In this document: one piece after another, positions 1-64,000 of the stretch
How positions within the stretch are numbered: the first letter of the stretch is position 1
Layout: each line of letters opens with the position of its first letter
NCBI GenBank assembly: GCA_024103425.1
Contig: JAGFIS010000039.1
Coordinates: 62,001 to 126,000 of the forward strand
Direction: 5' to 3'
From: Chitinophagaceae bacterium
GTDB taxonomy: Bacteria; Bacteroidota; Bacteroidia; Chitinophagales; Chitinophagaceae
Length of the DNA stretch: 64,000 nucleotides
Made by a program: the position numbers and the translations under genes
Notes under the pieces: generated by a model
Seen by the model: the letters and a program-made list of their open reading frames with translations, nothing else
The model's database searches: none
Told to the model about the DNA's origin: nothing

Positions 1-1636
1 TACGGATGGTGTTGAAGAAGGGAGGTAGTACCTCAACACCGGAAGCAGCCAGTCCGTCACTTAGAATGTAGTTTGCTTTTTGAGCTGTCAAACTGCTGTC
101 GACTGTTTTATTGATGCTGATGTAGAGCGTATCAGGCGCGGCCAAAAACGCATTGAGTACTTTGTAATCAGGATCGGATTGTGTAACCTCTCCTGCAACA
201 CTGTTCTTTTTGCCCGGTGTTCCGCCCGATGCGTCATTACTGGCGATCCAGTTATCGGTTACGAGGCATCCCAATCGCGAATCGATGAGTTCCAGCGAAA
301 AGCCTCCGTCTTTTTTTAATTCGTTTTGGTAGGTCGTAAGGTCGTAACCCATTGCATGCATCAGCGAACCCGATTCATCGTAAAGCACAATCTGGCTGCC
401 GTCGACATTGAGTGTCGGGAAACTGCTGACAGCTATTGTTTGCCCAAATGTCTGATAATTGCTCAATCCTGTACTGTTAGTTATAATCAAATAACCGCCG
501 GGTTGTAAATCTATCGCCGGTAAGGTGGCGGTATTATTGGCGTCGCGCAATTGCCAGTCTTTCAGGTTGACAGGGAAACTTGCATTGTTTTTCAACTCGA
601 CAAACTTCTGCAGCGGAAGTCCTATTTGTGGCTGTGGGTCTGCAAAAACTTCATTAATTACCACATCGTATCTGTTAGCCTTGTAGTAATAGAAGTCGAC
701 AATTTCGTCGTTAATCGTACTTCCGAAAATATCGCTCACACCCGTTACAATCATTGAATTCTTTTGATTGGGGGTGAATGAAGCGGCGAAAGAGAGGAAC
801 ACAACACTTCCATCTGAGGGATCGACACTTGCAGTAATTGGATTACCCATTCCTGAAATAAAGTAATGTGATACATCTTCAGCCGAGGCGATGTTTAACG
901 GTTTGTCGAAAGTGACTTTCACGGTAGAGGCATTAGTAGCCGTGGTGTTCTGAATTTTTATGGGAGTGATGTTGCTGTTATCAAACGTCTTTACCGAGAT
1001 ATCGTCGAAGAAATGTTTCTGGAAGAAAGAAGCAGTGCTCTGTTTTATCAAAAAGCCAAAGTGTGCCGACGTGTTGTAGTCATTGTCTGTTACTTCCCCC
1101 TCACTTCTGTAGCCGGTTCCTGTTCCCGAAGCATCGCGCAGGAGAATCCACCTGTTTGCGGCAGTGCGGATGACTTTTATCTTGAGTGTGTTTGACGAGT
1201 TGTTGAGCAGTCCGTTGCCACCGTCAATAATCTTCACAGGATTTCCGGAAGAAGATTTTTTATAAAGGCAGATGTCATCGTCGGTGCTGCCCACTCTTGC
1301 GAAATAGCCTTGGTTGCCCGTCGCAGACAGGTCTGTCGTGGAAGCTGTGAGCCAGACATCTACATAGTTGGCAGATGAAGGATTGAAGTTAAGCCTGATC
1401 CAGAACTCCCATTCGGTTTGTGTTGCAAGTGTGCTGGGTGTGGTTATAAAAAAAGTGGAAGAAGCAGTTGTGTTGGCCGATTGTAGTTGAAAATCGTCGT
1501 TGACGATGAAGTCTCCGTCAGTTGCCTGCCACGTAGGATTAGTAGTGTAGTTTCCGTCGGAGAAGTTTTCTGTAACCTGAGCATGAACTTGAAGACTCCA
1601 AAAACACAATGCAATCCAAACACAGAATTTTGTCAT
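1..1636 (-). CDS. Secreted lamin-tail-domain protein, 3' part outside window
   Basis: The minus strand is open from the ATG at 1636 to the window edge (545 codons, no stop), so the gene continues to the left. Residues 1-19 form a signal peptide ending in VHAQ. Residues about 20-215 look like a jelly-roll/LamG-type beta domain, about 220-310 a SbsA-type Ig-like domain, and about 325-460 a lamin-tail domain, seen in the pattern INEVFADP, FVELKN, LKDWQLRD and LQPGGYLIITN. A second Ig-like segment starts near 489. This order is typical of large Bacteroidetes exported proteins, often T9SS cargo; the C-terminal sorting domain would lie outside the window. The function is unknown, and binding to surfaces or polymers is only a guess. 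It is divergent from asd with 70 bp between the starts. All short plus-strand ORFs over this stretch are shadows. Confidence 0.85.
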   Translation of the reverse strand, partial: MTKFCVWIALCFWSLQVHAQVTENFSDGNYTTNPTWQATDGDFIVNDDFQLQSANTTASSTFFITTPSTLATQTEWEFWIRLNFNPSSANYVDVWLTASTTDLSATGNQGYFARVGSTDDDICLYKKSSSGNPVKIIDGGNGLLNNSSNTLKIKVIRTAANRWILLRDASGTGTGYRSEGEVTDNDYNTSAHFGFLIKQSTASFFQKHFFDDISVKTFDNSNITPIKIQNTTATNASTVKVTFDKPLNIASAEDVSHYFISGMGNPITASVDPSDGSVVFLSFAASFTPNQKNSMIVTGVSDIFGSTINDEIVDFYYYKANRYDVVINEVFADPQPQIGLPLQKFVELKNNASFPVNLKDWQLRDANNTATLPAIDLQPGGYLIITNSTGLSNYQTFGQTIAVSSFPTLNVDGSQIVLYDESGSLMHAMGYDLTTYQNELKKDGGFSLELIDSRLGCLVTDNWIASNDASGGTPGKKNSVAGEVTQSDPDYKVLNAFLAAPDTLYISINKTVDSSLTAQKANYILSDGLAASGVEVLPPFFNTIR

Positions 1637-1706
1637 ATTTCTTTCAGGCTTTTGTTAAAGATAGCACTTTGTATTTTCTTTGTGTCCCTTTAAAAATTTT
1701 TGAAAA

Positions 1707-2705
1707 ATGAAAGTTGCAGTTGTCGGTGTGACCGGCCTTGTCGGAAGCAAAATGCTTCAGGTTTTGGAAGAAAGAAATTTTCCCGTTACTGAATTAATTC
1801 CGGTAGCCTCTGAGAAGTCTGTCGGAAAGGAAATATCTTTTAAGGGTAAGGCCTATAAGGTGGTGTCGGCTGATGATGCGATTAAGGCTAAACCCGCTCT
1901 GGCACTCTTCTCTGCCGGGGGTGGTACCTCTCTCGAATTGGCGCCAAAATTTGCTGCAGCGGGTATTATTGTTATTGATAATTCCTCTGCATGGAGGATG
2001 GATCCGACCAAAAAACTGATTGTTCCCGAAGTGAACGGAGACGTTGTGGAAAAGGATGATATGATCATCGCTAACCCCAACTGCTCTACGACTCAGATGG
2101 TACTGGTGCTTTCTCCCCTGCACAAAAAATATCATATTAAGAGGGTGGTAGTGAGCACTTATCAGAGTGTTACCGGCACAGGTGTTAAGGCTGTTCAGCA
2201 AATGGAAAATGAGCGAAATAATGTAGAAGGTGAAATGGCCTATAAATATCAGATTGACAAGAATGCCATACCTCACATCGACGTATTTCTGGAGAACGGA
2301 TACACGAAGGAAGAAATGAAGATGGTGAATGAAACCAAAAAGATTTTAGGTGATGATTCGGTTAGCGTAACTGCTACTTGTGTACGAATACCCGTGATAG
2401 GCGGACACAGTGAAAGTGTCAATATTGAATTTGAAAATGAATTTGACCTCGACGAAGTGCGCAGGCTGCTGGCTGCTACTCCCGGAGTAGTGTTACAGGA
2501 TGATCCTTCGAACGCCATTTATCCGATGCCGCTTACGGCTCACGAAAAGAATGAAACCTTCGTTGGGCGGATCAGGAAGGATGAAACATTGCCCAATACT
2601 TTGAACTGCTGGATAGTAAGCGACAACCTGCGAAAAGGTGCAGCCACCAATGCGGTACAAATTGCAGAAAAGTTGCTTGAAAAAGGGTTTTTATCTGCCA
2701 ATTAA
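1707..2705 (+). CDS. asd: Aspartate-semialdehyde dehydrogenase
   Basis: Converts aspartyl-4-phosphate to aspartate semialdehyde with NADPH, the branch point to lysine/diaminopimelate, threonine and methionine, in the cytosol. The 332-residue length is usual. The N terminus carries the NADP-binding glycine pattern GVTGLVG at residues 7-13. The catalytic cysteine sits in NPNCST near residue 126, and the conserved histidine follows in IPVIGGHSES. The ATG at 1707 gives a complete Rossmann strand. It is a single gene: the upstream neighbour is divergent and the next gene converges on it 14 bp downstream with no clear terminator between. Threonine made from its product is the substrate of ilvA at 38.3 kb, a metabolic rather than an operon link. 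Confidence 0.96.
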   Translation: MKVAVVGVTGLVGSKMLQVLEERNFPVTELIPVASEKSVGKEISFKGKAYKVVSADDAIKAKPALALFSAGGGTSLELAPKFAAAGIIVIDNSSAWRMDPTKKLIVPEVNGDVVEKDDMIIANPNCSTTQMVLVLSPLHKKYHIKRVVVSTYQSVTGTGVKAVQQMENERNNVEGEMAYKYQIDKNAIPHIDVFLENGYTKEEMKMVNETKKILGDDSVSVTATCVRIPVIGGHSESVNIEFENEFDLDEVRRLLAATPGVVLQDDPSNAIYPMPLTAHEKNETFVGRIRKDETLPNTLNCWIVSDNLRKGAATNAVQIAEKLLEKGFLSAN

Positions 2706-2719
2706 AAACGCGGTAATAA

Positions 2720-3328
2720 TTATCCCTTCAGCAACTCATTCAGCTTCTTCATGGTTTCTTCATGATTTGCCTGAATGCCTTCTTTCTGAAAAATAAGATT
2801 TCCCGATGCGTCGAGCACTGAGATTACATTACTATGTGAGAAGTTGCCGTCCTGATTCTTCTGGTATTGAACGTTGAGTAAGACAGAAAGTGTTCTCATA
2901 GCATCATCACTACCGTGAAGCAGGGTGAAGTTGTCATCGAGTTTCATATCATGCTTGTATTTAGCAAGCTGTTTGGGGAAGTCTCTCTCGCTGTCAAAGC
3001 TGGGTAATACAAAGTTCACTTTGTCGCCATTCTTGCCGAGTTTTTCCTCCAATTCTTTTACGTCTGCGGTAAGGCGCGGACAAGCATAATCACAGTGGGT
3101 GAAGATCATCACCATTACTGTTGGCTTTCCTGCAAAGTCGCTAAGCCGGACTGTTTGGTTCTGGTCAGTTGTGAAAGTATCTGTCAGATTGTAAATGCTC
3201 TGTTCGGGGATGGTACCCACAGGCGCTACATTAGATTCAATTTCACCCGTGAAAGCAGACTTGCTGTTGTTGTTACAAGCAGTGAAGAGGATACTACCAA
3301 TTACTGTTAACAGGAAAAACTTTTTCAT
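2720..3328 (-). CDS. SCO1/SenC family copper-binding lipoprotein
   Basis: A thioredoxin-fold SCO protein of 202 residues. I use the ATG at 3328, because it gives a clean lipoprotein signal (MKKFFLLT... ending in FTAC) and starts 5 bases after the upstream stop; a longer in-frame start at 3355 would lie inside the preceding gene. The copper-binding CxxxC motif is present as HCDYACPRL, and the conserved distal histidine is in FSHSNVISV. SCO proteins deliver or reduce copper for cuproenzymes such as cytochrome oxidase CuA. Here it is the third gene of a minus-strand cluster after nirK and a NirV-like gene, so a role in loading copper into NirK is a reasonable inference from context. It is probably cotranscribed with the gene at 3334. 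Confidence 0.9.
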   Translation of the reverse strand: MKKFFLLTVIGSILFTACNNNSKSAFTGEIESNVAPVGTIPEQSIYNLTDTFTTDQNQTVRLSDFAGKPTVMVMIFTHCDYACPRLTADVKELEEKLGKNGDKVNFVLPSFDSERDFPKQLAKYKHDMKLDDNFTLLHGSDDAMRTLSVLLNVQYQKNQDGNFSHSNVISVLDASGNLIFQKEGIQANHEETMKKLNELLKG

Positions 3329-3333
3329 AGATC

Positions 3334-4119
3334 TTAATTTATATCTTTTGCACATCTGAACCCAAGGTTGGCAATGCAGAAGTTTCCTTTCAGGCTTCCG
3401 CGATAACTGAACCTGAGAAATGAAGCATAGTCTGATTTATTGTTCACATATAGTGTACTCGAAGCACAGAACAGTTTCAATTCGTCCTCGGTGTTGGCAC
3501 GGGAGTCGCCACTTTTGATGAAACTGTTGAAGTCGAAAGTCCACTCCCATATCAGTCCGTGCATATCGTACAGTCCGTACTTATTCCTGTAAGTCGATCT
3601 TACGTTGGGAAGTACTTTTGGGTTGGGCTTAGAGTACCAGTTAAGTACGTAGGATGTCAGTGTGCCCTCCCGCGAGTTGACGAGAGGAGCCATACCGGCA
3701 TACTCCCATTCAGCCACGGTTGGCAGGCGTTTGCCTTTCCACTGTGCATAAGCCTTAGCAGCAAACCAGGAAATATAAACAACCGGGCTGTTGTAGAGTT
3801 CCTTGTTATGTTCTCCGATTTCCAGATCACTTTTCCAGTATTTCAGGTAGTTGGTATCAGCCATCAGGCGGCTTACTTTACTTCTGCGCCATTGAGGATT
3901 GGCTTTTACAAACTCCAGGAATTCTGCATTGGTGACGGCGGTCTCATCTAATAAGAATGATTTGATGAAAACAGGATCTGTTCCTGGCAGTCTGAAGAAT
4001 GGAATGTACTCTCCTGATTTTATCGTCAGCATCTTCTTTTCAGGCACAGAACCGGCTGTCTGCCCTTGAGTAGCGTAAGCAAAAGAAAAAACTAGAATAA
4101 AGATCAGGATACGTTTCAT
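3334..4119 (-). CDS. NirV-like protein of the formylglycine-generating enzyme fold
   Basis: 261 residues with a signal peptide (residues 1-19, ending in TQGQ). It belongs to the SUMF1/FGE-sulfatase family: LLDETAVTNAEFLEFV, VVYISWFAAKAYAQWKGKRLPTVAEWEYA, LYDMHGLIWEWTFDF and the closing LGFRCAKD are the family landmarks. The usual RGGSW motif before the C-terminal block is not recognisable (LFCASSTLYVNN and YRGSLKGN stand there), so true formylglycine-generating activity is doubtful. FGE-like proteins called NirV occur next to copper nitrite reductase genes in other phyla, and the position directly after nirK fits that. The exact role of NirV is not established; a periplasmic maturation or structural partner is the usual suggestion. 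Only 5 bases separate it from the SCO gene. Confidence 0.87.
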   Translation of the reverse strand: MKRILIFILVFSFAYATQGQTAGSVPEKKMLTIKSGEYIPFFRLPGTDPVFIKSFLLDETAVTNAEFLEFVKANPQWRRSKVSRLMADTNYLKYWKSDLEIGEHNKELYNSPVVYISWFAAKAYAQWKGKRLPTVAEWEYAGMAPLVNSREGTLTSYVLNWYSKPNPKVLPNVRSTYRNKYGLYDMHGLIWEWTFDFNSFIKSGDSRANTEDELKLFCASSTLYVNNKSDYASFLRFSYRGSLKGNFCIANLGFRCAKDIN

Positions 4120-4134
4120 ATGTGGCTAAAACTA

Positions 4135-4161
4135 AAACGGACGGTGTTGAACCGTCCGTTT
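4135..4161 (-). terminator. Hairpin with T-rich tail after nirK
   Basis: A perfect 10-bp stem (AAACGGACGG with CCGTCCGTTT) and a 7-base loop lie between the nirK stop and the nirV-like start. Read on the minus strand the stem is followed by TTTTAGTTTTAG, a weak intrinsic terminator tail. It could lower expression of the downstream nirV-sco genes relative to nirK, or protect the nirK mRNA end. The same 10 bases occur once more inside the nirK 3' end (4188-4197), giving an alternative partner. Confidence 0.6.
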
Positions 4162-4170
4162 CTTATTTAA

Positions 4171-5229
4171 TTATTTTCCTTTTTTGAAAACGGACGGATT
4201 TTCATCACCCGTTACTTTCAATTGCCCGATAGCACCTTTGTTAAACGCTCTGAAGATAGAGTGATCAACTAAAAGGTAAGTGCCGGGTACTTCCATTTTC
4301 ATATCTACTATGGTAGCACCACCTGCAGGAATCAACGTTGTTTGAACGCCTGTATTGATAGAGCTTCCTGCTTCGGTGTAGACCTTGTCAAATATTTCTC
4401 CGATGATGTGGAAAGAAGAAACCATATTCGGACCACCGTTTCCGACATACAGTCTTACGGTTTCACCTGTTTTGGCAGTCAGTGCACCTGAGCCCACGAG
4501 AGAACGCACCTTACCGTTGAAGAGTACATAGTCGGGTATTTCAGCAAGAGCCTTGTCTTCATCGAAGTCCTGAAGGCCTGCTGCACCATATTTACCTTTG
4601 GTATAGAAGTCTCCCTGCATTACGTAGTATTCTTTATCAACTTTAGGCATTCCGCTCTGCGGTTCTACGAGAATCAGCCCGTACATTCCGTTGGCAATGT
4701 GCAGCGGCACGGGTGCTGTTGCACAGTGGTAAACGAACAAGCCCGGATGTAAAGCACGGAATGTAAAGTTGGTGCTCTGGCCGGGAGAAGTGTTGGAAGC
4801 TTCAGCTCCACCACCGGGGCCGGTTACTGCGTGCAGGTCGATATTATGAGATACTTTACTGTCTTCGTGGTTCACCAGAGTAAAATCAACCAGGTCACCT
4901 TGTCTTACGCGGATAAAATTGCCCGGTACATTGCCACCGAATGTCCAGAAAGTATATTGAGTACTGTCTGAGATATTCATCACTTTTTCAATTACCTCGA
5001 GCTTTACCTTAACCCTCTTCGGAGAAGTGTAGGTTAGCGGCTGAGGTACGTTGGGAGCTTCTGTAAGCTCTGCATCTACTGTACCTGTGATTACAGTGTC
5101 GATTTTTGAAATGTCAAACGGTGCACTTGGGTCATTACCTTGTTTGCATCCCGGTTGAATGCCTATCAGCAGGGCAATTGCTCCCAGCGAAAGGACTGAA
5201 CTGAGTCTTTTACTTAACGGAGTTTTCAT
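4171..5229 (-). CDS. nirK: Copper-containing nitrite reductase NirK
   Basis: Reduces nitrite to nitric oxide, the committed step of denitrification, outside the cytoplasm. It has 352 residues and two cupredoxin domains. The N terminus looks like a lipoprotein signal (hydrophobic run then IQPGC), so it is probably membrane-anchored. Type 1 copper ligands are visible as HC...H....M in [17 protein letters not shown] (Cys near residue 169). The catalytic Asp and a type 2 His are in [13 protein letters not shown] (near 127), with further type 2 ligands in SSFHIIGE (near 273) and [15 protein letters not shown] (near 321). All key residues are present, so it should be active. It leads the nirK-nirV-like-sco cluster. 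The 342-bp upstream region contains CRP/FNR-like half-palindromes. No nitric oxide reductase gene is in the window. Confidence 0.95.
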
Positions 5230-5349
5230 CTTTAATTATTGATTGGTGATTTGTTAACATTGTTTCAATTGTTTTGCTGTTGTGAGAATAAAACAGCGGA
5301 CAGGGCGGTAAAGATACTGACAAATAATATGCTCTATAATACTTTTTAG

Positions 5350-5361
5350 TGATATATGTCA
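5350..5361. promoter_or_regulatory. Imperfect FNR/NNR-like box near nirK
   Basis: TGAT-ATAT-GTCA resembles half-symmetric FNR/NNR-type sites (TTGAT-N4-GTCAA in other bacteria). It lies about 120 bp before the nirK start and possibly downstream of the transcription start. Assignment is by motif likeness only. Confidence 0.3.
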
Positions 5362-5421
5362 TTAGTCCCTGCTGATTTTTGGGCTGCAAAGGTGCGAAAT
5401 AATATCTCTATTGTATTTATG

Positions 5422-5442
5422 TAATCGGTAAAAACTCGATTA
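5422..5442. promoter_or_regulatory. Perfect inverted repeat TAATCG-N9-CGATTA
   Basis: Six-base perfect arms with a 9-base spacer, centred about 40 bp upstream of the possible nirK -7 element. The position suits an operator for nirK. The binding factor is unknown. Confidence 0.35.
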
Positions 5443-5497
5443 ATGACACAATTCTGACCCCTTTTCACAGAGTTTCACAAATAAGAAACAAATATTA

Positions 5498-5511
5498 TTG
5501 ACGAATGTCAA
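5498..5511. promoter_or_regulatory. CRP/FNR-type palindrome TTGAC-N4-GTCAA
   Basis: Perfect 5-bp arms around GAAT. The centre is about 23 bp before a TACATTTA -7-like element of the plus-strand esterase, close to the class II activator position (around -41 from the expected start of transcription). The same palindrome with a different spacer occurs at 12198-12211. Confidence 0.5.
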
Positions 5512-5571
5512 GACACTGGAAATTTATACATTTACAAGAGCCGGTTTATACCGGAACTTAATGTACTGTTT

Positions 5572-6387
5572 ATGAAATTTTTTATCTCATTCCTCCTCAT
5601 TGGTTTTTTTCTTTTTTCAAAAGGAGCTGATACCGATACTTTAACCATCCAAAGTCGAGCACTGCGGGGTGCCACAAAGTGTGTTGTCATAACCCCGGAT
5701 TCTTATAAGAGTGATGCGCAGAAGCAGTTTCCTGTTGTTTATCTGTTGCATGGCTATTCAGGTGATTATTCCAACTGGGTGAGGAAGGTTCCTGAGATTA
5801 AAGGATATGCAGATAAGTACCAGGTAATTTTGGTTTGTCCCGACGGAAAGAACAGTTACTATTTGAATAATGCTGATAAGTCGCAGCCGCAGTTTGAGGA
5901 TTATATATCGGCTGAACTACCGGAATACATTGATGGGCATTATCGTACCATAAAAAAGAAAGAACTCAGGGCTATTACAGGCTTGAGCATGGGTGGGCAT
6001 GGTGCGTTGATGGCTGCCTTCAGGCATCAGGATATCTTCGGAGCAGCAGGTAGCATGAGCGGTGCGCTGGATTTGGTAAGCCGCAGGTTCCGTAAAGAGA
6101 TAACTGACGCGATAGGCGATTCTACGGTGGAGAAGGTGGCTCCTTTCTCGGTGGTGCACCTGGCTGCTGAAGAAAATTTATCGCTGCCGATGATTATCGA
6201 TTGTGGGGTGGACGATCCATTGCTGCCGGGTAACCGTGAGTTACATAAAATTTTAACCGATAGAAAAATAGCACACGACTATATCGAAAGAGACGGCACC
6301 CATAGCTGGGACTTCTGGCGGAACTCCATCGAGTACCACCTTTTATTTTTCAGAAAATGGTTTGATAAAAACCTGTCAGAATCTTGA
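5572..6387 (+). CDS. Secreted esterase of the alpha/beta-hydrolase (esterase D-like) family
   Basis: 271 residues with a signal peptide (1-19, ending SKGA). The fold is an alpha/beta hydrolase: VVYLLHGYSGDYSNW forms the oxyanion region, GLSMGGHGA holds the nucleophile serine near residue 142, VDDPLLPGN holds the acid Asp, and RDGTHSWDFW the catalytic His. All three catalytic residues are present. Family members cleave short-chain or feruloyl/acetyl esters, some from plant polysaccharides; the substrate here cannot be told. It is divergent from nirK and has a CRP/FNR-like palindrome about 60 bp before its start. Its end overlaps the convergent next gene by 12 bases. Confidence 0.9.
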   Translation: MKFFISFLLIGFFLFSKGADTDTLTIQSRALRGATKCVVITPDSYKSDAQKQFPVVYLLHGYSGDYSNWVRKVPEIKGYADKYQVILVCPDGKNSYYLNNADKSQPQFEDYISAELPEYIDGHYRTIKKKELRAITGLSMGGHGALMAAFRHQDIFGAAGSMSGALDLVSRRFRKEITDAIGDSTVEKVAPFSVVHLAAEENLSLPMIIDCGVDDPLLPGNRELHKILTDRKIAHDYIERDGTHSWDFWRNSIEYHLLFFRKWFDKNLSES

Positions 6388-7107
6388 GTCGATATAATAT
6401 GGAAGCATCTTGCGCCATGTAGGCCAGTCGTGGTTCATGTCTGCACCCCAGATATCCAGTTCGTAGTTGATTCCTTTATTGTATAACACACCTGCGAAAG
6501 CACGCGATGCATCGGGATCTTCGTAAGATCCGCTTCCTGTGAGGATGTGGATATGGTTGCTCCTACGGATGTGATCGAGATACCACGGATCAGTCAGGTT
6601 AGGCATATAACTCATCGGCGAGTTCATGTACGTCTGGTCGTCGCTGTAGCCCTTTGTGTAATCGTGCAGGTCGTACACGCCACTCATGGCAATAACGCCG
6701 TTGATCAGATCGGGCCTTTTCAGGAACAGGTTCATGCTGTGCAATGCTCCAAAACTTGCCCCGCAGGTGATGATCGGTGTCTCCTGAGAAGTCTTACTCT
6801 TGATAAAAGGAATCACTTCTTCAAAAACATATTGATTGAACTGATTGTGGCGGATGGCCTTGTGCTCGGGTAGCATTTCATTGTTTAGCCAGCTTTCGTT
6901 GTTGATGCTGTTGATGGAAAAGACTTTTACCTTACCTGCATCAATCCATGGAGCGAGAACATCCATCATCTGAAAACGCTCATATTCCAGATAATCTGCC
7001 GCAGCAGTTGGAATTAATAATAATGCAAATCCGTAATCACCATAAATAGCAACAGGCATGTCTTTTCCGAGTGCGGGACTGTACCACTGTGTCAGTTCTC
7101 TTTTCAT
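6376..7107 (-). CDS. Cytoplasmic esterase-like alpha/beta hydrolase
   Basis: 243 residues without a signal peptide. The nucleophile elbow is CGASFGALHS (Ser near residue 137), followed by VIAMSGVYDLHDY and a late WGADMNHDWPTW with the candidate His. It belongs to the esterase family related to the previous gene but is diverged: the first strand region (LLLIPTAAADYLEYERF) has a short loop and no HGxxG. A substrate cannot be named; homologues are usually annotated only as esterase. The gene is convergent with the secreted esterase and the two ends share 12 bases. The start ATG at 7107 is followed by a normal first beta strand. Confidence 0.85.
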   Translation of the reverse strand: MKRELTQWYSPALGKDMPVAIYGDYGFALLLIPTAAADYLEYERFQMMDVLAPWIDAGKVKVFSINSINNESWLNNEMLPEHKAIRHNQFNQYVFEEVIPFIKSKTSQETPIITCGASFGALHSMNLFLKRPDLINGVIAMSGVYDLHDYTKGYSDDQTYMNSPMSYMPNLTDPWYLDHIRRSNHIHILTGSGSYEDPDASRAFAGVLYNKGINYELDIWGADMNHDWPTWRKMLPYYIDSRF

Positions 7108-7193
7108 ATAAATATGTTTTGATACAAAGTAAGAAATAAAATGTTTATATAATTCACTTAATTTTCAGGCTCTTAAACGCATATAAACTAAAA

Positions 7194-7730
7194 ATGGGTC
7201 AAAGTTATTGTGATTATATAAAAACACTGCCAAAGGATAACGTCCACCATGTGTATCACGACTTTCACTATGGTTTCCCGATTGACGATGATAATGAGCT
7301 GTTCGAACGGCTGATTCTGGAAATTAATCAGGCCGGTCTGAGCTGGGATACGATCCTGAAAAAGCAGGAGAATTTCAGAAAAGCTTATTCGGGATTTAAT
7401 ATTAAGAAAGTAGCAGGTTATAAAGAGAAAGACATCGAGAGATTGTTGGCAGATCCGGGTATCATCAGAAACAGGAGAAAAATAGAAGCTGCTATTTACA
7501 ATGCGCAAAAGATTTTAGAGATACAGAAGGCCAACGGCTCATTCAAGAAATGGCTGGATCTGAATGAGGGATTGACGAAGGAAGACTGGATAAAACTTTT
7601 CAAGAAAGTTTTCAAATTTACCGGCGGCGAAATAACAGGAGAGTTCCTGATGAGTACAGGATACCTCGACGGGTCACACGTGCCCGGTTGCCCCGTATTT
7701 AAAAAGTTGAAGACGCTTGTTAAAAGGTAG
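7194..7730 (+). CDS. tag: DNA-3-methyladenine glycosylase I
   Basis: Removes 3-methyladenine from alkylated DNA, the first step of base excision repair. The 178-residue length is usual. Tag landmarks are the early Cys and VYHDFHYGFPIDDDNELFERL, then INQAGLSWDTILKKQENFRKAY and DPGIIRNRRKIEAAIYNA. The C-terminal zinc-ligand region HVPGCPVF is present, completing the set His/Cys near both ends. It is a single gene, divergent from the esterase at 7107. Confidence 0.95.
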   Translation: MGQSYCDYIKTLPKDNVHHVYHDFHYGFPIDDDNELFERLILEINQAGLSWDTILKKQENFRKAYSGFNIKKVAGYKEKDIERLLADPGIIRNRRKIEAAIYNAQKILEIQKANGSFKKWLDLNEGLTKEDWIKLFKKVFKFTGGEITGEFLMSTGYLDGSHVPGCPVFKKLKTLVKR

Positions 7731-7770
7731 TGCAGCCCGGCAAAGCCTTCCACCTCCCGCAAACAGTCTC

Positions 7771-7810
7771 ATAAACAAATAAACACTTAAACAAATAAAC
7801 GAATAAACGA
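7771..7810. repeat. Short AAATAAAC-type low-complexity repeat
   Basis: Four imperfect ATAAAC(A/G)AATAAAC-like units between tag and ade. It is probably replication slippage and has no evident function. Confidence 0.5.
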
Positions 7811-7851
7811 GGCAGCAAATCATTCACTACTTTGTAATCAACTGATACGAA

Positions 7852-9483
7852 ATGAAAGAAACGATTTTAGGAAACATAGTTGACGTACACGGCAAGCGCA
7901 TTTTCTTTGGAGAGTTGTGCATTACTAACGGTACTATTTATTCGTTGGAAGAGCGGGGAGGCGAGGATAAATCATTTCCTTACTTATTACCCGGGTTTAT
8001 TGATGCGCATGTGCATGTGGAAAGCAGTATGCTGGTGCCTTCAGAATTTGCAAGGTTGGCAGTAGTGCATGGTACGGTCGGCACCATCAGCGACCCTCAT
8101 GAGATTGCCAATGTTTGTGGCATGCCAGGGGTGGATTATATGATTGAGAATGGCAAGTCTGTTCCCTTTAAGTTTCATTTCGGTGCACCGAGTTGTGTGC
8201 CCGCCACGACGTTTGAAACGGCAGGCGCCGAACTCGACGTTACTCAGGTAGATGAACTGCTGGGCAGGAAAGAAATCTATTATCTGAGTGAGATGATGAA
8301 TTTTCCCGGAGTATTGCATGGAGATGAAACCGTGATGCAGAAAATCGCAGCGGCAAAAAAATATGGTAAGCCGGTTGATGGCCATGCGCCCGGATTAATG
8401 GGCGAAGATGCGGTCAGGTATATCAATGCCGGTATTTCAACAGATCACGAATGTTTTACGTTGGAAGAAGCTCTGCATAAACTGAAGCATGGAATGAAAA
8501 TTCTGATCAGGGAGGGAAGCGCTGCGCGCAATTTTGAAGCCTTAATTCCGCTGTTACACGATTACGAAGATGAGATTATGTTCTGCAGCGACGATAAGCA
8601 TCCGGACAGTCTGGCCGAAGGGCATATCAACGATCTGTGCAGCAGGGCTGTCGAGAAAGGAATAAATGTTTTTAAAGTATTAAAGGCTGCCTGCATTAAT
8701 CCGGTTGAGCATTATAAGATGAACGTCGGACGGCTGCGCCCCGGCGATCAGGCAGACCTTGTGGTTTGTGAAGACCTGACGCATTTCCGTGTGATGGCTA
8801 CCTATATCGACGGTATCAAGGTAGCTGAAAACGGTATTTCACTCATCCATCCGCAGAAAGCAGAAGTTATCAATCAATTTGAGGCAGCACCCTTGAAGGC
8901 GGACAGCTTCCATCTCAAATGGAGCGGAGAAAAAATGCGGGTAATCCATGCTTTAGACGGGCAGTTGATAACAGAGTCGACGGAGGAAGAGCCTAAGGTT
9001 GAAAAGGGGATGGTAGTAGGAGATCCGGAGCGCGATATCTTGAAAATTGTAGTCGTCAACCGTTATGAGAAGAACGTCCCTCCCGCCATCGCACTAATCA
9101 GGAATTTCGGATTGAAAAAGGGTGCCATAGCTTCCTCAGTAGCCCACGACAGCCACAATGTAATTGCAGTGGGCGTGGATGATGAGAGTATTTGCGAAGC
9201 TGTGAATCTCATTATTCGCGAGAAAGGTGGTGTCAGCCTCGCGGTTTACGGACAGCCTGAAGCAACAACCGTCCTGGCACTGCCGGTGGCCGGACTAATG
9301 AGCAATGAAAACGGCTACGAAGTGGCCCGCGAGTACACGGCGATCGACCGCACAGCCAAAGCCTTAGGCTGTCAGCTCGGCGCACCTTATATGACGCTTT
9401 CTTTCATGGCATTACTGGTTATCCCCAAGCTCAAACTCAGTGATAAAGGGTTGTTTGACGGGGAACGGTTTTGTTTTGTATAG
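7852..9483 (+). CDS. ade: Adenine deaminase (amidohydrolase type)
   Basis: Converts adenine to hypoxanthine and ammonia in purine salvage. 543 residues, near the family norm. [14 protein letters not shown] carries the first metal-binding Hx[16 protein letters not shown] is the Ade-specific block, and [13 protein letters not shown] and [10 protein letters not shown] supply the later metal and catalytic residues. The C-terminal Ade-specific domain ([22 protein letters not shown]) is complete. The manganese/iron site therefore looks intact. It stands alone between tag and the M1 peptidase. Confidence 0.95.
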
Positions 9484-9673
9484 CATTCTTCTAAAGTTTT
9501 TTTAGAGTGTATTATGCCTCCTGATTGGATTCCTGCAAAACAAAAAGTGATGCCAACAAGGAGATATACTGTTTTACCCTTACTTTGCAGAGTCTTTAAA
9601 AAAGTATAAAGACCGGATAATTTAGTATTGAATTATACGTTTTTGCTTATTTAAAAAATTAATCCCCGATCCC

Positions 9674-11980
9674 ATGAAAAGAAAACATTTACTCTTTCTT
9701 TTTTTATGCTCCGTTGCATTTATCCCGGTAAACGCACAGTTCAATCCGGCAATGAGGTCATCAGGCCATAGCGGCACCGGTGCTAATATCGACGTAAAAC
9801 ACCACAGATTTGAATGGACTATAAATCCCGGAGTGGCAAAAAGGATATCCGGTAGTGTTACAACCTACTTTGAGACTACGCAGGCCGGGGTGAATACCAT
9901 TACTTTTGATTTTAATAAAACTTCTTTTAATAACGCGAACCTTATCGTAAAGTATCACGGTACCAACTGTACTACCTCTTTTCCTTCTACCGGGAACACG
10001 GATATTCTGACCATTACGCTACCGGTAACGCTGGCAAATGGTGTACTGGACTCTGTTACAATATTTTATGATGGAGTGCCTCCTGCTGTTAACGGTGAGG
10101 CCGAAGGATGTCAATTAAAGAATGTTAAGGTGGGGACCCAAAAATATCCTGTTTTCTACACGCTGTCAGAATCGTATGAGGATAAAGACTGGTGGCCATG
10201 CAAAGCAGACATGCAGGATAAGATAGACAGTCTTACGTTTATCATTACCACCCCTTCCGCATACCGTGCTGCTGCGAATGGGGTATTGGTGAGTGAGGTG
10301 ACGTCAGGCACTAATAAGATTTACACTTTCAAACATAAGTACCCGATTGCCTCTTACCTGGTAGCGGTTGCAGCAGCTCAGTATTCTGTTTACAATCGTG
10401 GTACAGTGAGTATCGGAGGAAAGAATGTTCCGGTTGAATATTATATTCTCAGTGCCCGTTCTCCGACTAGTTCTCAACTGACTGCAATGGATTACTGCAA
10501 GCAGGAGCTAACGGTTTTTAGCAATTTGTTTGGCGATTATCCATACAAGGACGAGAAGTATGGTATGTATGAATTTGCCTGGGGTGGGGGAATGGAGCAC
10601 CAGACTTTCTCTGCCATGGGGTGGAGTGCGATGAATAGTAAAACTGTTGTGGCTCATGAGCTGGTTCATCAATGGTTTGGTGATAAGGTGACCATGGCTA
10701 CATGGAATGATCTGTGGATTGCAGAAGGTTTTGCCAGATATGGTGAGGCTTTGGCTGCAGAATTTGTTTCCGGTTTGGGTCTCAATGCCTCATCGATAAG
10801 AAGTAATTATAAGAGTTCTGCGAACGGTTCCGGTTTGCGGGGTTACGGCTGTTATATTCCTAACTCTTATATCACTAGTTCGGATGTGCTCTGGAGCTCA
10901 GCTTACGGTTCAACTGTGTATGAACGCGGTGCAATGGTGGTGAGTATGTTGCGTACCCTTATGGGTGACGAAAAATTCTTTCAGGCTTGCCGTAATTATT
11001 TAAATGATCCGCAATTAGCTTATGGGGCAGCAACAACTGCAGATCTACAGGCTCACATGGAGGCAGTGTTAGGAGGATTCGACCTGACAAGCTTCTTTGA
11101 CTCTTTCGTATATGGCAATGGATATCCTACCTATACAGGCAGTAATAAAATTGCCTGGCAGGCAGTAGGAACGGATAAAATAAGGTTTGGAGTTTATACT
11201 CAGGGAAAAAGCACTGGTTCTGATGTCGGTTATTATTCAGCAGTAATTCCCTTAAGGGTACAGGGTGCCGGCGGAAAAGATACTGTTATAGTGTTGTATG
11301 ATCGCGGAACAATGGGAGTGTCTGTGGGTGGTGACGGTATTGTATATGGTAATTCAGCAACCCCTACCGTTTATCTTGGATTTACGCCTACCACGGTAAC
11401 TTTTGATCCCTTTAGCATGAGTCTGGCAGTGGGTGATCCTCCGGTAAATACAACTGTGGTCGCTACAGAGATTATTGATTTTAATGTTCGGACAATCAAC
11501 GAAAAACTGCTTGCCACCCTTACAACTGTTGATGATGGCTCTGCTTCGGAAATATGGCTGGAACACAGCTTTGACGGAAAAACATTTTTACCTACTGGCA
11601 TGATGGTTGACAAAGGAAACGGGATTTATGGTTATCAAACCGATATGAAATCCGGTACTGTTTTTTACAGAGCGAAGGTGGTTCAGAAAACAGGCGATTT
11701 GTTGTATTCGAAAATTGAAAAAATAACCGCAGAGGCTCGTGTCCAGGCTATTGCGATACTTTCAAATCCTGTATCGCACACTTTGAAAATAAAAGTAAAC
11801 GGAGACCAGGGGAAATATCTCTATCGCATTCTGGATATAGAAGGCAGAGTGCTGAAGAAGGGGGAATTGGTGTTTAATGAACAATCAGGAATAGATGTCA
11901 GTACGTTGAAGCCGGGGACTTATTTGTTCTCTGCCGCTGTGGGAGACAGGCACGATACTGTACGCTTTGTGGTGCAATAG
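9674..11980 (+). CDS. Secreted M1-family zinc aminopeptidase with T9SS sorting domain
   Basis: 768 residues. A signal peptide (ending VNAQ) is followed by an M1 N-terminal beta domain, then the catalytic domain with the substrate motif GGGMEHQT and the zinc motif HELVH (near 328-332) with the third ligand in IAEGFARY 18 residues on. Residues about 695-768 form a type A T9SS sorting domain (KINGDQGKYLYRILDIEGR-like pattern, LKPGTYLFS). It lacks the long C-terminal helical domain of cytosolic M1 enzymes and has the sorting domain instead, so it should act at or outside the cell surface on peptides. Upstream, TTACTTTGC near 9579 is a near match to the -7 motif. A terminator follows. Confidence 0.92.
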   Translation: MKRKHLLFLFLCSVAFIPVNAQFNPAMRSSGHSGTGANIDVKHHRFEWTINPGVAKRISGSVTTYFETTQAGVNTITFDFNKTSFNNANLIVKYHGTNCTTSFPSTGNTDILTITLPVTLANGVLDSVTIFYDGVPPAVNGEAEGCQLKNVKVGTQKYPVFYTLSESYEDKDWWPCKADMQDKIDSLTFIITTPSAYRAAANGVLVSEVTSGTNKIYTFKHKYPIASYLVAVAAAQYSVYNRGTVSIGGKNVPVEYYILSARSPTSSQLTAMDYCKQELTVFSNLFGDYPYKDEKYGMYEFAWGGGMEHQTFSAMGWSAMNSKTVVAHELVHQWFGDKVTMATWNDLWIAEGFARYGEALAAEFVSGLGLNASSIRSNYKSSANGSGLRGYGCYIPNSYITSSDVLWSSAYGSTVYERGAMVVSMLRTLMGDEKFFQACRNYLNDPQLAYGAATTADLQAHMEAVLGGFDLTSFFDSFVYGNGYPTYTGSNKIAWQAVGTDKIRFGVYTQGKSTGSDVGYYSAVIPLRVQGAGGKDTVIVLYDRGTMGVSVGGDGIVYGNSATPTVYLGFTPTTVTFDPFSMSLAVGDPPVNTTVVATEIIDFNVRTINEKLLATLTTVDDGSASEIWLEHSFDGKTFLPTGMMVDKGNGIYGYQTDMKSGTVFYRAKVVQKTGDLLYSKIEKITAEARVQAIAILSNPVSHTLKIKVNGDQGKYLYRILDIEGRVLKKGELVFNEQSGIDVSTLKPGTYLFSAAVGDRHDTVRFVVQ

Positions 11981-12016
11981 CTCTTAGATAATTACAAAAT
12001 GATAATATGTTAAGTA

Positions 12017-12050
12017 AAAGCCCGGTAGTGGTGACTATCGGGTTTCTTTT
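12017..12050 (+). terminator. Intrinsic terminator of the M1 peptidase gene
   Basis: Stem CCCGGTAGT with ACTATCGGG (one G-T pair), 4-base loop, followed by TTTCTTTTTG. Confidence 0.85.
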
Positions 12051-12179
12051 TGAGTTTATGTGCTTTAATACGTTATCAGTTGATGATTTTAATGGTTGGT
12101 GCCCTCTCAACCGGTCTGTTCAATATAAGCACTAAGCCTTGATACTCAGTCTCTTTTATTTAGTTTTTTACGAAAACGT

Positions 12180-12215
12180 AAAAAATGGATCCATTTTTTG
12201 ACATAAGTCAAAAAA
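12180..12215. promoter_or_regulatory. Two overlapping perfect palindromes sharing a T6 run
   Basis: The first palindrome, 12180-12199, is A6-TGGATCCA-T6 (20 bp, no spacer). The second, 12194-12215, is T6-GAC, the spacer ATAA, then GTC-A6 (9-bp arms). They share the same T6. The core TTGAC-N4-GTCAA (12198-12211) equals the site at 5498-5511 and is of CRP/FNR type. Its centre is about 25 bp before a TAAAATTG -7-like element, close to an activator position for the gene at 12304. Confidence 0.5.
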
Positions 12216-12303
12216 GTATCAGGAACGGATAAAATTGCAGCACAGATGGAAATATTTATTGCTGCTCAACGTTTTACATGCCAATAAATAAAATCTACCT
12301 CTG

Positions 12304-15300
12304 ATGAAAAACCTTTACGCTTATCTGCGACCGAGAAATTTTATTCTTCCGCTAATCATCGCCCTTGGATGCTCTTTCGGAGCAGAAGCACAGCCGTATA
12401 ACATAACAGAAACTTTTACTTCGAGTGGCAGCTTTAAAGTTCCTGCAGGAGTCACCTCTATCACAGTTGAGTGCTGGGGCGGTGGTGGCGGCGGAGGGTT
12501 TGCTCGCGAAGAGAAAGGTGCAGCCGGTGGTGGAGGAGGCGGTGGCGCTTATGCGAAATCAGTAGTGAGTGTTACTCCCGGAAATACCTACAGTTTTGTA
12601 GTGGGCCAAGGAGGAGCAGGAGGAACTAAAAGTGGAACAGCTGCCGAAGCAGGCGGTAATACAACATTTAATGGAACTACAGTGGTTGCAGCCGGTGGAG
12701 CCGGAGGAGAAGGAATGAAAACAAATGCATCAGGCGTCGGTGGATCGGGAGGTTCCGCTGCGGCTTCAATAGGAGATACTAAGTATTCCGGTGGAAGTGG
12801 GTCAGACGGAAAGAATGGAACCAGTGGTACTTATTATGGTGGCGGTGGCGGTAGCAGTGCAGGGACAGGGAGTAATGGAAATGCGGCTGTGAATACCCAA
12901 AACGGTGCTTCTGCAGTTACAGGAGGTAGTGCCGGAGGAGATGGTAGTAGTGGTAACTCAAATGGCTCTAACGGCGATAATCCCGGCGGCGGCGGCGGTG
13001 GTGCACACAGGAATAGTAAAAATAGGGCCGGTGGTAATGGAGGAGACGGAAAGATCATAATCAGTTACTCCATTCCTTCAATAACAACTTTGTATTGGGC
13101 TGGATCCGGTTCAGTTATTGCAGCCACTTCAGGGTTAGACTTCAACAATGCATCTAACTGGTCATTCGATCCGGATAGCTATCATCCCTCACCAATAAGC
13201 CCTAATGCTTCATTGGATATTGTAATCTTAATGGATTTGAATTCAAGTGTGCCTACTAACAATGCTAATCTAACTTTCAGCCAGGCCTTAACAGAAATTA
13301 ATAATCTGGATTTTACTGTTAAGACCACTACTTCTGCTAAAGCGGATATTAATGAGGGTGGTCTATCCGTTAGGGCTAACCAAACACTAATCATTCACGG
13401 AGATTCTTATTTATATGCAGAGAGTAATGTTAAAGATAAGGGTGTTCAGCTGACCATGGATACTCCTGCTGACAATGCGGTAATAATATATAACGGTAAT
13501 CTAACTACTAATGCACTTGAAAAAGCAACCGGAAGTGGTGCAGAGTGCATTGTTTATCCTTTTTCGAATCCTGTAGGAACAATGAATAAGGGTAAATTCA
13601 TTCTGCGCGGTAATGCAGATTTGCGAGGATGTGGTGATGATCAGGCTCCGGAATTAAATAAACCAACATTGCTTGTATTTGACGGCACGGGAACGCAGAC
13701 AATTACCAACCGCAACACTGAAAATGCAGTCTGGTTCTCAGCATATCCAGTATTCTTAGCTCATGAGACAAAGATTGGCGAAACCAATACGCCGACTGTA
13801 ATTCTAACCGGGCCGGATCCTATAGGTTTCAGAACTATAGAATCCTTGACAATAAGTCCTAATGCCACTTTAATAATTGATGCCAATCAAAAGTTGGATT
13901 GCGATACTACACCGCTGACTTCACCCGGAGCCATGACGATGGGGGCTAATTCTACACTGGTTATAAAAGGGAATAATTTTACGAAAGGGTATGGTTCTTA
14001 TAATTTAGACCCTACCAGCAAGGTGATTTATACAATGGGAGACGGTACAACCCAGAATGTAGAACAGGTGATTTACGGAAATCTGGAGTTGACCAACAGC
14101 GATGCAACAGGAAATGCTACCAAAAATATATTGAACAACCTGGTTTTGAAAGGAGACCTTACCATCAATTCGGATGTGACGATGAATCAGTCATCCTATT
14201 CAATTATGAGATCACCGGGTGGCGGAACATTTACGTTGGGATCTAATTCAACACATAAACTGACAGGAACCTACCCGTCGGGATTCAGCACCTATGATCT
14301 GGCTGCCAATAGTCATACCGAATATTTAGGAGGCACACAGAGCGTCAGTGCTCAGAATTACGGTCATCTGTTATTGCAAAATGCAGGCACCAAGACTGCA
14401 GCAGGAGATGTCGGTGTGAGAGGAAATATTACTATTGCTTCAAATGCAGTATTCGATGGTGCTGGCTACAATCACACCATTACAGGTAACTGGAATAATA
14501 ATTCATCTTCATCGGCTTATACCTATGGCACGAGTTCTGTTACCTTCAACGGTTCATCGGGGCAGAGTATTGGCGGAAACTACGGCACATCTTTCTATAA
14601 AATGGTGATGGATAACACTTCTGGTTCAGGCATTACACTTGACCAGCCGGTAGATATTTACACAGGGCTTACTTCAACCGGCAGTGGAATGAAATTGAAC
14701 ACTAATGACCAGCTGACGATTAAGTCCACCGCTACAAGAACAGCTTATGTAGGATACATGGAAGGTAATACCATCAATGGTAAGGCAACCGTAGAGCGCT
14801 ACGTTTCTTCGCACAAAGCATGGCGCATGATGGCTGTACCGACCAGCGGCACACAGACGATTAAAGAAGCATGGCAGGAGAATGCTGTAAATGAAAGCGA
14901 TGACCCTACTCCGGGTTATGGTATCCAGATTACCGGTCCGCCAAGTGATTGGGCAGCTAAGGGCTTTGACTTGCAGTCGCCTTCGCCATCGATGAAAGCC
15001 TATAACCCGGCAAATAATACCTGGGTGGGGGTGGCTAACACGAATGCTACAGCAATATCGAGTTCGAGGGCGTACATGGTATTTGTAAGAGGCGACAGAA
15101 CTGTTAAAGATATGTGGACTGCTCCGACTCAGACAACCCTTAGAACTAAAGGAAATCTGAATGTAGGTACACAACCTGAGGTCACGGTTACACCGGGAAA
15201 ATATTCTTTGGTCGGAAACCCATATGCTTCGCCGATTGACTTTTCTTCACTCACAAGAGGAATATATATTGACAACTCTTTCTACGTGTGGGATCCATTC

Positions 15301-16521
15301 TTATCCGGTACTTATGGCTTGGGCGGATATCAGGTATTCTCTGCAGCTAACGGTTGGGAGCCGATACCGGGTGGCACATCAGCTCACCCGAGTGGGGTGC
15401 CCAATACCACTATTCAGAGCGGAGAGGCATTCTTCATCCGTGCTGACGAGTTGGCTGATCCAATGTATGGAGTAAATTTGCAGATTGCTGAAGATGCTAA
15501 AGTAGAAGAAAACCCTGTAACCTTCACTCGTCCGAACGGAGGAGCAGAAAAGCAATTCTTCCGTACTGCACTGACGACTACAGATAATATTTTGGTGGAT
15601 GCCAACGCGGTGGCTTTCTCAGATAGTTATAACAATGGTTTAGATGTGGATGATGCACGCAAGATTAAAAATGCTTTTGAGAATCTGAGCCTTAAGCGCG
15701 CTAATCAAATTCTGGCTGTAGAAGCCAGAGGCTGGAATCCGCAGGATACAATCTATTATGATATGTCAGGCTTGCAGAAGCGTAGTTACCGCCTGCGTTT
15801 CGTGCCGGTGAATATGGACAGGACCACCTCTGCAAGACTGATTGACAGCTTCACAGGCACAGAGACAGAAGTGGCTATGACTGATACAACTTACTACAAC
15901 TTCACTGTTACCAACGATGCGAAGAGCAATGCACCCGGGCGCTTCAAAGTAGTGTTTGAGATGCAAGGTGCGCTACCGGTAACCTTTGTGAAGGTAACGG
16001 CCAAGCCTGTAGGAGAAGAAGTATCAGTAGAATGGAAAGTAGCTAATGAAAGAAATAATCAAGAGTATGTAGTGGAGCACTCAACCGATGGCAGAGAATT
16101 TACGGCAGTTGGAAAAGTTACAGCCAATCCTCAGTCGGGCGGAAACTACCAATGGACAGACAAGAATCCTGCTCATGGAAATAACTTCTACAGAGTACGG
16201 AATATGGACATCGATGGTAAGTCACAACTTTCCGAAGTGGTTAAAGTCAACATGGGCATCAGCGCCGGTATTTTGAGCGTATATCCTAATCCGGTCCAGG
16301 GTTCCAAAGTATATGTAAACCTTGTTAACCAGAAAGTCGGCAACTATCACATTCGTATATATAACCTGACCGGTCAAACGGTAAAGCAGATGAATCACAA
16401 AGTTACCCTCAGTAATGAAGTGATTCCAATTGACTGGCCTTCATCACTGCCTCAGGGGATTTATAATGTTGAAATTATTAAAGACCGTAAGATCGTTGAG
16501 GTCATTAAACTGAAATATTAG
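12304..16521 (+). CDS. Very large glycine-rich T9SS-exported surface protein
   Basis: 1405 residues. After a signal peptide (ending GAEAQ) come a short beta segment (FTSSGSFKVPAGVTSITVECW) and a glycine-rich region at about 60-255 with runs of up to seven Gly. About 270-860 is a repetitive beta region with many T/N/S-rich strands, perhaps a beta-helix. About 870-1210 is a mixed domain with YxLVGNPYASPIDF, a block common in large T9SS cargo, and about 1315-1405 is a type A sorting domain (SVYPNPV, YNLTGQTV, LPQGIYNVEI). Such proteins are exported across the outer membrane and attached to the cell surface; adhesin or matrix roles are inferred, not shown. The region upstream carries nested palindromes. 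The antisense proline-rich ORF at 12834-13058 is only the shadow of the glycine runs. Confidence 0.88.
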   Translation: MKNLYAYLRPRNFILPLIIALGCSFGAEAQPYNITETFTSSGSFKVPAGVTSITVECWGGGGGGGFAREEKGAAGGGGGGGAYAKSVVSVTPGNTYSFVVGQGGAGGTKSGTAAEAGGNTTFNGTTVVAAGGAGGEGMKTNASGVGGSGGSAAASIGDTKYSGGSGSDGKNGTSGTYYGGGGGSSAGTGSNGNAAVNTQNGASAVTGGSAGGDGSSGNSNGSNGDNPGGGGGGAHRNSKNRAGGNGGDGKIIISYSIPSITTLYWAGSGSVIAATSGLDFNNASNWSFDPDSYHPSPISPNASLDIVILMDLNSSVPTNNANLTFSQALTEINNLDFTVKTTTSAKADINEGGLSVRANQTLIIHGDSYLYAESNVKDKGVQLTMDTPADNAVIIYNGNLTTNALEKATGSGAECIVYPFSNPVGTMNKGKFILRGNADLRGCGDDQAPELNKPTLLVFDGTGTQTITNRNTENAVWFSAYPVFLAHETKIGETNTPTVILTGPDPIGFRTIESLTISPNATLIIDANQKLDCDTTPLTSPGAMTMGANSTLVIKGNNFTKGYGSYNLDPTSKVIYTMGDGTTQNVEQVIYGNLELTNSDATGNATKNILNNLVLKGDLTINSDVTMNQSSYSIMRSPGGGTFTLGSNSTHKLTGTYPSGFSTYDLAANSHTEYLGGTQSVSAQNYGHLLLQNAGTKTAAGDVGVRGNITIASNAVFDGAGYNHTITGNWNNNSSSSAYTYGTSSVTFNGSSGQSIGGNYGTSFYKMVMDNTSGSGITLDQPVDIYTGLTSTGSGMKLNTNDQLTIKSTATRTAYVGYMEGNTINGKATVERYVSSHKAWRMMAVPTSGTQTIKEAWQENAVNESDDPTPGYGIQITGPPSDWAAKGFDLQSPSPSMKAYNPANNTWVGVANTNATAISSSRAYMVFVRGDRTVKDMWTAPTQTTLRTKGNLNVGTQPEVTVTPGKYSLVGNPYASPIDFSSLTRGIYIDNSFYVWDPFLSGTYGLGGYQVFSAANGWEPIPGGTSAHPSGVPNTTIQSGEAFFIRADELADPMYGVNLQIAEDAKVEENPVTFTRPNGGAEKQFFRTALTTTDNILVDANAVAFSDSYNNGLDVDDARKIKNAFENLSLKRANQILAVEARGWNPQDTIYYDMSGLQKRSYRLRFVPVNMDRTTSARLIDSFTGTETEVAMTDTTYYNFTVTNDAKSNAPGRFKVVFEMQGALPVTFVKVTAKPVGEEVSVEWKVANERNNQEYVVEHSTDGREFTAVGKVTANPQSGGNYQWTDKNPAHGNNFYRVRNMDIDGKSQLSEVVKVNMGISAGILSVYPNPVQGSKVYVNLVNQKVGNYHIRIYNLTGQTVKQMNHKVTLSNEVIPIDWPSSLPQGIYNVEIIKDRKIVEVIKLKY

Positions 16522-16546
16522 TATAAGTCTGAAATTGTTGATCAAG

Positions 16547-16578
16547 AGAGGGTAGCAGACAGATGTTACCCTTTTTTT
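16547..16578 (+). terminator. Intrinsic terminator after the glycine-rich protein gene
   Basis: Stem GGGTAGC with GTTACCC (one G-T pair), 8-base loop, then seven T. Confidence 0.85.
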
Positions 16579-16769
16579 ACATGTCGAACCTAATTTTGGA
16601 AAATGAATTGAAGGGCTGTTTACCCCGTGAAAGACTTATTAATTACTTATTAATTATTTGAGTGGCTTTAGCGAATATCTGTAAATACACCTCAGAAAAT
16701 ATATTAAATAAATGTTATTTGGAATAGGGAAATCTGCCCTTTCCACAAAGACATTTAATTGCAAAACAC

Positions 16770-16777
16770 TATCTTTG
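16770..16777 (+). promoter_or_regulatory. Bacteroidetes -7 motif for secDF
   Basis: TATCTTTG followed by CAC matches TAnnTTTG exactly, 20 bases before the secDF ATG, which predicts a short leader. No good -33 TTTG is seen at the expected distance. Confidence 0.5.
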
Positions 16778-16797
16778 CACACTTCAAAAAATAAGAT

Positions 16798-19770
16798 ATG
16801 AAATTTAAAGGCCTGGTATGGTTTTTTTCCATTATCCTTATCCTTATCTCCCTCTATCAGCTTTCATTTAACTGGGTGGTACACAACCACGAGAAAAAGC
16901 TGCGCGAAAAGGCGGACAAAGTAGTTGCATTAACACATCCGGAGGCTACCGGCGATGAGAAAGAATTGCTCGAAACACAACTCTTTCACCATTATGTAGA
17001 CAGTACCCGTCACGAAAAGATTTATCCTGTTTTCGGTACCACCTATCAGAAGTCAAAAGAGAACCAACTTCAATTAGGTCTCGACCTTCAGGGAGGTATG
17101 AGTGTTACGATGAATGTTAGTCTGGATGGGCTTCTCAAATCATTAAGTAATAATCCGAAAGATCCTTCATTAGTGAAAGCAATTGCTACGACCAATGAGA
17201 GACAAGTTCAAAGTGATTTGGATTATATCACTTTGTTTGGCCAGGTTTGGAAAGAGCAGAATCCTAACCTTCCGATGGCATCAGTTTTTGGAGGAGCCGG
17301 TAAGACGATCAAGATCAATGATAGTGATCAGAAAGTGCTGAGTGAATTACAGAGCATTGCCAAAGATGCAATCAATCAGACTTATAAAGTAATTACCAAG
17401 AGAGTTGACCAGTTCGGTGTATCCAGCGTTCCGGTAAACCTGGATATTGCGAAAGGGATTATCAACGTTGAGTTGCCGGGAGTACAAGATCCTGAAAGAG
17501 TAAGGAAATTGCTACAGGCATCGGCATATCTGCAATTTTGGGAAGTATATAATATAGGTGAGATTGGGCAGGCCATTGATAATGCAGACCGCGCACTCGC
17601 CGGCTTCCTCAGCGGTGCTCATGAAGGAGATTCAGCTAATATTTCCAATGAGCATCCTTTAACCAGTGTGATTCACTTCATCGGTCCGCAACAGGGACCG
17701 AACGGACAGTTGTCCTATTATCCGGCCATTGCCAATGTGGAAGTAAAGGATACAGCTCTTGCTAATAAATACCTGAATATGGATATTGTTAGGAGTGAGT
17801 TTCCTTCTAATATCAAATTCTTATACGGTCCTGAGCAGCAGAACAGCCAGTCTTCTCAGAGCTTTTTAGAACTATATGCAATCAAAACCGTTCCGGGCAC
17901 TGATAAAGCAAAATTGGAAGGAGATGCAATAGAAGACAGTCGTCAGGATTTTGATCAGAATGGGCGTCCGGCTATTAAGATGGAAATGACGCCTTCCGGT
18001 AGCAGGGTTTGGGCTAGAATGACCGGTGATAATATCGGGCGTCCGATAGCCATTGTGCTTGATGATATCGTATATAGTGCGCCTAACGTAAATCAGGCGA
18101 TTGAAGGAGGAAGCTCTGAGATTTCAGGAAACTTCACCATTCAGGAGGCTCAGGACCTTGCGAATGTGTTGAAGATTGGTAAGATCGACGCCCCGGCCAA
18201 AATCGTTCAGGAGCAGATCGTAGGTCCGACTTTAGGACAAAAGGCAGTAAGAGGAGGTGCGACAGCATTCATCATCGCTTTCGTCATCATCTTCATATTG
18301 ATGTTAGTTTATTACAATACCGGTGGTATGGTAGCAAACATCGCATTGATATTCAACCTGCTCTTTACTGTTGGTATTCTCAGTGCATTAGGAGCTTCGC
18401 TGACAGCAGCAAGTATTGCGGCCCTGGTATTGACAGTCGGAATGGCGGTAGATACAAACGTAATTATTTTTGAAAGGATTAAAGAAGAGTTGGCACGTGG
18501 TAAGTCTTACCAGCAGGCCATCAACGATGGTTATGTAAGATCTTATGCGCCTGTAATTGATGCCCACGTAACAGTATTCCTCACTGCTGTAATTCTGTTC
18601 TATTTCGGTTTGGGGCCAATCCTTGGATTTGCAACTACTCAGATGCTGGGTATTTCTCTGTCTTTGTTCTGCGGTATCCTGATGTCACGCCTTATCACCG
18701 ATGTGTATATGAACAGGCAACGCCACTTCAAGTATTTTACCAAGGTGAGCAACTGGGTTTTCAGACACCCACAATTCAAGTTTATTGAATACAGAAAAAT
18801 AGCATACATAATTTCTGTAGTAGTATTGATAGGCGGTATCGGGTCTTATTTCAACGGCTTTAACAAAGGGGTTGAATTTAAGGGAGGCCGCAGCTATACG
18901 ATACAGTTTGCGGAGAAAGTAGATCCTGAAGCAATCCGAGGTAGTTTGAAAGATGCCCTTGACGGTGACAACCCGGTAATTAAAACAGTTGGAGACTATC
19001 GCCATCTCGATATCACTACTTCTTTCATGAAAGGGGTGGGTAATGCAGACAGCGTTGTTGAGGCACGCCTGTTTTCAGCTCTACAGAAAGTTTTGCCTGA
19101 GGGAACTACCTTAGAACAATTCAAAAAGAATAATATTCAGAGTTCGCAGGTAGTACAGCCGGTCATCTCTAAGGATCTGGAGAGAGGTGCTATTCTCGCG
19201 GTTATATTCTCAATGATTGCGATTGTTGGTTATATCCTGTTGCGATTCAGAGACTGGAGATATTCAGTCGGTACAATTTTATCATTGGTACACGACGTGT
19301 TTGTCACGCTGATTGTATTCTCATTCTTCAGAAACTTCGTACCGTTCCCACTGGAGATTGACCAGTACTTTATTGCTGCGGTCTTGACCGTCGTCGGTTA
19401 CTCCATGAACGATACTATAATCATCTTTGATAGAATCAGGGAGAATAGTAATGATCCGCTGTTGATTGATAAATCGAAGACTGAAATTATTAACCTGTCA
19501 ATTAACGAAACACTGAGTCGTACCGTAATGACATCATTGACAACCTTCCTCACAATTCTATCGCTCTTCATCTTTGGAGGCGAAGTGACAAGAGGATTTG
19601 CATTTGTGATGCTGATCGGTATCATCGCGGGTACTTACTCATCTATCTTTGTGGCAACACCTATATTGATGGAGTTCTCTAAACACAGGCCCTTGGGTTC
19701 GCTGAAGAGAAGAGCTTCGTTGATGAAACAGGCATCCCGCCGCAGTGCGAAAGGTACAGTAGAATCCTGA
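16798..19770 (+). CDS. secDF: Protein translocase SecDF fusion
   Basis: 990 residues joining SecD and SecF in one chain, as usual in Bacteroidetes. The inner-membrane protein uses the proton gradient to help pull proteins through SecYEG. The SecD half (about 1-660) has LGLDLQGGMSVTM, the large periplasmic P1 head with the IVPGVQDPERV-like motif, and a six-helix block with VVDTNVIIFERIKEE-type motif (here AVDTNVIIFERI). The SecF half (about 665-990) has GVEFKGGRSYTIQF and YSMNDTIIIFDRIREN. The conserved D...R motif pairs of both halves are visible. It has its own promoter motif and terminator, so it is monocistronic. Confidence 0.96.
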   Translation: MKFKGLVWFFSIILILISLYQLSFNWVVHNHEKKLREKADKVVALTHPEATGDEKELLETQLFHHYVDSTRHEKIYPVFGTTYQKSKENQLQLGLDLQGGMSVTMNVSLDGLLKSLSNNPKDPSLVKAIATTNERQVQSDLDYITLFGQVWKEQNPNLPMASVFGGAGKTIKINDSDQKVLSELQSIAKDAINQTYKVITKRVDQFGVSSVPVNLDIAKGIINVELPGVQDPERVRKLLQASAYLQFWEVYNIGEIGQAIDNADRALAGFLSGAHEGDSANISNEHPLTSVIHFIGPQQGPNGQLSYYPAIANVEVKDTALANKYLNMDIVRSEFPSNIKFLYGPEQQNSQSSQSFLELYAIKTVPGTDKAKLEGDAIEDSRQDFDQNGRPAIKMEMTPSGSRVWARMTGDNIGRPIAIVLDDIVYSAPNVNQAIEGGSSEISGNFTIQEAQDLANVLKIGKIDAPAKIVQEQIVGPTLGQKAVRGGATAFIIAFVIIFILMLVYYNTGGMVANIALIFNLLFTVGILSALGASLTAASIAALVLTVGMAVDTNVIIFERIKEELARGKSYQQAINDGYVRSYAPVIDAHVTVFLTAVILFYFGLGPILGFATTQMLGISLSLFCGILMSRLITDVYMNRQRHFKYFTKVSNWVFRHPQFKFIEYRKIAYIISVVVLIGGIGSYFNGFNKGVEFKGGRSYTIQFAEKVDPEAIRGSLKDALDGDNPVIKTVGDYRHLDITTSFMKGVGNADSVVEARLFSALQKVLPEGTTLEQFKKNNIQSSQVVQPVISKDLERGAILAVIFSMIAIVGYILLRFRDWRYSVGTILSLVHDVFVTLIVFSFFRNFVPFPLEIDQYFIAAVLTVVGYSMNDTIIIFDRIRENSNDPLLIDKSKTEIINLSINETLSRTVMTSLTTFLTILSLFIFGGEVTRGFAFVMLIGIIAGTYSSIFVATPILMEFSKHRPLGSLKRRASLMKQASRRSAKGTVES

Positions 19771-19791
19771 TCAGGGTTTTAATATATCACT

Positions 19792-19830
19792 AAAAGCCTC
19801 CTGATAAAGTAAAGGGGGCTTTTCTTTTTA
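19792..19830 (+). terminator. Intrinsic terminator of secDF
   Basis: Stem AAAAGCCTCC with GGGGGCTTTT (one T-G pair), 12-base loop, followed by CTTTTT. Confidence 0.85.
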
Positions 19831-19887
19831 ACAGGTAATACTTTGACATCTTTCGGTTTGCCTCATGATCAGATAAAATCATTCAAT

Positions 19888-19895
19888 TAAATTTG
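19888..19895 (+). promoter_or_regulatory. Bacteroidetes -7 motif for the aminotransferase gene
   Basis: TAAATTTG matches TAnnTTTG and lies 24 bases before the ATG at 19920. A TTTG at 19857 is farther than the usual spacing. Confidence 0.4.
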
Positions 19896-19919
19896 TACAC
19901 TTAAAATAAAGAAACAGAT

Positions 19920-21116
19920 ATGGAACTTTCATCACTGTTAAACCGGTTTAGTGAACCCGAGACTTTAAAGATGGCTAAGCTTGGGCGCGAATTAAAAGCA
20001 AAAGGTATCGATGTTATCGACTTAAGCCTCGGTGAGCCTGACTTTAATACGCCCGATCACATCAAAGAAGCGGCTAAGAGAGCAATCGACGAAAACTACA
20101 GCCACTATACTCCTGTATCTGGATTTGCAGAGACAAAGAATGCCGTAATAGAGAAGCTGAAACGTGATAGCGGATTAACTTATACGCCTGATCAGATTAT
20201 GATCGGCACAGGAGCAAAACAGTGTATTGCTAATGTGATGATGGCGATCCTTGAAGAAGGGAAAGAGATTGTCATCCCAACGCCTTACTGGGTTTCTTAT
20301 TCCGAGATTGCGCGAATGGCCGGGGGTGAAGTAGTGTTTATTAACGCGATAGCCGCACAGGGATATAAAATTACTCCCGCGCAATTAGAAGCTGCAATTA
20401 CCGCAAATACCAGATTATTTATCTTCTCATCTCCGTGTAACCCTACCGGTGCTGTTTATTCTAGAGAAGAACTTGCTGCATTAGCCGAAGTGTTTGAGAA
20501 ACACCCTCAGGTGGCTATCATTAGTGATGAGATATATGAATATATCAATTATACCGGCAAACCACATCAGAGCCTTGCACAGTTTGAATCTATCAGAGAC
20601 CGTGTGATAATTATTAACGGGCTGAGTAAAGGATTTGCAATGACAGGGTGGAGGATAGGATATATTGCTGCCGATAAACAGTTGGTCAAAGCCTGCGAAA
20701 AAATTCAGGGACAATTTACCAGCGGCACTAACTCTATTGCACAGCGTGCAACAATTGCAGCGCTGACCGAATCTCTCGAGCCTTCGTTTGAAATGGTGAA
20801 AGAATTTGAGAGAAGAAAAAAGGAAGTAATGGAATTGCTTAAAGAATTCCCTCTCATCAGCTGCGTTGAACCCGATGGAGCATTTTATGTTTTTCCGGAA
20901 GTGAAAAGCTATTTTGGCAAATGCGCAGAAGATGGAACAGTGATTAATAACTCCGGCGATCTGAGTATGTATCTGCTCAACACAGCGCATGTTTCCACTG
21001 TGGCAGGCAGTGCTTTCGGAGCACCTGATAACATTAGATTGTCGTTTGCCAACAGCCTTAAGAATATCGAAGAAGGATACAGGCGGATTAAAATCGCGCT
21101 GGATAAGTTATCCTGA
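19920..21116 (+). CDS. aspC: Aspartate aminotransferase, class I (subgroup Ib)
   Basis: PLP enzyme moving amino groups between aspartate/glutamate and 2-oxo acids. 398 residues, usual for subgroup Ib. SLGEPDFNTP and YSHYTPVSG mark the N terminus. NPTGAVYSREEL, SDEIYEYINY and NGLSKGFAMTGWRIGY follow, with the PLP lysine near residue 237, and the substrate-binding Arg is in NIRLSFA. Subgroup members can have wider amino-acid range, so exact specificity is uncertain. It converges on the OmpA-type gene, leaving 13 bp. Confidence 0.9.
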   Translation: MELSSLLNRFSEPETLKMAKLGRELKAKGIDVIDLSLGEPDFNTPDHIKEAAKRAIDENYSHYTPVSGFAETKNAVIEKLKRDSGLTYTPDQIMIGTGAKQCIANVMMAILEEGKEIVIPTPYWVSYSEIARMAGGEVVFINAIAAQGYKITPAQLEAAITANTRLFIFSSPCNPTGAVYSREELAALAEVFEKHPQVAIISDEIYEYINYTGKPHQSLAQFESIRDRVIIINGLSKGFAMTGWRIGYIAADKQLVKACEKIQGQFTSGTNSIAQRATIAALTESLEPSFEMVKEFERRKKEVMELLKEFPLISCVEPDGAFYVFPEVKSYFGKCAEDGTVINNSGDLSMYLLNTAHVSTVAGSAFGAPDNIRLSFANSLKNIEEGYRRIKIALDKLS

Positions 21117-21129
21117 TTAAGGCGGCTTT

Positions 21130-21999
21130 CTAGAACTGCTGATTCAGAATTCTGAACATCTCATCCAGATTAGGAGAGAGAACGATGTCTGTCCTGCGGT
21201 TGCGGGCACGCCCCTCAGGAGTTGAGTTACTGTCAACCGGATCAAAATAACTGTGGCCGACAGATACAACCCTTACAGGGTTGACTCCGTATTTATCTAC
21301 CAGTATCCGTACTACGGAATTAGCTCTCTCTGTACTGAGTTCCCAGTTATCCTGGTATCTCCCTCTGATAGGAATGCTATCGGTATTGCCCTCAATTTGA
21401 ACACTGATTTCTTCATTCAGATTCAACACGGCAGCCAGTTTGGCAAGCGCTTCCACACCAGCCGGATTAACCACTGCACTTCCGGAGGGAAAAAGCAGGT
21501 TTTCGGAAAGGCTCACATATACTTTTCCGTTTTTCTGGTAAACACTTAGGTCGGTAGAATTATACCCCTTCAGCGCTTCGGTCATTTTATCTTTCAGGCT
21601 TTCTGTGGCTGCTTTTTGTTGTGACAGAACTCGTTCGAGTTGTGCCATTTTCTCTTCTGCTGCAGCCTTCTGTTGTTCAATCTGGCTTTCTAACTGTTGC
21701 AGACGCTGTCTTTGCTGAGCGAGGTCCTCCATACTCTGGTTCAGTAGGTTTTGTTGCTCTGCTGTTTTCTGACCGAGCTGGGTGTTCTGGCTGCTCAGGT
21801 CTGCAATCTTTTTATTCTGATCTGCAATGTTCTTTTCCATAGTTGCAATCTGGTTCTGCAGGCTATATACTTTATTCTGTAACAGAGTGCTGTCTGTCTG
21901 TAATTGCGATACATGTTCCTGCGACTGAATCAGGTAGCGTTTTGCAACACAACTGCTAAGTAAAATCATCCCTGTGGTTATCAGAAGAATTCGTTTCAT
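21130..21999 (-). CDS. OmpA/MotB-type lipoprotein with long coiled coil
   Basis: 289 residues. A lipoprotein signal ends at SSC (Cys about 17). Residues about 25-130 form a heptad-rich coiled coil with many Gln/Leu. The C-terminal domain about 150-285 is OmpA-like (IQIEGNTDS-type strand, NWELSTERANSVV, VGHSYFDP, ARNRRTDIVL), which binds peptidoglycan diaminopimelate. It probably spans the periplasm from a lipid anchor to the wall, as a spacer or tether. The coiled coil distinguishes it from Pal. Its partner is unknown. It is transcribed alone on the minus strand. Confidence 0.9.
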   Translation of the reverse strand: MKRILLITTGMILLSSCVAKRYLIQSQEHVSQLQTDSTLLQNKVYSLQNQIATMEKNIADQNKKIADLSSQNTQLGQKTAEQQNLLNQSMEDLAQQRQRLQQLESQIEQQKAAAEEKMAQLERVLSQQKAATESLKDKMTEALKGYNSTDLSVYQKNGKVYVSLSENLLFPSGSAVVNPAGVEALAKLAAVLNLNEEISVQIEGNTDSIPIRGRYQDNWELSTERANSVVRILVDKYGVNPVRVVSVGHSYFDPVDSNSTPEGRARNRRTDIVLSPNLDEMFRILNQQF

Positions 22000-22049
22000 G
22001 TGTTCGTTTATTTTCCGGTTTTAAAGTAGACGCCGGATTTCGTAAATAT

Positions 22050-22883
22050 TTATTGTACTAATTCCATTTCAAACAGCTTCGGCCAGTCTTTGCCCGTAAT
22101 GTAAACCTTTTTACCAGCACTGTCGTAAGCAATTCCGTTTAAAACAGCGCTTTCACCTAGAAATGCTTCAGGTGCATACTGCTTCATCAGCCCTCTTAAA
22201 TTCATGATTCCGGTGACATGGCCATTGGCAGTATCAATTCTCAAGATGTCATCTGTCAGCCAACGGTTGGCATATAGCGCTCCGTCGATCAGTTCCAATT
22301 CGTTCAATCTGTCCACCGGGCCTTTGTTATCTCTGACAGAAATTATTTTGTTGATATTCATCTTGCTTCCGTTCTCGTCAGGAGTAACAAAATAAATATT
22401 AGATGTACCATCGCTGATAATCAGCTCTTTGCCGTTATTAGTGGCTCCCCATCCCTCGTGATTCCAGTTATATGTGCGGATGGGCTTAGTGATATCGTTT
22501 AAGGTGTATTCAAATATTTTTTTATTCTGCCACGTAAGCTGAAAAATCCTGTTGTTGAGAATCGTTATTCCTTCGCCAAAGATGGTCGGGTCTTCAATCG
22601 TGTGACTTTTCAGCGGTTTTCCCGACTTAATATCTACCACCCTGAGTTTAGACTTCTTCAATTCGCCTGTTCCTTCGTAGAGTATCCCGTCAAAAAATTC
22701 CAAACCCTGCGTGAAAGAAGTGGGATCGTGAGGATAGATACCTGTTACTTTGAAGGGGATTGGAGTAGGAGCAGGTATGGTTTCTGTCTTTGGTATGGGC
22801 AGCGACGGGTCGTAGTCGTTTGAGGGGTCGCCATTGCATGAAAAGAGGAAAATAAGTAATATACTAATGGCTGCCGCTCTCAT
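22050..22883 (-). CDS. Glutaminyl-peptide cyclotransferase (plant-type), lipoprotein
   Basis: 277 residues with a lipoprotein signal (ending LFSC). It is a five-bladed propeller QC: SFTQGLEFFDGILYEGTG is the family signature, then GEGITILNNRIFQLTWQ, NHEGWGATNNGKELIISDGTSNIYFV and LNELELIDGALYANRW. It should convert N-terminal Gln of exported proteins to pyroglutamate in the periplasm. This fits Bacteroidetes, where signal peptidase I often leaves Gln at the mature N terminus (several proteins in this window end their signal in AQ). An exact TAnnTTTG motif on the minus strand lies at 22897-22904, only about 14 bp from the start. Confidence 0.92.
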   Translation of the reverse strand: MRAAAISILLIFLFSCNGDPSNDYDPSLPIPKTETIPAPTPIPFKVTGIYPHDPTSFTQGLEFFDGILYEGTGELKKSKLRVVDIKSGKPLKSHTIEDPTIFGEGITILNNRIFQLTWQNKKIFEYTLNDITKPIRTYNWNHEGWGATNNGKELIISDGTSNIYFVTPDENGSKMNINKIISVRDNKGPVDRLNELELIDGALYANRWLTDDILRIDTANGHVTGIMNLRGLMKQYAPEAFLGESAVLNGIAYDSAGKKVYITGKDWPKLFEMELVQ

Positions 22884-23154
22884 TCTTTTTTGGTGTCAAA
22901 AATAATCAATCCCCTATGAATATTCAGACTGAAAGCCTTGTATTTGAGGCTGTAGCTTGCATTTTAGTAATATTTTTATTTTCTTTGTCTCCTGATCTGC
23001 AAAACCAATCTACGGTTTAATATCCTAAAAAAAATTTGTCGTCCAATTTTTTGTGTACCTTCACTCAAGATTCCCGTATCTTATTGATAATCAATTAATC
23101 AATCTCCTGTGATATTTTTTAATCCGGACGATAGCCCGGGAACACGGGATTTGA

Positions 23155-24381
23155 ATGCGATTGATTTTTACACTATTTGCCATTTTACTGTGTGGAATTG
23201 CGGGTGCACAGCCTTTCGGTCAAAGCCAGAATAACTGGAATGGTATTTCAGGCGACAGGACGGGTCAGCACCAGAATACCCCTGCACACAAGAGGGATAC
23301 CTTACCCGGTGAAGTGATTGTCGTGCCCGTTGTTGTTCATGTTTTATACAATACATCAGATCAAAATATTTCAGATCAGCGCATTATAGATCAGATTAAT
23401 TCATTGAACCGCGATTACAGAAGGCGCAATGCCGATACTGTAAACACGCCGGCTGCTTTCAGAGACCGTGCAGCAGATGTACAGATAGTTTTTGCCCTGG
23501 CTCAGAGAGATCCACATGGAAATAAAACAACAGGAATCATCCGGAAATATACCAAGACAAAGATGTTCATGCCCGATGATGAAATGAAGTTTTCTGCAAA
23601 AGGTGGGGATGATGCATGGGATGCGACTAAGTATCTGAATATCTGGGTTTGTAACATTTTTGGCCGTTTACTGGGGTACACCCCCATGCCGGGCGGTGAT
23701 CCAAAGACTGACGGAGTCGTGATTCAGTATTCTGTGTTCGGACACGGCAATGGTCTTAGCGGTCCATTTAATTTGGGACGTACGCTGACACATGAAGTAG
23801 GCCACTGGCTGGGCCTCAAACATATCTGGGGAGATTCTGAATGTGGAGATGACGGGATAGATGATACTCCACGCCAGCAGTCAGCCAATACAGGGCATAA
23901 TGTGTTTCCTAAAATATCTGCTTGTTCCGAGGATGCAAATGGTGATATGTTTATGAATTTCATGGACTTTTCTGATGATGCTGATATGAATATGTTTACC
24001 ATCGGGCAGAAGAAAGCCATGCGTGCACAGTTTGCATTGGGTGGCGACAGAAATTCATTGCTTGTATCAGATGCCCTTAACATCAACGGTATAGAGGAAG
24101 CACTGCAGGATAAAGACTGGGAAGAGGTTGTCCGTCTATATCCGAATCCGACTGTGGATTACGTAATTGTTGAAGGCAGAAGCCTCAACGATATCAATGG
24201 TAAGTACCTGAAGCTTTACGATATGCAGGGCAAACTGATTCTGAGTAAACGTATTCAGGACGAAAGAACCAGGATTGATATGAACGGGCTGCCGGGTGGA
24301 TTATATATGCTCTCTCTTGAAGATATGGGTGAACGTAAGATGTTTAAGATTGTTAAGACTGCTTCGGGCTTTTCGCACTAA
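23155..24381 (+). CDS. Secreted M43 (cytophagalysin-type) metalloprotease with T9SS sorting domain
   Basis: 408 residues. After a signal peptide (ending GAQ) comes a prodomain-like stretch with VVVHVLYN. The catalytic zinc motif is HEVGHWLGLKH near residue 213, followed by the M43 features GDSECGDDGIDDTP and the Met-turn MNFMDFSDD. Residues about 325-408 form a type A T9SS sorting domain (RLYPNPTVDYVIVEG, LPGGLYMLSL). It is therefore exported to the surface or medium and should degrade proteins. Its end overlaps the convergent next gene by 29 bases. An ATTGAT-A-ATCAAT palindrome at 23083-23095 lies about 60 bp before the start. Confidence 0.93.
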   Translation: MRLIFTLFAILLCGIAGAQPFGQSQNNWNGISGDRTGQHQNTPAHKRDTLPGEVIVVPVVVHVLYNTSDQNISDQRIIDQINSLNRDYRRRNADTVNTPAAFRDRAADVQIVFALAQRDPHGNKTTGIIRKYTKTKMFMPDDEMKFSAKGGDDAWDATKYLNIWVCNIFGRLLGYTPMPGGDPKTDGVVIQYSVFGHGNGLSGPFNLGRTLTHEVGHWLGLKHIWGDSECGDDGIDDTPRQQSANTGHNVFPKISACSEDANGDMFMNFMDFSDDADMNMFTIGQKKAMRAQFALGGDRNSLLVSDALNINGIEEALQDKDWEEVVRLYPNPTVDYVIVEGRSLNDINGKYLKLYDMQGKLILSKRIQDERTRIDMNGLPGGLYMLSLEDMGERKMFKIVKTASGFSH

Positions 24382-25933
24382 CCTTATCGAAACGTTTCTT
24401 TTCAATGTATTTCTTGCGGATAATGCCTGCAACGGGTTTATTGTAGATTTTGCTTTCCAGCCATGAAATAATATCGAGATAGGCAAAGGCCCGCGTTTCA
24501 AACTTTCCCGATTCCATAGTTTTCAGTTCGTCAAGTAAGCGTACAAACTCGGGCTTAATTTCCCGTTTTGAAATGTGGAATGACCTGCGCAAAAATCCAA
24601 ACATGGCTTCCTCAACCTTGGAGAGGTTTTCCATCTTGGCCATGAAGCGGTAAACTGATTTTATCAGGTACTCCATCAGCGAAAAGTTATCTAATTCGTA
24701 GTGAGCGATCAGGTGTAACAGTCGCGCATAACATTGCAAGTCGTTTCTCAGGTTAACTTTCCAGTTGATGATTTTATTGAGATAGTCTATTGCTTTACCG
24801 TAGTTACCGGCCCCGAAATAGAGGGAAGCTATTTTATAGTAGAAAACTAATGTGCGGTGCTTATCGAGGATGAGTTCGTACTTGTCTAACTGCTCTACTA
24901 TTTCCGGAACTAATTTGATGCCTTCCTCAAAGCTGCCTTCGAGGAAGTGCTTGTTGATGCGTGCTGTATAGAGATAAACGAATGTCTGGATACGGGTATT
25001 TTCATCGCGGTTAGCTTCAGGTGCCAGGGCGAATTTTTCAAATTCTTCCAGCGATTTTTTAAATCCCTCAAAATTCCTCAGGTTGAAGTGTGCATTCAGA
25101 AGATTGTGCATTCCCTTCAAATAGTTTTCTGTTTCAATACACAACATCTCAGGATATTCTGCGAATACTTCTGTCCATTTTTTGCAATACCGGTAATACA
25201 TCAGAAAATCCTGCCTGATGTAAGCGTACCAGCAATGCGCCTGGAAATAGTAGAGTTTTTCGTAGAAGCCCTTAGGATGCCGCAGATCTGCCGTGAGGTT
25301 ATCTTTGAAAAAGGAGGAAATCTCTTTTTCAGCTTTGGCGTTGCTGGCTATTCCGTTTTTTATATACCATTCGTAAAGTTGGAGCACCAGACTGCTGAGC
25401 CGTGCTTGCCTGTTATAATGGCTGATTGCATCCTCTACTTCTGATGCAAGCACTGTAGCACGGTCTGTCGAGCTGCGGGTGATGTGCAGATATTCTATCC
25501 TTTTCTCTTCTTCCAGTACGGTAATCAGCAATGGAATTTGGTGAGTAGTTTTTGCCGCATCTTTTATCCTGTCGAGGATACGCAGGCTTTGGTGGAACAG
25601 GCCTTTTTCATAAAGCGTCCTGGCGAATTCCAATTGCTCGTAAAACTGAAATTCATTTGTTGTACTGTTCCTCAACAGCATGAGGCTGATGAGAATCTGG
25701 CGGTACAGATGAGCCTTCAGGTTGGGTAATTGTTGCTTCTTTATCGAGGGATTTTTTCCCAGGATGGCGTCTTCATCATAGCTGTTCTGTTTGTCAATGG
25801 CATCAAAAAGCGTAATAATCTTTAGATCCCCTTTTGAGGAATTCCGCTTGATATACAGCTTAAAGTTCCTCTTTTCCGACTTTTCGAGCGAGTGGATGAG
25901 TTGGAAGAGGGCGTCTGTCGATTTGTTGGGCAT
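24353..25933 (-). CDS. Conserved Bacteroidetes protein of unknown function, helical repeats
   Basis: 526 residues, with no signal peptide or membrane segment. The whole chain reads as alpha-helical with TPR-like spacing (pairs such as EKGLFHQSLRILDRIKDA, YFGAGNYGKAIDYLNKII). It begins with a conserved-looking block on Ser-Glu-Lys-Arg-Asn (HSLEKSEKRNFKLYIKR) and ends in a basic tail. I do not recognise a catalytic motif; a protein-protein scaffold in the cytosol is the most that can be inferred. It is divergent from leuA with 164 bp between starts and shares 29 antiparallel bases with the M43 protease gene. Confidence 0.8.
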   Translation of the reverse strand: MPNKSTDALFQLIHSLEKSEKRNFKLYIKRNSSKGDLKIITLFDAIDKQNSYDEDAILGKNPSIKKQQLPNLKAHLYRQILISLMLLRNSTTNEFQFYEQLEFARTLYEKGLFHQSLRILDRIKDAAKTTHQIPLLITVLEEEKRIEYLHITRSSTDRATVLASEVEDAISHYNRQARLSSLVLQLYEWYIKNGIASNAKAEKEISSFFKDNLTADLRHPKGFYEKLYYFQAHCWYAYIRQDFLMYYRYCKKWTEVFAEYPEMLCIETENYLKGMHNLLNAHFNLRNFEGFKKSLEEFEKFALAPEANRDENTRIQTFVYLYTARINKHFLEGSFEEGIKLVPEIVEQLDKYELILDKHRTLVFYYKIASLYFGAGNYGKAIDYLNKIINWKVNLRNDLQCYARLLHLIAHYELDNFSLMEYLIKSVYRFMAKMENLSKVEEAMFGFLRRSFHISKREIKPEFVRLLDELKTMESGKFETRAFAYLDIISWLESKIYNKPVAGIIRKKYIEKKRFDKVSAKSPKQS

Positions 25934-26097
25934 CGTAATTTAATTCGCTAAAATACCAGTGTTTTTGCGGGTTTCAGAGGATATTGAACGGTTTTAACAG
26001 TGTAATATCTGTCAAATATGATTCCGTTTCCCGGAATGCTAAAATTAATTTCGAAGATAATTCAATCGACTCTTTATCCTTTAATAAAAATGAACGC

Positions 26098-27264
26098 ATG
26101 AAAAAGATTGTGATTTTTGATACGACCCTTCGTGATGGTGAGCAGGTCCCCGGTTGTAAACTGAATACAAAAGAGAAAGTTGAGCTCGCTTTACATCTCG
26201 AAAAACTGGGTGTAGATGTCATTGAAGCCGGGTTCCCGATCTCCAGCCCGGGGGATTTTGCTTCGGTAGAAGAAATTTCAAAAGCCGTAAAGGAAGCAGT
26301 GATTTGCGGATTGTCCAGAGCCGTTAAAAAAGACATCGAGGTAGCTGCGCAAGCGCTGAAACATGCCAAAAGGCCGAGGATTCATACCGGTATCGGAACT
26401 TCGGATTACCATATCAAAGGGAAGTTCAATTCCACTCAGGAGGATATTTTAGAACGTGCCGTACAATGTGTGAAGTGGGCGCGCAATTTTACCGATAACG
26501 TAGAATTCTATGCCGAAGATGCCGGTCGTACCGATAATGAATACCTCGCCAGAGTGATAGAAAAAGTAATTGCCGCCGGTGCTACCACTGTGAATATACC
26601 CGATACCACAGGCTACTGCCTGCCACACCAATACGGAGAGAAGATTGCGTATCTGGTCAACAATGTTCCGAACATCGATAAGGCAGTCATTTCCTGCCAT
26701 TGCCACAACGACCTCGGACTCGCTACTGCCAATTCTATTGCCGGAATCATCGCAGGGGCAGGCCAGATTGAATGTACCATCAACGGATTAGGAGAAAGAG
26801 CCGGAAATACATCTTTGGAGGAAGTGGTGATGATCATCAAACAACACAAACACCTTGGATTCACCACCGGAATTGACACCAAGATGCTCAACCCGCTGAG
26901 CAGAATTGTTTCAGACACCATGCGCATGCCGGTTCAGCCGAATAAGGCGATTGTGGGCAGCAATGCTTTCTCACACTCATCAGGAATTCATCAGGATGGT
27001 TTCCTGAAAGATGCTCAGACCTACGAAATCATTAATCCGGTTGATGTGGGTGCAGACAGCTCCAAGATTATCCTCACAGCCCGAAGCGGACGCAGTGCAT
27101 TAGCATACCGCTTCCAAAACCTTGGTTTCTCGTTTGACAGAAATGATGTTGACGTACTCTATGAAAGATTCCTGGCCGTTGCTGACAGTAAAAAAGAGGT
27201 TACCGATGATGACCTGAATGAGATGGCAAAAGTGTATTCTCAAAAAGAAAAAGTAATCGCATAA
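26098..27264 (+). CDS. leuA: 2-Isopropylmalate synthase, short form
   Basis: First committed step of leucine synthesis: acetyl-CoA plus 2-oxoisovalerate. I choose the ATG at 26098 because [13 protein letters not shown] then sits 5 residues in, as in homologues; the longer frame from 25984 adds 38 non-conserved residues. It has 388 residues: a TIM barrel with the metal motif HCHNDLGLA and catalytic GLGERAGN, plus the helical linker ([11 protein letters not shown]). The C-terminal LeuA dimer regulatory domain of full-length enzymes (about 510 residues) is missing, so classical leucine feedback inhibition is not expected. Nearby members of the family include homocitrate synthase, but the leuCDB neighbours settle the role. 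It leads the leu operon. Confidence 0.94.
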
Positions 27265-27282
27265 TTAAATTGAAAGAACCCG

Positions 27283-28698
27283 ATGCCCAAGACTTTATTT
27301 GAAAAAATATGGGATAAACACGTGGTCGAGAGTATTGAAGACGGCCCCGATGTTTTGTATATTGATAAACACTTCATCCACGAAGTAACCAGCCCGCAGG
27401 CTTTTGCAGAATTAGAAAAAAGAAGCCTGCCTGTTTTTCGTCCTGAGAGAACAATAGCAACTGCTGATCATAACGTACCAACGCTTCACCAGGAACTGCC
27501 CATCAAAGAGGCTTTATCGCGCAAACAGGTGGAAAAACTGACTGAGAACTGCGCAAAGTACGGAGTTGAATTATATGGATTGGGCCATCCCTTCCAGGGG
27601 ATTGTTCACGTCATCGGTCCGGAATTAGGCATCACCCAGCCGGGAATGACCATCGTTTGCGGTGATAGCCATACCAGCACACATGGCGCATTCGGAACGA
27701 TTGCCTTCGGCATTGGAACCAGTGAAGTAGGAATGGTTCTGGCCACCCAGTGCATCATGCAGAGCAGGCCCAAAGTGATGCGTATTAATGTGGAAGGTAC
27801 TTTAAACCCGGGGGTAGTAAGTAAGGATATCATCCTGCATATCATCAGTAAGATTTCTGCAAGTGGTGCTACAGGCTACTTTGTAGAGTATGCCGGTTCA
27901 ACCATTCGATCTCTTTCTATGGAGGCGCGCATGACTATCTGCAATATGAGTATTGAAATGGGAGCGCGCGGGGGAATGATTGCTCCTGATGAGACAACGT
28001 TTGCGTATATGCGTGGCAGGAAGTTCGCACCGCAGGGTGAGGAGTGGGATAAGAAGATGGAAGAATGGAAGCAATTGAAGACCGATGACGATGCTGTCTT
28101 TGACCGTGAGTTACACATCAATGCTGCGGATATCGAACCCATGATTACCTACGGCACCAATCCCGGCCAAGGAATGGGCATCACTTCTACGGTACCCGAT
28201 CCGGATAAACTGGAGGATGAGAGTGAGAGAAATGCCCTTAGAAAATCACTCAACTACATGGGATTCAAAGGTGGTGAGAAGTTACTGGGGATGCATGTAC
28301 AGAATGTATTCATCGGCAGCTGCACTAACTCGCGTATTGAGGACTTCAGGATGATTGCTGCACTCATAAAAGGCAAAAAGAAAAGTCCGGATATCAATGT
28401 AATGATTGTGCCCGGTTCGCAGCAGGTAGCAGCGCAGATTATGAAAGAGGGGCTCGATAAAATATTTACGGAATCAGGATTCTTTATCCGCCAACCGGGC
28501 TGCAGTGCCTGTCTCGGTATGAATGAAGATAAAGTGCCGCCCGGCGAGTATTGTGTTTCTACCAGCAACAGAAACTTCGAAGGACGTCAGGGCCCGAATG
28601 CACGAACCATTCTTGCGAGCCCGTTGACAGCAGCCGCTACTGCACTTACAGGAAAAATTTCTGATGCAAGAGAATTAATGAAAACTGTTTCAGCTTAA
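27283..28698 (+). CDS. leuC: 3-Isopropylmalate dehydratase large subunit
   Basis: Isomerises 2-isopropylmalate to 3-isopropylmalate with LeuD. 471 residues, the usual bacterial size. Motifs include [13 protein letters not shown] and the iron-sulphur ligands in IGSCTNSR (near residue 346) and CSACLGMN (near 407), which bind the [4Fe-4S] cluster. It is 18 bp after leuA and 15 bp before leuD, so it is in the same transcript. Confidence 0.97.
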
Positions 28699-28713
28699 AA
28701 TCGAATTGAAGAA

Positions 28714-29304
28714 ATGAGTAAAGCCATATCAATTATAAAATCTACCGCTGTACCTCTGAATGTGGAGAATGTGGATACAGACCAGATCATCCCCGCACGT
28801 TTCCTGAAGGCAACTAACAGGGAAGGATTCGGAAAGAACCTCTTCCGCGACTGGAGGTATATTGATAACGACGAGAATAAACCTCATAAAGATTTTGTGC
28901 TGAACGATAGTACATGGTCGGGTAAAATTCTTTTGACAGGTAAAAACTTCGGCTGCGGCTCCTCGCGTGAACATGCGGCGTGGGCTATTAAAGATTACGG
29001 TTTTGATGTCGTTGTGAGTAGCTTTTTTGCAGATATCTTCAGAAACAATGCTTTGAACAACTTTCTTCTGCCTGTCGTAGTATCTGAAAAGTTTTTGAGC
29101 GAGTTGTTTGAGGCCGTGACTTCCAATCCGTCAACAGAGATTACGGTCGACCTGCCGGCACAGACAATCTCTTTGCCGGATGGCAGGAGTGAAAGCTTCC
29201 AGATCAGTGCCTACAAGAAGACCTGCCTGTTGAATGGTTATGATGACATCAACTATCTGCTGAGCCAAAGAGAAAAAATTGAAGCATTCGAAAAGACCTT
29301 CTAA
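28714..29304 (+). CDS. leuD: 3-Isopropylmalate dehydratase small subunit
   Basis: Swivel-domain subunit partnering LeuC. 196 residues. [14 protein letters not shown] and the substrate loop [17 protein letters not shown] are clear. It is 15 bp after leuC and 15 bp before the ABC ATPase gene. Confidence 0.97.
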
Positions 29305-29319
29305 AAACCGGAACTGAAA

Positions 29320-30804
29320 ATGTTGTTAGAAATATCCGGACTGTCATATAAAGAATCAGGAGCCTATGTGCTGAAGGATATTTCTTTTGCTATCCGGAAA
29401 GGGGAGTGTTGGGTAATTACCGGTCCCTCGGGAAGCGGAAAATCGACTTTGCTTCGCTGCATTCAACATCACAAGACCTTTGATGGATATATCCGGTTTA
29501 ATGATGGTGCAAAAGATCCGGTTGTAAAACTTATTACTCATCAGCACGGATTTAAGAATCTGTCAGGAATCAACAATTTCTATTACCAGCAGCGATTCAA
29601 TGCAACCGAATCATCAGACTCAAAAACAGTTTCTGAAGACTTGATAGAAACCATGACCGATCCAGATGCTTTTAAGTATCTCCATATGCTTGAAATCGGT
29701 CACCTGGCAGATACTCCATTGCTCCACCTCAGTAATGGTGAACACAAGCGTTACCAACTGGCAAAAGCATTAGGTCAGAAAGCAGAATGGTTGCTTTTAG
29801 ACAGTGCCTTCACAGGGCTGGATACACATGCGAGAAAAATGTTAGAGAAGATCCTGTCGGAATTAATGCAGAAAGGAATTCATTTGATTCTGGTAGAAAG
29901 AGACTATCTGCCTGACTTTGTAACGCATGTCTGTGAACTCGATCGGGGAATTATGACAGGTGTGTTTACTCGGGAACAATTTTTAAATCAGAGGCGTAAG
30001 AAGCAATCTGTTGCAGAGACAATTGATCTCTCTAAATTGTCTGTTACCGAAACAGTCAATTTTGAATATGCTGTGCGCATGAGGAATGTAACAGTGAAAT
30101 ATGACGACAGGATAATTCTTGAAAATATTTCATGGGATGTAAAGAGAGGAGAGAAGTGGTGCCTTACCGGTCCGAACGGATCGGGCAAGTCGACATTATT
30201 AAGCCTGATTACAGCAGACAACCCTCAGGCTTTTGCGAATGAAATTTATCTGTTTGACAAAAGAAAGGGTAGTGGCGAGTCTATCTGGGAAATCAAAAAA
30301 CTGATAGGGTTTGTTTCACCCGAGTTACATCAGTTTTTTGATAAATCCCAGTCATGTTTTAATGTGGTTGCATCCGGGTTGTTCGATACTATTGGTTTAT
30401 TCCGCAAACTGACGGATGAGCAAAAAAAACTGACCGAAACGTGCTTGGAACTGTTTGGAATCAGCGCGTGGGCAACAAAATCGTTTGGGACGCTGTCGCA
30501 TGGAATGCAGCGTTGGGGGCTGTTAGCCCGTGCAGTGGTCAAGAACCCGGCTTTGTTAATTCTCGATGAACCCTGCCAGGGCCTGGACGATGACTTTAGG
30601 GCTAAATCTATGGGATTCATATCACAGGTGTGCAACAATGCTGATCGGACACTGATTTGTGTTACGCATCTGGATGATGAAATTCCTGCTGGATTGACAG
30701 GAAGAATGTTTTTAGAAAAAGGAAAAATAAAAGATATCATTCAATATGGAAAAGAAGATAACAGTCATTCCCGGAGATGGGATCGGACCGGAAGTTACGC
30801 GTGA
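29320..30804 (+). CDS. ModF-like protein with two ABC ATPase domains, inside the leu operon
   Basis: 494 residues, no membrane segments. Domain 1 has Walker A GPSGSGKST and signature LSNGE, but the Walker B region reads LLLDSAFTGLD (Ser in place of the catalytic Glu) and the H-loop position reads LVERDY, so its site looks degenerate. Domain 2 has Walker A GPNGSGKST, signature LSHGM, a normal LLILDEPCQGLD and VTHLDDE. The architecture matches ModF, named as a molybdate transport ATPase but without a shown transport role. No permease is nearby. Its last 59 bases overlap leuB in another frame, so its C-terminal tail (about 19 residues) is encoded by the start of leuB and translation is probably coupled. 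A function in leucine metabolism cannot be inferred. Confidence 0.88.
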   Translation: MLLEISGLSYKESGAYVLKDISFAIRKGECWVITGPSGSGKSTLLRCIQHHKTFDGYIRFNDGAKDPVVKLITHQHGFKNLSGINNFYYQQRFNATESSDSKTVSEDLIETMTDPDAFKYLHMLEIGHLADTPLLHLSNGEHKRYQLAKALGQKAEWLLLDSAFTGLDTHARKMLEKILSELMQKGIHLILVERDYLPDFVTHVCELDRGIMTGVFTREQFLNQRRKKQSVAETIDLSKLSVTETVNFEYAVRMRNVTVKYDDRIILENISWDVKRGEKWCLTGPNGSGKSTLLSLITADNPQAFANEIYLFDKRKGSGESIWEIKKLIGFVSPELHQFFDKSQSCFNVVASGLFDTIGLFRKLTDEQKKLTETCLELFGISAWATKSFGTLSHGMQRWGLLARAVVKNPALLILDEPCQGLDDDFRAKSMGFISQVCNNADRTLICVTHLDDEIPAGLTGRMFLEKGKIKDIIQYGKEDNSHSRRWDRTGSYA

Positions 30805-31858
30805 GGCTGTAAAAGCTTTACAGGGGATTGCGCAGAGGTTCGGACATAAGTTTGATTTTGATTACAAGCTTATGGGTGCTTGTGCGATTGATCAGACAGG
30901 TGTTCCACTGCCTTCAGAGACGGTAGATGCTGCTTTAGATGCTGATGCTATTCTGTTAGGGGCAATTGGCGACCCGAAGTATGACAATAATCCCGAGGCA
31001 AAAGTGCGTCCCGAACAAGGGTTGTTGCAACTGCGTAAAGCACTGGGACTGTTTACTAACATACGTCCTGTGAAGACTTATCCCGCTTTGCGCCATTTGT
31101 CTCCGATAAAAGAAAAAAATGCAGATAACACTGATCTGGTTATTTACAGAGAGCTGACCGGTGGTATTTACTTCGGAGAAAAGAAATTGAACGAGGATGG
31201 AACGACCGCTTCGGATGAATGTACCTATCACAAATTTGAAATTGAGCGGGTGGCACGTCTGGCGTTTGAAGCTGCGATGGTAAGGAGGAAGAAGCTCACT
31301 TTGGTAGATAAGGCTAATGTGCTGGAGACTTCACGTCTGTGGCGTAAAACCATTCAAGAGATTCAGAAAGAGTATCCTGATGTGACTGTAGATTATCTGT
31401 TTGTTGACAATGCCGCAATGCAGTTGATTCTGAATCCTTCTCAGTTCGATGTGATCTTAACAGAAAACATGTTCGGAGATATCCTGAGTGACGAAGCGAG
31501 CGTCATCAGCGGATCACTCGGGTTGCTTCCTTCAAGCTCGATCGGTAACAAAGCACTGTTTGAACCTATCCATGGTTCTTATCCGCAGGCAGCAGGTAAA
31601 GACATTGCCAATCCGTTGGGAACTATTTTATCTGCAGCAATGATGCTGGATCACTTCAAGGCTCATAAAGAAGCAGACCTCATCAGAGAGGCTGTTGCAT
31701 GGACGATGGAGAATGGATTTGTAACCAGGGATATAGACCCTGTGAATTTTTATTTCACCTCTACTGTCGGAGACCTGATAGCAGAGTATGTAGCGAATGA
31801 ATTGCCCGTTAAGATCAATAAGAGGAATATCAGAATGGGGCATGTGACGATTATTTAA
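30746..31858 (+). CDS. leuB: 3-Isopropylmalate dehydrogenase
   Basis: Oxidatively decarboxylates 3-isopropylmalate with NAD. 370 residues. VIPGDGIGPEVT opens the chain at residues 7-18. RPEQGLLQLRKALGLFTNIRP and the metal/substrate block ENMFGDILSDEASVISGSLG are standard, as is GSYPQAAGKDIANPLGT. The ATG at 30746 lies inside the upstream ATPase gene (59-base overlap), which suggests translational coupling. It is the last leu gene; the ilv part starts after a 356-bp gap. Confidence 0.96.
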   Translation: MEKKITVIPGDGIGPEVTREAVKALQGIAQRFGHKFDFDYKLMGACAIDQTGVPLPSETVDAALDADAILLGAIGDPKYDNNPEAKVRPEQGLLQLRKALGLFTNIRPVKTYPALRHLSPIKEKNADNTDLVIYRELTGGIYFGEKKLNEDGTTASDECTYHKFEIERVARLAFEAAMVRRKKLTLVDKANVLETSRLWRKTIQEIQKEYPDVTVDYLFVDNAAMQLILNPSQFDVILTENMFGDILSDEASVISGSLGLLPSSSIGNKALFEPIHGSYPQAAGKDIANPLGTILSAAMMLDHFKAHKEADLIREAVAWTMENGFVTRDIDPVNFYFTSTVGDLIAEYVANELPVKINKRNIRMGHVTII

Positions 31859-31991
31859 TTCTGATTTGAAAGATATAAACTGATGAAAAAAGACCGATTT
31901 GCTAACCTGTGAAAATAACCTAAACGTACACCGGACGAGTGTTACAGACGATTCTTTTTCTCAGTTAAAAATCAGGGTTAAAAAAAAGTTC

Positions 31992-32021
31992 TTTGTTTTT
32001 TGAACAACAATTGTATGTTTG
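31992..32021 (+). promoter_or_regulatory. Bacteroidetes-type promoter for the ilv leader transcript
   Basis: TTTG at 31992-31995 and TATGTTTG at 32014-32021 match the phylum's -33 and -7 elements (TTTG and TAnnTTTG), with an 18-base spacer. The expected transcription start is near 32028, just before the leader peptide. Confidence 0.65.
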
Positions 32022-32073
32022 CTTCTCAATTCAAACCTGAATCGTGAACAGAGGCAGACAAATAATTAACGTA

Positions 32074-32142
32074 ATGAATGTGGTAGCTATGATTATTATA
32101 GCTATTGTCATTATTATGCCCGACACGTATGCAGGAGGATAA
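32074..32142 (+). CDS. Ile/Val-rich leader peptide of the ilv attenuator
   Basis: 22 codons from ATG 32074 to TAA 32140-32142. Residues 3-14 are VVAMIIIAIVII: nine of twelve are Ile or Val, and the peptide has no Leu codon. An in-frame GTG at 32044 would add ten residues (with two Ile and one more internal Val) and cannot be excluded; neither start has a strong ribosome site, which is normal in this phylum. The last codons, Ala-Gly-Gly, are written by the bases that form the antiterminator. The composition resembles the ilv leader peptides of enterobacteria in kind, not in sequence. Its role would be to make a translating ribosome stall when charged Ile or Val tRNA is short. Confidence 0.8.
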   Translation: MNVVAMIIIAIVIIMPDTYAGG

Positions 32143-32180
32143 TTGAAACAATGAAAATATTTGTGAACCCGCCTCCTGCA
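32130..32180 (+). promoter_or_regulatory. Antiterminator pairing of the ilv attenuator
   Basis: TGCAGGAGG (32130-32138, end of the leader peptide) is an exact 9-bp complement of CCTCCTGCA (32172-32180, the 5' arm and loop of the terminator). A ribosome stalled on the Ile run (32092-32115) leaves the first strand free, so this pairing forms and blocks the terminator. A ribosome that reaches the stop at 32140 covers it, so the terminator forms. Confidence 0.75.
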
Positions 32181-32194
32181 GAGGCGGGTTTTTT
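32166..32194 (+). terminator. Attenuator terminator before ilvE
   Basis: Perfect 10-bp stem AACCCGCCTC / GAGGCGGGTT with a 5-base loop (CTGCA) followed by six T, 20 bases before the ilvE ATG. It is the strongest hairpin in the gap and sits upstream of a gene rather than after one. Confidence 0.88.
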
Positions 32195-32214
32195 ATTGGA
32201 AAGAAGAAAAAATT

Positions 32215-33141
32215 ATGGCGAATTATTTTGATGAAAACACGTTTGTTTACCGCGACGGTGAGTATCTGAAAGCTGCCGATGCGCTGACTCATTTATACGG
32301 TCAGACATTGCATTATGGTTACGGAGCTTTTGAAGGAATAAGGGCTTATGAAACGGTAACTGGAGCAACTAAAATTTTTAAAGCGAAGGAACACTTCGAT
32401 CGTTTAGAGCGTTCGGCAAAGCTGCTCAACCTGCCGTACCACTGGACAACTGGCGAACTGATTGAAGCCAGCTATGAGGTGCTGAAGCGCAACAATCACA
32501 AGGCGGCTTATGTACGTCCGCTGGTTTACGCTCCGGCCAATATGGGCTTCAATCCGAATGAGAAATCACATATTGTTATTGAGACCTGGCCGATGCAGCC
32601 ATTCCTGGGAGAGAAGTTACTGTCGGTTTTCATTTCGTCTTATCAGCGACCTAATCCGAAAGGATTTAAAATCGAAGCAAAAGCTTGCGGTCATTATGTA
32701 AACTCTATTCTCGCCAGTCATGAAGCTAAGGCTAACGGATATGATGAGGCACTGCTTTTTGACATGGACGGATATGTGGCTGAAGCACCGGGCGCCAACA
32801 TCTTTATGGAAAAAGACGGCAAGCTGTTTACTCCGGCTTTAGGAAATATCCTGCCGGGTATTACCAGGGCAACTGTTATTGAACTGGCAAACGTGCTGGG
32901 GATAAGTGTGGAAGAAAAGCAAATAACCCCCGAAGAGCTTCTTGCAGCAGATAGCGCCTTTTTCTGCGGAACAGCAGCGGAGGTAATCGGTATCGCATCA
33001 ATCAACAAAAAAGATTTCCCGAAACCATGGAGCGACAGTATAGGTGCACGCATTCAGGCGGCTTATCACGATCTGGTGAGAGAAGACTTTTCAGACAGAA
33101 AATATTCAGCAAAAGAAAAATTAGAAACATCAAATGGGTGA
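32215..33141 (+). CDS. ilvE: Branched-chain amino acid aminotransferase (class IV)
   Basis: Last step of Leu, Ile and Val synthesis. 308 residues. [16 protein letters not shown] opens the fold, the PLP lysine is in [21 protein letters not shown], and [19 protein letters not shown] is the family block. GGAAAGAAG before the ATG may act as ribosome site. It is the first gene behind the attenuator and overlaps ilvD by 8 bases. Confidence 0.96.
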
Positions 33142-34819
33142 ATTAAACAGATATAGTAAGACACTGACACAGGATGAAACACAACCTGCTGCCAAAGCAA
33201 TGTTCTACGGCATTGGGTTGACAGATGAAGATATGGATAAAGCACAGGTAGGAATCGTGAGCATGGGGTACGACGGGAATACCTGCAATATGCATCTGAA
33301 CGGTCTGGCAGCAGAAGTGAAGAAGTCTATCTGGAATCACGGAATGGTGGGATTAATCTTCAATACCATCGGCGTGAGCGACGGTATGAGTAACGGTACA
33401 GACGGTATGCGTTATTCTTTGGTAAGCCGCGATGTAATTGCCGATTCTATTGAAACCGTTTGCGGAGCGCAATACTACGACGGCCTGATTGCCGTGCCCG
33501 GATGTGATAAGAATATGCCGGGTGCTTTGATAGCTATGGGCAGACTAAACCGTCCGTCGCTGATGGTTTATGGAGGAACTATTGCCCCGGGACATTATAA
33601 AGGCCAAGACCTGAATATCGTATCTGCATTTGAAGCTTTGGGGCAAAAAATTGCAGGCAATCTTTCCCAGGAAGATTTTCATGGAATCGTTCGTCATAGT
33701 TGCCCCGGGCCCGGTGCCTGCGGTGGAATGTACACAGCTAATACGATGGCTTCAGCGATTGAAGCACTGGGGATGAGCCTGCCGTATTCCAGCAGTAATC
33801 CTGCTATTAGCCCTGAGAAACGACGCGAATGTGATGAAGCGGGTAAGGCTATGAGAAACCTTCTGGAGAAGAACATCCTACCACGTGATATCATGACCAA
33901 AGAAGCATTTGAAAATGCGATCACCCTGGTAATGATCCTCGGAGGTTCGACGAATGCTGTTATCCATTTGATAGCAATGGCAAAAAGTGTAGGCATATCT
34001 GTTACTCAAAAAGATTTCCAGAGAATCAGTGATGCTACACCAATGCTTTCAGACTTTAAACCAAGTGGCAAGTATTTGATGCAGGATTTACACGAACATG
34101 GCGGTATTCCAGCGGTAATGAAATATTTACTCAACAGAGGAAAGATCAAAGGCGACTGTCTGACTGTAACAGGAAAGACGATTGCAGAAAACCTCGCTGA
34201 TGTAAAGGAGTTGGATTTCAACTCTCAGAAGATTGTTCATTCGTTTGAGGATCCGATCAAACCTACGGGGCACCTGCAGATTCTTTATGGTAATCTTGCC
34301 CCCTTGGGTAGTGTAGCTAAGATTACCGGAAAGGAAGGAGAGAAGTTCACCGGGCCGGCAAGAGTATTTGATGGCGAACATCATCTGATTGAAGGTATCA
34401 ACTCACATCAGATCAAACCCGGAGATGTGGTGGTGATTAAGAATGTAGGCCCGAAAGGAGCTCCCGGTATGCCCGAGATGTTGAAACCGACATCTGCGAT
34501 TATAGGTGCAGGCCTTGGTACAAGTGTAGCACTGATTACCGATGGTCGTTTCAGCGGGGGAACGCATGGCTTCGTCGTCGGTCACGTCACTCCCGAGGCA
34601 TACGAGGGCGGCCTTATCGCATGGGTTGAAGATGATGATATCATCGAGATTGATGCAGTAAACAATACCCTCACACTGAAGGTGAGTGACGAAGTAATCG
34701 AGGAAAGGAAGAAGAAAAATCCTGCCCCTCACAAGTTGAAAGTATCCTCGGGTGTGCTTTATAAATACGCTAAGACCGTGAGCAATGCTTCCGAAGGATG
34801 TGTAACAGACGAATTTTAA
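33134..34819 (+). CDS. ilvD: Dihydroxy-acid dehydratase
   Basis: Makes 2-oxoisovalerate and 2-oxo-3-methylvalerate from the dihydroxy acids. 561 residues. Iron-sulphur ligand cysteines are seen in [17 protein letters not shown] and [16 protein letters not shown], and the conserved LPYSSSNPA follows. The C-terminal swivel domain includes [16 protein letters not shown]. It starts inside the ilvE stop region (8-base overlap), implying coupled translation. Confidence 0.96.
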
Positions 34820-34839
34820 AATCTTTAAATAAAACAACC

Positions 34840-36579
34840 ATGAGTTTAGAAGTTCAGGAAACAGAAACAAAAAAAGAGGCTGCTGCCGAAACCCGTAATG
34901 TAACAGGTTCGGAAGCAATTCTCGAAATATTTTTGAAAGAAGGAGTGGAGGTTCTTTTCGGATATCCGGGAGGAGCCATCATGCCATTATATGATGTATT
35001 ATATCACTACAACGACCCGTTAAGGCACATACTCGTGCGCCACGAGCAGTGCTCAGTGCATGCTGCACAGGGATATGCAACGGTGAGTGGCAAAACTGGT
35101 GTTGTATTGGCAACCAGTGGTCCCGGAGCCACCAACCTTGTAACCGGTCTGGCGGATGCCATGATCGACAGTACCCCGATTGTATGTCTAACAGGACAAG
35201 TATTTGCGCCTCTGTTAGGTACTGATGCATTTCAGGAAACAGATATCATAAATATCACTTCTCCGATAACGAAGTGGAGTTACCAGATTACCGACGCTGA
35301 AGAGATTCCGGCAGTATTATCAAAAGCATTCTATATCGCCCGAAGCGGAAGACCTGGTCCGGTGTTGATTGATATCACAAAGAATGCTCAGGTGCAGAAG
35401 TTTGATTTTGCCTATGAAAAGTGCGATCATATCAGAAGTTATCGCCCGAAGCCCGTAGTACGCAAAGAGTATGTTGAAGAAGCCGCCAAACTGATTAACA
35501 GTGCACAGAAACCATTGGTTGTTTTCGGTCAGGGTGTTATCCTCGGAAATGCTGAAGAAGAATTCAAAAAGTTCATTGAGAAAGGCGACCTGCCTGCTGC
35601 ATGGACAGTACTGGGCTTAAGTGCACTCCATTCAGATCATCCCTTGAATGTGGGAATGCTGGGAATGCATGGTAACTACGCTCCGAACGTATTGACCAAT
35701 GAGTGCGACGTATTGATTGCAGTTGGAATGCGCTTCGATGATCGTGTTACAGGAAGACTCGATAAGTATGCAAAACAAGCCAAAGTTATTCACCTCGATA
35801 TCGATCCCGCGGAAATCGATAAAAACGTGAAGGCTGATGTGCCGGTTTGGGGCGATTGTAAAGAGACGCTACCAATGCTGACACAACTGATAGAGGAGAG
35901 AAAACATTCTGAATGGCTACAACAGTTTGAGGAACTGGCAAAGCAGGAAGATGAAATCTGCATCAGGAAGGAATTATATCCTGAAACAGAGATTCTCAGC
36001 ATGGGTGAGGTAATCAGAATCATGAACGATATCACCGGCGGTGATGCAGTTATTGTTACAGATGTTGGTCAGCATCAGATGGTCGCTTGCCGTTATGCAA
36101 AGTTTACTAAGAGTAAGAGCAATGTAACCAGTGGTGGACTGGGAACCATGGGATTCGGACTTCCGGCTGCAATCGGAGCGAAGCTCGGAGCGCCCGAAAG
36201 AGAAGTAATTGCTGTTGTGGGAGATGGCGGTATCCAGATGACCATTCAGGAACTGGGAACCATTATGCAGAATCAAATAGGTGTAAAGATACTGGTACTG
36301 AATAACCATTATCTCGGGATGGTGCGCCAGTGGCAGGAACTCTTCATGGAGCGCAGGTATTCATTCACTGATATCGAAAGCCCTGATTTTGTAAAACTGG
36401 CAGACTCTTACAACATTCCCGGTGCAAGAGTAGAGACCAGGGATAACCTCAAAGCAGAATTAGAGAAGATGTTGAACCATAAGGGATCTTATCTTCTGGA
36501 AGTTAAGGTAGGCAGAGAGAACAACGTATTCCCGATGGTACCCCAGGGCTGCAGTGTATCAGAAATCAGATTATCATAA
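34840..36579 (+). CDS. ilvB: Acetolactate synthase large (catalytic) subunit
   Basis: TPP and FAD enzyme condensing pyruvate with pyruvate or 2-oxobutyrate. I choose the ATG at 34840 (579 residues), 20 bases after the ilvD stop; the upstream in-frame start at 34798 lies inside ilvD and adds 14 basic residues. GSEAILEIFLKEGVEVLFGYPGG is the N-terminal TPP domain with the catalytic Glu in RHEQ. GDGGIQMTIQELGTIMQ...NN is the TPP-metal motif. It is followed 20 bases later by its regulatory subunit gene. Confidence 0.96.
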   Translation: MSLEVQETETKKEAAAETRNVTGSEAILEIFLKEGVEVLFGYPGGAIMPLYDVLYHYNDPLRHILVRHEQCSVHAAQGYATVSGKTGVVLATSGPGATNLVTGLADAMIDSTPIVCLTGQVFAPLLGTDAFQETDIINITSPITKWSYQITDAEEIPAVLSKAFYIARSGRPGPVLIDITKNAQVQKFDFAYEKCDHIRSYRPKPVVRKEYVEEAAKLINSAQKPLVVFGQGVILGNAEEEFKKFIEKGDLPAAWTVLGLSALHSDHPLNVGMLGMHGNYAPNVLTNECDVLIAVGMRFDDRVTGRLDKYAKQAKVIHLDIDPAEIDKNVKADVPVWGDCKETLPMLTQLIEERKHSEWLQQFEELAKQEDEICIRKELYPETEILSMGEVIRIMNDITGGDAVIVTDVGQHQMVACRYAKFTKSKSNVTSGGLGTMGFGLPAAIGAKLGAPEREVIAVVGDGGIQMTIQELGTIMQNQIGVKILVLNNHYLGMVRQWQELFMERRYSFTDIESPDFVKLADSYNIPGARVETRDNLKAELEKMLNHKGSYLLEVKVGRENNVFPMVPQGCSVSEIRLS

Positions 36580-36599
36580 ATCATTAAAAAATCAGAATA

Positions 36600-37184
36600 A
36601 TGAAACAGGAATATACAATCACCGTTTACACCGAAGACAGGGTGGGAATGGTTGGACGTTTGGCTAATATTTTTTCCCGCAGAAAAATCAATATTGAATA
36701 CCTGAACACTGCTCCTTCGGAAGTACAGGGTATTCATCGCTTTACCATTGTGATTGTTGAAACCCACGAAGCTGTCCAGAAGCTTGTACGTCAGATTGAA
36801 AAACAGGTTGATGTTTTGAAAGCGTATTTCCATACTGAAGAAGAAATCATCTGGCAGGAAATGGGTATGTACAAAGTTCCATCCGAAAGCATCACAGAAA
36901 AGGTTAAGGTCGAAAGGCTTCTGCATGAGTATGGTGCCCGTGCTATCGCTATCCGCAAAGATTACATTGTCTTTGAAGCAACAGGGCATAAAGAAGAGAT
37001 TGACCGCTTAGTGAAGTTTTTTGAACCATATGGGTTGATTGAATTCGTTCGAGGTGCAAGAGTAGCAATCATCAAGAAGAGCAGTGGATTCCACGAAAAG
37101 GTAAAGGAGTTCGAAAGAAAACAACCGGCAGAAAATTTCGAGATCAATACGATTCCCGTAGACCAGTCGGTATTCTCATTATAA
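36600..37184 (+). CDS. ilvN: Acetolactate synthase small (regulatory) subunit
   Basis: 194 residues. The N-terminal ACT domain (about 1-75) begins YTITVYTEDRVGMVGRLANIFSRRKINIEYLN; a second ACT-like part follows with VRGARVAIIKK. It binds valine and activates and feedback-inhibits IlvB. Length and arrangement are those of IlvH/IlvN small subunits with two domains. Confidence 0.93.
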   Translation: MKQEYTITVYTEDRVGMVGRLANIFSRRKINIEYLNTAPSEVQGIHRFTIVIVETHEAVQKLVRQIEKQVDVLKAYFHTEEEIIWQEMGMYKVPSESITEKVKVERLLHEYGARAIAIRKDYIVFEATGHKEEIDRLVKFFEPYGLIEFVRGARVAIIKKSSGFHEKVKEFERKQPAENFEINTIPVDQSVFSL

Positions 37185-37220
37185 ACAATTAAAAATTTAA
37201 AAAAGTAAAAAAGAAAAAAC

Positions 37221-38273
37221 ATGGCAGTACTTGATTTTGCAGGCACTAAAGAAAATGTAATCACACGTGAAGAATTCCCTTTGTCTAAGGCACAGCAGGT
37301 TTTGAAAGATGAAGTAGTAGCCGTAATCGGATACGGTGTACAGGGCCCCGGACAAGCCTTAAACCAGAGGGATAATGGAATCAATGTAATTGTGGGACAG
37401 CGTAAAAATTCCAAAAGCTGGGATAAAGCTGTAGCTGACGGATTTGTAGAAGGAAAAGATCTGTTTGAAATTGAAGATGCACTACAGCGCGGTACTATCA
37501 TTTGCTATTTGCTGAGCGATGCGGCACAGATTGAACTCTGGCCTTTGGTAAAGAAATATCTTACACCGGGAAAGGCTTTGTATTTCTCTCACGGATTTGG
37601 TATTACTTACAACGACCAGACAGGTATTGTACCACCGGCTGATGTGGATGTGTTCTTAGTAGCACCAAAAGGAAGCGGCACCTCTCTGCGAAGGATGTTT
37701 TTGCAGGGACGCGGCCTGAACAGCAGCTATGCTATCTATCAGGATGCAACCGGAAAAGCATTTGACAGGGTAATTGCCCTTGGTATTGCTATCGGCTCGG
37801 GATACCTGTTTGAAACTACTTTCAAGAAAGAAGTTTATAGTGACCTGACCGGTGAGCGCGGTACGCTGATGGGTGCTATCCAGGGAATCTTTGCGGCTCA
37901 GTTTGAAACACTGAGAAAGAACGGCCACTCACCAAGCGAAGCCTTCAACGAGACAGTAGAAGAACTGACACAATCACTGATGCCTCTGGTAGCTGAAAAC
38001 GGAATGGACTGGATGTATGCCAACTGTTCTACCACTGCACAGCGCGGTGCATTAGACTGGTGGAAGAAGTTCAGAGATGCTACGTTGCCTGTGTTTGATG
38101 AACTCTATAAGAGTGTGGCAGCGGGTAAAGAAGCCGCTAAGTCTATTGAAAGTAACAGTAAATCTGACTATCGTGTACACCTGAACGAAGAGTTGAAAGA
38201 ACTGCGCGAGAGTGAAATGTGGCAGGCAGGTAAAGCAGTGAGAAACCTTCGTCCGGAAAATCAAGCAGTATAA
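37221..38273 (+). CDS. ilvC: Ketol-acid reductoisomerase
   Basis: NADPH-dependent isomerisation and reduction of acetolactate/acetohydroxybutyrate. 350 residues, class I size. The Rossmann motif GYGVQGPGQALNQRDNG and the cofactor loop VGQRKNSKSWDKA (Arg and Ser that suit NADPH) are followed by the C-terminal knotted domain with metal Asp/Glu in YSDLTGERGTLMGAIQG. It is 36 bp after ilvN and 5 bp before ilvA. Confidence 0.95.
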   Translation: MAVLDFAGTKENVITREEFPLSKAQQVLKDEVVAVIGYGVQGPGQALNQRDNGINVIVGQRKNSKSWDKAVADGFVEGKDLFEIEDALQRGTIICYLLSDAAQIELWPLVKKYLTPGKALYFSHGFGITYNDQTGIVPPADVDVFLVAPKGSGTSLRRMFLQGRGLNSSYAIYQDATGKAFDRVIALGIAIGSGYLFETTFKKEVYSDLTGERGTLMGAIQGIFAAQFETLRKNGHSPSEAFNETVEELTQSLMPLVAENGMDWMYANCSTTAQRGALDWWKKFRDATLPVFDELYKSVAAGKEAAKSIESNSKSDYRVHLNEELKELRESEMWQAGKAVRNLRPENQAV

Positions 38274-38278
38274 AGAAT

Positions 38279-39553
38279 ATGTTGCAACAAGAATCAGATA
38301 CTACTACAGTTACAGAGCTGCAATCCTTCGATTTCGGAGGAGCAACAGAAAGATTACGGGGTGTTGTGTTAAAGACTCCTCTTCAGTACAACACTAACCT
38401 GTCGAAGAAGTACGGTGCCAATATCTACCTCAAAAGAGAAGATATGCAGGTAGTGCGCTCCTACAAACTGCGGGGCGCGTACAACAAGATGAAAACGCTT
38501 ACTCCTGAGCAGATGAAGCGTGGTGTTGTTTGTGCAAGTGCAGGAAACCATGCACAGGGGTTTGCCTACAGTTGCCGGTTACTCAAAATCAAGGGTGTCA
38601 TCTTTATGCCGGTAATTACTCCGGGCCAGAAGATCAGTCATACCAAGATGTTTGGCGAAGATTATGTAGAGGTAAGGCTCGTGGGCGACACCTATGATGC
38701 ATGTGCTGCAGCAGCTAAGGAACATCAGCAGCAAACAGGCATGACTTTCATCCCTGCTTTTGATGATTTAAAGATTATTGAAGGCCAGGCAACGGTAGGT
38801 GTAGAGATTTTGAAAGAACTTTCTGATGTAGATTATCTGTTTATTCCGGTTGGCGGCGGCGGACTCGCATCAGGAACAGGAACCTACTTTAAGCAGTTCT
38901 CGCCCAGGACTAAAGTAATTGGAGTAGAGCCTGAGGGTGCACCGAGCTTATATAAAGCATTTGAAGCAGGCGGGCCCGTAACTCTAAGCACTATTGACAC
39001 TTTTGTTGACGGTGCCAGCGTAAAACGCACCGGCGATATTACCTACAGGATTTGCAGAGAGGTTTTAGCCGATCTGAAACTCATTCCTGAGGGTAAGGTA
39101 TGCTCCACTTTGCTGCATTTATATAATGAGGAAGGTATCATTGCAGAGCCTGCAGGAACGCTTTCCGTTGCTGCATTGGACGATTTTGCAGAAGAGATTA
39201 AAGGAAAAAATGTGGTCTGCATTATCAGCGGAGGAAATAACGATATCAGTCGTACAGCCGAAATGCAGGAAAGAGCATTGGTTTATGAAGGCATGAAGCA
39301 CTACTTCCTCATCAACTTCGCCCAGCGTCCGGGTGCATTGAAAGAGTTTGTCAATAACGTACTTTCAGAGAGTGATGACATCACCCTGTTTGAATATGTC
39401 AAGAAGATTAACCGCGAATCCGGTCCTGCCCTGGTAGGCATTGAGCAAAAACACCGGGCAGATTATCAGTTGTTGATAAGCAGGATGAAGGAGTTCAATG
39501 TTGACTTCAAAGAATTAAACGGTGTGGAAAAGGAGTTTAAGTTTCTTGTTTGA
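38279..39553 (+). CDS. ilvA: Threonine dehydratase (biosynthetic)
   Basis: Deaminates threonine to 2-oxobutyrate, the isoleucine-specific entry. 424 residues. The PLP lysine is in VVRSYKLRGAYNKM, with SAGNHAQGFA and the phosphate loop GGGGLASGTG. A single ACT-like regulatory domain lies at about 335-424 (HYFLINFAQRPGALKEFV), shorter than the double domain of E. coli IlvA; isoleucine feedback is likely but its strength cannot be judged. It is the last gene of the ilv operon. Confidence 0.94.
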   Translation: MLQQESDTTTVTELQSFDFGGATERLRGVVLKTPLQYNTNLSKKYGANIYLKREDMQVVRSYKLRGAYNKMKTLTPEQMKRGVVCASAGNHAQGFAYSCRLLKIKGVIFMPVITPGQKISHTKMFGEDYVEVRLVGDTYDACAAAAKEHQQQTGMTFIPAFDDLKIIEGQATVGVEILKELSDVDYLFIPVGGGGLASGTGTYFKQFSPRTKVIGVEPEGAPSLYKAFEAGGPVTLSTIDTFVDGASVKRTGDITYRICREVLADLKLIPEGKVCSTLLHLYNEEGIIAEPAGTLSVAALDDFAEEIKGKNVVCIISGGNNDISRTAEMQERALVYEGMKHYFLINFAQRPGALKEFVNNVLSESDDITLFEYVKKINRESGPALVGIEQKHRADYQLLISRMKEFNVDFKELNGVEKEFKFLV

Positions 39554-39580
39554 TATCATATACCATGAAGGGTAATGTTT

Positions 39581-39613
39581 ACGGCCGGTCTTGGAGGATT
39601 CCGGCCGTTTTTT
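39581..39613 (+). terminator. Intrinsic terminator of the ilv operon
   Basis: Perfect 8-bp stem ACGGCCGG / CCGGCCGT, 12-base loop, followed by a run of six T. Confidence 0.92.
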
Positions 39614-39748
39614 ATTGCGGGAAATAAGGGGATTCTCTATTAGGTGGCAGATTTATATACCGGAATTTTATTGAAATCAGGGTTTCGTGGTTTAATCATT
39701 CAACAGGTTTTAAAATCTCCATTTCATTCGTATTTTGTGCTCTGTCTT

Positions 39749-40897
39749 ATGTCAGCGAAGAAAGTTTTTGTAAGCGGTTGCTTTGATTTATTGCATAGCG
39801 GTCATGTAGCTTTTCTAAATGAGGCCGCTTCTTTTGGTGAATTATATGTTTGTATCGGTTCGGACCGGACAGTCAATGATCTGAAAGGCCGGTATCCTGT
39901 TACCAACCAGGATGAGCGTAAATACATGATCGATGCACTACGGTGTGTTCATGAATGCAGAATCAGCACGGGAAGTGGACTCCTGGATTTTGTCGATGAG
40001 CTCGAAGAAATCCGGCCGGATATTTTTGTAGTGAACGAAGACGGGCATACCCAGGCCAAAGAGCATTTGTGCAAGGAAAAAGGTATTGAGTATAAAGTGC
40101 TGAAGAGAATTCCGCATGAAAACCTACCGGCTCGATCGACAACTAAACTGCGTACTAACAGTATCATACCCTTCAGAATTGATATTGCGGGAGGGTGGCT
40201 GGATCAGCCTTATGTGTCAAAGTTCTATCCCGGACCTGTAATCACTATATCAATAGAACCGACGGTGGAGTTTAATAACCGCAGCGGCATGGCGAGCAGT
40301 TCGCGTAACAAGGCTATAGAATTGTGGAAGACGGTGATTCCGGCAGGCAATCCTGAACAGTTGGCTAAAGTGCTCTTCAGTTATGAAAACCCGCCGGGTA
40401 CACAGCAAATCTCGGGATCACAAGATTCAATTGGAATTGTATTTCCCGGCCTGAACAAATTGAACTATAAAAGTGGTGATTACTGGCCTGCTTCCATTGA
40501 AAGTGTTTACGATGAAGATATCCTTCAATGGTTAGAAGATAAAATCTACCTGCTGACACTCGGTCCTCGTGTAGGCACCTACGATGTACTGGCTGATACC
40601 AATATTAACGAAGAAAATGCAAAGGCTTTGGCTGATGCGGCCGAAGGCTGCTGGGAAGCCATCCTGAGAAAAGATCTGCAGAGCTTTGGTAAGTATTTTA
40701 CTGATTCTTTCTACAGCCAGATAAAGATGTTCCCGAGAATGGTCGATGATGAAATTATGAGTCTGGTCGATCAGTATAAAGATCAGTGTGTCGGTTATAA
40801 ACTCTCCGGTTCGGGAGGCGGAGGTTATCTCATCCTGATCAGCGATAGGGATATTGATAATGCATTGCGAATAAAAATCAGAAGGAGAGACGATTAA
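39749..40897 (+). CDS. Fusion of a cytidylyltransferase-type domain with a GHMP-kinase-like domain
   Basis: 382 residues from the ATG at 39749; a longer frame from 39644 adds 35 residues that look unrelated. Residues 1-135 are a nucleotidyltransferase with the HxGH signature SGCFDLLHSGHV; the second motif, usually RTxGISTT, reads LPARSTTKL. Residues about 145-382 are GHMP-kinase-like: RIDIAGGWLDQPYVSKF and the closing KLSGSGGGGYLIL are clear, but the central ATP loop (normally PxxxGLGSS) reads PPGTQQISGSQDSIG and may be inactive. The mutarotase gene 10 bp downstream suggests activation of a free sugar to a phosphate and then a nucleotide sugar. That is inference; the substrate (fucose, rhamnose, a heptose or other) is unknown. 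It differs from Fkp, which uses another nucleotidyltransferase family. Confidence 0.8.
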   Translation: MSAKKVFVSGCFDLLHSGHVAFLNEAASFGELYVCIGSDRTVNDLKGRYPVTNQDERKYMIDALRCVHECRISTGSGLLDFVDELEEIRPDIFVVNEDGHTQAKEHLCKEKGIEYKVLKRIPHENLPARSTTKLRTNSIIPFRIDIAGGWLDQPYVSKFYPGPVITISIEPTVEFNNRSGMASSSRNKAIELWKTVIPAGNPEQLAKVLFSYENPPGTQQISGSQDSIGIVFPGLNKLNYKSGDYWPASIESVYDEDILQWLEDKIYLLTLGPRVGTYDVLADTNINEENAKALADAAEGCWEAILRKDLQSFGKYFTDSFYSQIKMFPRMVDDEIMSLVDQYKDQCVGYKLSGSGGGGYLILISDRDIDNALRIKIRRRDD

Positions 40898-40907
40898 TCC
40901 GGTTTTT

Positions 40908-41240
40908 ATGAGTAAAAGATATTGCCTGGCTCTGGATCTCAAAGATGATCCTCAATTAATTGCTGAATACGAGCTATGGCACCGCAATGTGTGGCCTGAG
41001 ATAATTGCTTCCATTAAAGATTCAGGCATTGAAAAGATGCAGATTTACCGGACGGGCAACCGGCTTTTTATGATCATGGAAACCACAGACGACTTTTCGT
41101 TTGAAAGAAAAGCAGCGATGGATGCTGCCAATACCAAAGCGCAGGAATGGGAAGAGTTGATGTGGAAGTTTCAACAACCATTGCCTTTCGCAAAGGAAGG
41201 AGAGAAGTGGGTGTTGATGGACAAGATTTTTGAATTGTAA
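40908..41240 (+). CDS. L-rhamnose/L-fucose mutarotase family protein
   Basis: 110 residues of the RhaM fold (dimeric ferredoxin-like). RYCLALDLKDDPQLIAEYELWHRNVWPEI holds the catalytic-type His near residue 26, then IYRTGNRLFMIMETTDDFSF and a Trp-rich C-terminal half ending WVLMDKIFEL. Family members interconvert alpha and beta anomers of 6-deoxy-L-sugars. It is probably cotranscribed with the fusion gene 10 bp upstream. Confidence 0.88.
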   Translation: MSKRYCLALDLKDDPQLIAEYELWHRNVWPEIIASIKDSGIEKMQIYRTGNRLFMIMETTDDFSFERKAAMDAANTKAQEWEELMWKFQQPLPFAKEGEKWVLMDKIFEL

Positions 41241-41350
41241 TTTTATGGTGAGGTGGGTTTGGGGTACAAGCGGGATCCTCATTATTGGAAAAACTAGTCA
41301 TGCCGGACTCGATCCTGCATCTCATTACGATTAGGCGATAATAGCCTTGT

Positions 41351-41369
41351 CCTGAGTTGCAAACTCAGG
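41351..41369. repeat. Isolated perfect palindrome
   Basis: CCTGAGTT-GCA-AACTCAGG, 8-bp arms and a 3-base loop, with no T run. It looks like a dispersed intergenic palindrome of a different type from those next to the transposase. Confidence 0.5.
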
Positions 41370-41450
41370 GCAGCGACGTAAATTGTAGATTTTAGTTTCT
41401 TTCCAATCATGTGGCTTGTTTCAATTTATAAGTTAATTATCGATAGCAAT

Positions 41451-41525
41451 AGAGCCCTGTAAGGGCGATATCCTAATAGCAAAAAATCAACAACAATTTT
41501 AACCCCACCGGGGCGGCATATTAAT
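41451..41525 (-). repeat. Two REP-like units upstream of the transposase, inverted orientation
   Basis: Units at 41451-41479 and 41501-41525. Read on the minus strand each has the form ATTA..ATAT(G/C)..GCCC-palindrome, the same layout as the downstream units in plus orientation. Each carries a short GC hairpin (GCCCTTACAGGGC; CCCCGGTGGGG). Confidence 0.6.
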
Positions 41526-41610
41526 CGGATATAACACAAATGATCAGCAGGTCAGATTAAATACAGTTCGGTATATTTGGTTAAATCAGATACCTGATTG
41601 ATTCCAAAAC

Positions 41611-42078
41611 ATGGCAAATACATACACGCAATTATATGTTCATATTGTCTTTGCCGTGAAAGGCAGATCAAACCTCATTTCAAAAAAATGGAGAGAGGGG
41701 CTTTGTAAATATATCTCCGGTATCATTACCAATAAGAGCCAAAAGTTAATGGTTATAAATGGTATGCCAGATCATATCCATTTATTAGTGGGTATGAAGC
41801 CCGATTGTAATCTTTCGGATTTGGTCAGAGATATTAAATCCAATTCTTCCAGATGGATAAATGAAAGAAAAAAGGTGATGGGAAAATTTGAATGGCAAAC
41901 CGGTTATGGCGCTTTTAGTGTTGGTAATTCTCAGGTAACATCCGTTGTCAATTATATTTTAAATCAAGAGGAGCATCACAAGAAAAAGACATTCAGAGAA
42001 GAGTATGTTGACTTCCTTGATTCATACAAGATCGAATTCAAGCCGGAATATCTTTTTGAAGATTACGGAGATGAATAG
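41611..42078 (+). CDS. REP-associated tyrosine (IS200-family Y1) transposase
   Basis: 155 residues. The HUH motif is HIH at 55-57 (NGMPDHIHLLVG). The catalytic tyrosine is probably Tyr115 in VVNYILNQEEHH. YVHIVFAVKGR opens the fold. Y1 enzymes cut and join single-stranded DNA at hairpins; the REP-associated group is often domesticated and keeps genomic palindromes mobile or processed. All catalytic residues are present, so it may be active. No accessory TnpB gene is next to it. Confidence 0.9.
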   Translation: MANTYTQLYVHIVFAVKGRSNLISKKWREGLCKYISGIITNKSQKLMVINGMPDHIHLLVGMKPDCNLSDLVRDIKSNSSRWINERKKVMGKFEWQTGYGAFSVGNSQVTSVVNYILNQEEHHKKKTFREEYVDFLDSYKIEFKPEYLFEDYGDE

Positions 42079-42080
42079 TA

Positions 42081-42200
42081 ATATGTCGCTCCTCCGGAGC
42101 TCAATGTGATTTGATTGTTTTTCTATTAAGATATCGCTTCTCCGAAGCTCATTTGGTCTAATTGTCTCTCTATTAATATGACACTTCTCCGAAGCTTGAG
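42081..42200 (+). repeat. Three REP-like units downstream of the transposase
   Basis: Units at 42081-42106, 42131-42152 and 42176-42200, spaced about 50 bp, each ATATgTCGCTyCTCCGrrGCTC-like with a compact palindrome (GCTCCTCCGGAGC, GCTTCTCCGAAGC, CTTCTCCGAAG). They are preceded by CTATTAA in the last two copies. Confidence 0.65.
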
Positions 42201-42279
42201 GAATCGATTTTTGAAGAGATCTTTATTCAACAAAAGATCCCAACAGAAACGGCTTTTAAATACTGTTATTCTGTGTATT

Positions 42280-43467
42280 TCAATTCTCCTTCCTGATCAA
42301 CCCATCATACAAGGCATTCGTAACCTCCCTGATAACACCATTAAATCCATCCACATACCGCTGGTCACAGCCATTGCTGATCACTACAATTCCAAATTTT
42401 TTCTTGGGTTCAAAGAACATTGAACTGTAAAGCCCATATGCTACACCCGTATGCCCGATTAGCATTTTGCCCTCTATAAGGTTAGTAGTGGTGTGCAATC
42501 CCATTCCGTAAAGTTCTTTTTGAGAAAGCGGTTTGCGCATTTCCATTTCGTGATTCTTCCTGATGATGCGGACGCCATTGAGCTTTCCACCGTTCATGTG
42601 CATCATCATATATTTTGCGAGGTCTCTTGCCGATATTTTCATCCCGCCGGTAGGAGAGAAGATGGGAGTACTGTAACCCATTACATATTGCTCGATTTCT
42701 TTTTTGCGGCTTGCATAGGCATCAGGTGAAACAAAGAATTTGGCCGAATCCCAATTGTATTCATAAATAGGAGCAAAGAGATTAGCATCCAACTCGTCAA
42801 TATTATAACCACCATAAAGCCCTAAAGGAGTGAGCACATGGTCAACCACATAATGGTCGAACCGCTCGCCGGAGATTCTTTCCAGAATTGTCCCTGCAAT
42901 ATTCAGATTCAGATTGCAGTACTGATAATCCGTCCCGGGAGCATAATCGTTGTAACATTTTTCTGTGTTCTTGTTTTTCGCAGGATTAATAACATCCAAA
43001 GTGTAGTATCCATTCGCATCGCTCAGGCTGGAGGTGTGCGACAAAATCATCCGCAGAGTGATCCTGGTGTCGGGGAATTTAGGGTTGCGGATTTTGAAAC
43101 CTACCAGGTCACTGACATCGTCATCCAATGTCAGCCTTTTCTTTTCAACCTGCTGCATGAGAGACGTAACCGTGAACGACTTCGAGATAGATGCAATCCT
43201 GAAGATATTATTGTTTTCTAACGGTGTTTTCTTTTCGAGGTCTTTATATCCGAAAGACTTGTTGTAGATCATTTTTCCGTCTTTTACAACAGCGACTGAT
43301 AATCCTACAGTGGGCCGGCGTTGCATAATCGCCATAATACTGTCTTCAAATGCATTTTGATTCTGAGCAAAGACAGGCAGGGTAAACAGAAAAAGAATTC
43401 CTAAAAATAGAATGTCTTTCACTCCTGACGGAATGAAAGACTTGCAGATATTTTCAACCTTTAGCAT
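42280..43467 (-). CDS. Secreted serine hydrolase, class C beta-lactamase fold
   Basis: 395 residues. The signal peptide ends near residue 34 (PVFAQ). The catalytic SxxK is S93-I-S-K96, the YxN motif is in DYQYCNLNLN (near 183), and the third motif reads HTG in GHTGVAYG. These are the residues of the penicillin-binding-protein-like/serine beta-lactamase superfamily. Members include D-aminopeptidases, esterases and AmpC-like lactamases; with this gene in isolation the substrate, and any antibiotic resistance, cannot be claimed. The peptide transporter gene 27 bp upstream on the same strand may share its transcript. Confidence 0.88.
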   Translation of the reverse strand: MLKVENICKSFIPSGVKDILFLGILFLFTLPVFAQNQNAFEDSIMAIMQRRPTVGLSVAVVKDGKMIYNKSFGYKDLEKKTPLENNNIFRIASISKSFTVTSLMQQVEKKRLTLDDDVSDLVGFKIRNPKFPDTRITLRMILSHTSSLSDANGYYTLDVINPAKNKNTEKCYNDYAPGTDYQYCNLNLNIAGTILERISGERFDHYVVDHVLTPLGLYGGYNIDELDANLFAPIYEYNWDSAKFFVSPDAYASRKKEIEQYVMGYSTPIFSPTGGMKISARDLAKYMMMHMNGGKLNGVRIIRKNHEMEMRKPLSQKELYGMGLHTTTNLIEGKMLIGHTGVAYGLYSSMFFEPKKKFGIVVISNGCDQRYVDGFNGVIREVTNALYDGLIRKEN

Positions 43468-43494
43468 TGTGCTGCATATTTTAATTAATTGTAG

Positions 43495-45141
43495 TTAGTG
43501 CACGCCTTTTTCCTTCATGATCCGGTTTAGCCATTTCAGTAATGACACCATGATGAGCGTGGCAATCAACAACAGCACAAAGTTGAGCCAGAAGTAATTG
43601 GCCTTGTTCTCATAATTATCCCACATCGTCGCAAGAACTCCCGATAATTTATTTCCGATAGATGTTGCCAGGAACCAGCCTCCCATCATCAGAGATGTAA
43701 TCCTGACCGGACTCAGTTTGGATACTAATGATAATCCCATCGGGCTCAGGAACAGTTCTCCTGCCGTTATCACGCCGTAGCTGAAAATCAGCCACCAGAC
43801 ACTCGACTTCTCTACTCCATTCTTACCAACGTAAACAGCAGCTACCATAAATAATACTGACAATGCGGACAAGAATAAGCCGTAGGCGATTTTTGTTGCT
43901 GTAGTCGGTTCCCTGTTTTTTCGCCGCAGATAACTGAAGAGTGCTACTATTAACGGTGTGAGTACAATCACCCAGAATGGATTAATCGACTGGCTCAGAT
44001 TCGTTGCCCACAATTCGGCCGTTTCTCCTTCTTTTGGCAATTTATCGGGAGGGACGTTTTTAAAGTAAGTCGGGTAGTCATAATCTTTGATGACTTCTCC
44101 GTTTTCTTTCTGCAACCGGAAAGCGTGGTCGTATCTCGCTACCGAGTCTTTAGTGTATGCAACCGTCTGTGAGAACTTTAGTGTATTAAAGACTTTTCCC
44201 ATTGTACCGCTCACTTCCCTGTCGGTATATCTGTCAGCCCAGGTGTTGAGCGCGCTTCCGTTTTGTTTGAAGACTGCCCAGAACAAAATGACAACTGCAA
44301 AGATGGCAAGCAACGCCGCTATAGGCCGTTTCTCGTCTGCGGAAGCTTTCACATAAATTGAGATAAAGAAATAAATGACCGGCAGGCAGGCAAAGATGAA
44401 AGCATCAGTACTGTCTGATCCGAAGATTGAACCCGGAATAAACCATCCGATGATTCCTGAAATAATAGAAGGCACCAAAATCACAAGTACAATCTTCGTA
44501 AAAGGCATATCACCCTCTCTGACTCCTTTTTTCACATCGGCCTCCTTGTAGTGTTTCGTGCCGACAATGAAGGTGATGACACCTATAAACATGCCGACAC
44601 CTGCCAGCAGGAAAGCATAGCTCCATCCAACCGTGTTGTAGAGAACTGCTCCGAAAAAATTGCAGACGAAGGCACCAATATTAATGCCCATATAGAAGAT
44701 GTTGTACCCTTCGTCTTTTCTGTCTGAAAACTGCGGAGTAGAATAAACATTACCCAACAGTGTAGATATATTCGGTTTGAAGAATCCGTTTCCGACAATC
44801 ACCAGAAACATTGATAAGTAAAGAGCAGAAAGGTTATGAATTGCCATGATGCAATAACCTATTCCCATCAATAAACCGCCGATGATGATTGACTTCCGGT
44901 ATCCGAAGTATCTGTCTGCAATGAGTCCCCCAAGAAACGGTGTAATATAAACTAATGCTATGAATGTACCGTACAGGTCAGATGCCTCTGCTTCGGTCAT
45001 TGCAAATCCCTGTCTTACATCTTTCAAATAAAGGGTAAAGATTCCCAGCATCAGATAATATCCAAAGCGTTCCCACATTTCAGACAGGAAAAGGAAAGGG
45101 AGAGCGCGGGGGTGTTTTCTTTCTGTAACAGTAGTATTCAT
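43495..45141 (-). CDS. Proton-dependent oligopeptide (POT/PTR) transporter
   Basis: 548 residues from the ATG at 45141. An upstream in-frame start at 45201 adds 20 residues that do not look conserved; MNTTVTERKHPRALPFLF is the usual POT beginning. The ExxER motif appears as EMWERFGYY in helix 1 (proton coupling). The PTR signature GGLIADRYFGYRKSIIIGG and FNIFYMGINIGAFVC-type motif (here YNIFYMGINIGAF) follow. Around 14 helices with a central loop of about 70 residues are expected. It imports di- and tripeptides, which fits the secreted peptidases in this window. Confidence 0.93.
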   Translation of the reverse strand: MNTTVTERKHPRALPFLFLSEMWERFGYYLMLGIFTLYLKDVRQGFAMTEAEASDLYGTFIALVYITPFLGGLIADRYFGYRKSIIIGGLLMGIGYCIMAIHNLSALYLSMFLVIVGNGFFKPNISTLLGNVYSTPQFSDRKDEGYNIFYMGINIGAFVCNFFGAVLYNTVGWSYAFLLAGVGMFIGVITFIVGTKHYKEADVKKGVREGDMPFTKIVLVILVPSIISGIIGWFIPGSIFGSDSTDAFIFACLPVIYFFISIYVKASADEKRPIAALLAIFAVVILFWAVFKQNGSALNTWADRYTDREVSGTMGKVFNTLKFSQTVAYTKDSVARYDHAFRLQKENGEVIKDYDYPTYFKNVPPDKLPKEGETAELWATNLSQSINPFWVIVLTPLIVALFSYLRRKNREPTTATKIAYGLFLSALSVLFMVAAVYVGKNGVEKSSVWWLIFSYGVITAGELFLSPMGLSLVSKLSPVRITSLMMGGWFLATSIGNKLSGVLATMWDNYENKANYFWLNFVLLLIATLIMVSLLKWLNRIMKEKGVH

Positions 45142-45260
45142 AGCAGCTATTTTAATATTTTGAACTCTTAAAGAAAGAGAATTTTTCTGACAAAACACCA
45201 AAAGAGCTGCAGATAAACAGACTCCGCTTTAAAATATATATCAGTAATCTTTTTTGAATG

Positions 45261-45398
45261 CTAACAAGCAACCATTCCCAGTAGCCAGTAAACGATAATA
45301 AATACAACGATTGCACCCAGACAGCCGCCTCCCAGTACTCTGCCGCCGTAACGACGAGCCGCAAAAAAGGCAATTATAGTTTTCCAGAATCTGTTCAT
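45261..45398 (-). CDS. Small single-span membrane protein, 45 residues
   Basis: ATG at 45398, TAG at 45261. An amphipathic, basic N terminus (MNRFWKTIIAFFAARRYGGR) leads into a glycine-rich turn and one membrane helix of about 20 residues (GAIVVFIIVYWLLGM), ending VAC. It is too short for common gene callers. It lies 119 bp upstream of the peptide transporter on the same strand, with 168-bp repeats behind it. The positive-inside rule predicts a cytosolic N terminus. Function unknown; the orderly composition makes it more than a chance frame. Confidence 0.55.
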   Translation of the reverse strand: MNRFWKTIIAFFAARRYGGRVLGGGCLGAIVVFIIVYWLLGMVAC

Positions 45399-45893
45399 TT
45401 TTTGTGGGATTTTATGAGCGTCAGGCGCCAAATAATATTCACTGGTAATTTTTCACAAATGAAACTTACATTATTTTTCTAAAAAAAGTGTTAAACTGCT
45501 ATCACGGCATTTTCTGTGTTGTTTTAAGAGCGGTCGTTAGTGGGAAAAATTCACTGGTAAATTTTTTCTAAGGGAGAAATAGGACCCTCTTTCAGATGAT
45601 CGGACAATTTCCCTGGTAATATTTCCGGTGAAGACTTAAATCTTTATGTTAAAAAAAAGTTAAACCAAACTTGTGCTATTTTTTGTAAGATTTTGAGGGC
45701 AGTCGGTAGGGAAAAACATTCACTGGTAATTTTTTCTAAAGGAGAAATAGGACTCTCTTTTAGATGATCGGACAATCTCCCTGGTAATATTCCCGCTGAA
45801 GACTTAGGCCTTTATGTTAAAAAAAAGTTAAATCAAACTTGTGCTATTTTTCTAAAAAAGTGTTAAATTACGGTCACATTAAAACTAGAAGTC
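45399..45893. other. Noncoding region made mostly of a tandem repeat
   Basis: 495 bp without a gene; nearly all of it is the tandem repeat described next. No exact TAnnTTTG promoter for the lipoprotein gene at 45894 is seen. Confidence 0.65.
45442..45880 (+). repeat. Tandem noncoding repeat of about 168 bp, two full and two partial copies
   Basis: Full copies start at 45490 and 45659 (period 168-169), with a third partial from 45827 and a worn partial before 45490. The shared landmark GATGATCGGACAAT is at 45595 and 45763. CTGGTAA occurs at 45442, 45554, 45613, 45723 and 45781, alternating about 111 and 58 bp apart. Copies differ at scattered positions, so the duplication is not very recent. 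Confidence 0.85.
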
Positions 45894-46685
45894 ATGAAAC
45901 AGGTACTTTCTGCAGCCGTGATCATGATGTTGGTTTACGGTTGTTCTCGCAGTCTTGATCTCTCCGAACAAATGCCCGGTACTTATTTTTTAACGCTTCA
46001 AACGGTCGAGCAGCCGGATGGACGGGTGACGAACTATAACGATTTGAAACAGTTAAAGATTTACACTGATCATCAGTTTATGTACACTCAGATTAATCCG
46101 GCAGATTCAACTTCTTCGTTCGGTGTGGGATCCTATACAACCGATGGAGACACCCTGGTAGAGCATGTGATATATACATCTCGTGGAGAGGCCTATGATG
46201 ATCAGCCGATTGATCATAGTTTGTTTATTAAGATTACTGGAGTAGGATACGAACAGATCATTAACAGTATAATGATCAAAGGAATACCATCCAAGCTGGT
46301 TGAGCATTATGATATGTCACCCCCCAAACCGGAGACACCTTTAGACGGAGTCTGGAAAGAAGTAAAAGGTTTCGGGGTATCGGCTGATAATGATACTACA
46401 GTTTATAAGCGGACTCAGTACAAGGCATTTTGGAATGGCTACTTTATGTTTGGTCATACCAATTATCTTGAAGATAGTGTAATATCGACCGGAATGGGCT
46501 TCGGAAATTTTGAGATGATTAGTGATACGCAATTTCAGGAGACCGATCTCAACTCCTCTTATCCCATTATCGCAGGGAATACTTTTACTATAGATTTAAA
46601 AATGCCTGACAAAGATCATTTCACACAAGTCATTAAGAACGCTGATGGCTCTTACAGTGTTGAGATGTACGAACGGTTAAAATAG
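45894..46685 (+). CDS. Lipoprotein with two lipocalin-like domains, unknown function
   Basis: 263 residues. A lipoprotein signal ends at VYGC (Cys 17). Two similar halves follow, about 25-130 and 150-263. Each has a start of the form (P)GTY or DGVWKEV, a middle strand F(M/W)...GxxxxY, and an end with a MIKGIP or VIKNADGSY-like strand. This is the layout of lipocalin-like DUF families of Bacteroidetes. It probably faces the periplasm or cell surface and may bind a small ligand. The first residues downstream of the tandem repeat suggest its promoter lies in or near the repeat. A terminator follows. Confidence 0.75.
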   Translation: MKQVLSAAVIMMLVYGCSRSLDLSEQMPGTYFLTLQTVEQPDGRVTNYNDLKQLKIYTDHQFMYTQINPADSTSSFGVGSYTTDGDTLVEHVIYTSRGEAYDDQPIDHSLFIKITGVGYEQIINSIMIKGIPSKLVEHYDMSPPKPETPLDGVWKEVKGFGVSADNDTTVYKRTQYKAFWNGYFMFGHTNYLEDSVISTGMGFGNFEMISDTQFQETDLNSSYPIIAGNTFTIDLKMPDKDHFTQVIKNADGSYSVEMYERLK

Positions 46686-46702
46686 TCCTGGTTGAGTAAA
46701 AA

Positions 46703-46738
46703 GGCGAAGTGTACAATCGATGCGCTTCGCCATTTTAT
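46703..46738 (+). terminator. Intrinsic terminator after the two-domain lipoprotein
   Basis: Stem GGCGAAGTG with CGCTTCGCC (one G-T pair), followed by ATTTTATT. Confidence 0.75.
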
Positions 46739-46964
46739 TATCGGGATTGATTAGAATTCCGCAATCAGCGGCATCAACAATAATGCCGGCGTACTCTGCA
46801 CTTCCCTTAGCAATTATCACTCTATGTATGCACCTGATTTTTTACGCGAACGGTAAGTGCACAACGCCGTTCAGGCTTAACTTAGCAAAACCGGAAACGG
46901 AGCAGGCAATGCAACGTGAAGCCTTATTTCTGCAATAGTATTTCCGCAACCTAAAATTTACTTT

Positions 46965-48092
46965 ATGAAAAAGATTACCGGAATATCGATATTTATGTTA
47001 ATCCTTTTGTTGGCGACTTTCGCCGAAGCCCAATCACTAAAAAAGCCTGTGATTATCGGGTATGTCGGTGGTTATAACGGAAACATTGTAAAGACAGAGA
47101 ATATTGCCGCCAATAAACTTTCGCATATCAACTATGCTTTTGTGAATGTGAGGGATAACAGAGCCGTGCTCGATAATGAGAAAACAGATACGGTCAACTT
47201 TAGGAAGCTGAATGAACTAAAGACAATCAATCCTGATTTGAAAATTTTGATTTCGCTGGGTGGGTGGACATGGAGCAAAAATTTCTCTGATGCTGTATTG
47301 ACTGATACTTCAACGGCTGCATTTGCTCAAAGTGCAGTAGATATTGTTGCAAAGTATGATCTCGACGGCGTTGATATAGATTGGGAGTATCCCGGAATGA
47401 AAGGAGATAATAATAAATTCCGCCCTGAAGATAAATATGGATATACCAATATGTTCAAAGAACTGCGTGAGAGATTGGATGCACTCGGCAAGAAAAAAGG
47501 GAAGTATTATCTGGTTACTACTGCAATCGGTGGTTCACGTGAGTTTCTGCAGCACACAGAATTGGAGGTTGCTCAGCAGTATCTTGATTACATCAACCTG
47601 ATGAGTTACGATTTCGACGGCACTTACGATAATATGGCTGCTCACCATTCTAATTTATACACTCCGAAAAACATGCCCTGGATTTATTCTGTTGATGTGT
47701 GTGTGCAGAATATGCTGGCAGTAGGGGTACATCCCGAAAAAATCGTTGTCGGGTTACCTTTTTATGGCAAGGGCAGAATCGTGAAGAGTGCAGATAATAA
47801 TGGGCTTTACCAAATTCCCGTCAGACCTGCTTACGGAGGCGGTTACTCTTACATGAAAGACAGTTTAATTAACAGAAAGGGCTTCGTAAGATTTTGGGAT
47901 AAAGAGTCAGAAATGCCATATCTGTTCAATGCAGAGAAGAAGACAGTTCTTTTCTATGACGATGAAGAGTCTGTTAAACTGAAGTGTGATTATGTGAAAA
48001 AGTATCGTCTCGCCGGAGTGATGTTTTGGGAATATTTTGCCGACCCGAAATTGTATTTGCTGAATACTATTGTTAAGGAGTTTGAGTATTAG
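46965..48092 (+). CDS. GH18 chitinase-type glycoside hydrolase
   Basis: 375 residues with a signal peptide (ending AEAQ). The GH18 catalytic motif DGVDIDWEYPG (near 133-143) has all three Asp and the proton-donor Glu. Other landmarks are HINYAFVNV, LKILISLGGWTWS, INLMSYDFDGTYDN and GLPFYGKGR. The closing GVMFWEYFADPKLYLLNTI is standard. No carbohydrate-binding or sorting domain is present, so it may stay in the periplasm or be secreted simply. Likely substrates are chitin oligomers; some GH18 proteins cleave N-glycans, but the size and motifs favour chitinase. Confidence 0.93.
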   Translation: MKKITGISIFMLILLLATFAEAQSLKKPVIIGYVGGYNGNIVKTENIAANKLSHINYAFVNVRDNRAVLDNEKTDTVNFRKLNELKTINPDLKILISLGGWTWSKNFSDAVLTDTSTAAFAQSAVDIVAKYDLDGVDIDWEYPGMKGDNNKFRPEDKYGYTNMFKELRERLDALGKKKGKYYLVTTAIGGSREFLQHTELEVAQQYLDYINLMSYDFDGTYDNMAAHHSNLYTPKNMPWIYSVDVCVQNMLAVGVHPEKIVVGLPFYGKGRIVKSADNNGLYQIPVRPAYGGGYSYMKDSLINRKGFVRFWDKESEMPYLFNAEKKTVLFYDDEESVKLKCDYVKKYRLAGVMFWEYFADPKLYLLNTIVKEFEY

Positions 48093-48120
48093 ACGCGTCG
48101 CTTTGTTACTACTTGATAAT

Positions 48121-48732
48121 GGGTCCAAGCGGACGCTTGAACCATTAGAGGCTCTGTGTGGGGGTTCCCCTCTGTTGGAGGGGTCTGGGGTGGTGATAAA
48201 CTGTGCAGAGTGTGTGAACAATGATACTAATAAAATCAGCTTGTTAATTCTTCCAAAGTAAAGAGTTGAAAATAACGCTGATCAATCTGCGAGGGATTAA
48301 TCTGCCCAAGTGCTCCTTCGGAACACTGTGCGCCAGTGGGCTAATAAATCAGCTCACTGAAACTTCCAAAGTAAAGACTTAAAAATAACGCAGATACAAT
48401 CTGCGAGGCATTAATCTGCCCAAGTGCTCCTTCGGAACATTGTGCGCCAGTGGTGGTTATGGGTCCAAGCGGACGCTTGAACCAATAGTGTGTTTATCAG
48501 GCTCTGCGCGAGGGTTCCCCTCCGGTGGAGGGGTCTGGGGTGGTGGTAAGCTAAGGAGAGCATGTGAATTATGAGGGTAGCAAACCAGCTTATTAATTCT
48601 TCCAAAGTAAAGACTTAAAAATAACGCAGATACAATCTGCGAGGCATTAATCGGCACAAGTGCTCCTTCGGAACACTGTGCGCCAGTAGTGCAAGAAGGC
48701 ATGGGTCCAGGCGGACGCTTAAACCATTAGAG
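48121..48732 (+). repeat. Repeat B: three copies with nested hairpins
   Basis: Copies at 48121-48199, 48461-48549 and a short one at 48703-48732. Each begins GGTCCAAGCG-GA-CGCTTGAACC, an imperfect palindrome. The first two continue into GGTTCCCCTC..GGAGGGGTCTGGGGTGG, which folds as CCCCTCC / GGAGGGG. Between copies lie copies of repeat A. Confidence 0.8.
48249..48688 (+). repeat. Repeat A: three copies of about 90 bp
   Basis: Copies at 48249-48339, 48363-48453 and 48599-48688. Each starts CTTCCAAAGTAAAG, continues through AATCTGCGAGG.ATTAATC and ends TGCTCCTTCGGAACA.TGTGCGCCAGT. The end part contains a compact palindrome around CTCCTTCGGA. The copies are about 90% alike by eye. Confidence 0.8.
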
Positions 48733-48776
48733 TTAGATTAGTCGTAGTTCGTCCTGGCTGGAATCCCAAAAATTAA

Positions 48777-48806
48777 AAAGACCTCTCAACAGAATGAAAG
48801 GCCTTT
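48777..48806 (-). terminator. Terminator behind tRNA-Leu
   Basis: On the minus strand, AAAGGCCT pairs with AGGTCTTT (one G-T pair) and is followed by TTTAATTTTT. Confidence 0.65.
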
Positions 48807-48807
48807 G

Positions 48808-48891
48808 TGCCCGGGACTGGAATCGAACCAGCACGTTCTTGCGAACGGCAGATTTTGAGTCTGCTGCGTCTACCAATTCCGCCACCCGGGC
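48808..48891 (-). tRNA. tRNA-Leu (anticodon CAA)
   Basis: 84 bases, a class II tRNA with long variable arm. The acceptor stem is GCCCGGG paired with CCCGGGC, discriminator A; CCA is not encoded. The anticodon arm is GCAGA-CTCAAAA-TCTGC, giving anticodon CAA, which reads UUG. The T arm GGTTCGATTCC is typical. It lies 100 bp downstream of trmN6 on the same strand and has its own terminator. Confidence 0.95.
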
Positions 48892-48991
48892 TTCAATCGA
48901 AATGGGGTGCAATATTACATTTTCCCCTGAGCAATACCAAAATTTTATGGACAATTTGAATCTGCGTCTCCTTAAATAAGCCCCGGAAATT

Positions 48992-49717
48992 TTACAGATA
49001 TAAGTAATAATCCTTCAGTAACTCTCTGAATGCCTCTGTATATCCCTGTTGCTGGTAGATGGTTATGCTTGTCATAACGGTGTCTTTTTCGGCTGGGGAA
49101 AAACTTCCGTAGTACGCAATCCTGAAGGGTAATTTTTCCTTGGTGTTTTTGATCAGAAGTTTTTCAAGAATAACTGCCCGGTGGTCTTTAAATATTTCCT
49201 CAAGGTCTTTTTCGCGCAATGCGGCGACGAGAATAAGAAATGTCCCCTCCGGTGTAATATTCCTCTGAATCTCTGTGACTAATTCTCCGAGTAACAGTCC
49301 GGAGTCGTGCATAGCCGCAGTTCTCGCCTGATCATCTCCTTTCAGGCTGTTTTCATAGAAAGGTGGATTGGAAATAATCAGATCGTATTTCTCCCGAGCT
49401 GTAAAGTTTTTGATGTCTGAATGAAAGCCCTTCAGTCTGTCGCTCCAATCTGAGTTTGTAAAATTTTCTTGCATCTGCTCAAAAGCATTGCCATCATATT
49501 CAACAGCGTGGATTTTGGCGGCTGTCTTCTGGCCCAGCATCAGCGAAAGCAGTCCGGTACCTCCGCCGATATCCAGAATTCTTTCCGGCCGATTTTCCTG
49601 CTCTGAAATTTTCCGTGCAGCCCACGCTCCAAAGAGGCAGGAGTCTGTACATACTTTCATGGCACATTGCGACTGACGAATCAAAAATTTCTTGAATTGA
49701 AAATAATCGTTAGCCAT
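48992..49717 (-). CDS. trmN6: tRNA1(Val) adenine-37 N6-methyltransferase
   Basis: 241 residues. It is a SAM-dependent methyltransferase of the YfiC/TrmN6 family, which makes m6A at position 37 of tRNA-Val. The SAM motif I is LDIGGGTGLLSLM (about 48-60), and the catalytic NPPF is at 117-120 in ISNPPFYENS. The N-terminal FKKFLIRQSQCAMKVCTDSCLFGAW is the family block. It begins 2 bases after tsaD, so the two are an operon; TsaD also modifies adenosine 37 in other tRNAs. Confidence 0.92.
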   Translation of the reverse strand: MANDYFQFKKFLIRQSQCAMKVCTDSCLFGAWAARKISEQENRPERILDIGGGTGLLSLMLGQKTAAKIHAVEYDGNAFEQMQENFTNSDWSDRLKGFHSDIKNFTAREKYDLIISNPPFYENSLKGDDQARTAAMHDSGLLLGELVTEIQRNITPEGTFLILVAALREKDLEEIFKDHRAVILEKLLIKNTKEKLPFRIAYYGSFSPAEKDTVMTSITIYQQQGYTEAFRELLKDYYLYL

Positions 49718-49719
49718 AA

Positions 49720-50727
49720 TTACACTCTTGCAGACGGGGTAGCAGTAAGTGGAGAGTAAACTTTTTCTTTGAATTTATAATATCCTGCAATGGCAATCAT
49801 TGCAGCATTGTCTGTGCAGTACTCAAACGGAGGTATAAATGTATTCCATCCCTTTTGCTCACCTAATTCGGTAAAAGCTTTTCGGAGTCCTTTGTTCGCA
49901 GATACCCCCCCGGCAATACAAATGTTTCTGATACCGGTCTGCTCTGAGGCCGCTTCCAGTTTATCCATAAGGATTGTGATAATCCTGTTTTGAACTGACG
50001 CACAGATATCGGCCATATTGTTTTTAACAAAGTCAGAATTTTCTTTTTGATGGTCTCTGATGAAATAAAGTATTGCTGTCTTCAATCCGCTGAAGCTGAA
50101 ATTCAGCTCAGGAATTTTTGGCTCAGGGAAAGAATAAAGCGGAATCCCTTCTGCAGCATATTTATCGATCAAAGGTCCACCGGGGTAGGGTAACCCCAGC
50201 ATTTTCGCAGCTTTGTCAAAAGCTTCTCCGGCGGCATCGTCAAGTGTTTGTCCTATGACCTCAAGTTCTAACGGAGAGTGACAGACGACAATTTGTGTGT
50301 GACCTCCACTGACTGTCAGACACAGGAATGGGAAGCCCGGAACCTTGTTACTTCCCTCTTTTTTTCTGATGAGATTGGCGAGCACATGTGCTTCCATGTG
50401 TTGTACTGCTATCAGCGGTTTATTCATTGCCAGTGCGAGCGATTTTGCAAAACCTGCTCCGACTAACAGCGATCCTATCAGTCCGGGTGATTGAGTGAAT
50501 GCAAAGGCATCGATGTCCTTTAATTCGCAATCAGCTTCTTTCAAAGCTTGTTCTATTACAGGAGTAATAACTTCAAGGTGGGCGCGGGACGCCAGTTCCG
50601 GCACCACACCACCGTATTTTTTATGAACTAACTGACTGAAGACAACATTGCTCAGCATTACTTCCTCCCTGCAAATTGCTGCTGCGGTTTCATCACACGA
50701 AGACTCGATAGCGAGAATTAATGCCAC
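49720..50727 (-). CDS. tsaD: tRNA N6-adenosine threonylcarbamoyltransferase
   Basis: Transfers the threonylcarbamoyl group to A37 of tRNAs that read ANN codons (t6A). 335 residues. ILAIESSCDETAAA opens the ASKHA fold, the metal-binding HMEAH is at 110-114, and VSGGHTQIV and FSFSGLKTA are standard; the C terminus has GGVSANKGLR and YCTDNAAMIA. The start codon is GTG at 50727; no ATG lies nearby in frame. It needs TsaB, TsaC and TsaE, not in this window. Confidence 0.96.
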   Translation of the reverse strand: MALILAIESSCDETAAAICREEVMLSNVVFSQLVHKKYGGVVPELASRAHLEVITPVIEQALKEADCELKDIDAFAFTQSPGLIGSLLVGAGFAKSLALAMNKPLIAVQHMEAHVLANLIRKKEGSNKVPGFPFLCLTVSGGHTQIVVCHSPLELEVIGQTLDDAAGEAFDKAAKMLGLPYPGGPLIDKYAAEGIPLYSFPEPKIPELNFSFSGLKTAILYFIRDHQKENSDFVKNNMADICASVQNRIITILMDKLEAASEQTGIRNICIAGGVSANKGLRKAFTELGEQKGWNTFIPPFEYCTDNAAMIAIAGYYKFKEKVYSPLTATPSARV

Positions 50728-50771
50728 TATAAGATGGTTTTAAAATTTCAGAGTGCGAAGTTAAGTGCTAA

Positions 50772-52016
50772 TTACTTGGAACGTATGGCTACCACCGGAT
50801 CTAACTTGGCAGCAGAGTAGGCCGGGATAATTCCCGATACGACTCCTATCACCAGGCAGATGAAGATGGCGAGCAATAATATAGGCATTGAAATAAATAC
50901 AGGGAAACCCAATGCTCCCGATAATACTATTGTCAACACGTAAACTAAGAGAATTCCAATCAATCCGCCGAGGATGGAAATGATAGCTGCTTCCAGTAAG
51001 AATTCAGAAAGGATACTTCTGCTCTTGGCTCCTATGGCTTTCTTAAGCCCGATGATGGGGGTCCTTTCCTTCACTGTTACAAACATGATGTTGGAGATAC
51101 CGAAAGCACCTACAACAAGGCTCAGTATACCAATCGCCCATCCGCCCAGGTTAATACTTCCGAAAATAGAATTCACCTGGTCCGCCATTGCGCTGACTTT
51201 ATTAAGAGAGAAGTTGTCTTCATCTCTAGGTCCTAGCATTCTGATAGATCTCATAATTCCTCTAAGTTCATTATACAAGGCTTCAGATGAAATACTTTCG
51301 TCTGCCTTCACAATTATTTTTGGAGAAGCATTATCTTCATCAAGATATTTTCTGGCGAACTGATAGGGAACCATTATCGCCTGATCGCTGTTAAATCCTG
51401 TAAGGCTGGCTCCTGTTTTCTTGAGCACTCCGATGATGGTCACTTTGGTGTTGAAAAGTTTAACCGCCTTCCCTAAAGCACGCTCCGGGTTTCCAAAAAG
51501 ATCCTCTGCATTGGTGTATCCAATTACAGCTGCTGCATTTCCGAATTTGAATTCGTTGGATGACAAATAGCGACCGTACTGGATTTCTACCGGGTTAATA
51601 CTTTGCTCATCCGGTGTTACTCCCGTAACATTGACTGACAATAGAGAGACGTCTCCGTAATTTACAGTCGATCTTGACTCCAGCTGAAACGCAACATGAG
51701 ATGCCAGTTGGCTCCTTTGTTTCAGCATTAGCGATTCCCTGTATTTAGGAGAAGGCCTTTTCTGATATTTCCACCACGGATAATCAGCACCACCCATATA
51801 GTCCCATTTGTCAATGTAGATAGAATTGGTTCCCAGGGAACTCAGCTCATTTTGGATATTCAGCTTAAGGCTATTTACGGTGGCAAGCACCCCGATTATA
51901 CAGAAGATGCCAAATGAAATACCAATCAGAGAAAGGAGTGTTCTGAGCTTGTTCACTTTCAGTTCCTGAAAAGTTAATCTCAGTGAATTCCATAATATGG
52001 TAAATGATTTGCGCAC
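50772..52016 (-). CDS. ABC transporter permease, MacB/FtsX type
   Basis: 414 residues: an N-terminal membrane helix (about 25-47, LRTLLSLIGISFGIFCIIGVL), a MacB-like periplasmic domain (about 48-280), then the FtsX domain with three helices (about 290-400). Such permeases work with a LolD/MacB-type ATPase in mechanotransmission (export of peptides, lipoproteins or drugs) rather than transport through the membrane. No ATPase gene is adjacent. The start codon is GTG at 52016, with a TAnnTTTG on the minus strand only 6 bases away, which predicts a nearly leaderless mRNA. Confidence 0.88.
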   Translation of the reverse strand: MRKSFTILWNSLRLTFQELKVNKLRTLLSLIGISFGIFCIIGVLATVNSLKLNIQNELSSLGTNSIYIDKWDYMGGADYPWWKYQKRPSPKYRESLMLKQRSQLASHVAFQLESRSTVNYGDVSLLSVNVTGVTPDEQSINPVEIQYGRYLSSNEFKFGNAAAVIGYTNAEDLFGNPERALGKAVKLFNTKVTIIGVLKKTGASLTGFNSDQAIMVPYQFARKYLDEDNASPKIIVKADESISSEALYNELRGIMRSIRMLGPRDEDNFSLNKVSAMADQVNSIFGSINLGGWAIGILSLVVGAFGISNIMFVTVKERTPIIGLKKAIGAKSRSILSEFLLEAAIISILGGLIGILLVYVLTIVLSGALGFPVFISMPILLLAIFICLVIGVVSGIIPAYSAAKLDPVVAIRSK

Positions 52017-52021
52017 AATAG

Positions 52022-52047
52022 CAAATATATCCCATAGCCTATATTTG
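52022..52047. promoter_or_regulatory. Symmetric back-to-back -7 motifs
   Basis: CAAATATA (52022-52029) and TATATTTG (52040-52047) are perfect inverted repeats with a 10-base spacer. Each is an exact TAnnTTTG on its own strand, pointing to the ABC permease and the CDF gene. The dyad could equally be an operator. Confidence 0.45.
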
Positions 52048-52110
52048 TTATAAAAAATTTGGTGAAAGGTTTGTAGGAGTGAAGAATTATAACAAATAAC
52101 CCCTTTTTTG

Positions 52111-53109
52111 ATGCCGCATGAGTCTTATAAAGAGAATATCAGAATACAACGGTGGGTGCTACTGCTTGCGATATTATTATTCAGCGTTAAAGTAATTGCA
52201 TGGTTTTTCACTAATTCACTTGCAATTTTTTCTGATGCGTTAGAGAGTATCGTAAATATCCTTGCGGGTGCAGTAGGATTGTATAGTATATCACTGGCGT
52301 CTAAGCCGAGAGATTCAGATCATCCATACGGACACGGAAAGGCAGAGTTTATCTCTGCAGCTTTCGAGTCTTTTTTTATCCTTATTGCCGGCCTGTATAT
52401 TATTTATCGTGCAATAGAAGGATTCTTCTATCCTGAAGAATTAGGACAACTGTCAACAGGTATTATTTTGATGGTGGCCACAGCGGTTATTAATTACATA
52501 GGTGGTTATTACTGTGAGGTAAAGGGTAAGAAGAATCAATCACTCCAGTTGATAGCCGCAGGAAAGCACTTGAAGACAGATACTTATTCGACCATGGCTA
52601 TTGTAATCGGCCTTGTGTTGATTAAGGTAACGGGTATTGTACATTTGGATGGGGTAGTGGCGATTCTGGCCGCTTTGTTCATCATCTTCACCGGGATACG
52701 TATGATGCGGATCAGTATCGGCGGTATGATGGATGAGGCTGATAAAAAGTTGTTGGAGAGAATGGTTGCCTTGCTGAATGAGAAGAGAAATGAAAACTGG
52801 ATTGACCTGCATAATATGCGCGTAATCAGATACGGCAGTACCCTGCATTGCGATTGCCACCTCACGGTACCCTGGTACCTGAATGTGCGCGAGGCGCATG
52901 AAGAAGTTACACAATTGCGAAAAGTAATCGAAGAAGAGTTTGGTACTTCAGTAGAAATGTTTGTGCATACAGACCCGTGTATGGATTACAGTTGCCGCAT
53001 TTGCAGTAAGGTGAATTGCCATGTGCGCAAACATCCGATGGAGAAGAAGATAGTATGGACGGTGGATAATATCGTGCGCGACCGCAAACACAGAATCGGT
53101 ACTGTGTAA
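52111..53109 (+). CDS. Cation diffusion facilitator (CDF) metal transporter
   Basis: 332 residues from the ATG at 52111 (a TTG just before it is not needed). Six membrane helices are expected. Metal-site residues are in FSDALESIVN (helix 2) and HPYGHGKAEF before helix 3. In the helix 5 region HLDGVVAIL supplies His and Asp. The cytosolic C-terminal domain follows, with a Cys/His-rich tail (DCHL, DPCMDYSCRICSKVNCHV) that could bind additional metal. Likely exports Zn, Fe or Mn in exchange for protons; the metal cannot be told. The Cys-rich tail is unusual for the family. Confidence 0.92.
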   Translation: MPHESYKENIRIQRWVLLLAILLFSVKVIAWFFTNSLAIFSDALESIVNILAGAVGLYSISLASKPRDSDHPYGHGKAEFISAAFESFFILIAGLYIIYRAIEGFFYPEELGQLSTGIILMVATAVINYIGGYYCEVKGKKNQSLQLIAAGKHLKTDTYSTMAIVIGLVLIKVTGIVHLDGVVAILAALFIIFTGIRMMRISIGGMMDEADKKLLERMVALLNEKRNENWIDLHNMRVIRYGSTLHCDCHLTVPWYLNVREAHEEVTQLRKVIEEEFGTSVEMFVHTDPCMDYSCRICSKVNCHVRKHPMEKKIVWTVDNIVRDRKHRIGTV

Positions 53110-53481
53110 TTAATGTTTGAAAAGATAGATCCCCAGAATGGTCGCAGCCAGGCCTCCGAATACACTGATGGACGCGTAAAGAATACTTCTGAGCATCAGT
53201 CCGTTTCTGAACATTTCTACTGTTTCGACGCTGAAAGCTGAAAAGGTGGTGAAGCCGCCCAGCACTCCTGCTACGAAGAAGGTTTTCCATTCGTAGCTCA
53301 GGTTACCTTTCTCTGTGAATGTAAACAATACGCCTATCAGAAAACATCCAACCAGATTGATGATCAACGTGCCGTGAGGAAAGTAAAATAAAGATTTGTT
53401 CTGGAAGGGTATACCGGCTATGAAACGCAATGCACCCCCGATGAAACTTCCTGCACCGGCCAATAGTATCAGTTTCGGCAT
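53110..53481 (-). CDS. crcB: Fluoride ion channel CrcB/Fluc
   Basis: 123 residues, four membrane helices. GSFIGGALRF opens the chain, TLIINLVGCFLIG and GFLGGFTTFSAFSVE-type motif (here AGVLGGFTTFSAFSVE) are the channel-lining signatures with the central Na site. It acts as a dimer. The stop codon directly abuts the convergent CDF stop. The gap to the upstream gene is 25 bp, too short for a fluoride riboswitch. Confidence 0.95.
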   Translation of the reverse strand: MPKLILLAGAGSFIGGALRFIAGIPFQNKSLFYFPHGTLIINLVGCFLIGVLFTFTEKGNLSYEWKTFFVAGVLGGFTTFSAFSVETVEMFRNGLMLRSILYASISVFGGLAATILGIYLFKH

Positions 53482-53506
53482 TTTGTTTGTTTGCTCCCCG
53501 GTTTGA

Positions 53507-53908
53507 TTATTCCTGATCTTCTACGAACGAATATTTGAAGTCCACCAGCCATTCATCGCCAACCTTAATCACCTTCAGTTTGGCAGGTTCTTTTTTGTAA
53601 GAGTTTTTATAGAAAATAATGGTGGTATTCTCATCCGGAGTTTTGGTGCTGTCTACAATAATGTCTGCATCTCTGTAATACTCTCTTTCCAACGCATCAA
53701 GCCCGGTTGTGAATTCCTTATATCCCGCCAGATATTGTTCGTTTGTTGTATCCCGGAGCATGAATTTCTCAGCTTTCGGAAAGTCGCCCTTCAGCGAGGC
53801 TTCAATAAAACCTCTTCCGCTCGATAGAGCGTCGCTCTTATCGAGTTCCTCTTGTTTACATGATGCAAAAAGCACTATTGCTGCCAGAATGGTCAGAAAT
53901 CTTTTCAT
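53507..53908 (-). CDS. Small lipoprotein, DUF4878-like
   Basis: 133 residues with a lipoprotein signal (ending FASC). A cystatin/NTF2-like small domain follows: ALSSGRGFIEASLKGDFPKAEKFM, then a strand with NTTIIFYKNS and the closing KVGDEWLVDFKYSF. The neighbouring lipoprotein 14 bp upstream has the same fold, so they may be paralogues. Function unknown. Confidence 0.8.
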   Translation of the reverse strand: MKRFLTILAAIVLFASCKQEELDKSDALSSGRGFIEASLKGDFPKAEKFMLRDTTNEQYLAGYKEFTTGLDALEREYYRDADIIVDSTKTPDENTTIIFYKNSYKKEPAKLKVIKVGDEWLVDFKYSFVEDQE

Positions 53909-53922
53909 CGATTAAGTTGTTG

Positions 53923-54552
53923 CTATTGTTTCTGCAATTTCTCCATTGCGTCAATCATATCCTTCATCTTGTCTGCAGGGATACTTTTCAAAGAGCTGTC
54001 AAATAACTCTTTCATCTCTTTAATCTTATTAGTGTCTATAGAGTTAAGGATGGCTTTTAGTGAGTCTGCAGCTTCGCTTAATTTATTTAAATCTTCTTCA
54101 GGAAAGTCTTTCAATTCATCCGAATTTAGTTTTTCTCCCATCTTGTCTTTAGCCATTTTCATCAGGGTTCCCATGTCAAAGGCTACTTTCCAGTCTCCTT
54201 TCTCTCTCTTAAGGTAGAAGTTAACTGATTCTCCTGATTTCTTTTCGGTAACTACTACAGTAGCATTATCTCCGTCAATAATAGGATCACCCATCTCAAT
54301 CTTGCTCTTATCAAATTGATCTAAAGAATCCTCTTCTACTTCACCAATTGCGTTGAAACTTAACTCCATCAGGCTGATGAGGCCTTTGCTGTCTTCGGTA
54401 ACCAGCTTTTTAGCTTCGGTGATGTTCTTTTGAGAAAGCGCATCAAAGAAAGCGTTGAGCACAGCTTTTGGATTGTCACCGCGGTTACCTAACGAATTGC
54501 AACCGGCAAGAAGGAAAAGGAATGCAGGTGCAATGATTAGAATTTTCTTCAT
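53923..54552 (-). CDS. Lipoprotein with DUF4878-like domain and helical tail
   Basis: 209 residues from the ATG at 54552, chosen because the lipoprotein signal (MKKILIIAPAFLFLLAGC) starts there. About 25-125 is a DUF4878-like domain (PKAVLNAFFDALSQKNITEAKKLV, KREKGDWKVAFDM). The rest is a charged helical tail. It probably sits in the outer membrane facing the periplasm. It precedes the smaller related lipoprotein and may be cotranscribed with it and crcB. Confidence 0.85.
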   Translation of the reverse strand: MKKILIIAPAFLFLLAGCNSLGNRGDNPKAVLNAFFDALSQKNITEAKKLVTEDSKGLISLMELSFNAIGEVEEDSLDQFDKSKIEMGDPIIDGDNATVVVTEKKSGESVNFYLKREKGDWKVAFDMGTLMKMAKDKMGEKLNSDELKDFPEEDLNKLSEAADSLKAILNSIDTNKIKEMKELFDSSLKSIPADKMKDMIDAMEKLQKQ

Positions 54553-54573
54553 TACTTTATTTTTTGACAAGGG

Positions 54574-54581
54574 CAAAAGTA
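54574..54581 (-). promoter_or_regulatory. Bacteroidetes -7 motif for the lipoprotein pair
   Basis: CAAAAGTA on the plus strand reads TACTTTTG on the minus strand, an exact TAnnTTTG, 22 bases before the ATG at 54552. Confidence 0.45.
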
Positions 54582-54693
54582 GTTGTTAATTCCTTTTTAT
54601 AAAAAAGTAAGAAATATATTAACGAATGGCAGGTTCATGGCCTTTCGGCCCCGGCTTGCAGCATACTAAAAGAAGGGGTACAGAACCGTTAAT

Positions 54694-55677
54694 TTATTTA
54701 TCGGTTTGGTGATGTTCTCTTTCGTGTTTCGCTTCTTTTTCGTATGCTTTGATGATTTGTTTTACCAGTTTGTGTCTTACCACATCTTCCTCGTCCAACT
54801 CTACATGGCCGATACCGTCGATATGTTTCAGGATCCGTACAGATTTCTCTAAACCACTCTTTACTTTGGGCGGGAGGTCTATTTGCGAAATGTCTCCCGT
54901 AATAATTGCCTTTGCATTGGCGCCGATCCTGGTTAGGAACATTTTGAGTTGCAGGTCGGTTGCATTCTGTGCTTCATCGAGGATGATAAAGGCGTTATCC
55001 AGCGTTCTACCGCGCATATAGGCGAGGGGAGCGATTTCTATAGTACGGGTAGTCATATAATATCCAAGTTTGTCTGCAGGGATCATGTCATCCAGTGCAT
55101 CATACAGCGGGCGCAGATACGGGTCGATTTTTTCTTTAAGATCACCCGGCAGGAACCCAAGACTTTCGCCGGCTTCTACCGCAGGACGGGTAAGAATGAT
55201 TTTCTTTACCTGTTTATTCTTCAAAGCCCTAACTGCTAAAGCCACTGCTGTGTACGTCTTACCCGTACCGGCAGGACCAATTGCGAAGACGATATCGTTA
55301 GACTCCACGGCATTCACCATTTTTTTCTGGTTAGGTGTCCGCGCTCTTACTGTCTTTCCGTTGGGACCAAAAACCAGAACATTATTAGGATTCCTGTCCA
55401 TAAAGTGATCGATTACAGTTTCATCATCTCCGCCAAGGATTTGTTCCATGTAGTTGTCGCTCATATGTCCGTTACGTTCCAGGTATTGCACGGCAAGATG
55501 AATTTTTTCTTTGGCAGCAGCAATCTGTTCCGGTGTCCCGCTAAGCTTCAGCTGTGTGCCTCTGCTAAGGATTTTCAGTCGGGGAAATTTTTTCTTTAGG
55601 ATATCTAGTTTGCGATTGTTAACCCCGAAAAAATCTATGGGGTTGATAGTCTCTAAATTAATAATAACGTCAGTCAA
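54694..55677 (-). CDS. phoH: PhoH family ATPase
   Basis: 327 residues. Residues about 10-100 form a KH-like RNA-binding domain typical of PhoH/YbeZ proteins. The PhoH ATPase follows: Walker A GPAGTGKT near residue 137, RPAVEAGESLGFLPGD, MRGRTLDNAFIILDEAQNA (Walker B), and TGDISQIDLP. YbeZ-type proteins work with the rRNA-processing nuclease YbeY. The start codon is TTG at 55677, since an in-frame stop lies just upstream and no ATG fits. The C terminus is highly charged. Confidence 0.93.
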   Translation of the reverse strand: MTDVIINLETINPIDFFGVNNRKLDILKKKFPRLKILSRGTQLKLSGTPEQIAAAKEKIHLAVQYLERNGHMSDNYMEQILGGDDETVIDHFMDRNPNNVLVFGPNGKTVRARTPNQKKMVNAVESNDIVFAIGPAGTGKTYTAVALAVRALKNKQVKKIILTRPAVEAGESLGFLPGDLKEKIDPYLRPLYDALDDMIPADKLGYYMTTRTIEIAPLAYMRGRTLDNAFIILDEAQNATDLQLKMFLTRIGANAKAIITGDISQIDLPPKVKSGLEKSVRILKHIDGIGHVELDEEDVVRHKLVKQIIKAYEKEAKHEREHHQTDK

Positions 55678-55960
55678 TACGGGTTAATTTAAATGATTTT
55701 AATAGGGTTTGATGCCTTGAAAATATCTTCAGGATTTTACAAATACTAATTTAGTTATTCACACTAAGTTGAAAAAGTTAATTCTGAGACAGAAGATATC
55801 GTTATTAAAACGGAATGAGATGGACTTATATTTTGATTTTATTTTAACACCGGATGGTGTGCCGGAAAATCTGAAGAAACCGTTAGATATTGATGTTTGC
55901 AGAAAAATTAGCAATCTGCCGAATATTATTTTTATAAATTCGCTCAAATTAAATTGAACA
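55678..55960 (+). other. AT-rich gap with one doubtful small frame
   Basis: 283 bp. A TTG-started frame of 62 codons (55769-55957) ends just before the cytochrome ATG but has no ATG start of similar length and low-complexity composition. I do not call it a gene. Confidence 0.5.
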
Positions 55961-56401
55961 ATGAACAAAAGCTTTTTAACCGTAATAGTGCTTGTGGCTT
56001 GTATTTTCGGGCTTCAGGCATTTACATCTATCGATCAACCGCGCTACAAAAATCTGCAGGTATTACCGCAAGATATTTCTAAACCTGCGCTTGACAGTGT
56101 GATGCGGCACTTCACCGCTGCACTAGGTGTGAGGTGCAGTTTCTGTCACACTCGCGATGCAGAATCTAACAGAACAGATTATGCAAGTGATGCCAAGCCT
56201 GAGAAAATGATAACCAGAAAGATGATGCATATGGCAATTGAAATCAATAAGAATTACTTCAGTGATGCAGAAGATGAAACCGAAGGTGAGGGTGCAGCTA
56301 CTGTACCCGATGCAGATTATATTCTCTCTTATGTTACATGCTATACTTGCCATAAAGGAGATACCCACCCGGTGAATATACCTCCGGCGAGAGAGAATTA
56401 A
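55961..56401 (+). CDS. Diheme c-type cytochrome (reaction-centre-cytochrome-like)
   Basis: 146 residues. A signal sequence (about 1-22) is followed by two heme sites, CSFCH at 59-63 and CYTCH at 127-131. The spacing and the HFTAALGVRC and MITRKMMHMAIEIN stretches, with a Met ligand candidate, match the family of small cytochromes resembling the photosynthetic reaction-centre cytochrome subunit, which in non-phototrophic Bacteroidetes is of unknown role. It acts outside the cytoplasm in electron transfer. Terminator follows. Confidence 0.88.
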   Translation: MNKSFLTVIVLVACIFGLQAFTSIDQPRYKNLQVLPQDISKPALDSVMRHFTAALGVRCSFCHTRDAESNRTDYASDAKPEKMITRKMMHMAIEINKNYFSDAEDETEGEGAATVPDADYILSYVTCYTCHKGDTHPVNIPPAREN

Positions 56402-56428
56402 ATAAATATTTAAAAAGAAACATATCAA

Positions 56429-56459
56429 ACGGAAGCACAACGAGTGTTTCCGTTTTTTA
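56429..56459. terminator. Bidirectional terminator between the cytochrome and purC
   Basis: Stem AACGGAAGC with GTTTCCGTT (one wobble pair), followed by six T on the plus strand; on the minus strand the mirror tail is weak. It overlaps the purC stop. Confidence 0.75.
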
Positions 56460-57395
56460 TTTTAATGAATCAGTAAACGAATTCAGGCATGCAGTGATCC
56501 TGCCTTCTGTTTGCTCATCAGACAGTTCCTCAGGATAAAAAGTTACACCCAATAATTTTTCATACAGTTCGATGTAACGGTTACTGATGGTTTCAACCCA
56601 TTTGTCAGTCATTTCAGGAACTGATTGTCCTTCTTTGCCCATAAAGTTGTTGGCAACTAACCATTCGCGTACAAATTCTTTACTCAATTGTTTCTGTCGT
56701 ATCCCCTGTCTTTGATTTTCCTCGAAGTTATCAGCGTAGAAGTATCGCGAACTGTCAGGGGTATGTACTTCATCGATGATGTAAATGGAATCGCCGGATT
56801 TTCCGAATTCGTATTTGGTATCGGCAAGAATCAAACCTCTCTTCCGCGCATACTCTTTTCCCCTGCTGAACAAGGCTAAAGCATAAGCTTCCAGTTGTTT
56901 GTATTCTGATTCCTGAACGATTCCCCGAGCAATAATCTCTTCCCGGCTGATATCTTCATCGTGGCCTTCGGCAGCTTTTGTACTTGGTGTAATGATAGGC
57001 TCCGGGAAATAATCATTCTCCTTCATGCTTTCCGGCAACGCCACGCCGCACAATTCTCTTTTTCCGCTGTTGTAAGTACGCCACGCATGACCAACCAGAT
57101 TACCTCTAACCACCATCTCCACTTTATAAGGAGTGCAGAGCTTTCCAACTGACACATGGGGGGCAGGAGTATCTATCAGCCAGTTCGGGCAAATATCCTC
57201 TGTGAGTTTTAACATGAAGGCTGCAATCTGGTTCAACACCTGGCCTTTATAAGGGATTGGTTTCGGAAGCACCACATCAAATGCTGATATCCGGTTGCTT
57301 GTAACCATTACCATATAACGATCGTCAATCGTATAGACGTCTCTTACTTTCCCTTTATAAAAACCGGTCTGTCCTTTAAAATGAAATTGAGTCAT
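56457..57395 (-). CDS. purC: Phosphoribosylaminoimidazole-succinocarboxamide synthase
   Basis: Adds aspartate to CAIR in purine synthesis. I choose the ATG at 57395 (312 residues), since KGKVRDVY then lies at the usual position; a start at 57461 adds 22 residues without likeness. Motifs are SNRISAFDVVLP, VEMVVRGNLVGHAW-type (here KVEMVVRGNLVGHAW), ADTKYEFG and IDEVHTPDSSRYF. It resembles the longer eukaryote-like SAICAR synthetases (about 300 residues) rather than the 240-residue E. coli form. Monocistronic. Confidence 0.95.
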   Translation of the reverse strand: MTQFHFKGQTGFYKGKVRDVYTIDDRYMVMVTSNRISAFDVVLPKPIPYKGQVLNQIAAFMLKLTEDICPNWLIDTPAPHVSVGKLCTPYKVEMVVRGNLVGHAWRTYNSGKRELCGVALPESMKENDYFPEPIITPSTKAAEGHDEDISREEIIARGIVQESEYKQLEAYALALFSRGKEYARKRGLILADTKYEFGKSGDSIYIIDEVHTPDSSRYFYADNFEENQRQGIRQKQLSKEFVREWLVANNFMGKEGQSVPEMTDKWVETISNRYIELYEKLLGVTFYPEELSDEQTEGRITACLNSFTDSLK

Positions 57396-57550
57396 ATATA
57401 ATTTTGAGTGACAAAAGTGCAAAATATTTAGTTTGAGCAGCGATATTTTCGTGAATCCCAACAGACAATGAGAGAGAAATTTATATCAAAATATTTTTTA
57501 AACCCCGATAACAATACTAAATTGCTCCTAATTTAAATTAAAAACAGTCT

Positions 57551-60316
57551 ATGAGAAGAGTATTAAAACTAACATTTTTGCTTCCGGCACTTTTGTTTGT
57601 TATACCCGCCTTATCACAACAGGTGATAAAGGGTAAGGTTAATAATGCAGCAACCGGTTTACCGATACCAGCTGTTTCTGTAACCGTAAGTGGAACCGGC
57701 GAAGGAACGTTCACAAACGATAATGGGGAATTCTCACTTACAGTTAAAGGGACCTTCCCGATCACACTTTTGGTGACCTCAGTTGGATATGAAGGCCATC
57801 AGGTCGTAGTGAATTCAGCTTCAGATTTTGTGACAGTTCAATTAAATACAGCTGCGACTCTCGGTCAGGAAATAGTTGTTTCTGCAACACGTACTGCATC
57901 AAAAATCCTGGAATCACCGGTGACCATTGAACGGTACAGTTCTAAAGAAATTACCAATGCAACTGCGGTATCATACTACGATATGGTGAAAAACCTTAAG
58001 GGTGTAGATATGGTAAACGCCTCTCTTACTTTTTCTTCACCAAGTACACGTGGATTTAACGGAAGTGGTAACCTGAGAATGAACCAGATCGTGGATGGAA
58101 TGGATAACCAGGCCCCCGGTCTGAACTTCTCGGTGGGTAGTGTAATCGGTATTACCCAACTGGATGTTGAGAGTGTGGAATTACTGCCCGGTGCATCCTC
58201 TGCGCTGTACGGTCCGGGTGGTATGAACGGTGCTTTAATCATTAACAGTAAGGATCCATTTAAGTATCAGGGATTCTCATTTGACATCAAGCAGGGGATC
58301 ATGAATATTGATAACCGAAGCAAAAAAGCATCGCCTTATTATGACTGGACATTCAGATGGGCTAAGAAAGTAAGCGACAAGTTTGCTTTCAAACTGAACG
58401 GTCAGCTCATTCAGGCAAAAGACTGGGTTGCTGATGATTATCGTAACTATAACAGAACAGGTACACTTGGTTTTGTAAAACCCGGAACCCGTGAAACGGA
58501 TCCTAACTACGATGGTGTAAACGTTTACGGAGACGAGACTACTGCAGATATTATGTCTAATATATTAGCACCGTTAGCTGCTGCGGCTCCGTTCTATGCT
58601 CCCTATGTAAATGCAATGCCATCCTCTATCCCTGTTTCAAGAACAGGATATTTGGAGAAAGATGTGGTAGATCCGAATACACTGAACGTGAAATTCAGTG
58701 GACAACTGAGTTATAAGCTTACAAACAATACAGCATTTAACGTAGCAGGTTATTTCGGAACAGGTAATACAGTATATACAGGAAGTGACAGATACTCTCT
58801 GTTAAACCTGAAGATTGCTCAGTACAAAGCTGAATTAGTTAATAAGAACTGGTTTATCAGAGGATGGACAACTCAGGAGAATGCCGGTGAATCATTCAAT
58901 GCTACTGTTACTACGCGTCTGTTGAACGAGGCATGGAAACCAAGTGGCGGTACCGGCGGATGGTATTATCAGTATGCAATGGCGTTCCTGAATGCAAAGA
59001 TTGCAGGCCAGTCTGATATTACTGCTCATAATACTGCACGTTCTATTGCTGATATCGGCCGTCCGGCTGAGGGTTCACAAGAGTTTAAGACGCTTCTGGA
59101 TCAGGTAAGAAGTGTTCCAATTTCAAAAGGTGGTGGTTTGTTTGTCGATAAGACTGATTGGTACAACCTGGAAGGACAATACAACCTTTCTGAGTTCACC
59201 GGAGAGTTCGCTGATATTCTTGTGGGTGTAAACTACAAGAGATTTGTGCTGAATTCTGAGGGAACACTGTTTGCAGATTCAACCAAGAAAATTCCTATTA
59301 ATGAATATGGTGCCTACCTGCAGGCTACCAAAAAAATGGCTAACGATCACCTGACCATCATTGCAAGTGCACGTTACGATAAGAATGACAACTTCGACGG
59401 GCGCTTTACTCCAAGGGTTTCCTTCGTGATCAAAGTTGCAGAAGACAATAACATCAGGATGTCTTACCAGCAAGCTTACAGGTTTGGTAGTACACAGCAA
59501 CAGTGGATCAACCTGAGAGTAGGTGGCGGTACTGCATTGATCGGTGGAGTTCAGGCATTCAGAGATTTCTATCATTTCAATACTAACCCGGTTTACGGAA
59601 TTGACGATAACCTGTTTGCAGGTAACCCTACTGTTAAGAACCTTGCTAAGTTCAAGGCAGAAACAGTTAACTCGTTTGAGCTGGGTTATAAAGGTTTGTT
59701 AGCTGATAAGAAGCTGTTGATTGATATGTATGGGTACTACGGAATATACAGAGACTTTATTACCAGAACACTTGTAGTACAGTCTGTAAGTGGTAGTCCG
59801 AGTGTGTTCACTAACCCGGCGACTGTAAGGGCTAATATCAACAACCCGGCGCTGGCTACTGTTTTCTCTGTACCCCAGAACCTGACCAGCAAAGTAACTA
59901 CATATGGATTTGGTATAAGTGGTACTTATATGTTCCCGAAAAACTTCACACTTGAAGTTCAGGGATCATCAGATCATCTGGATAAAGTTCCTGCAGGATA
60001 CATAGCAGCATTCAACGCTCCGAAGTTCAGGGCTGGGGTTGCACTGAGCAACACAGGGTTTGGTTATCAGAACCGCTTTGGATTCAGTCTGAATTACAAG
60101 TGGCAGGATGAAGTAGAGTATCAAGGAGATTTTGCTTCGGGTATAGTGCCCGCATTCCAGACACTGGATGCTCAACTTAATTATAAATTCCCTGCAGAGA
60201 AAGTAATGATAAAAGTGGGTGGAACTAATATTTTGAATGAGTACTACAGAAACGGTTTTGGTAATGCGACTATTGGCGGACTGTATTATGTAGGTGTAGG
60301 GTATAACATCTTTTAA
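57551..60316 (+). CDS. TonB-dependent outer-membrane receptor
   Basis: 921 residues. The signal peptide ends near PALSQ. About 25-105 is a carboxypeptidase-D-regulatory-like domain (IKGKVNNAATGLPIPAVSVTV, VGYEGHQV). About 115-235 is the plug (SPVTIERYSSKEI, VDGMDNQAPG, VELLPGASSALYGPGGMNGALIINS), and the rest a 22-strand barrel ending in an aromatic residue. It differs from SusC (no SusC motif). The ligand is unknown. The fasciclin lipoprotein gene 32 bp downstream is likely cotranscribed and may act as a surface partner, in place of a SusD-like protein. Confidence 0.92.
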   Translation: MRRVLKLTFLLPALLFVIPALSQQVIKGKVNNAATGLPIPAVSVTVSGTGEGTFTNDNGEFSLTVKGTFPITLLVTSVGYEGHQVVVNSASDFVTVQLNTAATLGQEIVVSATRTASKILESPVTIERYSSKEITNATAVSYYDMVKNLKGVDMVNASLTFSSPSTRGFNGSGNLRMNQIVDGMDNQAPGLNFSVGSVIGITQLDVESVELLPGASSALYGPGGMNGALIINSKDPFKYQGFSFDIKQGIMNIDNRSKKASPYYDWTFRWAKKVSDKFAFKLNGQLIQAKDWVADDYRNYNRTGTLGFVKPGTRETDPNYDGVNVYGDETTADIMSNILAPLAAAAPFYAPYVNAMPSSIPVSRTGYLEKDVVDPNTLNVKFSGQLSYKLTNNTAFNVAGYFGTGNTVYTGSDRYSLLNLKIAQYKAELVNKNWFIRGWTTQENAGESFNATVTTRLLNEAWKPSGGTGGWYYQYAMAFLNAKIAGQSDITAHNTARSIADIGRPAEGSQEFKTLLDQVRSVPISKGGGLFVDKTDWYNLEGQYNLSEFTGEFADILVGVNYKRFVLNSEGTLFADSTKKIPINEYGAYLQATKKMANDHLTIIASARYDKNDNFDGRFTPRVSFVIKVAEDNNIRMSYQQAYRFGSTQQQWINLRVGGGTALIGGVQAFRDFYHFNTNPVYGIDDNLFAGNPTVKNLAKFKAETVNSFELGYKGLLADKKLLIDMYGYYGIYRDFITRTLVVQSVSGSPSVFTNPATVRANINNPALATVFSVPQNLTSKVTTYGFGISGTYMFPKNFTLEVQGSSDHLDKVPAGYIAAFNAPKFRAGVALSNTGFGYQNRFGFSLNYKWQDEVEYQGDFASGIVPAFQTLDAQLNYKFPAEKVMIKVGGTNILNEYYRNGFGNATIGGLYYVGVGYNIF

Positions 60317-60348
60317 TTAAAAACCTGTTCAACTTTTAAATAGATAAT

Positions 60349-61581
60349 ATGAAGAACAATAAAATGAGTTTACGGCTAAAATTGGTTGCAGTGGCAGCAA
60401 TAGCCTTTTCGTTTACATTCAGCTCATGCAATAAGGCACTTGAAACTCCCGAGCCAATAAAGACTCCGGAATTGAATTCGGGAGCTTCTCAAAGTATAGG
60501 TTCTAAGATCGAGAGTGATGCCAATTACAGCATCTATCTGGCCGCGGTAAAAAGAGTGCCGGGTATGCTCGATAAGCTGAAGGATAAGAATAACATTTTT
60601 ACTGCCTTTATTCCGGATAACGCGGGATTCCAGGCTTCGGGAATACCCTCTGCAGCTGTAATCAATGCGATGCCTGTTCAGACAGTGGGTGCTATCGTTC
60701 AGTATTCCCTTTTACCGGGGCAACAACACTCGTCCGGCGAATTTGAAAGCTTCCCGAATACTCAGTACCCGACCAGTTTGAATATTCCTTTACCTCCGGG
60801 TGCATTACCTGTACCTCTTCAGATGAGTATTTTTCCGCGCAAAACATCTGCAGGATTTTATGCGAACAACATCCCTGTAAAAACTGCTGATGAGAGATAT
60901 ACTAACGGTACGATCCACAAAATGGCAGCACTGGTTGCTCCTCCATCTCAACTGCTGAGCGATGCAATCGCCGCTAACGACGACCTGGTTTATTTCAGAA
61001 ATGCAATTCAATATGCTGATGCCGGTGCCACCGGAACATCAAGCCTTGCTTATCTGTTGGGATATCCGGTTATGAATATGACTGTCTTTGCACCAAGCAA
61101 CGGCGCTTTCCAACAATTGATTTACGGATTGGCTTACTCTTATTTCATTAGCCTGGGATTTTCTCCTGCTGAAGCTGACGGTAATGCCACTGCCCTGGCC
61201 TCAGATCCGAATGTATTCTTCATCCCGGGTTTCAGCACACTGGCCTCTCCTGCTACGGTTAAAGGTATCCTGGCTTATCACTTCCTGGCTTCACAGGCAA
61301 CAGGATATCAGCCAATGCAAAGAGTATTCAGCAACAACTTCTCTGCTACTCCTTCGTTCTATCCGACTCTTGTGAACGGTAGTGTTTCAGCACATCCGGG
61401 AGTTCTTGTTGCACCTACTTTCACAGGTCCGATGGTGTCTTCTTTGAAGGTTACAGGAATGGGTACCTTCCCGCCGGGTGGTGCACCCTACTCCGGTACT
61501 GCGGCAAATGCTACATCTCTTGATCAGAATTGTGTGAACGGAGTATATTATGTAATTGACAGAATCCTGTTGCCGCAATAA
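60349..61581 (+). CDS. Fasciclin (FAS1)-domain lipoprotein
   Basis: 410 residues. A lipoprotein signal ends at FSSC. Two FAS1 domains are visible: about 50-195 (SNYSIYLAAVKRVPGM..NIFTAFIPDNAGF) and about 200-405 (MTVFAPSNGAFQQLIY..YHFLASQ..VYYVIDRILLP). FAS1 domains mediate adhesion or ligand binding. It is probably exposed on the outer membrane and works with the upstream TonB receptor. A strong terminator follows. Confidence 0.9.
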   Translation: MKNNKMSLRLKLVAVAAIAFSFTFSSCNKALETPEPIKTPELNSGASQSIGSKIESDANYSIYLAAVKRVPGMLDKLKDKNNIFTAFIPDNAGFQASGIPSAAVINAMPVQTVGAIVQYSLLPGQQHSSGEFESFPNTQYPTSLNIPLPPGALPVPLQMSIFPRKTSAGFYANNIPVKTADERYTNGTIHKMAALVAPPSQLLSDAIAANDDLVYFRNAIQYADAGATGTSSLAYLLGYPVMNMTVFAPSNGAFQQLIYGLAYSYFISLGFSPAEADGNATALASDPNVFFIPGFSTLASPATVKGILAYHFLASQATGYQPMQRVFSNNFSATPSFYPTLVNGSVSAHPGVLVAPTFTGPMVSSLKVTGMGTFPPGGAPYSGTAANATSLDQNCVNGVYYVIDRILLPQ

Positions 61582-61604
61582 CAGGTCAAACTGATAAAAT
61601 AAGA

Positions 61605-61640
61605 AACAGCCACGTTTTTGAAAGTGTGGCTGTTTTTTTT
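61605..61640 (+). terminator. Intrinsic terminator of the receptor-fasciclin operon
   Basis: Perfect 9-bp stem AACAGCCAC / GTGGCTGTT followed by eight T. Confidence 0.9.
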
Positions 61641-61665
61641 GGGATAAGTTTTTTATCTCTGGTGA

Positions 61666-62766
61666 TCAGACATTAAATCTGAAGTGCATCACATCACCGT
61701 CTTGTACTACATATTCTTTTCCTTCAATACGCAACTTTCCGTTTTCACGACAGGCAGCTTCAGACCCGTAGGTGACGAAATCATCATAAGAGATAACTTC
61801 AGCCTTGATGAATCCTTTTTCAAAATCGGTGTGGATAACTCCCGCTGCCTGGGGGGCTTTCCACCCTTTATGGATAGTCCAGGCCCGTACCTCCTGTATG
61901 CCTGCAGTGAAGTAGGTGGAGAGGCTAAGTAAGTTGTAAGTTGAATGGATGAGGCGGTCGAGAGCAGGTTCTTTCATGTTGTATTCGTCCATAAACATTT
62001 GCTTTTCTTCCGGGTCTTCAAACTCTGCGATTTGAGCCTCGATATTGTTGGACATTACGATAAGCTCGGCTCCCTCCTTTGCTGCTCCTTCAGCCAGTCT
62101 CTCTGAAAATTTGTTTCCCGTGTGCATTGAAGCCTCTTCCACATTGGCTACGTACAATACGGATTTGCTTGTAAGAAAGAAGTTTGAATTCAGAATTTCT
62201 TTTTCTTCTTTATTCAATTCCAACTGGTTGAGATTTTTGCCCTCACTCAGGTGATCTTTAGCTTTAACCAATACATCGTATTCGGCTTTAAGCTTGGCAT
62301 CACCCGATTTTACCATCTTCTCTATTTTTGAGAGCTTCTTCTCAATACTCTCCAAATCTTTCAGTTGTAATTCTGTTTCTATGATTTCTTTGTCCGAAAT
62401 CGGATCAATCGGCCCTTCATCGCGCAAGATATTTTCATCTTCGAAACAACGAATCACGTGAATAATAGCATCAACCTCTCTGATGTTCGCAAGAAACTTG
62501 TTGCCGAGTCCTTCTCCTTTGCTTGCACCGCGAACAAGGCCTGCAATATCTACTATCTCAATTTGGGTCGGTACAATCCTCTCAGGCTTAACTAATTCTG
62601 CCAGTTTGTTCAATCTGGGGTCCGGAACATTCACGAGCCCGACATTGGGCTCAATAGTGCAGAAACGGTAATTACTTGCCTGAGCTTTTGCACTATTACT
62701 GACTGCATTAAATAAAGTTGATTTCCCTACGTTTGGCAACCCTACAATACCAGCTTTCAAAGCCAT
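61666..62766 (-). CDS. ychF: Redox-regulated ribosome-binding ATPase YchF/EngD
   Basis: 366 residues. The G1 motif GLPNVGKST is at 8-16. The G4-type motif NVEE replaces NKxD, typical for YchF (ATP over GTP). A coiled-coil insert (about 135-190) and the C-terminal TGS domain (HTDFEKGFIKAEVISYDDF...VVQDGDVMHFRFNV) follow. It binds ribosomes and is part of the universal core genome. The exact -7 motif lies 40 bp before the start. Confidence 0.96.
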   Translation of the reverse strand: MALKAGIVGLPNVGKSTLFNAVSNSAKAQASNYRFCTIEPNVGLVNVPDPRLNKLAELVKPERIVPTQIEIVDIAGLVRGASKGEGLGNKFLANIREVDAIIHVIRCFEDENILRDEGPIDPISDKEIIETELQLKDLESIEKKLSKIEKMVKSGDAKLKAEYDVLVKAKDHLSEGKNLNQLELNKEEKEILNSNFFLTSKSVLYVANVEEASMHTGNKFSERLAEGAAKEGAELIVMSNNIEAQIAEFEDPEEKQMFMDEYNMKEPALDRLIHSTYNLLSLSTYFTAGIQEVRAWTIHKGWKAPQAAGVIHTDFEKGFIKAEVISYDDFVTYGSEAACRENGKLRIEGKEYVVQDGDVMHFRFNV

Positions 62767-62805
62767 AAGATGTGATTTTTAATATTTGCTTCCTGAAAAA
62801 GTTTG

Positions 62806-62813
62806 CAAATATA
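62806..62813 (-). promoter_or_regulatory. Bacteroidetes -7 motif for ychF
   Basis: CAAATATA on the plus strand reads TATATTTG on the minus strand, an exact TAnnTTTG, 40 bp before the ychF ATG. Confidence 0.5.
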
Positions 62814-62857
62814 CCACCTTATTCTTTGAGCGTGAAAAGCCGGGTATTTGGTCAGTT

Positions 62858-64000
62858 TTAGGGAGACTTATAAATCACACCGTCTTTCATAATGAAGATC
62901 GAATTCCTGACATCTGAAATATCTTTTGCAGGGTCTCCTTCTACCGCAATGAGATCGGCCAATAGTCCTTTTTTAATCCTGCCAATCCTGTCGCCCCATT
63001 CAAAAACATCAGCATTTACTGATGTGGCAGACTTCAGCACGTCAATAGGTTGCATTCCGTACTCGACCATCATTTCCATTTCACGGGCATTATCTCCATG
63101 GGGAAAAACGCCCACATCACCACCCATTATGATTGTCACTCCTGAGCGAAGTGCTGCGGCAAAGGTTTTTTTCTTATTAACAATGCGTTGAGGTTCAGGT
63201 TCAATCCCTTTTTTCCATCCGTTGTATTGAGTAATAGCATCACCGGCAGCGAGGGTAGGGCAAAAGGCAATATTATTCTCCTTCATAGCTCTGAAGATTT
63301 CTTCAGTACCATCATCGCCATGTTCTATTGAATGTACGCCCGCTCTAATGGATCTTATCATGCCCTCTTGAGTTGCACTGTGCACAACAACCTGTCTGCC
63401 TCCGCTTTTTGCGATACCTACTGCAGTAGCAAGCTCTTCAGCTGAAAAGGTAGCCGCTGCTTTACCGCCGAGTCCCCAGCGATAGTCTGCGTAAATTTTA
63501 ACTACGTCGGCACCCTTGGCTATTTGAGTTCGAACTTCGTTTGCCATTTCTTCTTTGTTAGCCACTTCCGCCGCTCCCTTTGGATAATCGACATCGGGGT
63601 TATCGGATTTTACCCCATATGAACCTTTTGCCACAATTGCTTTGGTAGCAATAATCATTCTCGGTCCGGGAATCACTCCTTTTTCTATAGCTGATTTCAG
63701 GCCTGCATCATCGTACATGGCTCCTTCAGTGCCCAGATCGCGAACAGTGGTGAAACCCGCCATGAGTGTCGCTTTAGCGTGGTTGACCGCTCTGGCCGTT
63801 CTCTCTGCACGACTTTCTTTAAGAACCTGATCATTCCAGCTTGTTTCGCTGTAAGGGTGCAGGTAGAGATGAGAGTGCCCTTCAATGAGCCCGGGTAACA
63901 ACGTTGTCCCTTTCAAATCCAGAACTTTTGTACCCGCAGGCAGTTTGAAGGTCATCGGTCCGGCTTCTGCGATCTTGTTTCCTTTTACGAGTACCACCCA
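62858..64000 (-). CDS. Metal-dependent amidohydrolase (imidazolonepropionase/prolidase-like), 5' part outside window
   Basis: The frame is open to the window edge (reading W-V-V-L-V-K at the right end), so the true start, and probably a signal peptide, lie beyond. GTTLLPGLIEGHSHLYLH carries the first metal HxH. A Lys-type site GADVVKIYADYRWG follows, then VHSATQEG, VHSIEHGDDGT and MGGDVGVFPHGD with the last metal Asp. The order fits amidohydrolases of the imidazolonepropionase-like group that cleave proline dipeptides or related amides. The exact substrate is unknown. It is 91 bp from ychF on the same strand. Confidence 0.85.
   Translation of the reverse strand, partial: WVVLVKGNKIAEAGPMTFKLPAGTKVLDLKGTTLLPGLIEGHSHLYLHPYSETSWNDQVLKESRAERTARAVNHAKATLMAGFTTVRDLGTEGAMYDDAGLKSAIEKGVIPGPRMIIATKAIVAKGSYGVKSDNPDVDYPKGAAEVANKEEMANEVRTQIAKGADVVKIYADYRWGLGGKAAATFSAEELATAVGIAKSGGRQVVVHSATQEGMIRSIRAGVHSIEHGDDGTEEIFRAMKENNIAFCPTLAAGDAITQYNGWKKGIEPEPQRIVNKKKTFAAALRSGVTIIMGGDVGVFPHGDNAREMEMMVEYGMQPIDVLKSATSVNADVFEWGDRIGRIKKGLLADLIAVEGDPAKDISDVRNSIFIMKDGVIYKSP

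Follow-up and report, generated by a model that had tools for sequence, protein, structure and literature searches.

What governs the entry of RNA polymerase into ilvE in this Chitinophagaceae genome? In the window, by which we mean the whole 64,000-nucleotide stretch of DNA that was analysed, ilvE is the first gene of an ilvE-ilvD-ilvB-ilvN-ilvC-ilvA operon extending to position 39553 (names of operon genes other than ilvE were assigned by sequence recognition), and it is preceded by a promoter, a short Ile/Val-rich open reading frame (ORF) and an intrinsic terminator (Table 1). We conclude that this element is very probably a ribosome-mediated transcription attenuator of the ilvEDBNCA operon. 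Its predicted architecture is that of a classic attenuator, in a phylum in which the mechanism has been little described.

Layout of the leuB–ilvE interval

Table 1 Features of the ilvE leader region, in window coordinates
Feature	Position	Strand	Details
Bacteroidota-type promoter	31992..32021	+	-33 TTTG 31992-31995, 18 nt, -7 TATGTTTG 32014-32021; from sequence
Leader peptide gene (probable start)	32044..32142	+	GTG start, 32 codons, (V/M)NRGRQIINVMNVVAMIIIAIVIIMPDTYAGG, stop TAA 32140-32142
22-codon leader version MNVVAMIIIAIVIIMPDTYAGG	32074..32142	+	Internal ATG, same frame; version in the preliminary description
Control codons (Ile/Val run)	32092..32115	+	ATT ATT ATA GCT ATT GTC ATT ATT
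Antiterminator 5′ strand TGCAGGAGG	32130..32138	+	Inside last leader codons; perfect 9 bp with 32172-32180
Terminator hairpin	32166..32190	+	AACCCGCCTC (32166-32175)-CTGCA-GAGGCGGGTT (32181-32190), 10 bp
U tract of intrinsic terminator	32189..32194	+	T6; kept in relatives
ilvE, branched-chain aminotransferase (Aminotran_4)	32215..33141	+	PF01063 match, 194.5 bits

A preliminary description of this interval had listed the TTTG and TATGTTTG promoter elements, nine Ile/Val among residues 3–14 of a 22-codon ORF, a perfect 9-bp pairing between the last leader codons and the terminator region, and a perfect 10-bp terminator stem with six T. Direct reading of the sequence found all of these at the positions given for them. 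The 3′ strand of the antiterminator (CCTCCTGCA, 32172–32180) consists of the 5′ arm and loop of the terminator. The 187-nt transcript leader was predicted to fold at −52 kcal/mol, versus −33.4 ± 3.7 kcal/mol for dinucleotide shuffles (z = −5.0), and the antiterminator score of the window was equalled by 0 of 200 shuffles of the leader end.

The extent of the leader required revision. The 22-codon ORF running from ATG 32074 to TAA 32142 is present as described, but comparison with relatives indicates that translation probably starts at GTG 32044, giving a leader of 32 codons with 12 Ile/Val. This assignment is based on where relatives' starts align, on spacing from the −7 box and on leader lengths in the family. 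A GTG aligned with GTG 32044 is found in the close relatives L135 and L136 (ilvE 80–81% identical), and in L008 and L009, two loci of the same genus, the aligned position is occupied by an ATG. GTG 32044 lies 22 nt from the −7 box and ATG 32074 lies 52 nt from it, the starts of relatives usually being about 16–20 nt away, and leaders are 30–34 codons long in 59 of 66 relatives. The revised start leaves the control region and both pairings unchanged.

Conservation of the leader and of both pairings

The reality of the element is settled by its conservation across relatives. Our family set comprised the upstream regions of 70 Chitinophagaceae ilvE genes, the window's own included, of which 66 carried an Ile/Val leader followed by a GC-rich hairpin and a T run (the leader was absent at L050, L055, L060 and L068) and 63 passed a strict automatic detector. 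On named relatives, the detector found the arrangement before ilvE in 59 of 80, versus 0 of 800 shuffles. Almost every relative retains AGTTCTTTG...TAtattTG/CG upstream of its leader, a short distance from the leader start. Ile, Val and Leu account for 8–11 residues per 12 in relatives; the second codon position of the Ile/Val tract is nearly invariant and the third usually the most variable, a pattern that fits the expectation for a translated Ile/Val tract.

Comparison of ilvE upstream regions across Chitinophagaceae, as the preliminary description had proposed, revealed that both pairings are conserved with compensatory changes. In an alignment of 58 sequences, the terminator stem was 98.7% paired and seven of its nine pairs had double-sided changes; the covariation (40 cells) was reached by 0 of 500 shuffles. 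The antiterminator, in family loci and named relatives alike, is conserved through register shifts and rewriting of its sequence. The window shares the form GCAGGAGG:CCTCCTGC with its nearest relatives; most Chitinophagaceae have GGAGGTGG:CCGCCTCC, and L017 has CAGAGGAGC:GCTTCTCTG. A further rewritten version among relatives is TGAGAAAG:CTTTCTCA, and in Gelidibacter and Tenacibaculum, which belong to other families, the antiterminator is TTGATACAG:CTGTATCAA, with the terminator altered to match. A few family antiterminators are short (4 bp in L037, for example). Peptide composition, both pairings and the position before ilv were all conserved, the opposite of the loss among ilvE-bearing relatives that the preliminary description had named as evidence against its reading. 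What comparison across relatives establishes is the presence and conservation of the predicted leader, terminator and antiterminator, of their spacing and of their association with the operon.

In the related genomes L034 and L035, the leader end CCGGCGGGAAGC pairs with CCCGCC rather than through the usual GGAGG with CCTCC; this predicted antiterminator is a switch of both register and sequence.

An Ile/Val-rich ORF might also encode a membrane microprotein, with the hairpin merely ending the upstream leu transcript or constitutively lowering read-through, and both the hydrophobicity of the peptides and the location of an intrinsic terminator between leuB and ilvE accord with this idea. It leaves unexplained, however, why in almost every relative the end of the ORF can pair with the terminator and varies in step with it. 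Outside the Ile/Val tract, peptide lengths and ends vary freely between families (MNQNIIIISVIIINSS versus MWVNKDNNKINHIVAQLNWAITLVVVVVVIISHQYGG), and the conserved Gly-Gly end is the product of the GGAGG codons. The promoter, moreover, is placed after leuB and immediately in front of the ORF, and Trp and Phe/Tyr versions of the leader precede trpE and pheA. These features make a microprotein gene very improbable, and we retain attenuation as the reading of this ORF.

A covariance model of the element matched 113 of the 194 genomes from the family and 53 of the 395 from the phylum; matches outside the family were individually weak (E about 1e-3 to 1e-8), and those that were inspected had leaders and terminators of the expected kind. 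Where the operon lacks ilvE, the element precedes ilvD (L076, L080, L111 and others), and in other families it was found before ilvE, ilvD, ilvA or the gene for the acetolactate synthase small subunit. Two matches in the window's own genome, L132 and L134, look like chance.

At L073 (G005:C1:2567732-2567851, minus strand), the ilv leader and its terminator are present as a strong copy with no ilv gene within 1.5 kb. By eye, the gene downstream of it resembles the minus-strand protein encoded at 24353–25933 of the window, and L073 may be an attenuator that became detached after rearrangement.

Leaders before other amino acid operons

The other amino acid operons of the window's own genome were surveyed gene by gene. 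A Phe/Tyr leader, MNKTKSYNWFYFSYFFSFYYRNSRDRLVVM, precedes pheA, encoding prephenate dehydratase (L133 / L221; G000:C5:87347-87465, minus strand), and a Trp leader with a WWW run, MKIQNTYNSWWWQTMSFIVP, precedes trpE (L215 / L251; G000:C10, upstream of 96226). Each is accompanied by a terminator and an antiterminator, and each is conserved in the family, the pheA leader at 27 of 30 loci and the Trp-rich trpE leader at 25 of 30 (0 of 300 shuffles in both cases). Leader composition tracks the downstream pathway: Ile/Val before ilvE, Phe/Tyr before pheA, Trp before trpE and none before thrA. The Ile/Val detector found nothing at 90 loci before pheA, trpE and thrA, and the Phe/Tyr detector had no match before ilvE, trpE or thrA. 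The Trp detector matched 8 of 70 ilvE loci, probably because GTGGTGG yields TGG TGG when read in a different frame.

A Thr-rich short ORF, MNTNGFISFGYNRVLNTITTTGITRKGM, preceded by a TAGATTTG box, lies before the aspartokinase gene (thrA) in the same genome (L217; G000:C5, upstream of 24696). It has no clear terminator, and a terminator-type detector found none before thrA at 30 family loci. Other Bacteroidota families have a His-rich leader, MNLLQLHHHRHHHTCSQARW, before hisG (L085), a gene absent from the window's own genome, and Thr/Ile leaders, MTINNTTIITIITTG..., before an aspartokinase gene (L097, L101 and L102). Upstream of leuA (window 25934–26097), no Leu-rich short ORF with a terminator after it was seen by eye.

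The correspondence between leaders and pathways also bears on whether the ORF is incidental to a metabolite- or tRNA-binding RNA, such as a T-box or a branched-chain amino acid riboswitch, or to a protein-dependent antiterminator, mechanisms that share the architecture of terminator and antiterminator seen here. Such an RNA would not account for Trp, Phe/Tyr, His-rich and Thr/Ile-rich leaders before the matching pathways. An Rfam search returned nothing above gathering score, neither a T-box nor a riboswitch; the best match was Phe_leader at 26.7 bits against a gathering threshold of 55, and a permissive threshold yielded chance-level matches alone. Conservation is confined to the codon pattern and the two pairings, with no conserved structured aptamer. 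We regard a ligand- or protein-sensing RNA as scarcely credible here, and attenuation by a translating ribosome remains our interpretation.

Proposed mechanism and its relation to known attenuators

We infer leader translation, ribosome stalling, termination in vivo and a response to starvation from this layout. Transcription would begin near 32028, and a ribosome would initiate leader translation at GTG 32044. With ample Ile-tRNA and Val-tRNA, the ribosome would reach the stop at 32142 and cover 32130–32138, allowing the terminator at 32166–32190 to form and transcription to stop near 32194. A shortage of charged Ile-tRNA or Val-tRNA would instead stall the ribosome in the Ile/Val run, leaving 32130–32138 free to pair with 32172–32180, which would block the terminator and let polymerase enter ilvE.

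The geometry of the leaders is compatible with this sequence of events. The last Ile/Val codon lies 11–12 nt from the antiterminator start at 40 of 66 loci, and the antiterminator 5′ end lies mostly 10–22 nt upstream of the end of the stop codon across the 66. Given the ribosome footprint size of general knowledge, these spacings fit a ribosome that would leave the antiterminator strand free when at the control codons and cover it when at the stop. The predicted nascent fold includes the antiterminator at 64 of 66 loci (−17.5 kcal/mol in the window). In static folds, the window's antiterminated form was predicted at −18.0 kcal/mol versus −19.6 kcal/mol for the terminator, and the antiterminated form was the more stable at 22 of 66 loci. 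The terminator being usually slightly more stable in such folds, the model relies on the order of RNA synthesis, as known attenuators do.

Instead of relying on intrinsic termination, the leader could in principle act mainly through translation, by Rho-dependent termination, by control of translation or by coupling to ilvE; only 72 nt separate the leader stop from the ilvE start, and translation in Bacteroidota is Shine–Dalgarno-independent. Among relatives, however, the gene begins anywhere from about 3 to 172 nt after the U tract, and a fixed translational coupling is therefore not conserved, whereas the hairpin and U tract are. A primarily translational mode of action thus seems most unlikely, and we return to intrinsic termination set by the leading ribosome.

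We looked for a 1:2 protector hairpin between the 5′ untranslated region (UTR) and the antiterminator strand. None was clearly conserved, and support was weak: complementarity scored 14.6 for each leader's own 5′ UTR versus 13.0 for swapped ones, 24% of sequences reached p < 0.05, and the window itself has 4 bp (p about 0.3). Without a protector hairpin, on a three-segment reading, the default in the absence of translation would be read-through. It is conceivable, although we hold the idea tentatively and think it rather doubtful, that three-segment, Shine–Dalgarno-independent attenuation with this default and without a protector hairpin is a general system for amino acid operons in Bacteroidota (ilv, trp and phe, with his and thr in some lineages), possibly one that arose independently of proteobacterial attenuators.

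Ilv attenuation is familiar from the enterobacterial ilvGMEDA and ilvBN operons, with their leader peptides ilvL and ivbL. The element described here shares with them a leader rich in the amino acids that the pathway makes, a choice between antiterminator and terminator hairpins, a U tract and the control of ilv genes. It differs in having no clearly conserved protector hairpin and no Rfam match, in a window leader with Ile/Val and without Leu, in a Bacteroidota promoter with a leader start about 15–20 nt from the predicted transcript start, and in an antiterminator strand that lies within the last leader codons. Likewise, the trpE, pheA, hisG and aspartokinase leaders follow the logic of E. 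coli thrL, pheL, trpL and hisL but differ from them in sequence, flanking genes and promoters.

Outside the enterobacteria, a comparative study by Lopatovskaya and colleagues reportedly may include Bacteroidetes. That 2010 study, on attenuation across bacteria, is cited in two later papers (PMC4833913, PMC10272879). Until the Firmicutes case that they described, the leader-peptide systems known to Naville and Gautheret (2010) were confined to Proteobacteria and Actinobacteria (PMC2965389). The Corynebacterium ilvB-II motif, a reporter of which responds to rich versus minimal medium, resembles the present element in its upstream ORF rich in branched-chain amino acid codons and its terminator and antiterminator before ilv genes; it comes from another phylum, has the gene order ilvBNC, differs in both sequence and structure, and has experimental support (PMC10272879). 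Within Bacteroidota, B. thetaiotaomicron has been noted to carry short ORFs that resemble leader peptides (PMC7366714). The same mechanism was proposed for amino acid operons of Flavobacterium psychrophilum, of the same phylum and a different lineage within it, from structured 5′ regions supported by transcriptome data; the main text mentions neither ilv genes nor isoleucine and singles out no individual leader, and the passages covered contain no cross-species covariation (PMC9723704). None of the papers covered by a literature search linked Chitinophaga to leader peptides and attenuation.

The present comparison provides strong evidence that classic attenuation, previously mostly suggested, controls amino acid synthesis in Chitinophagaceae and in other Bacteroidota. 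It also adds numerous short leader genes, together with an RNA family that Rfam does not contain. The mechanism would need a leading ribosome that keeps pace with RNA polymerase in a phylum where ribosomes do not depend on Shine–Dalgarno pairing, and three defined switches in one genome make transcription–translation coupling in Bacteroidota directly testable.

Two smaller observations concern the surroundings of the leader. Perfect or near-perfect DNA inverted repeats of 10–12 bp flank the −7 box in the ilv leader promoters of L032, L020, L057 and L048 and differ in sequence from genome to genome (for example, TTGAAGGATGT...ACATCCTTCAA in L032). They may represent a possible operator or chance; only 12% of 65 loci reach p < 0.05, the repeats lack significance across the whole set of loci, and we make no claim of an operator. 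In the leu cluster of the window, a gene encoding a 494-amino-acid protein in which two ABC ATPase domains were recognized by eye (29320–30804) lies between leuD and leuB.
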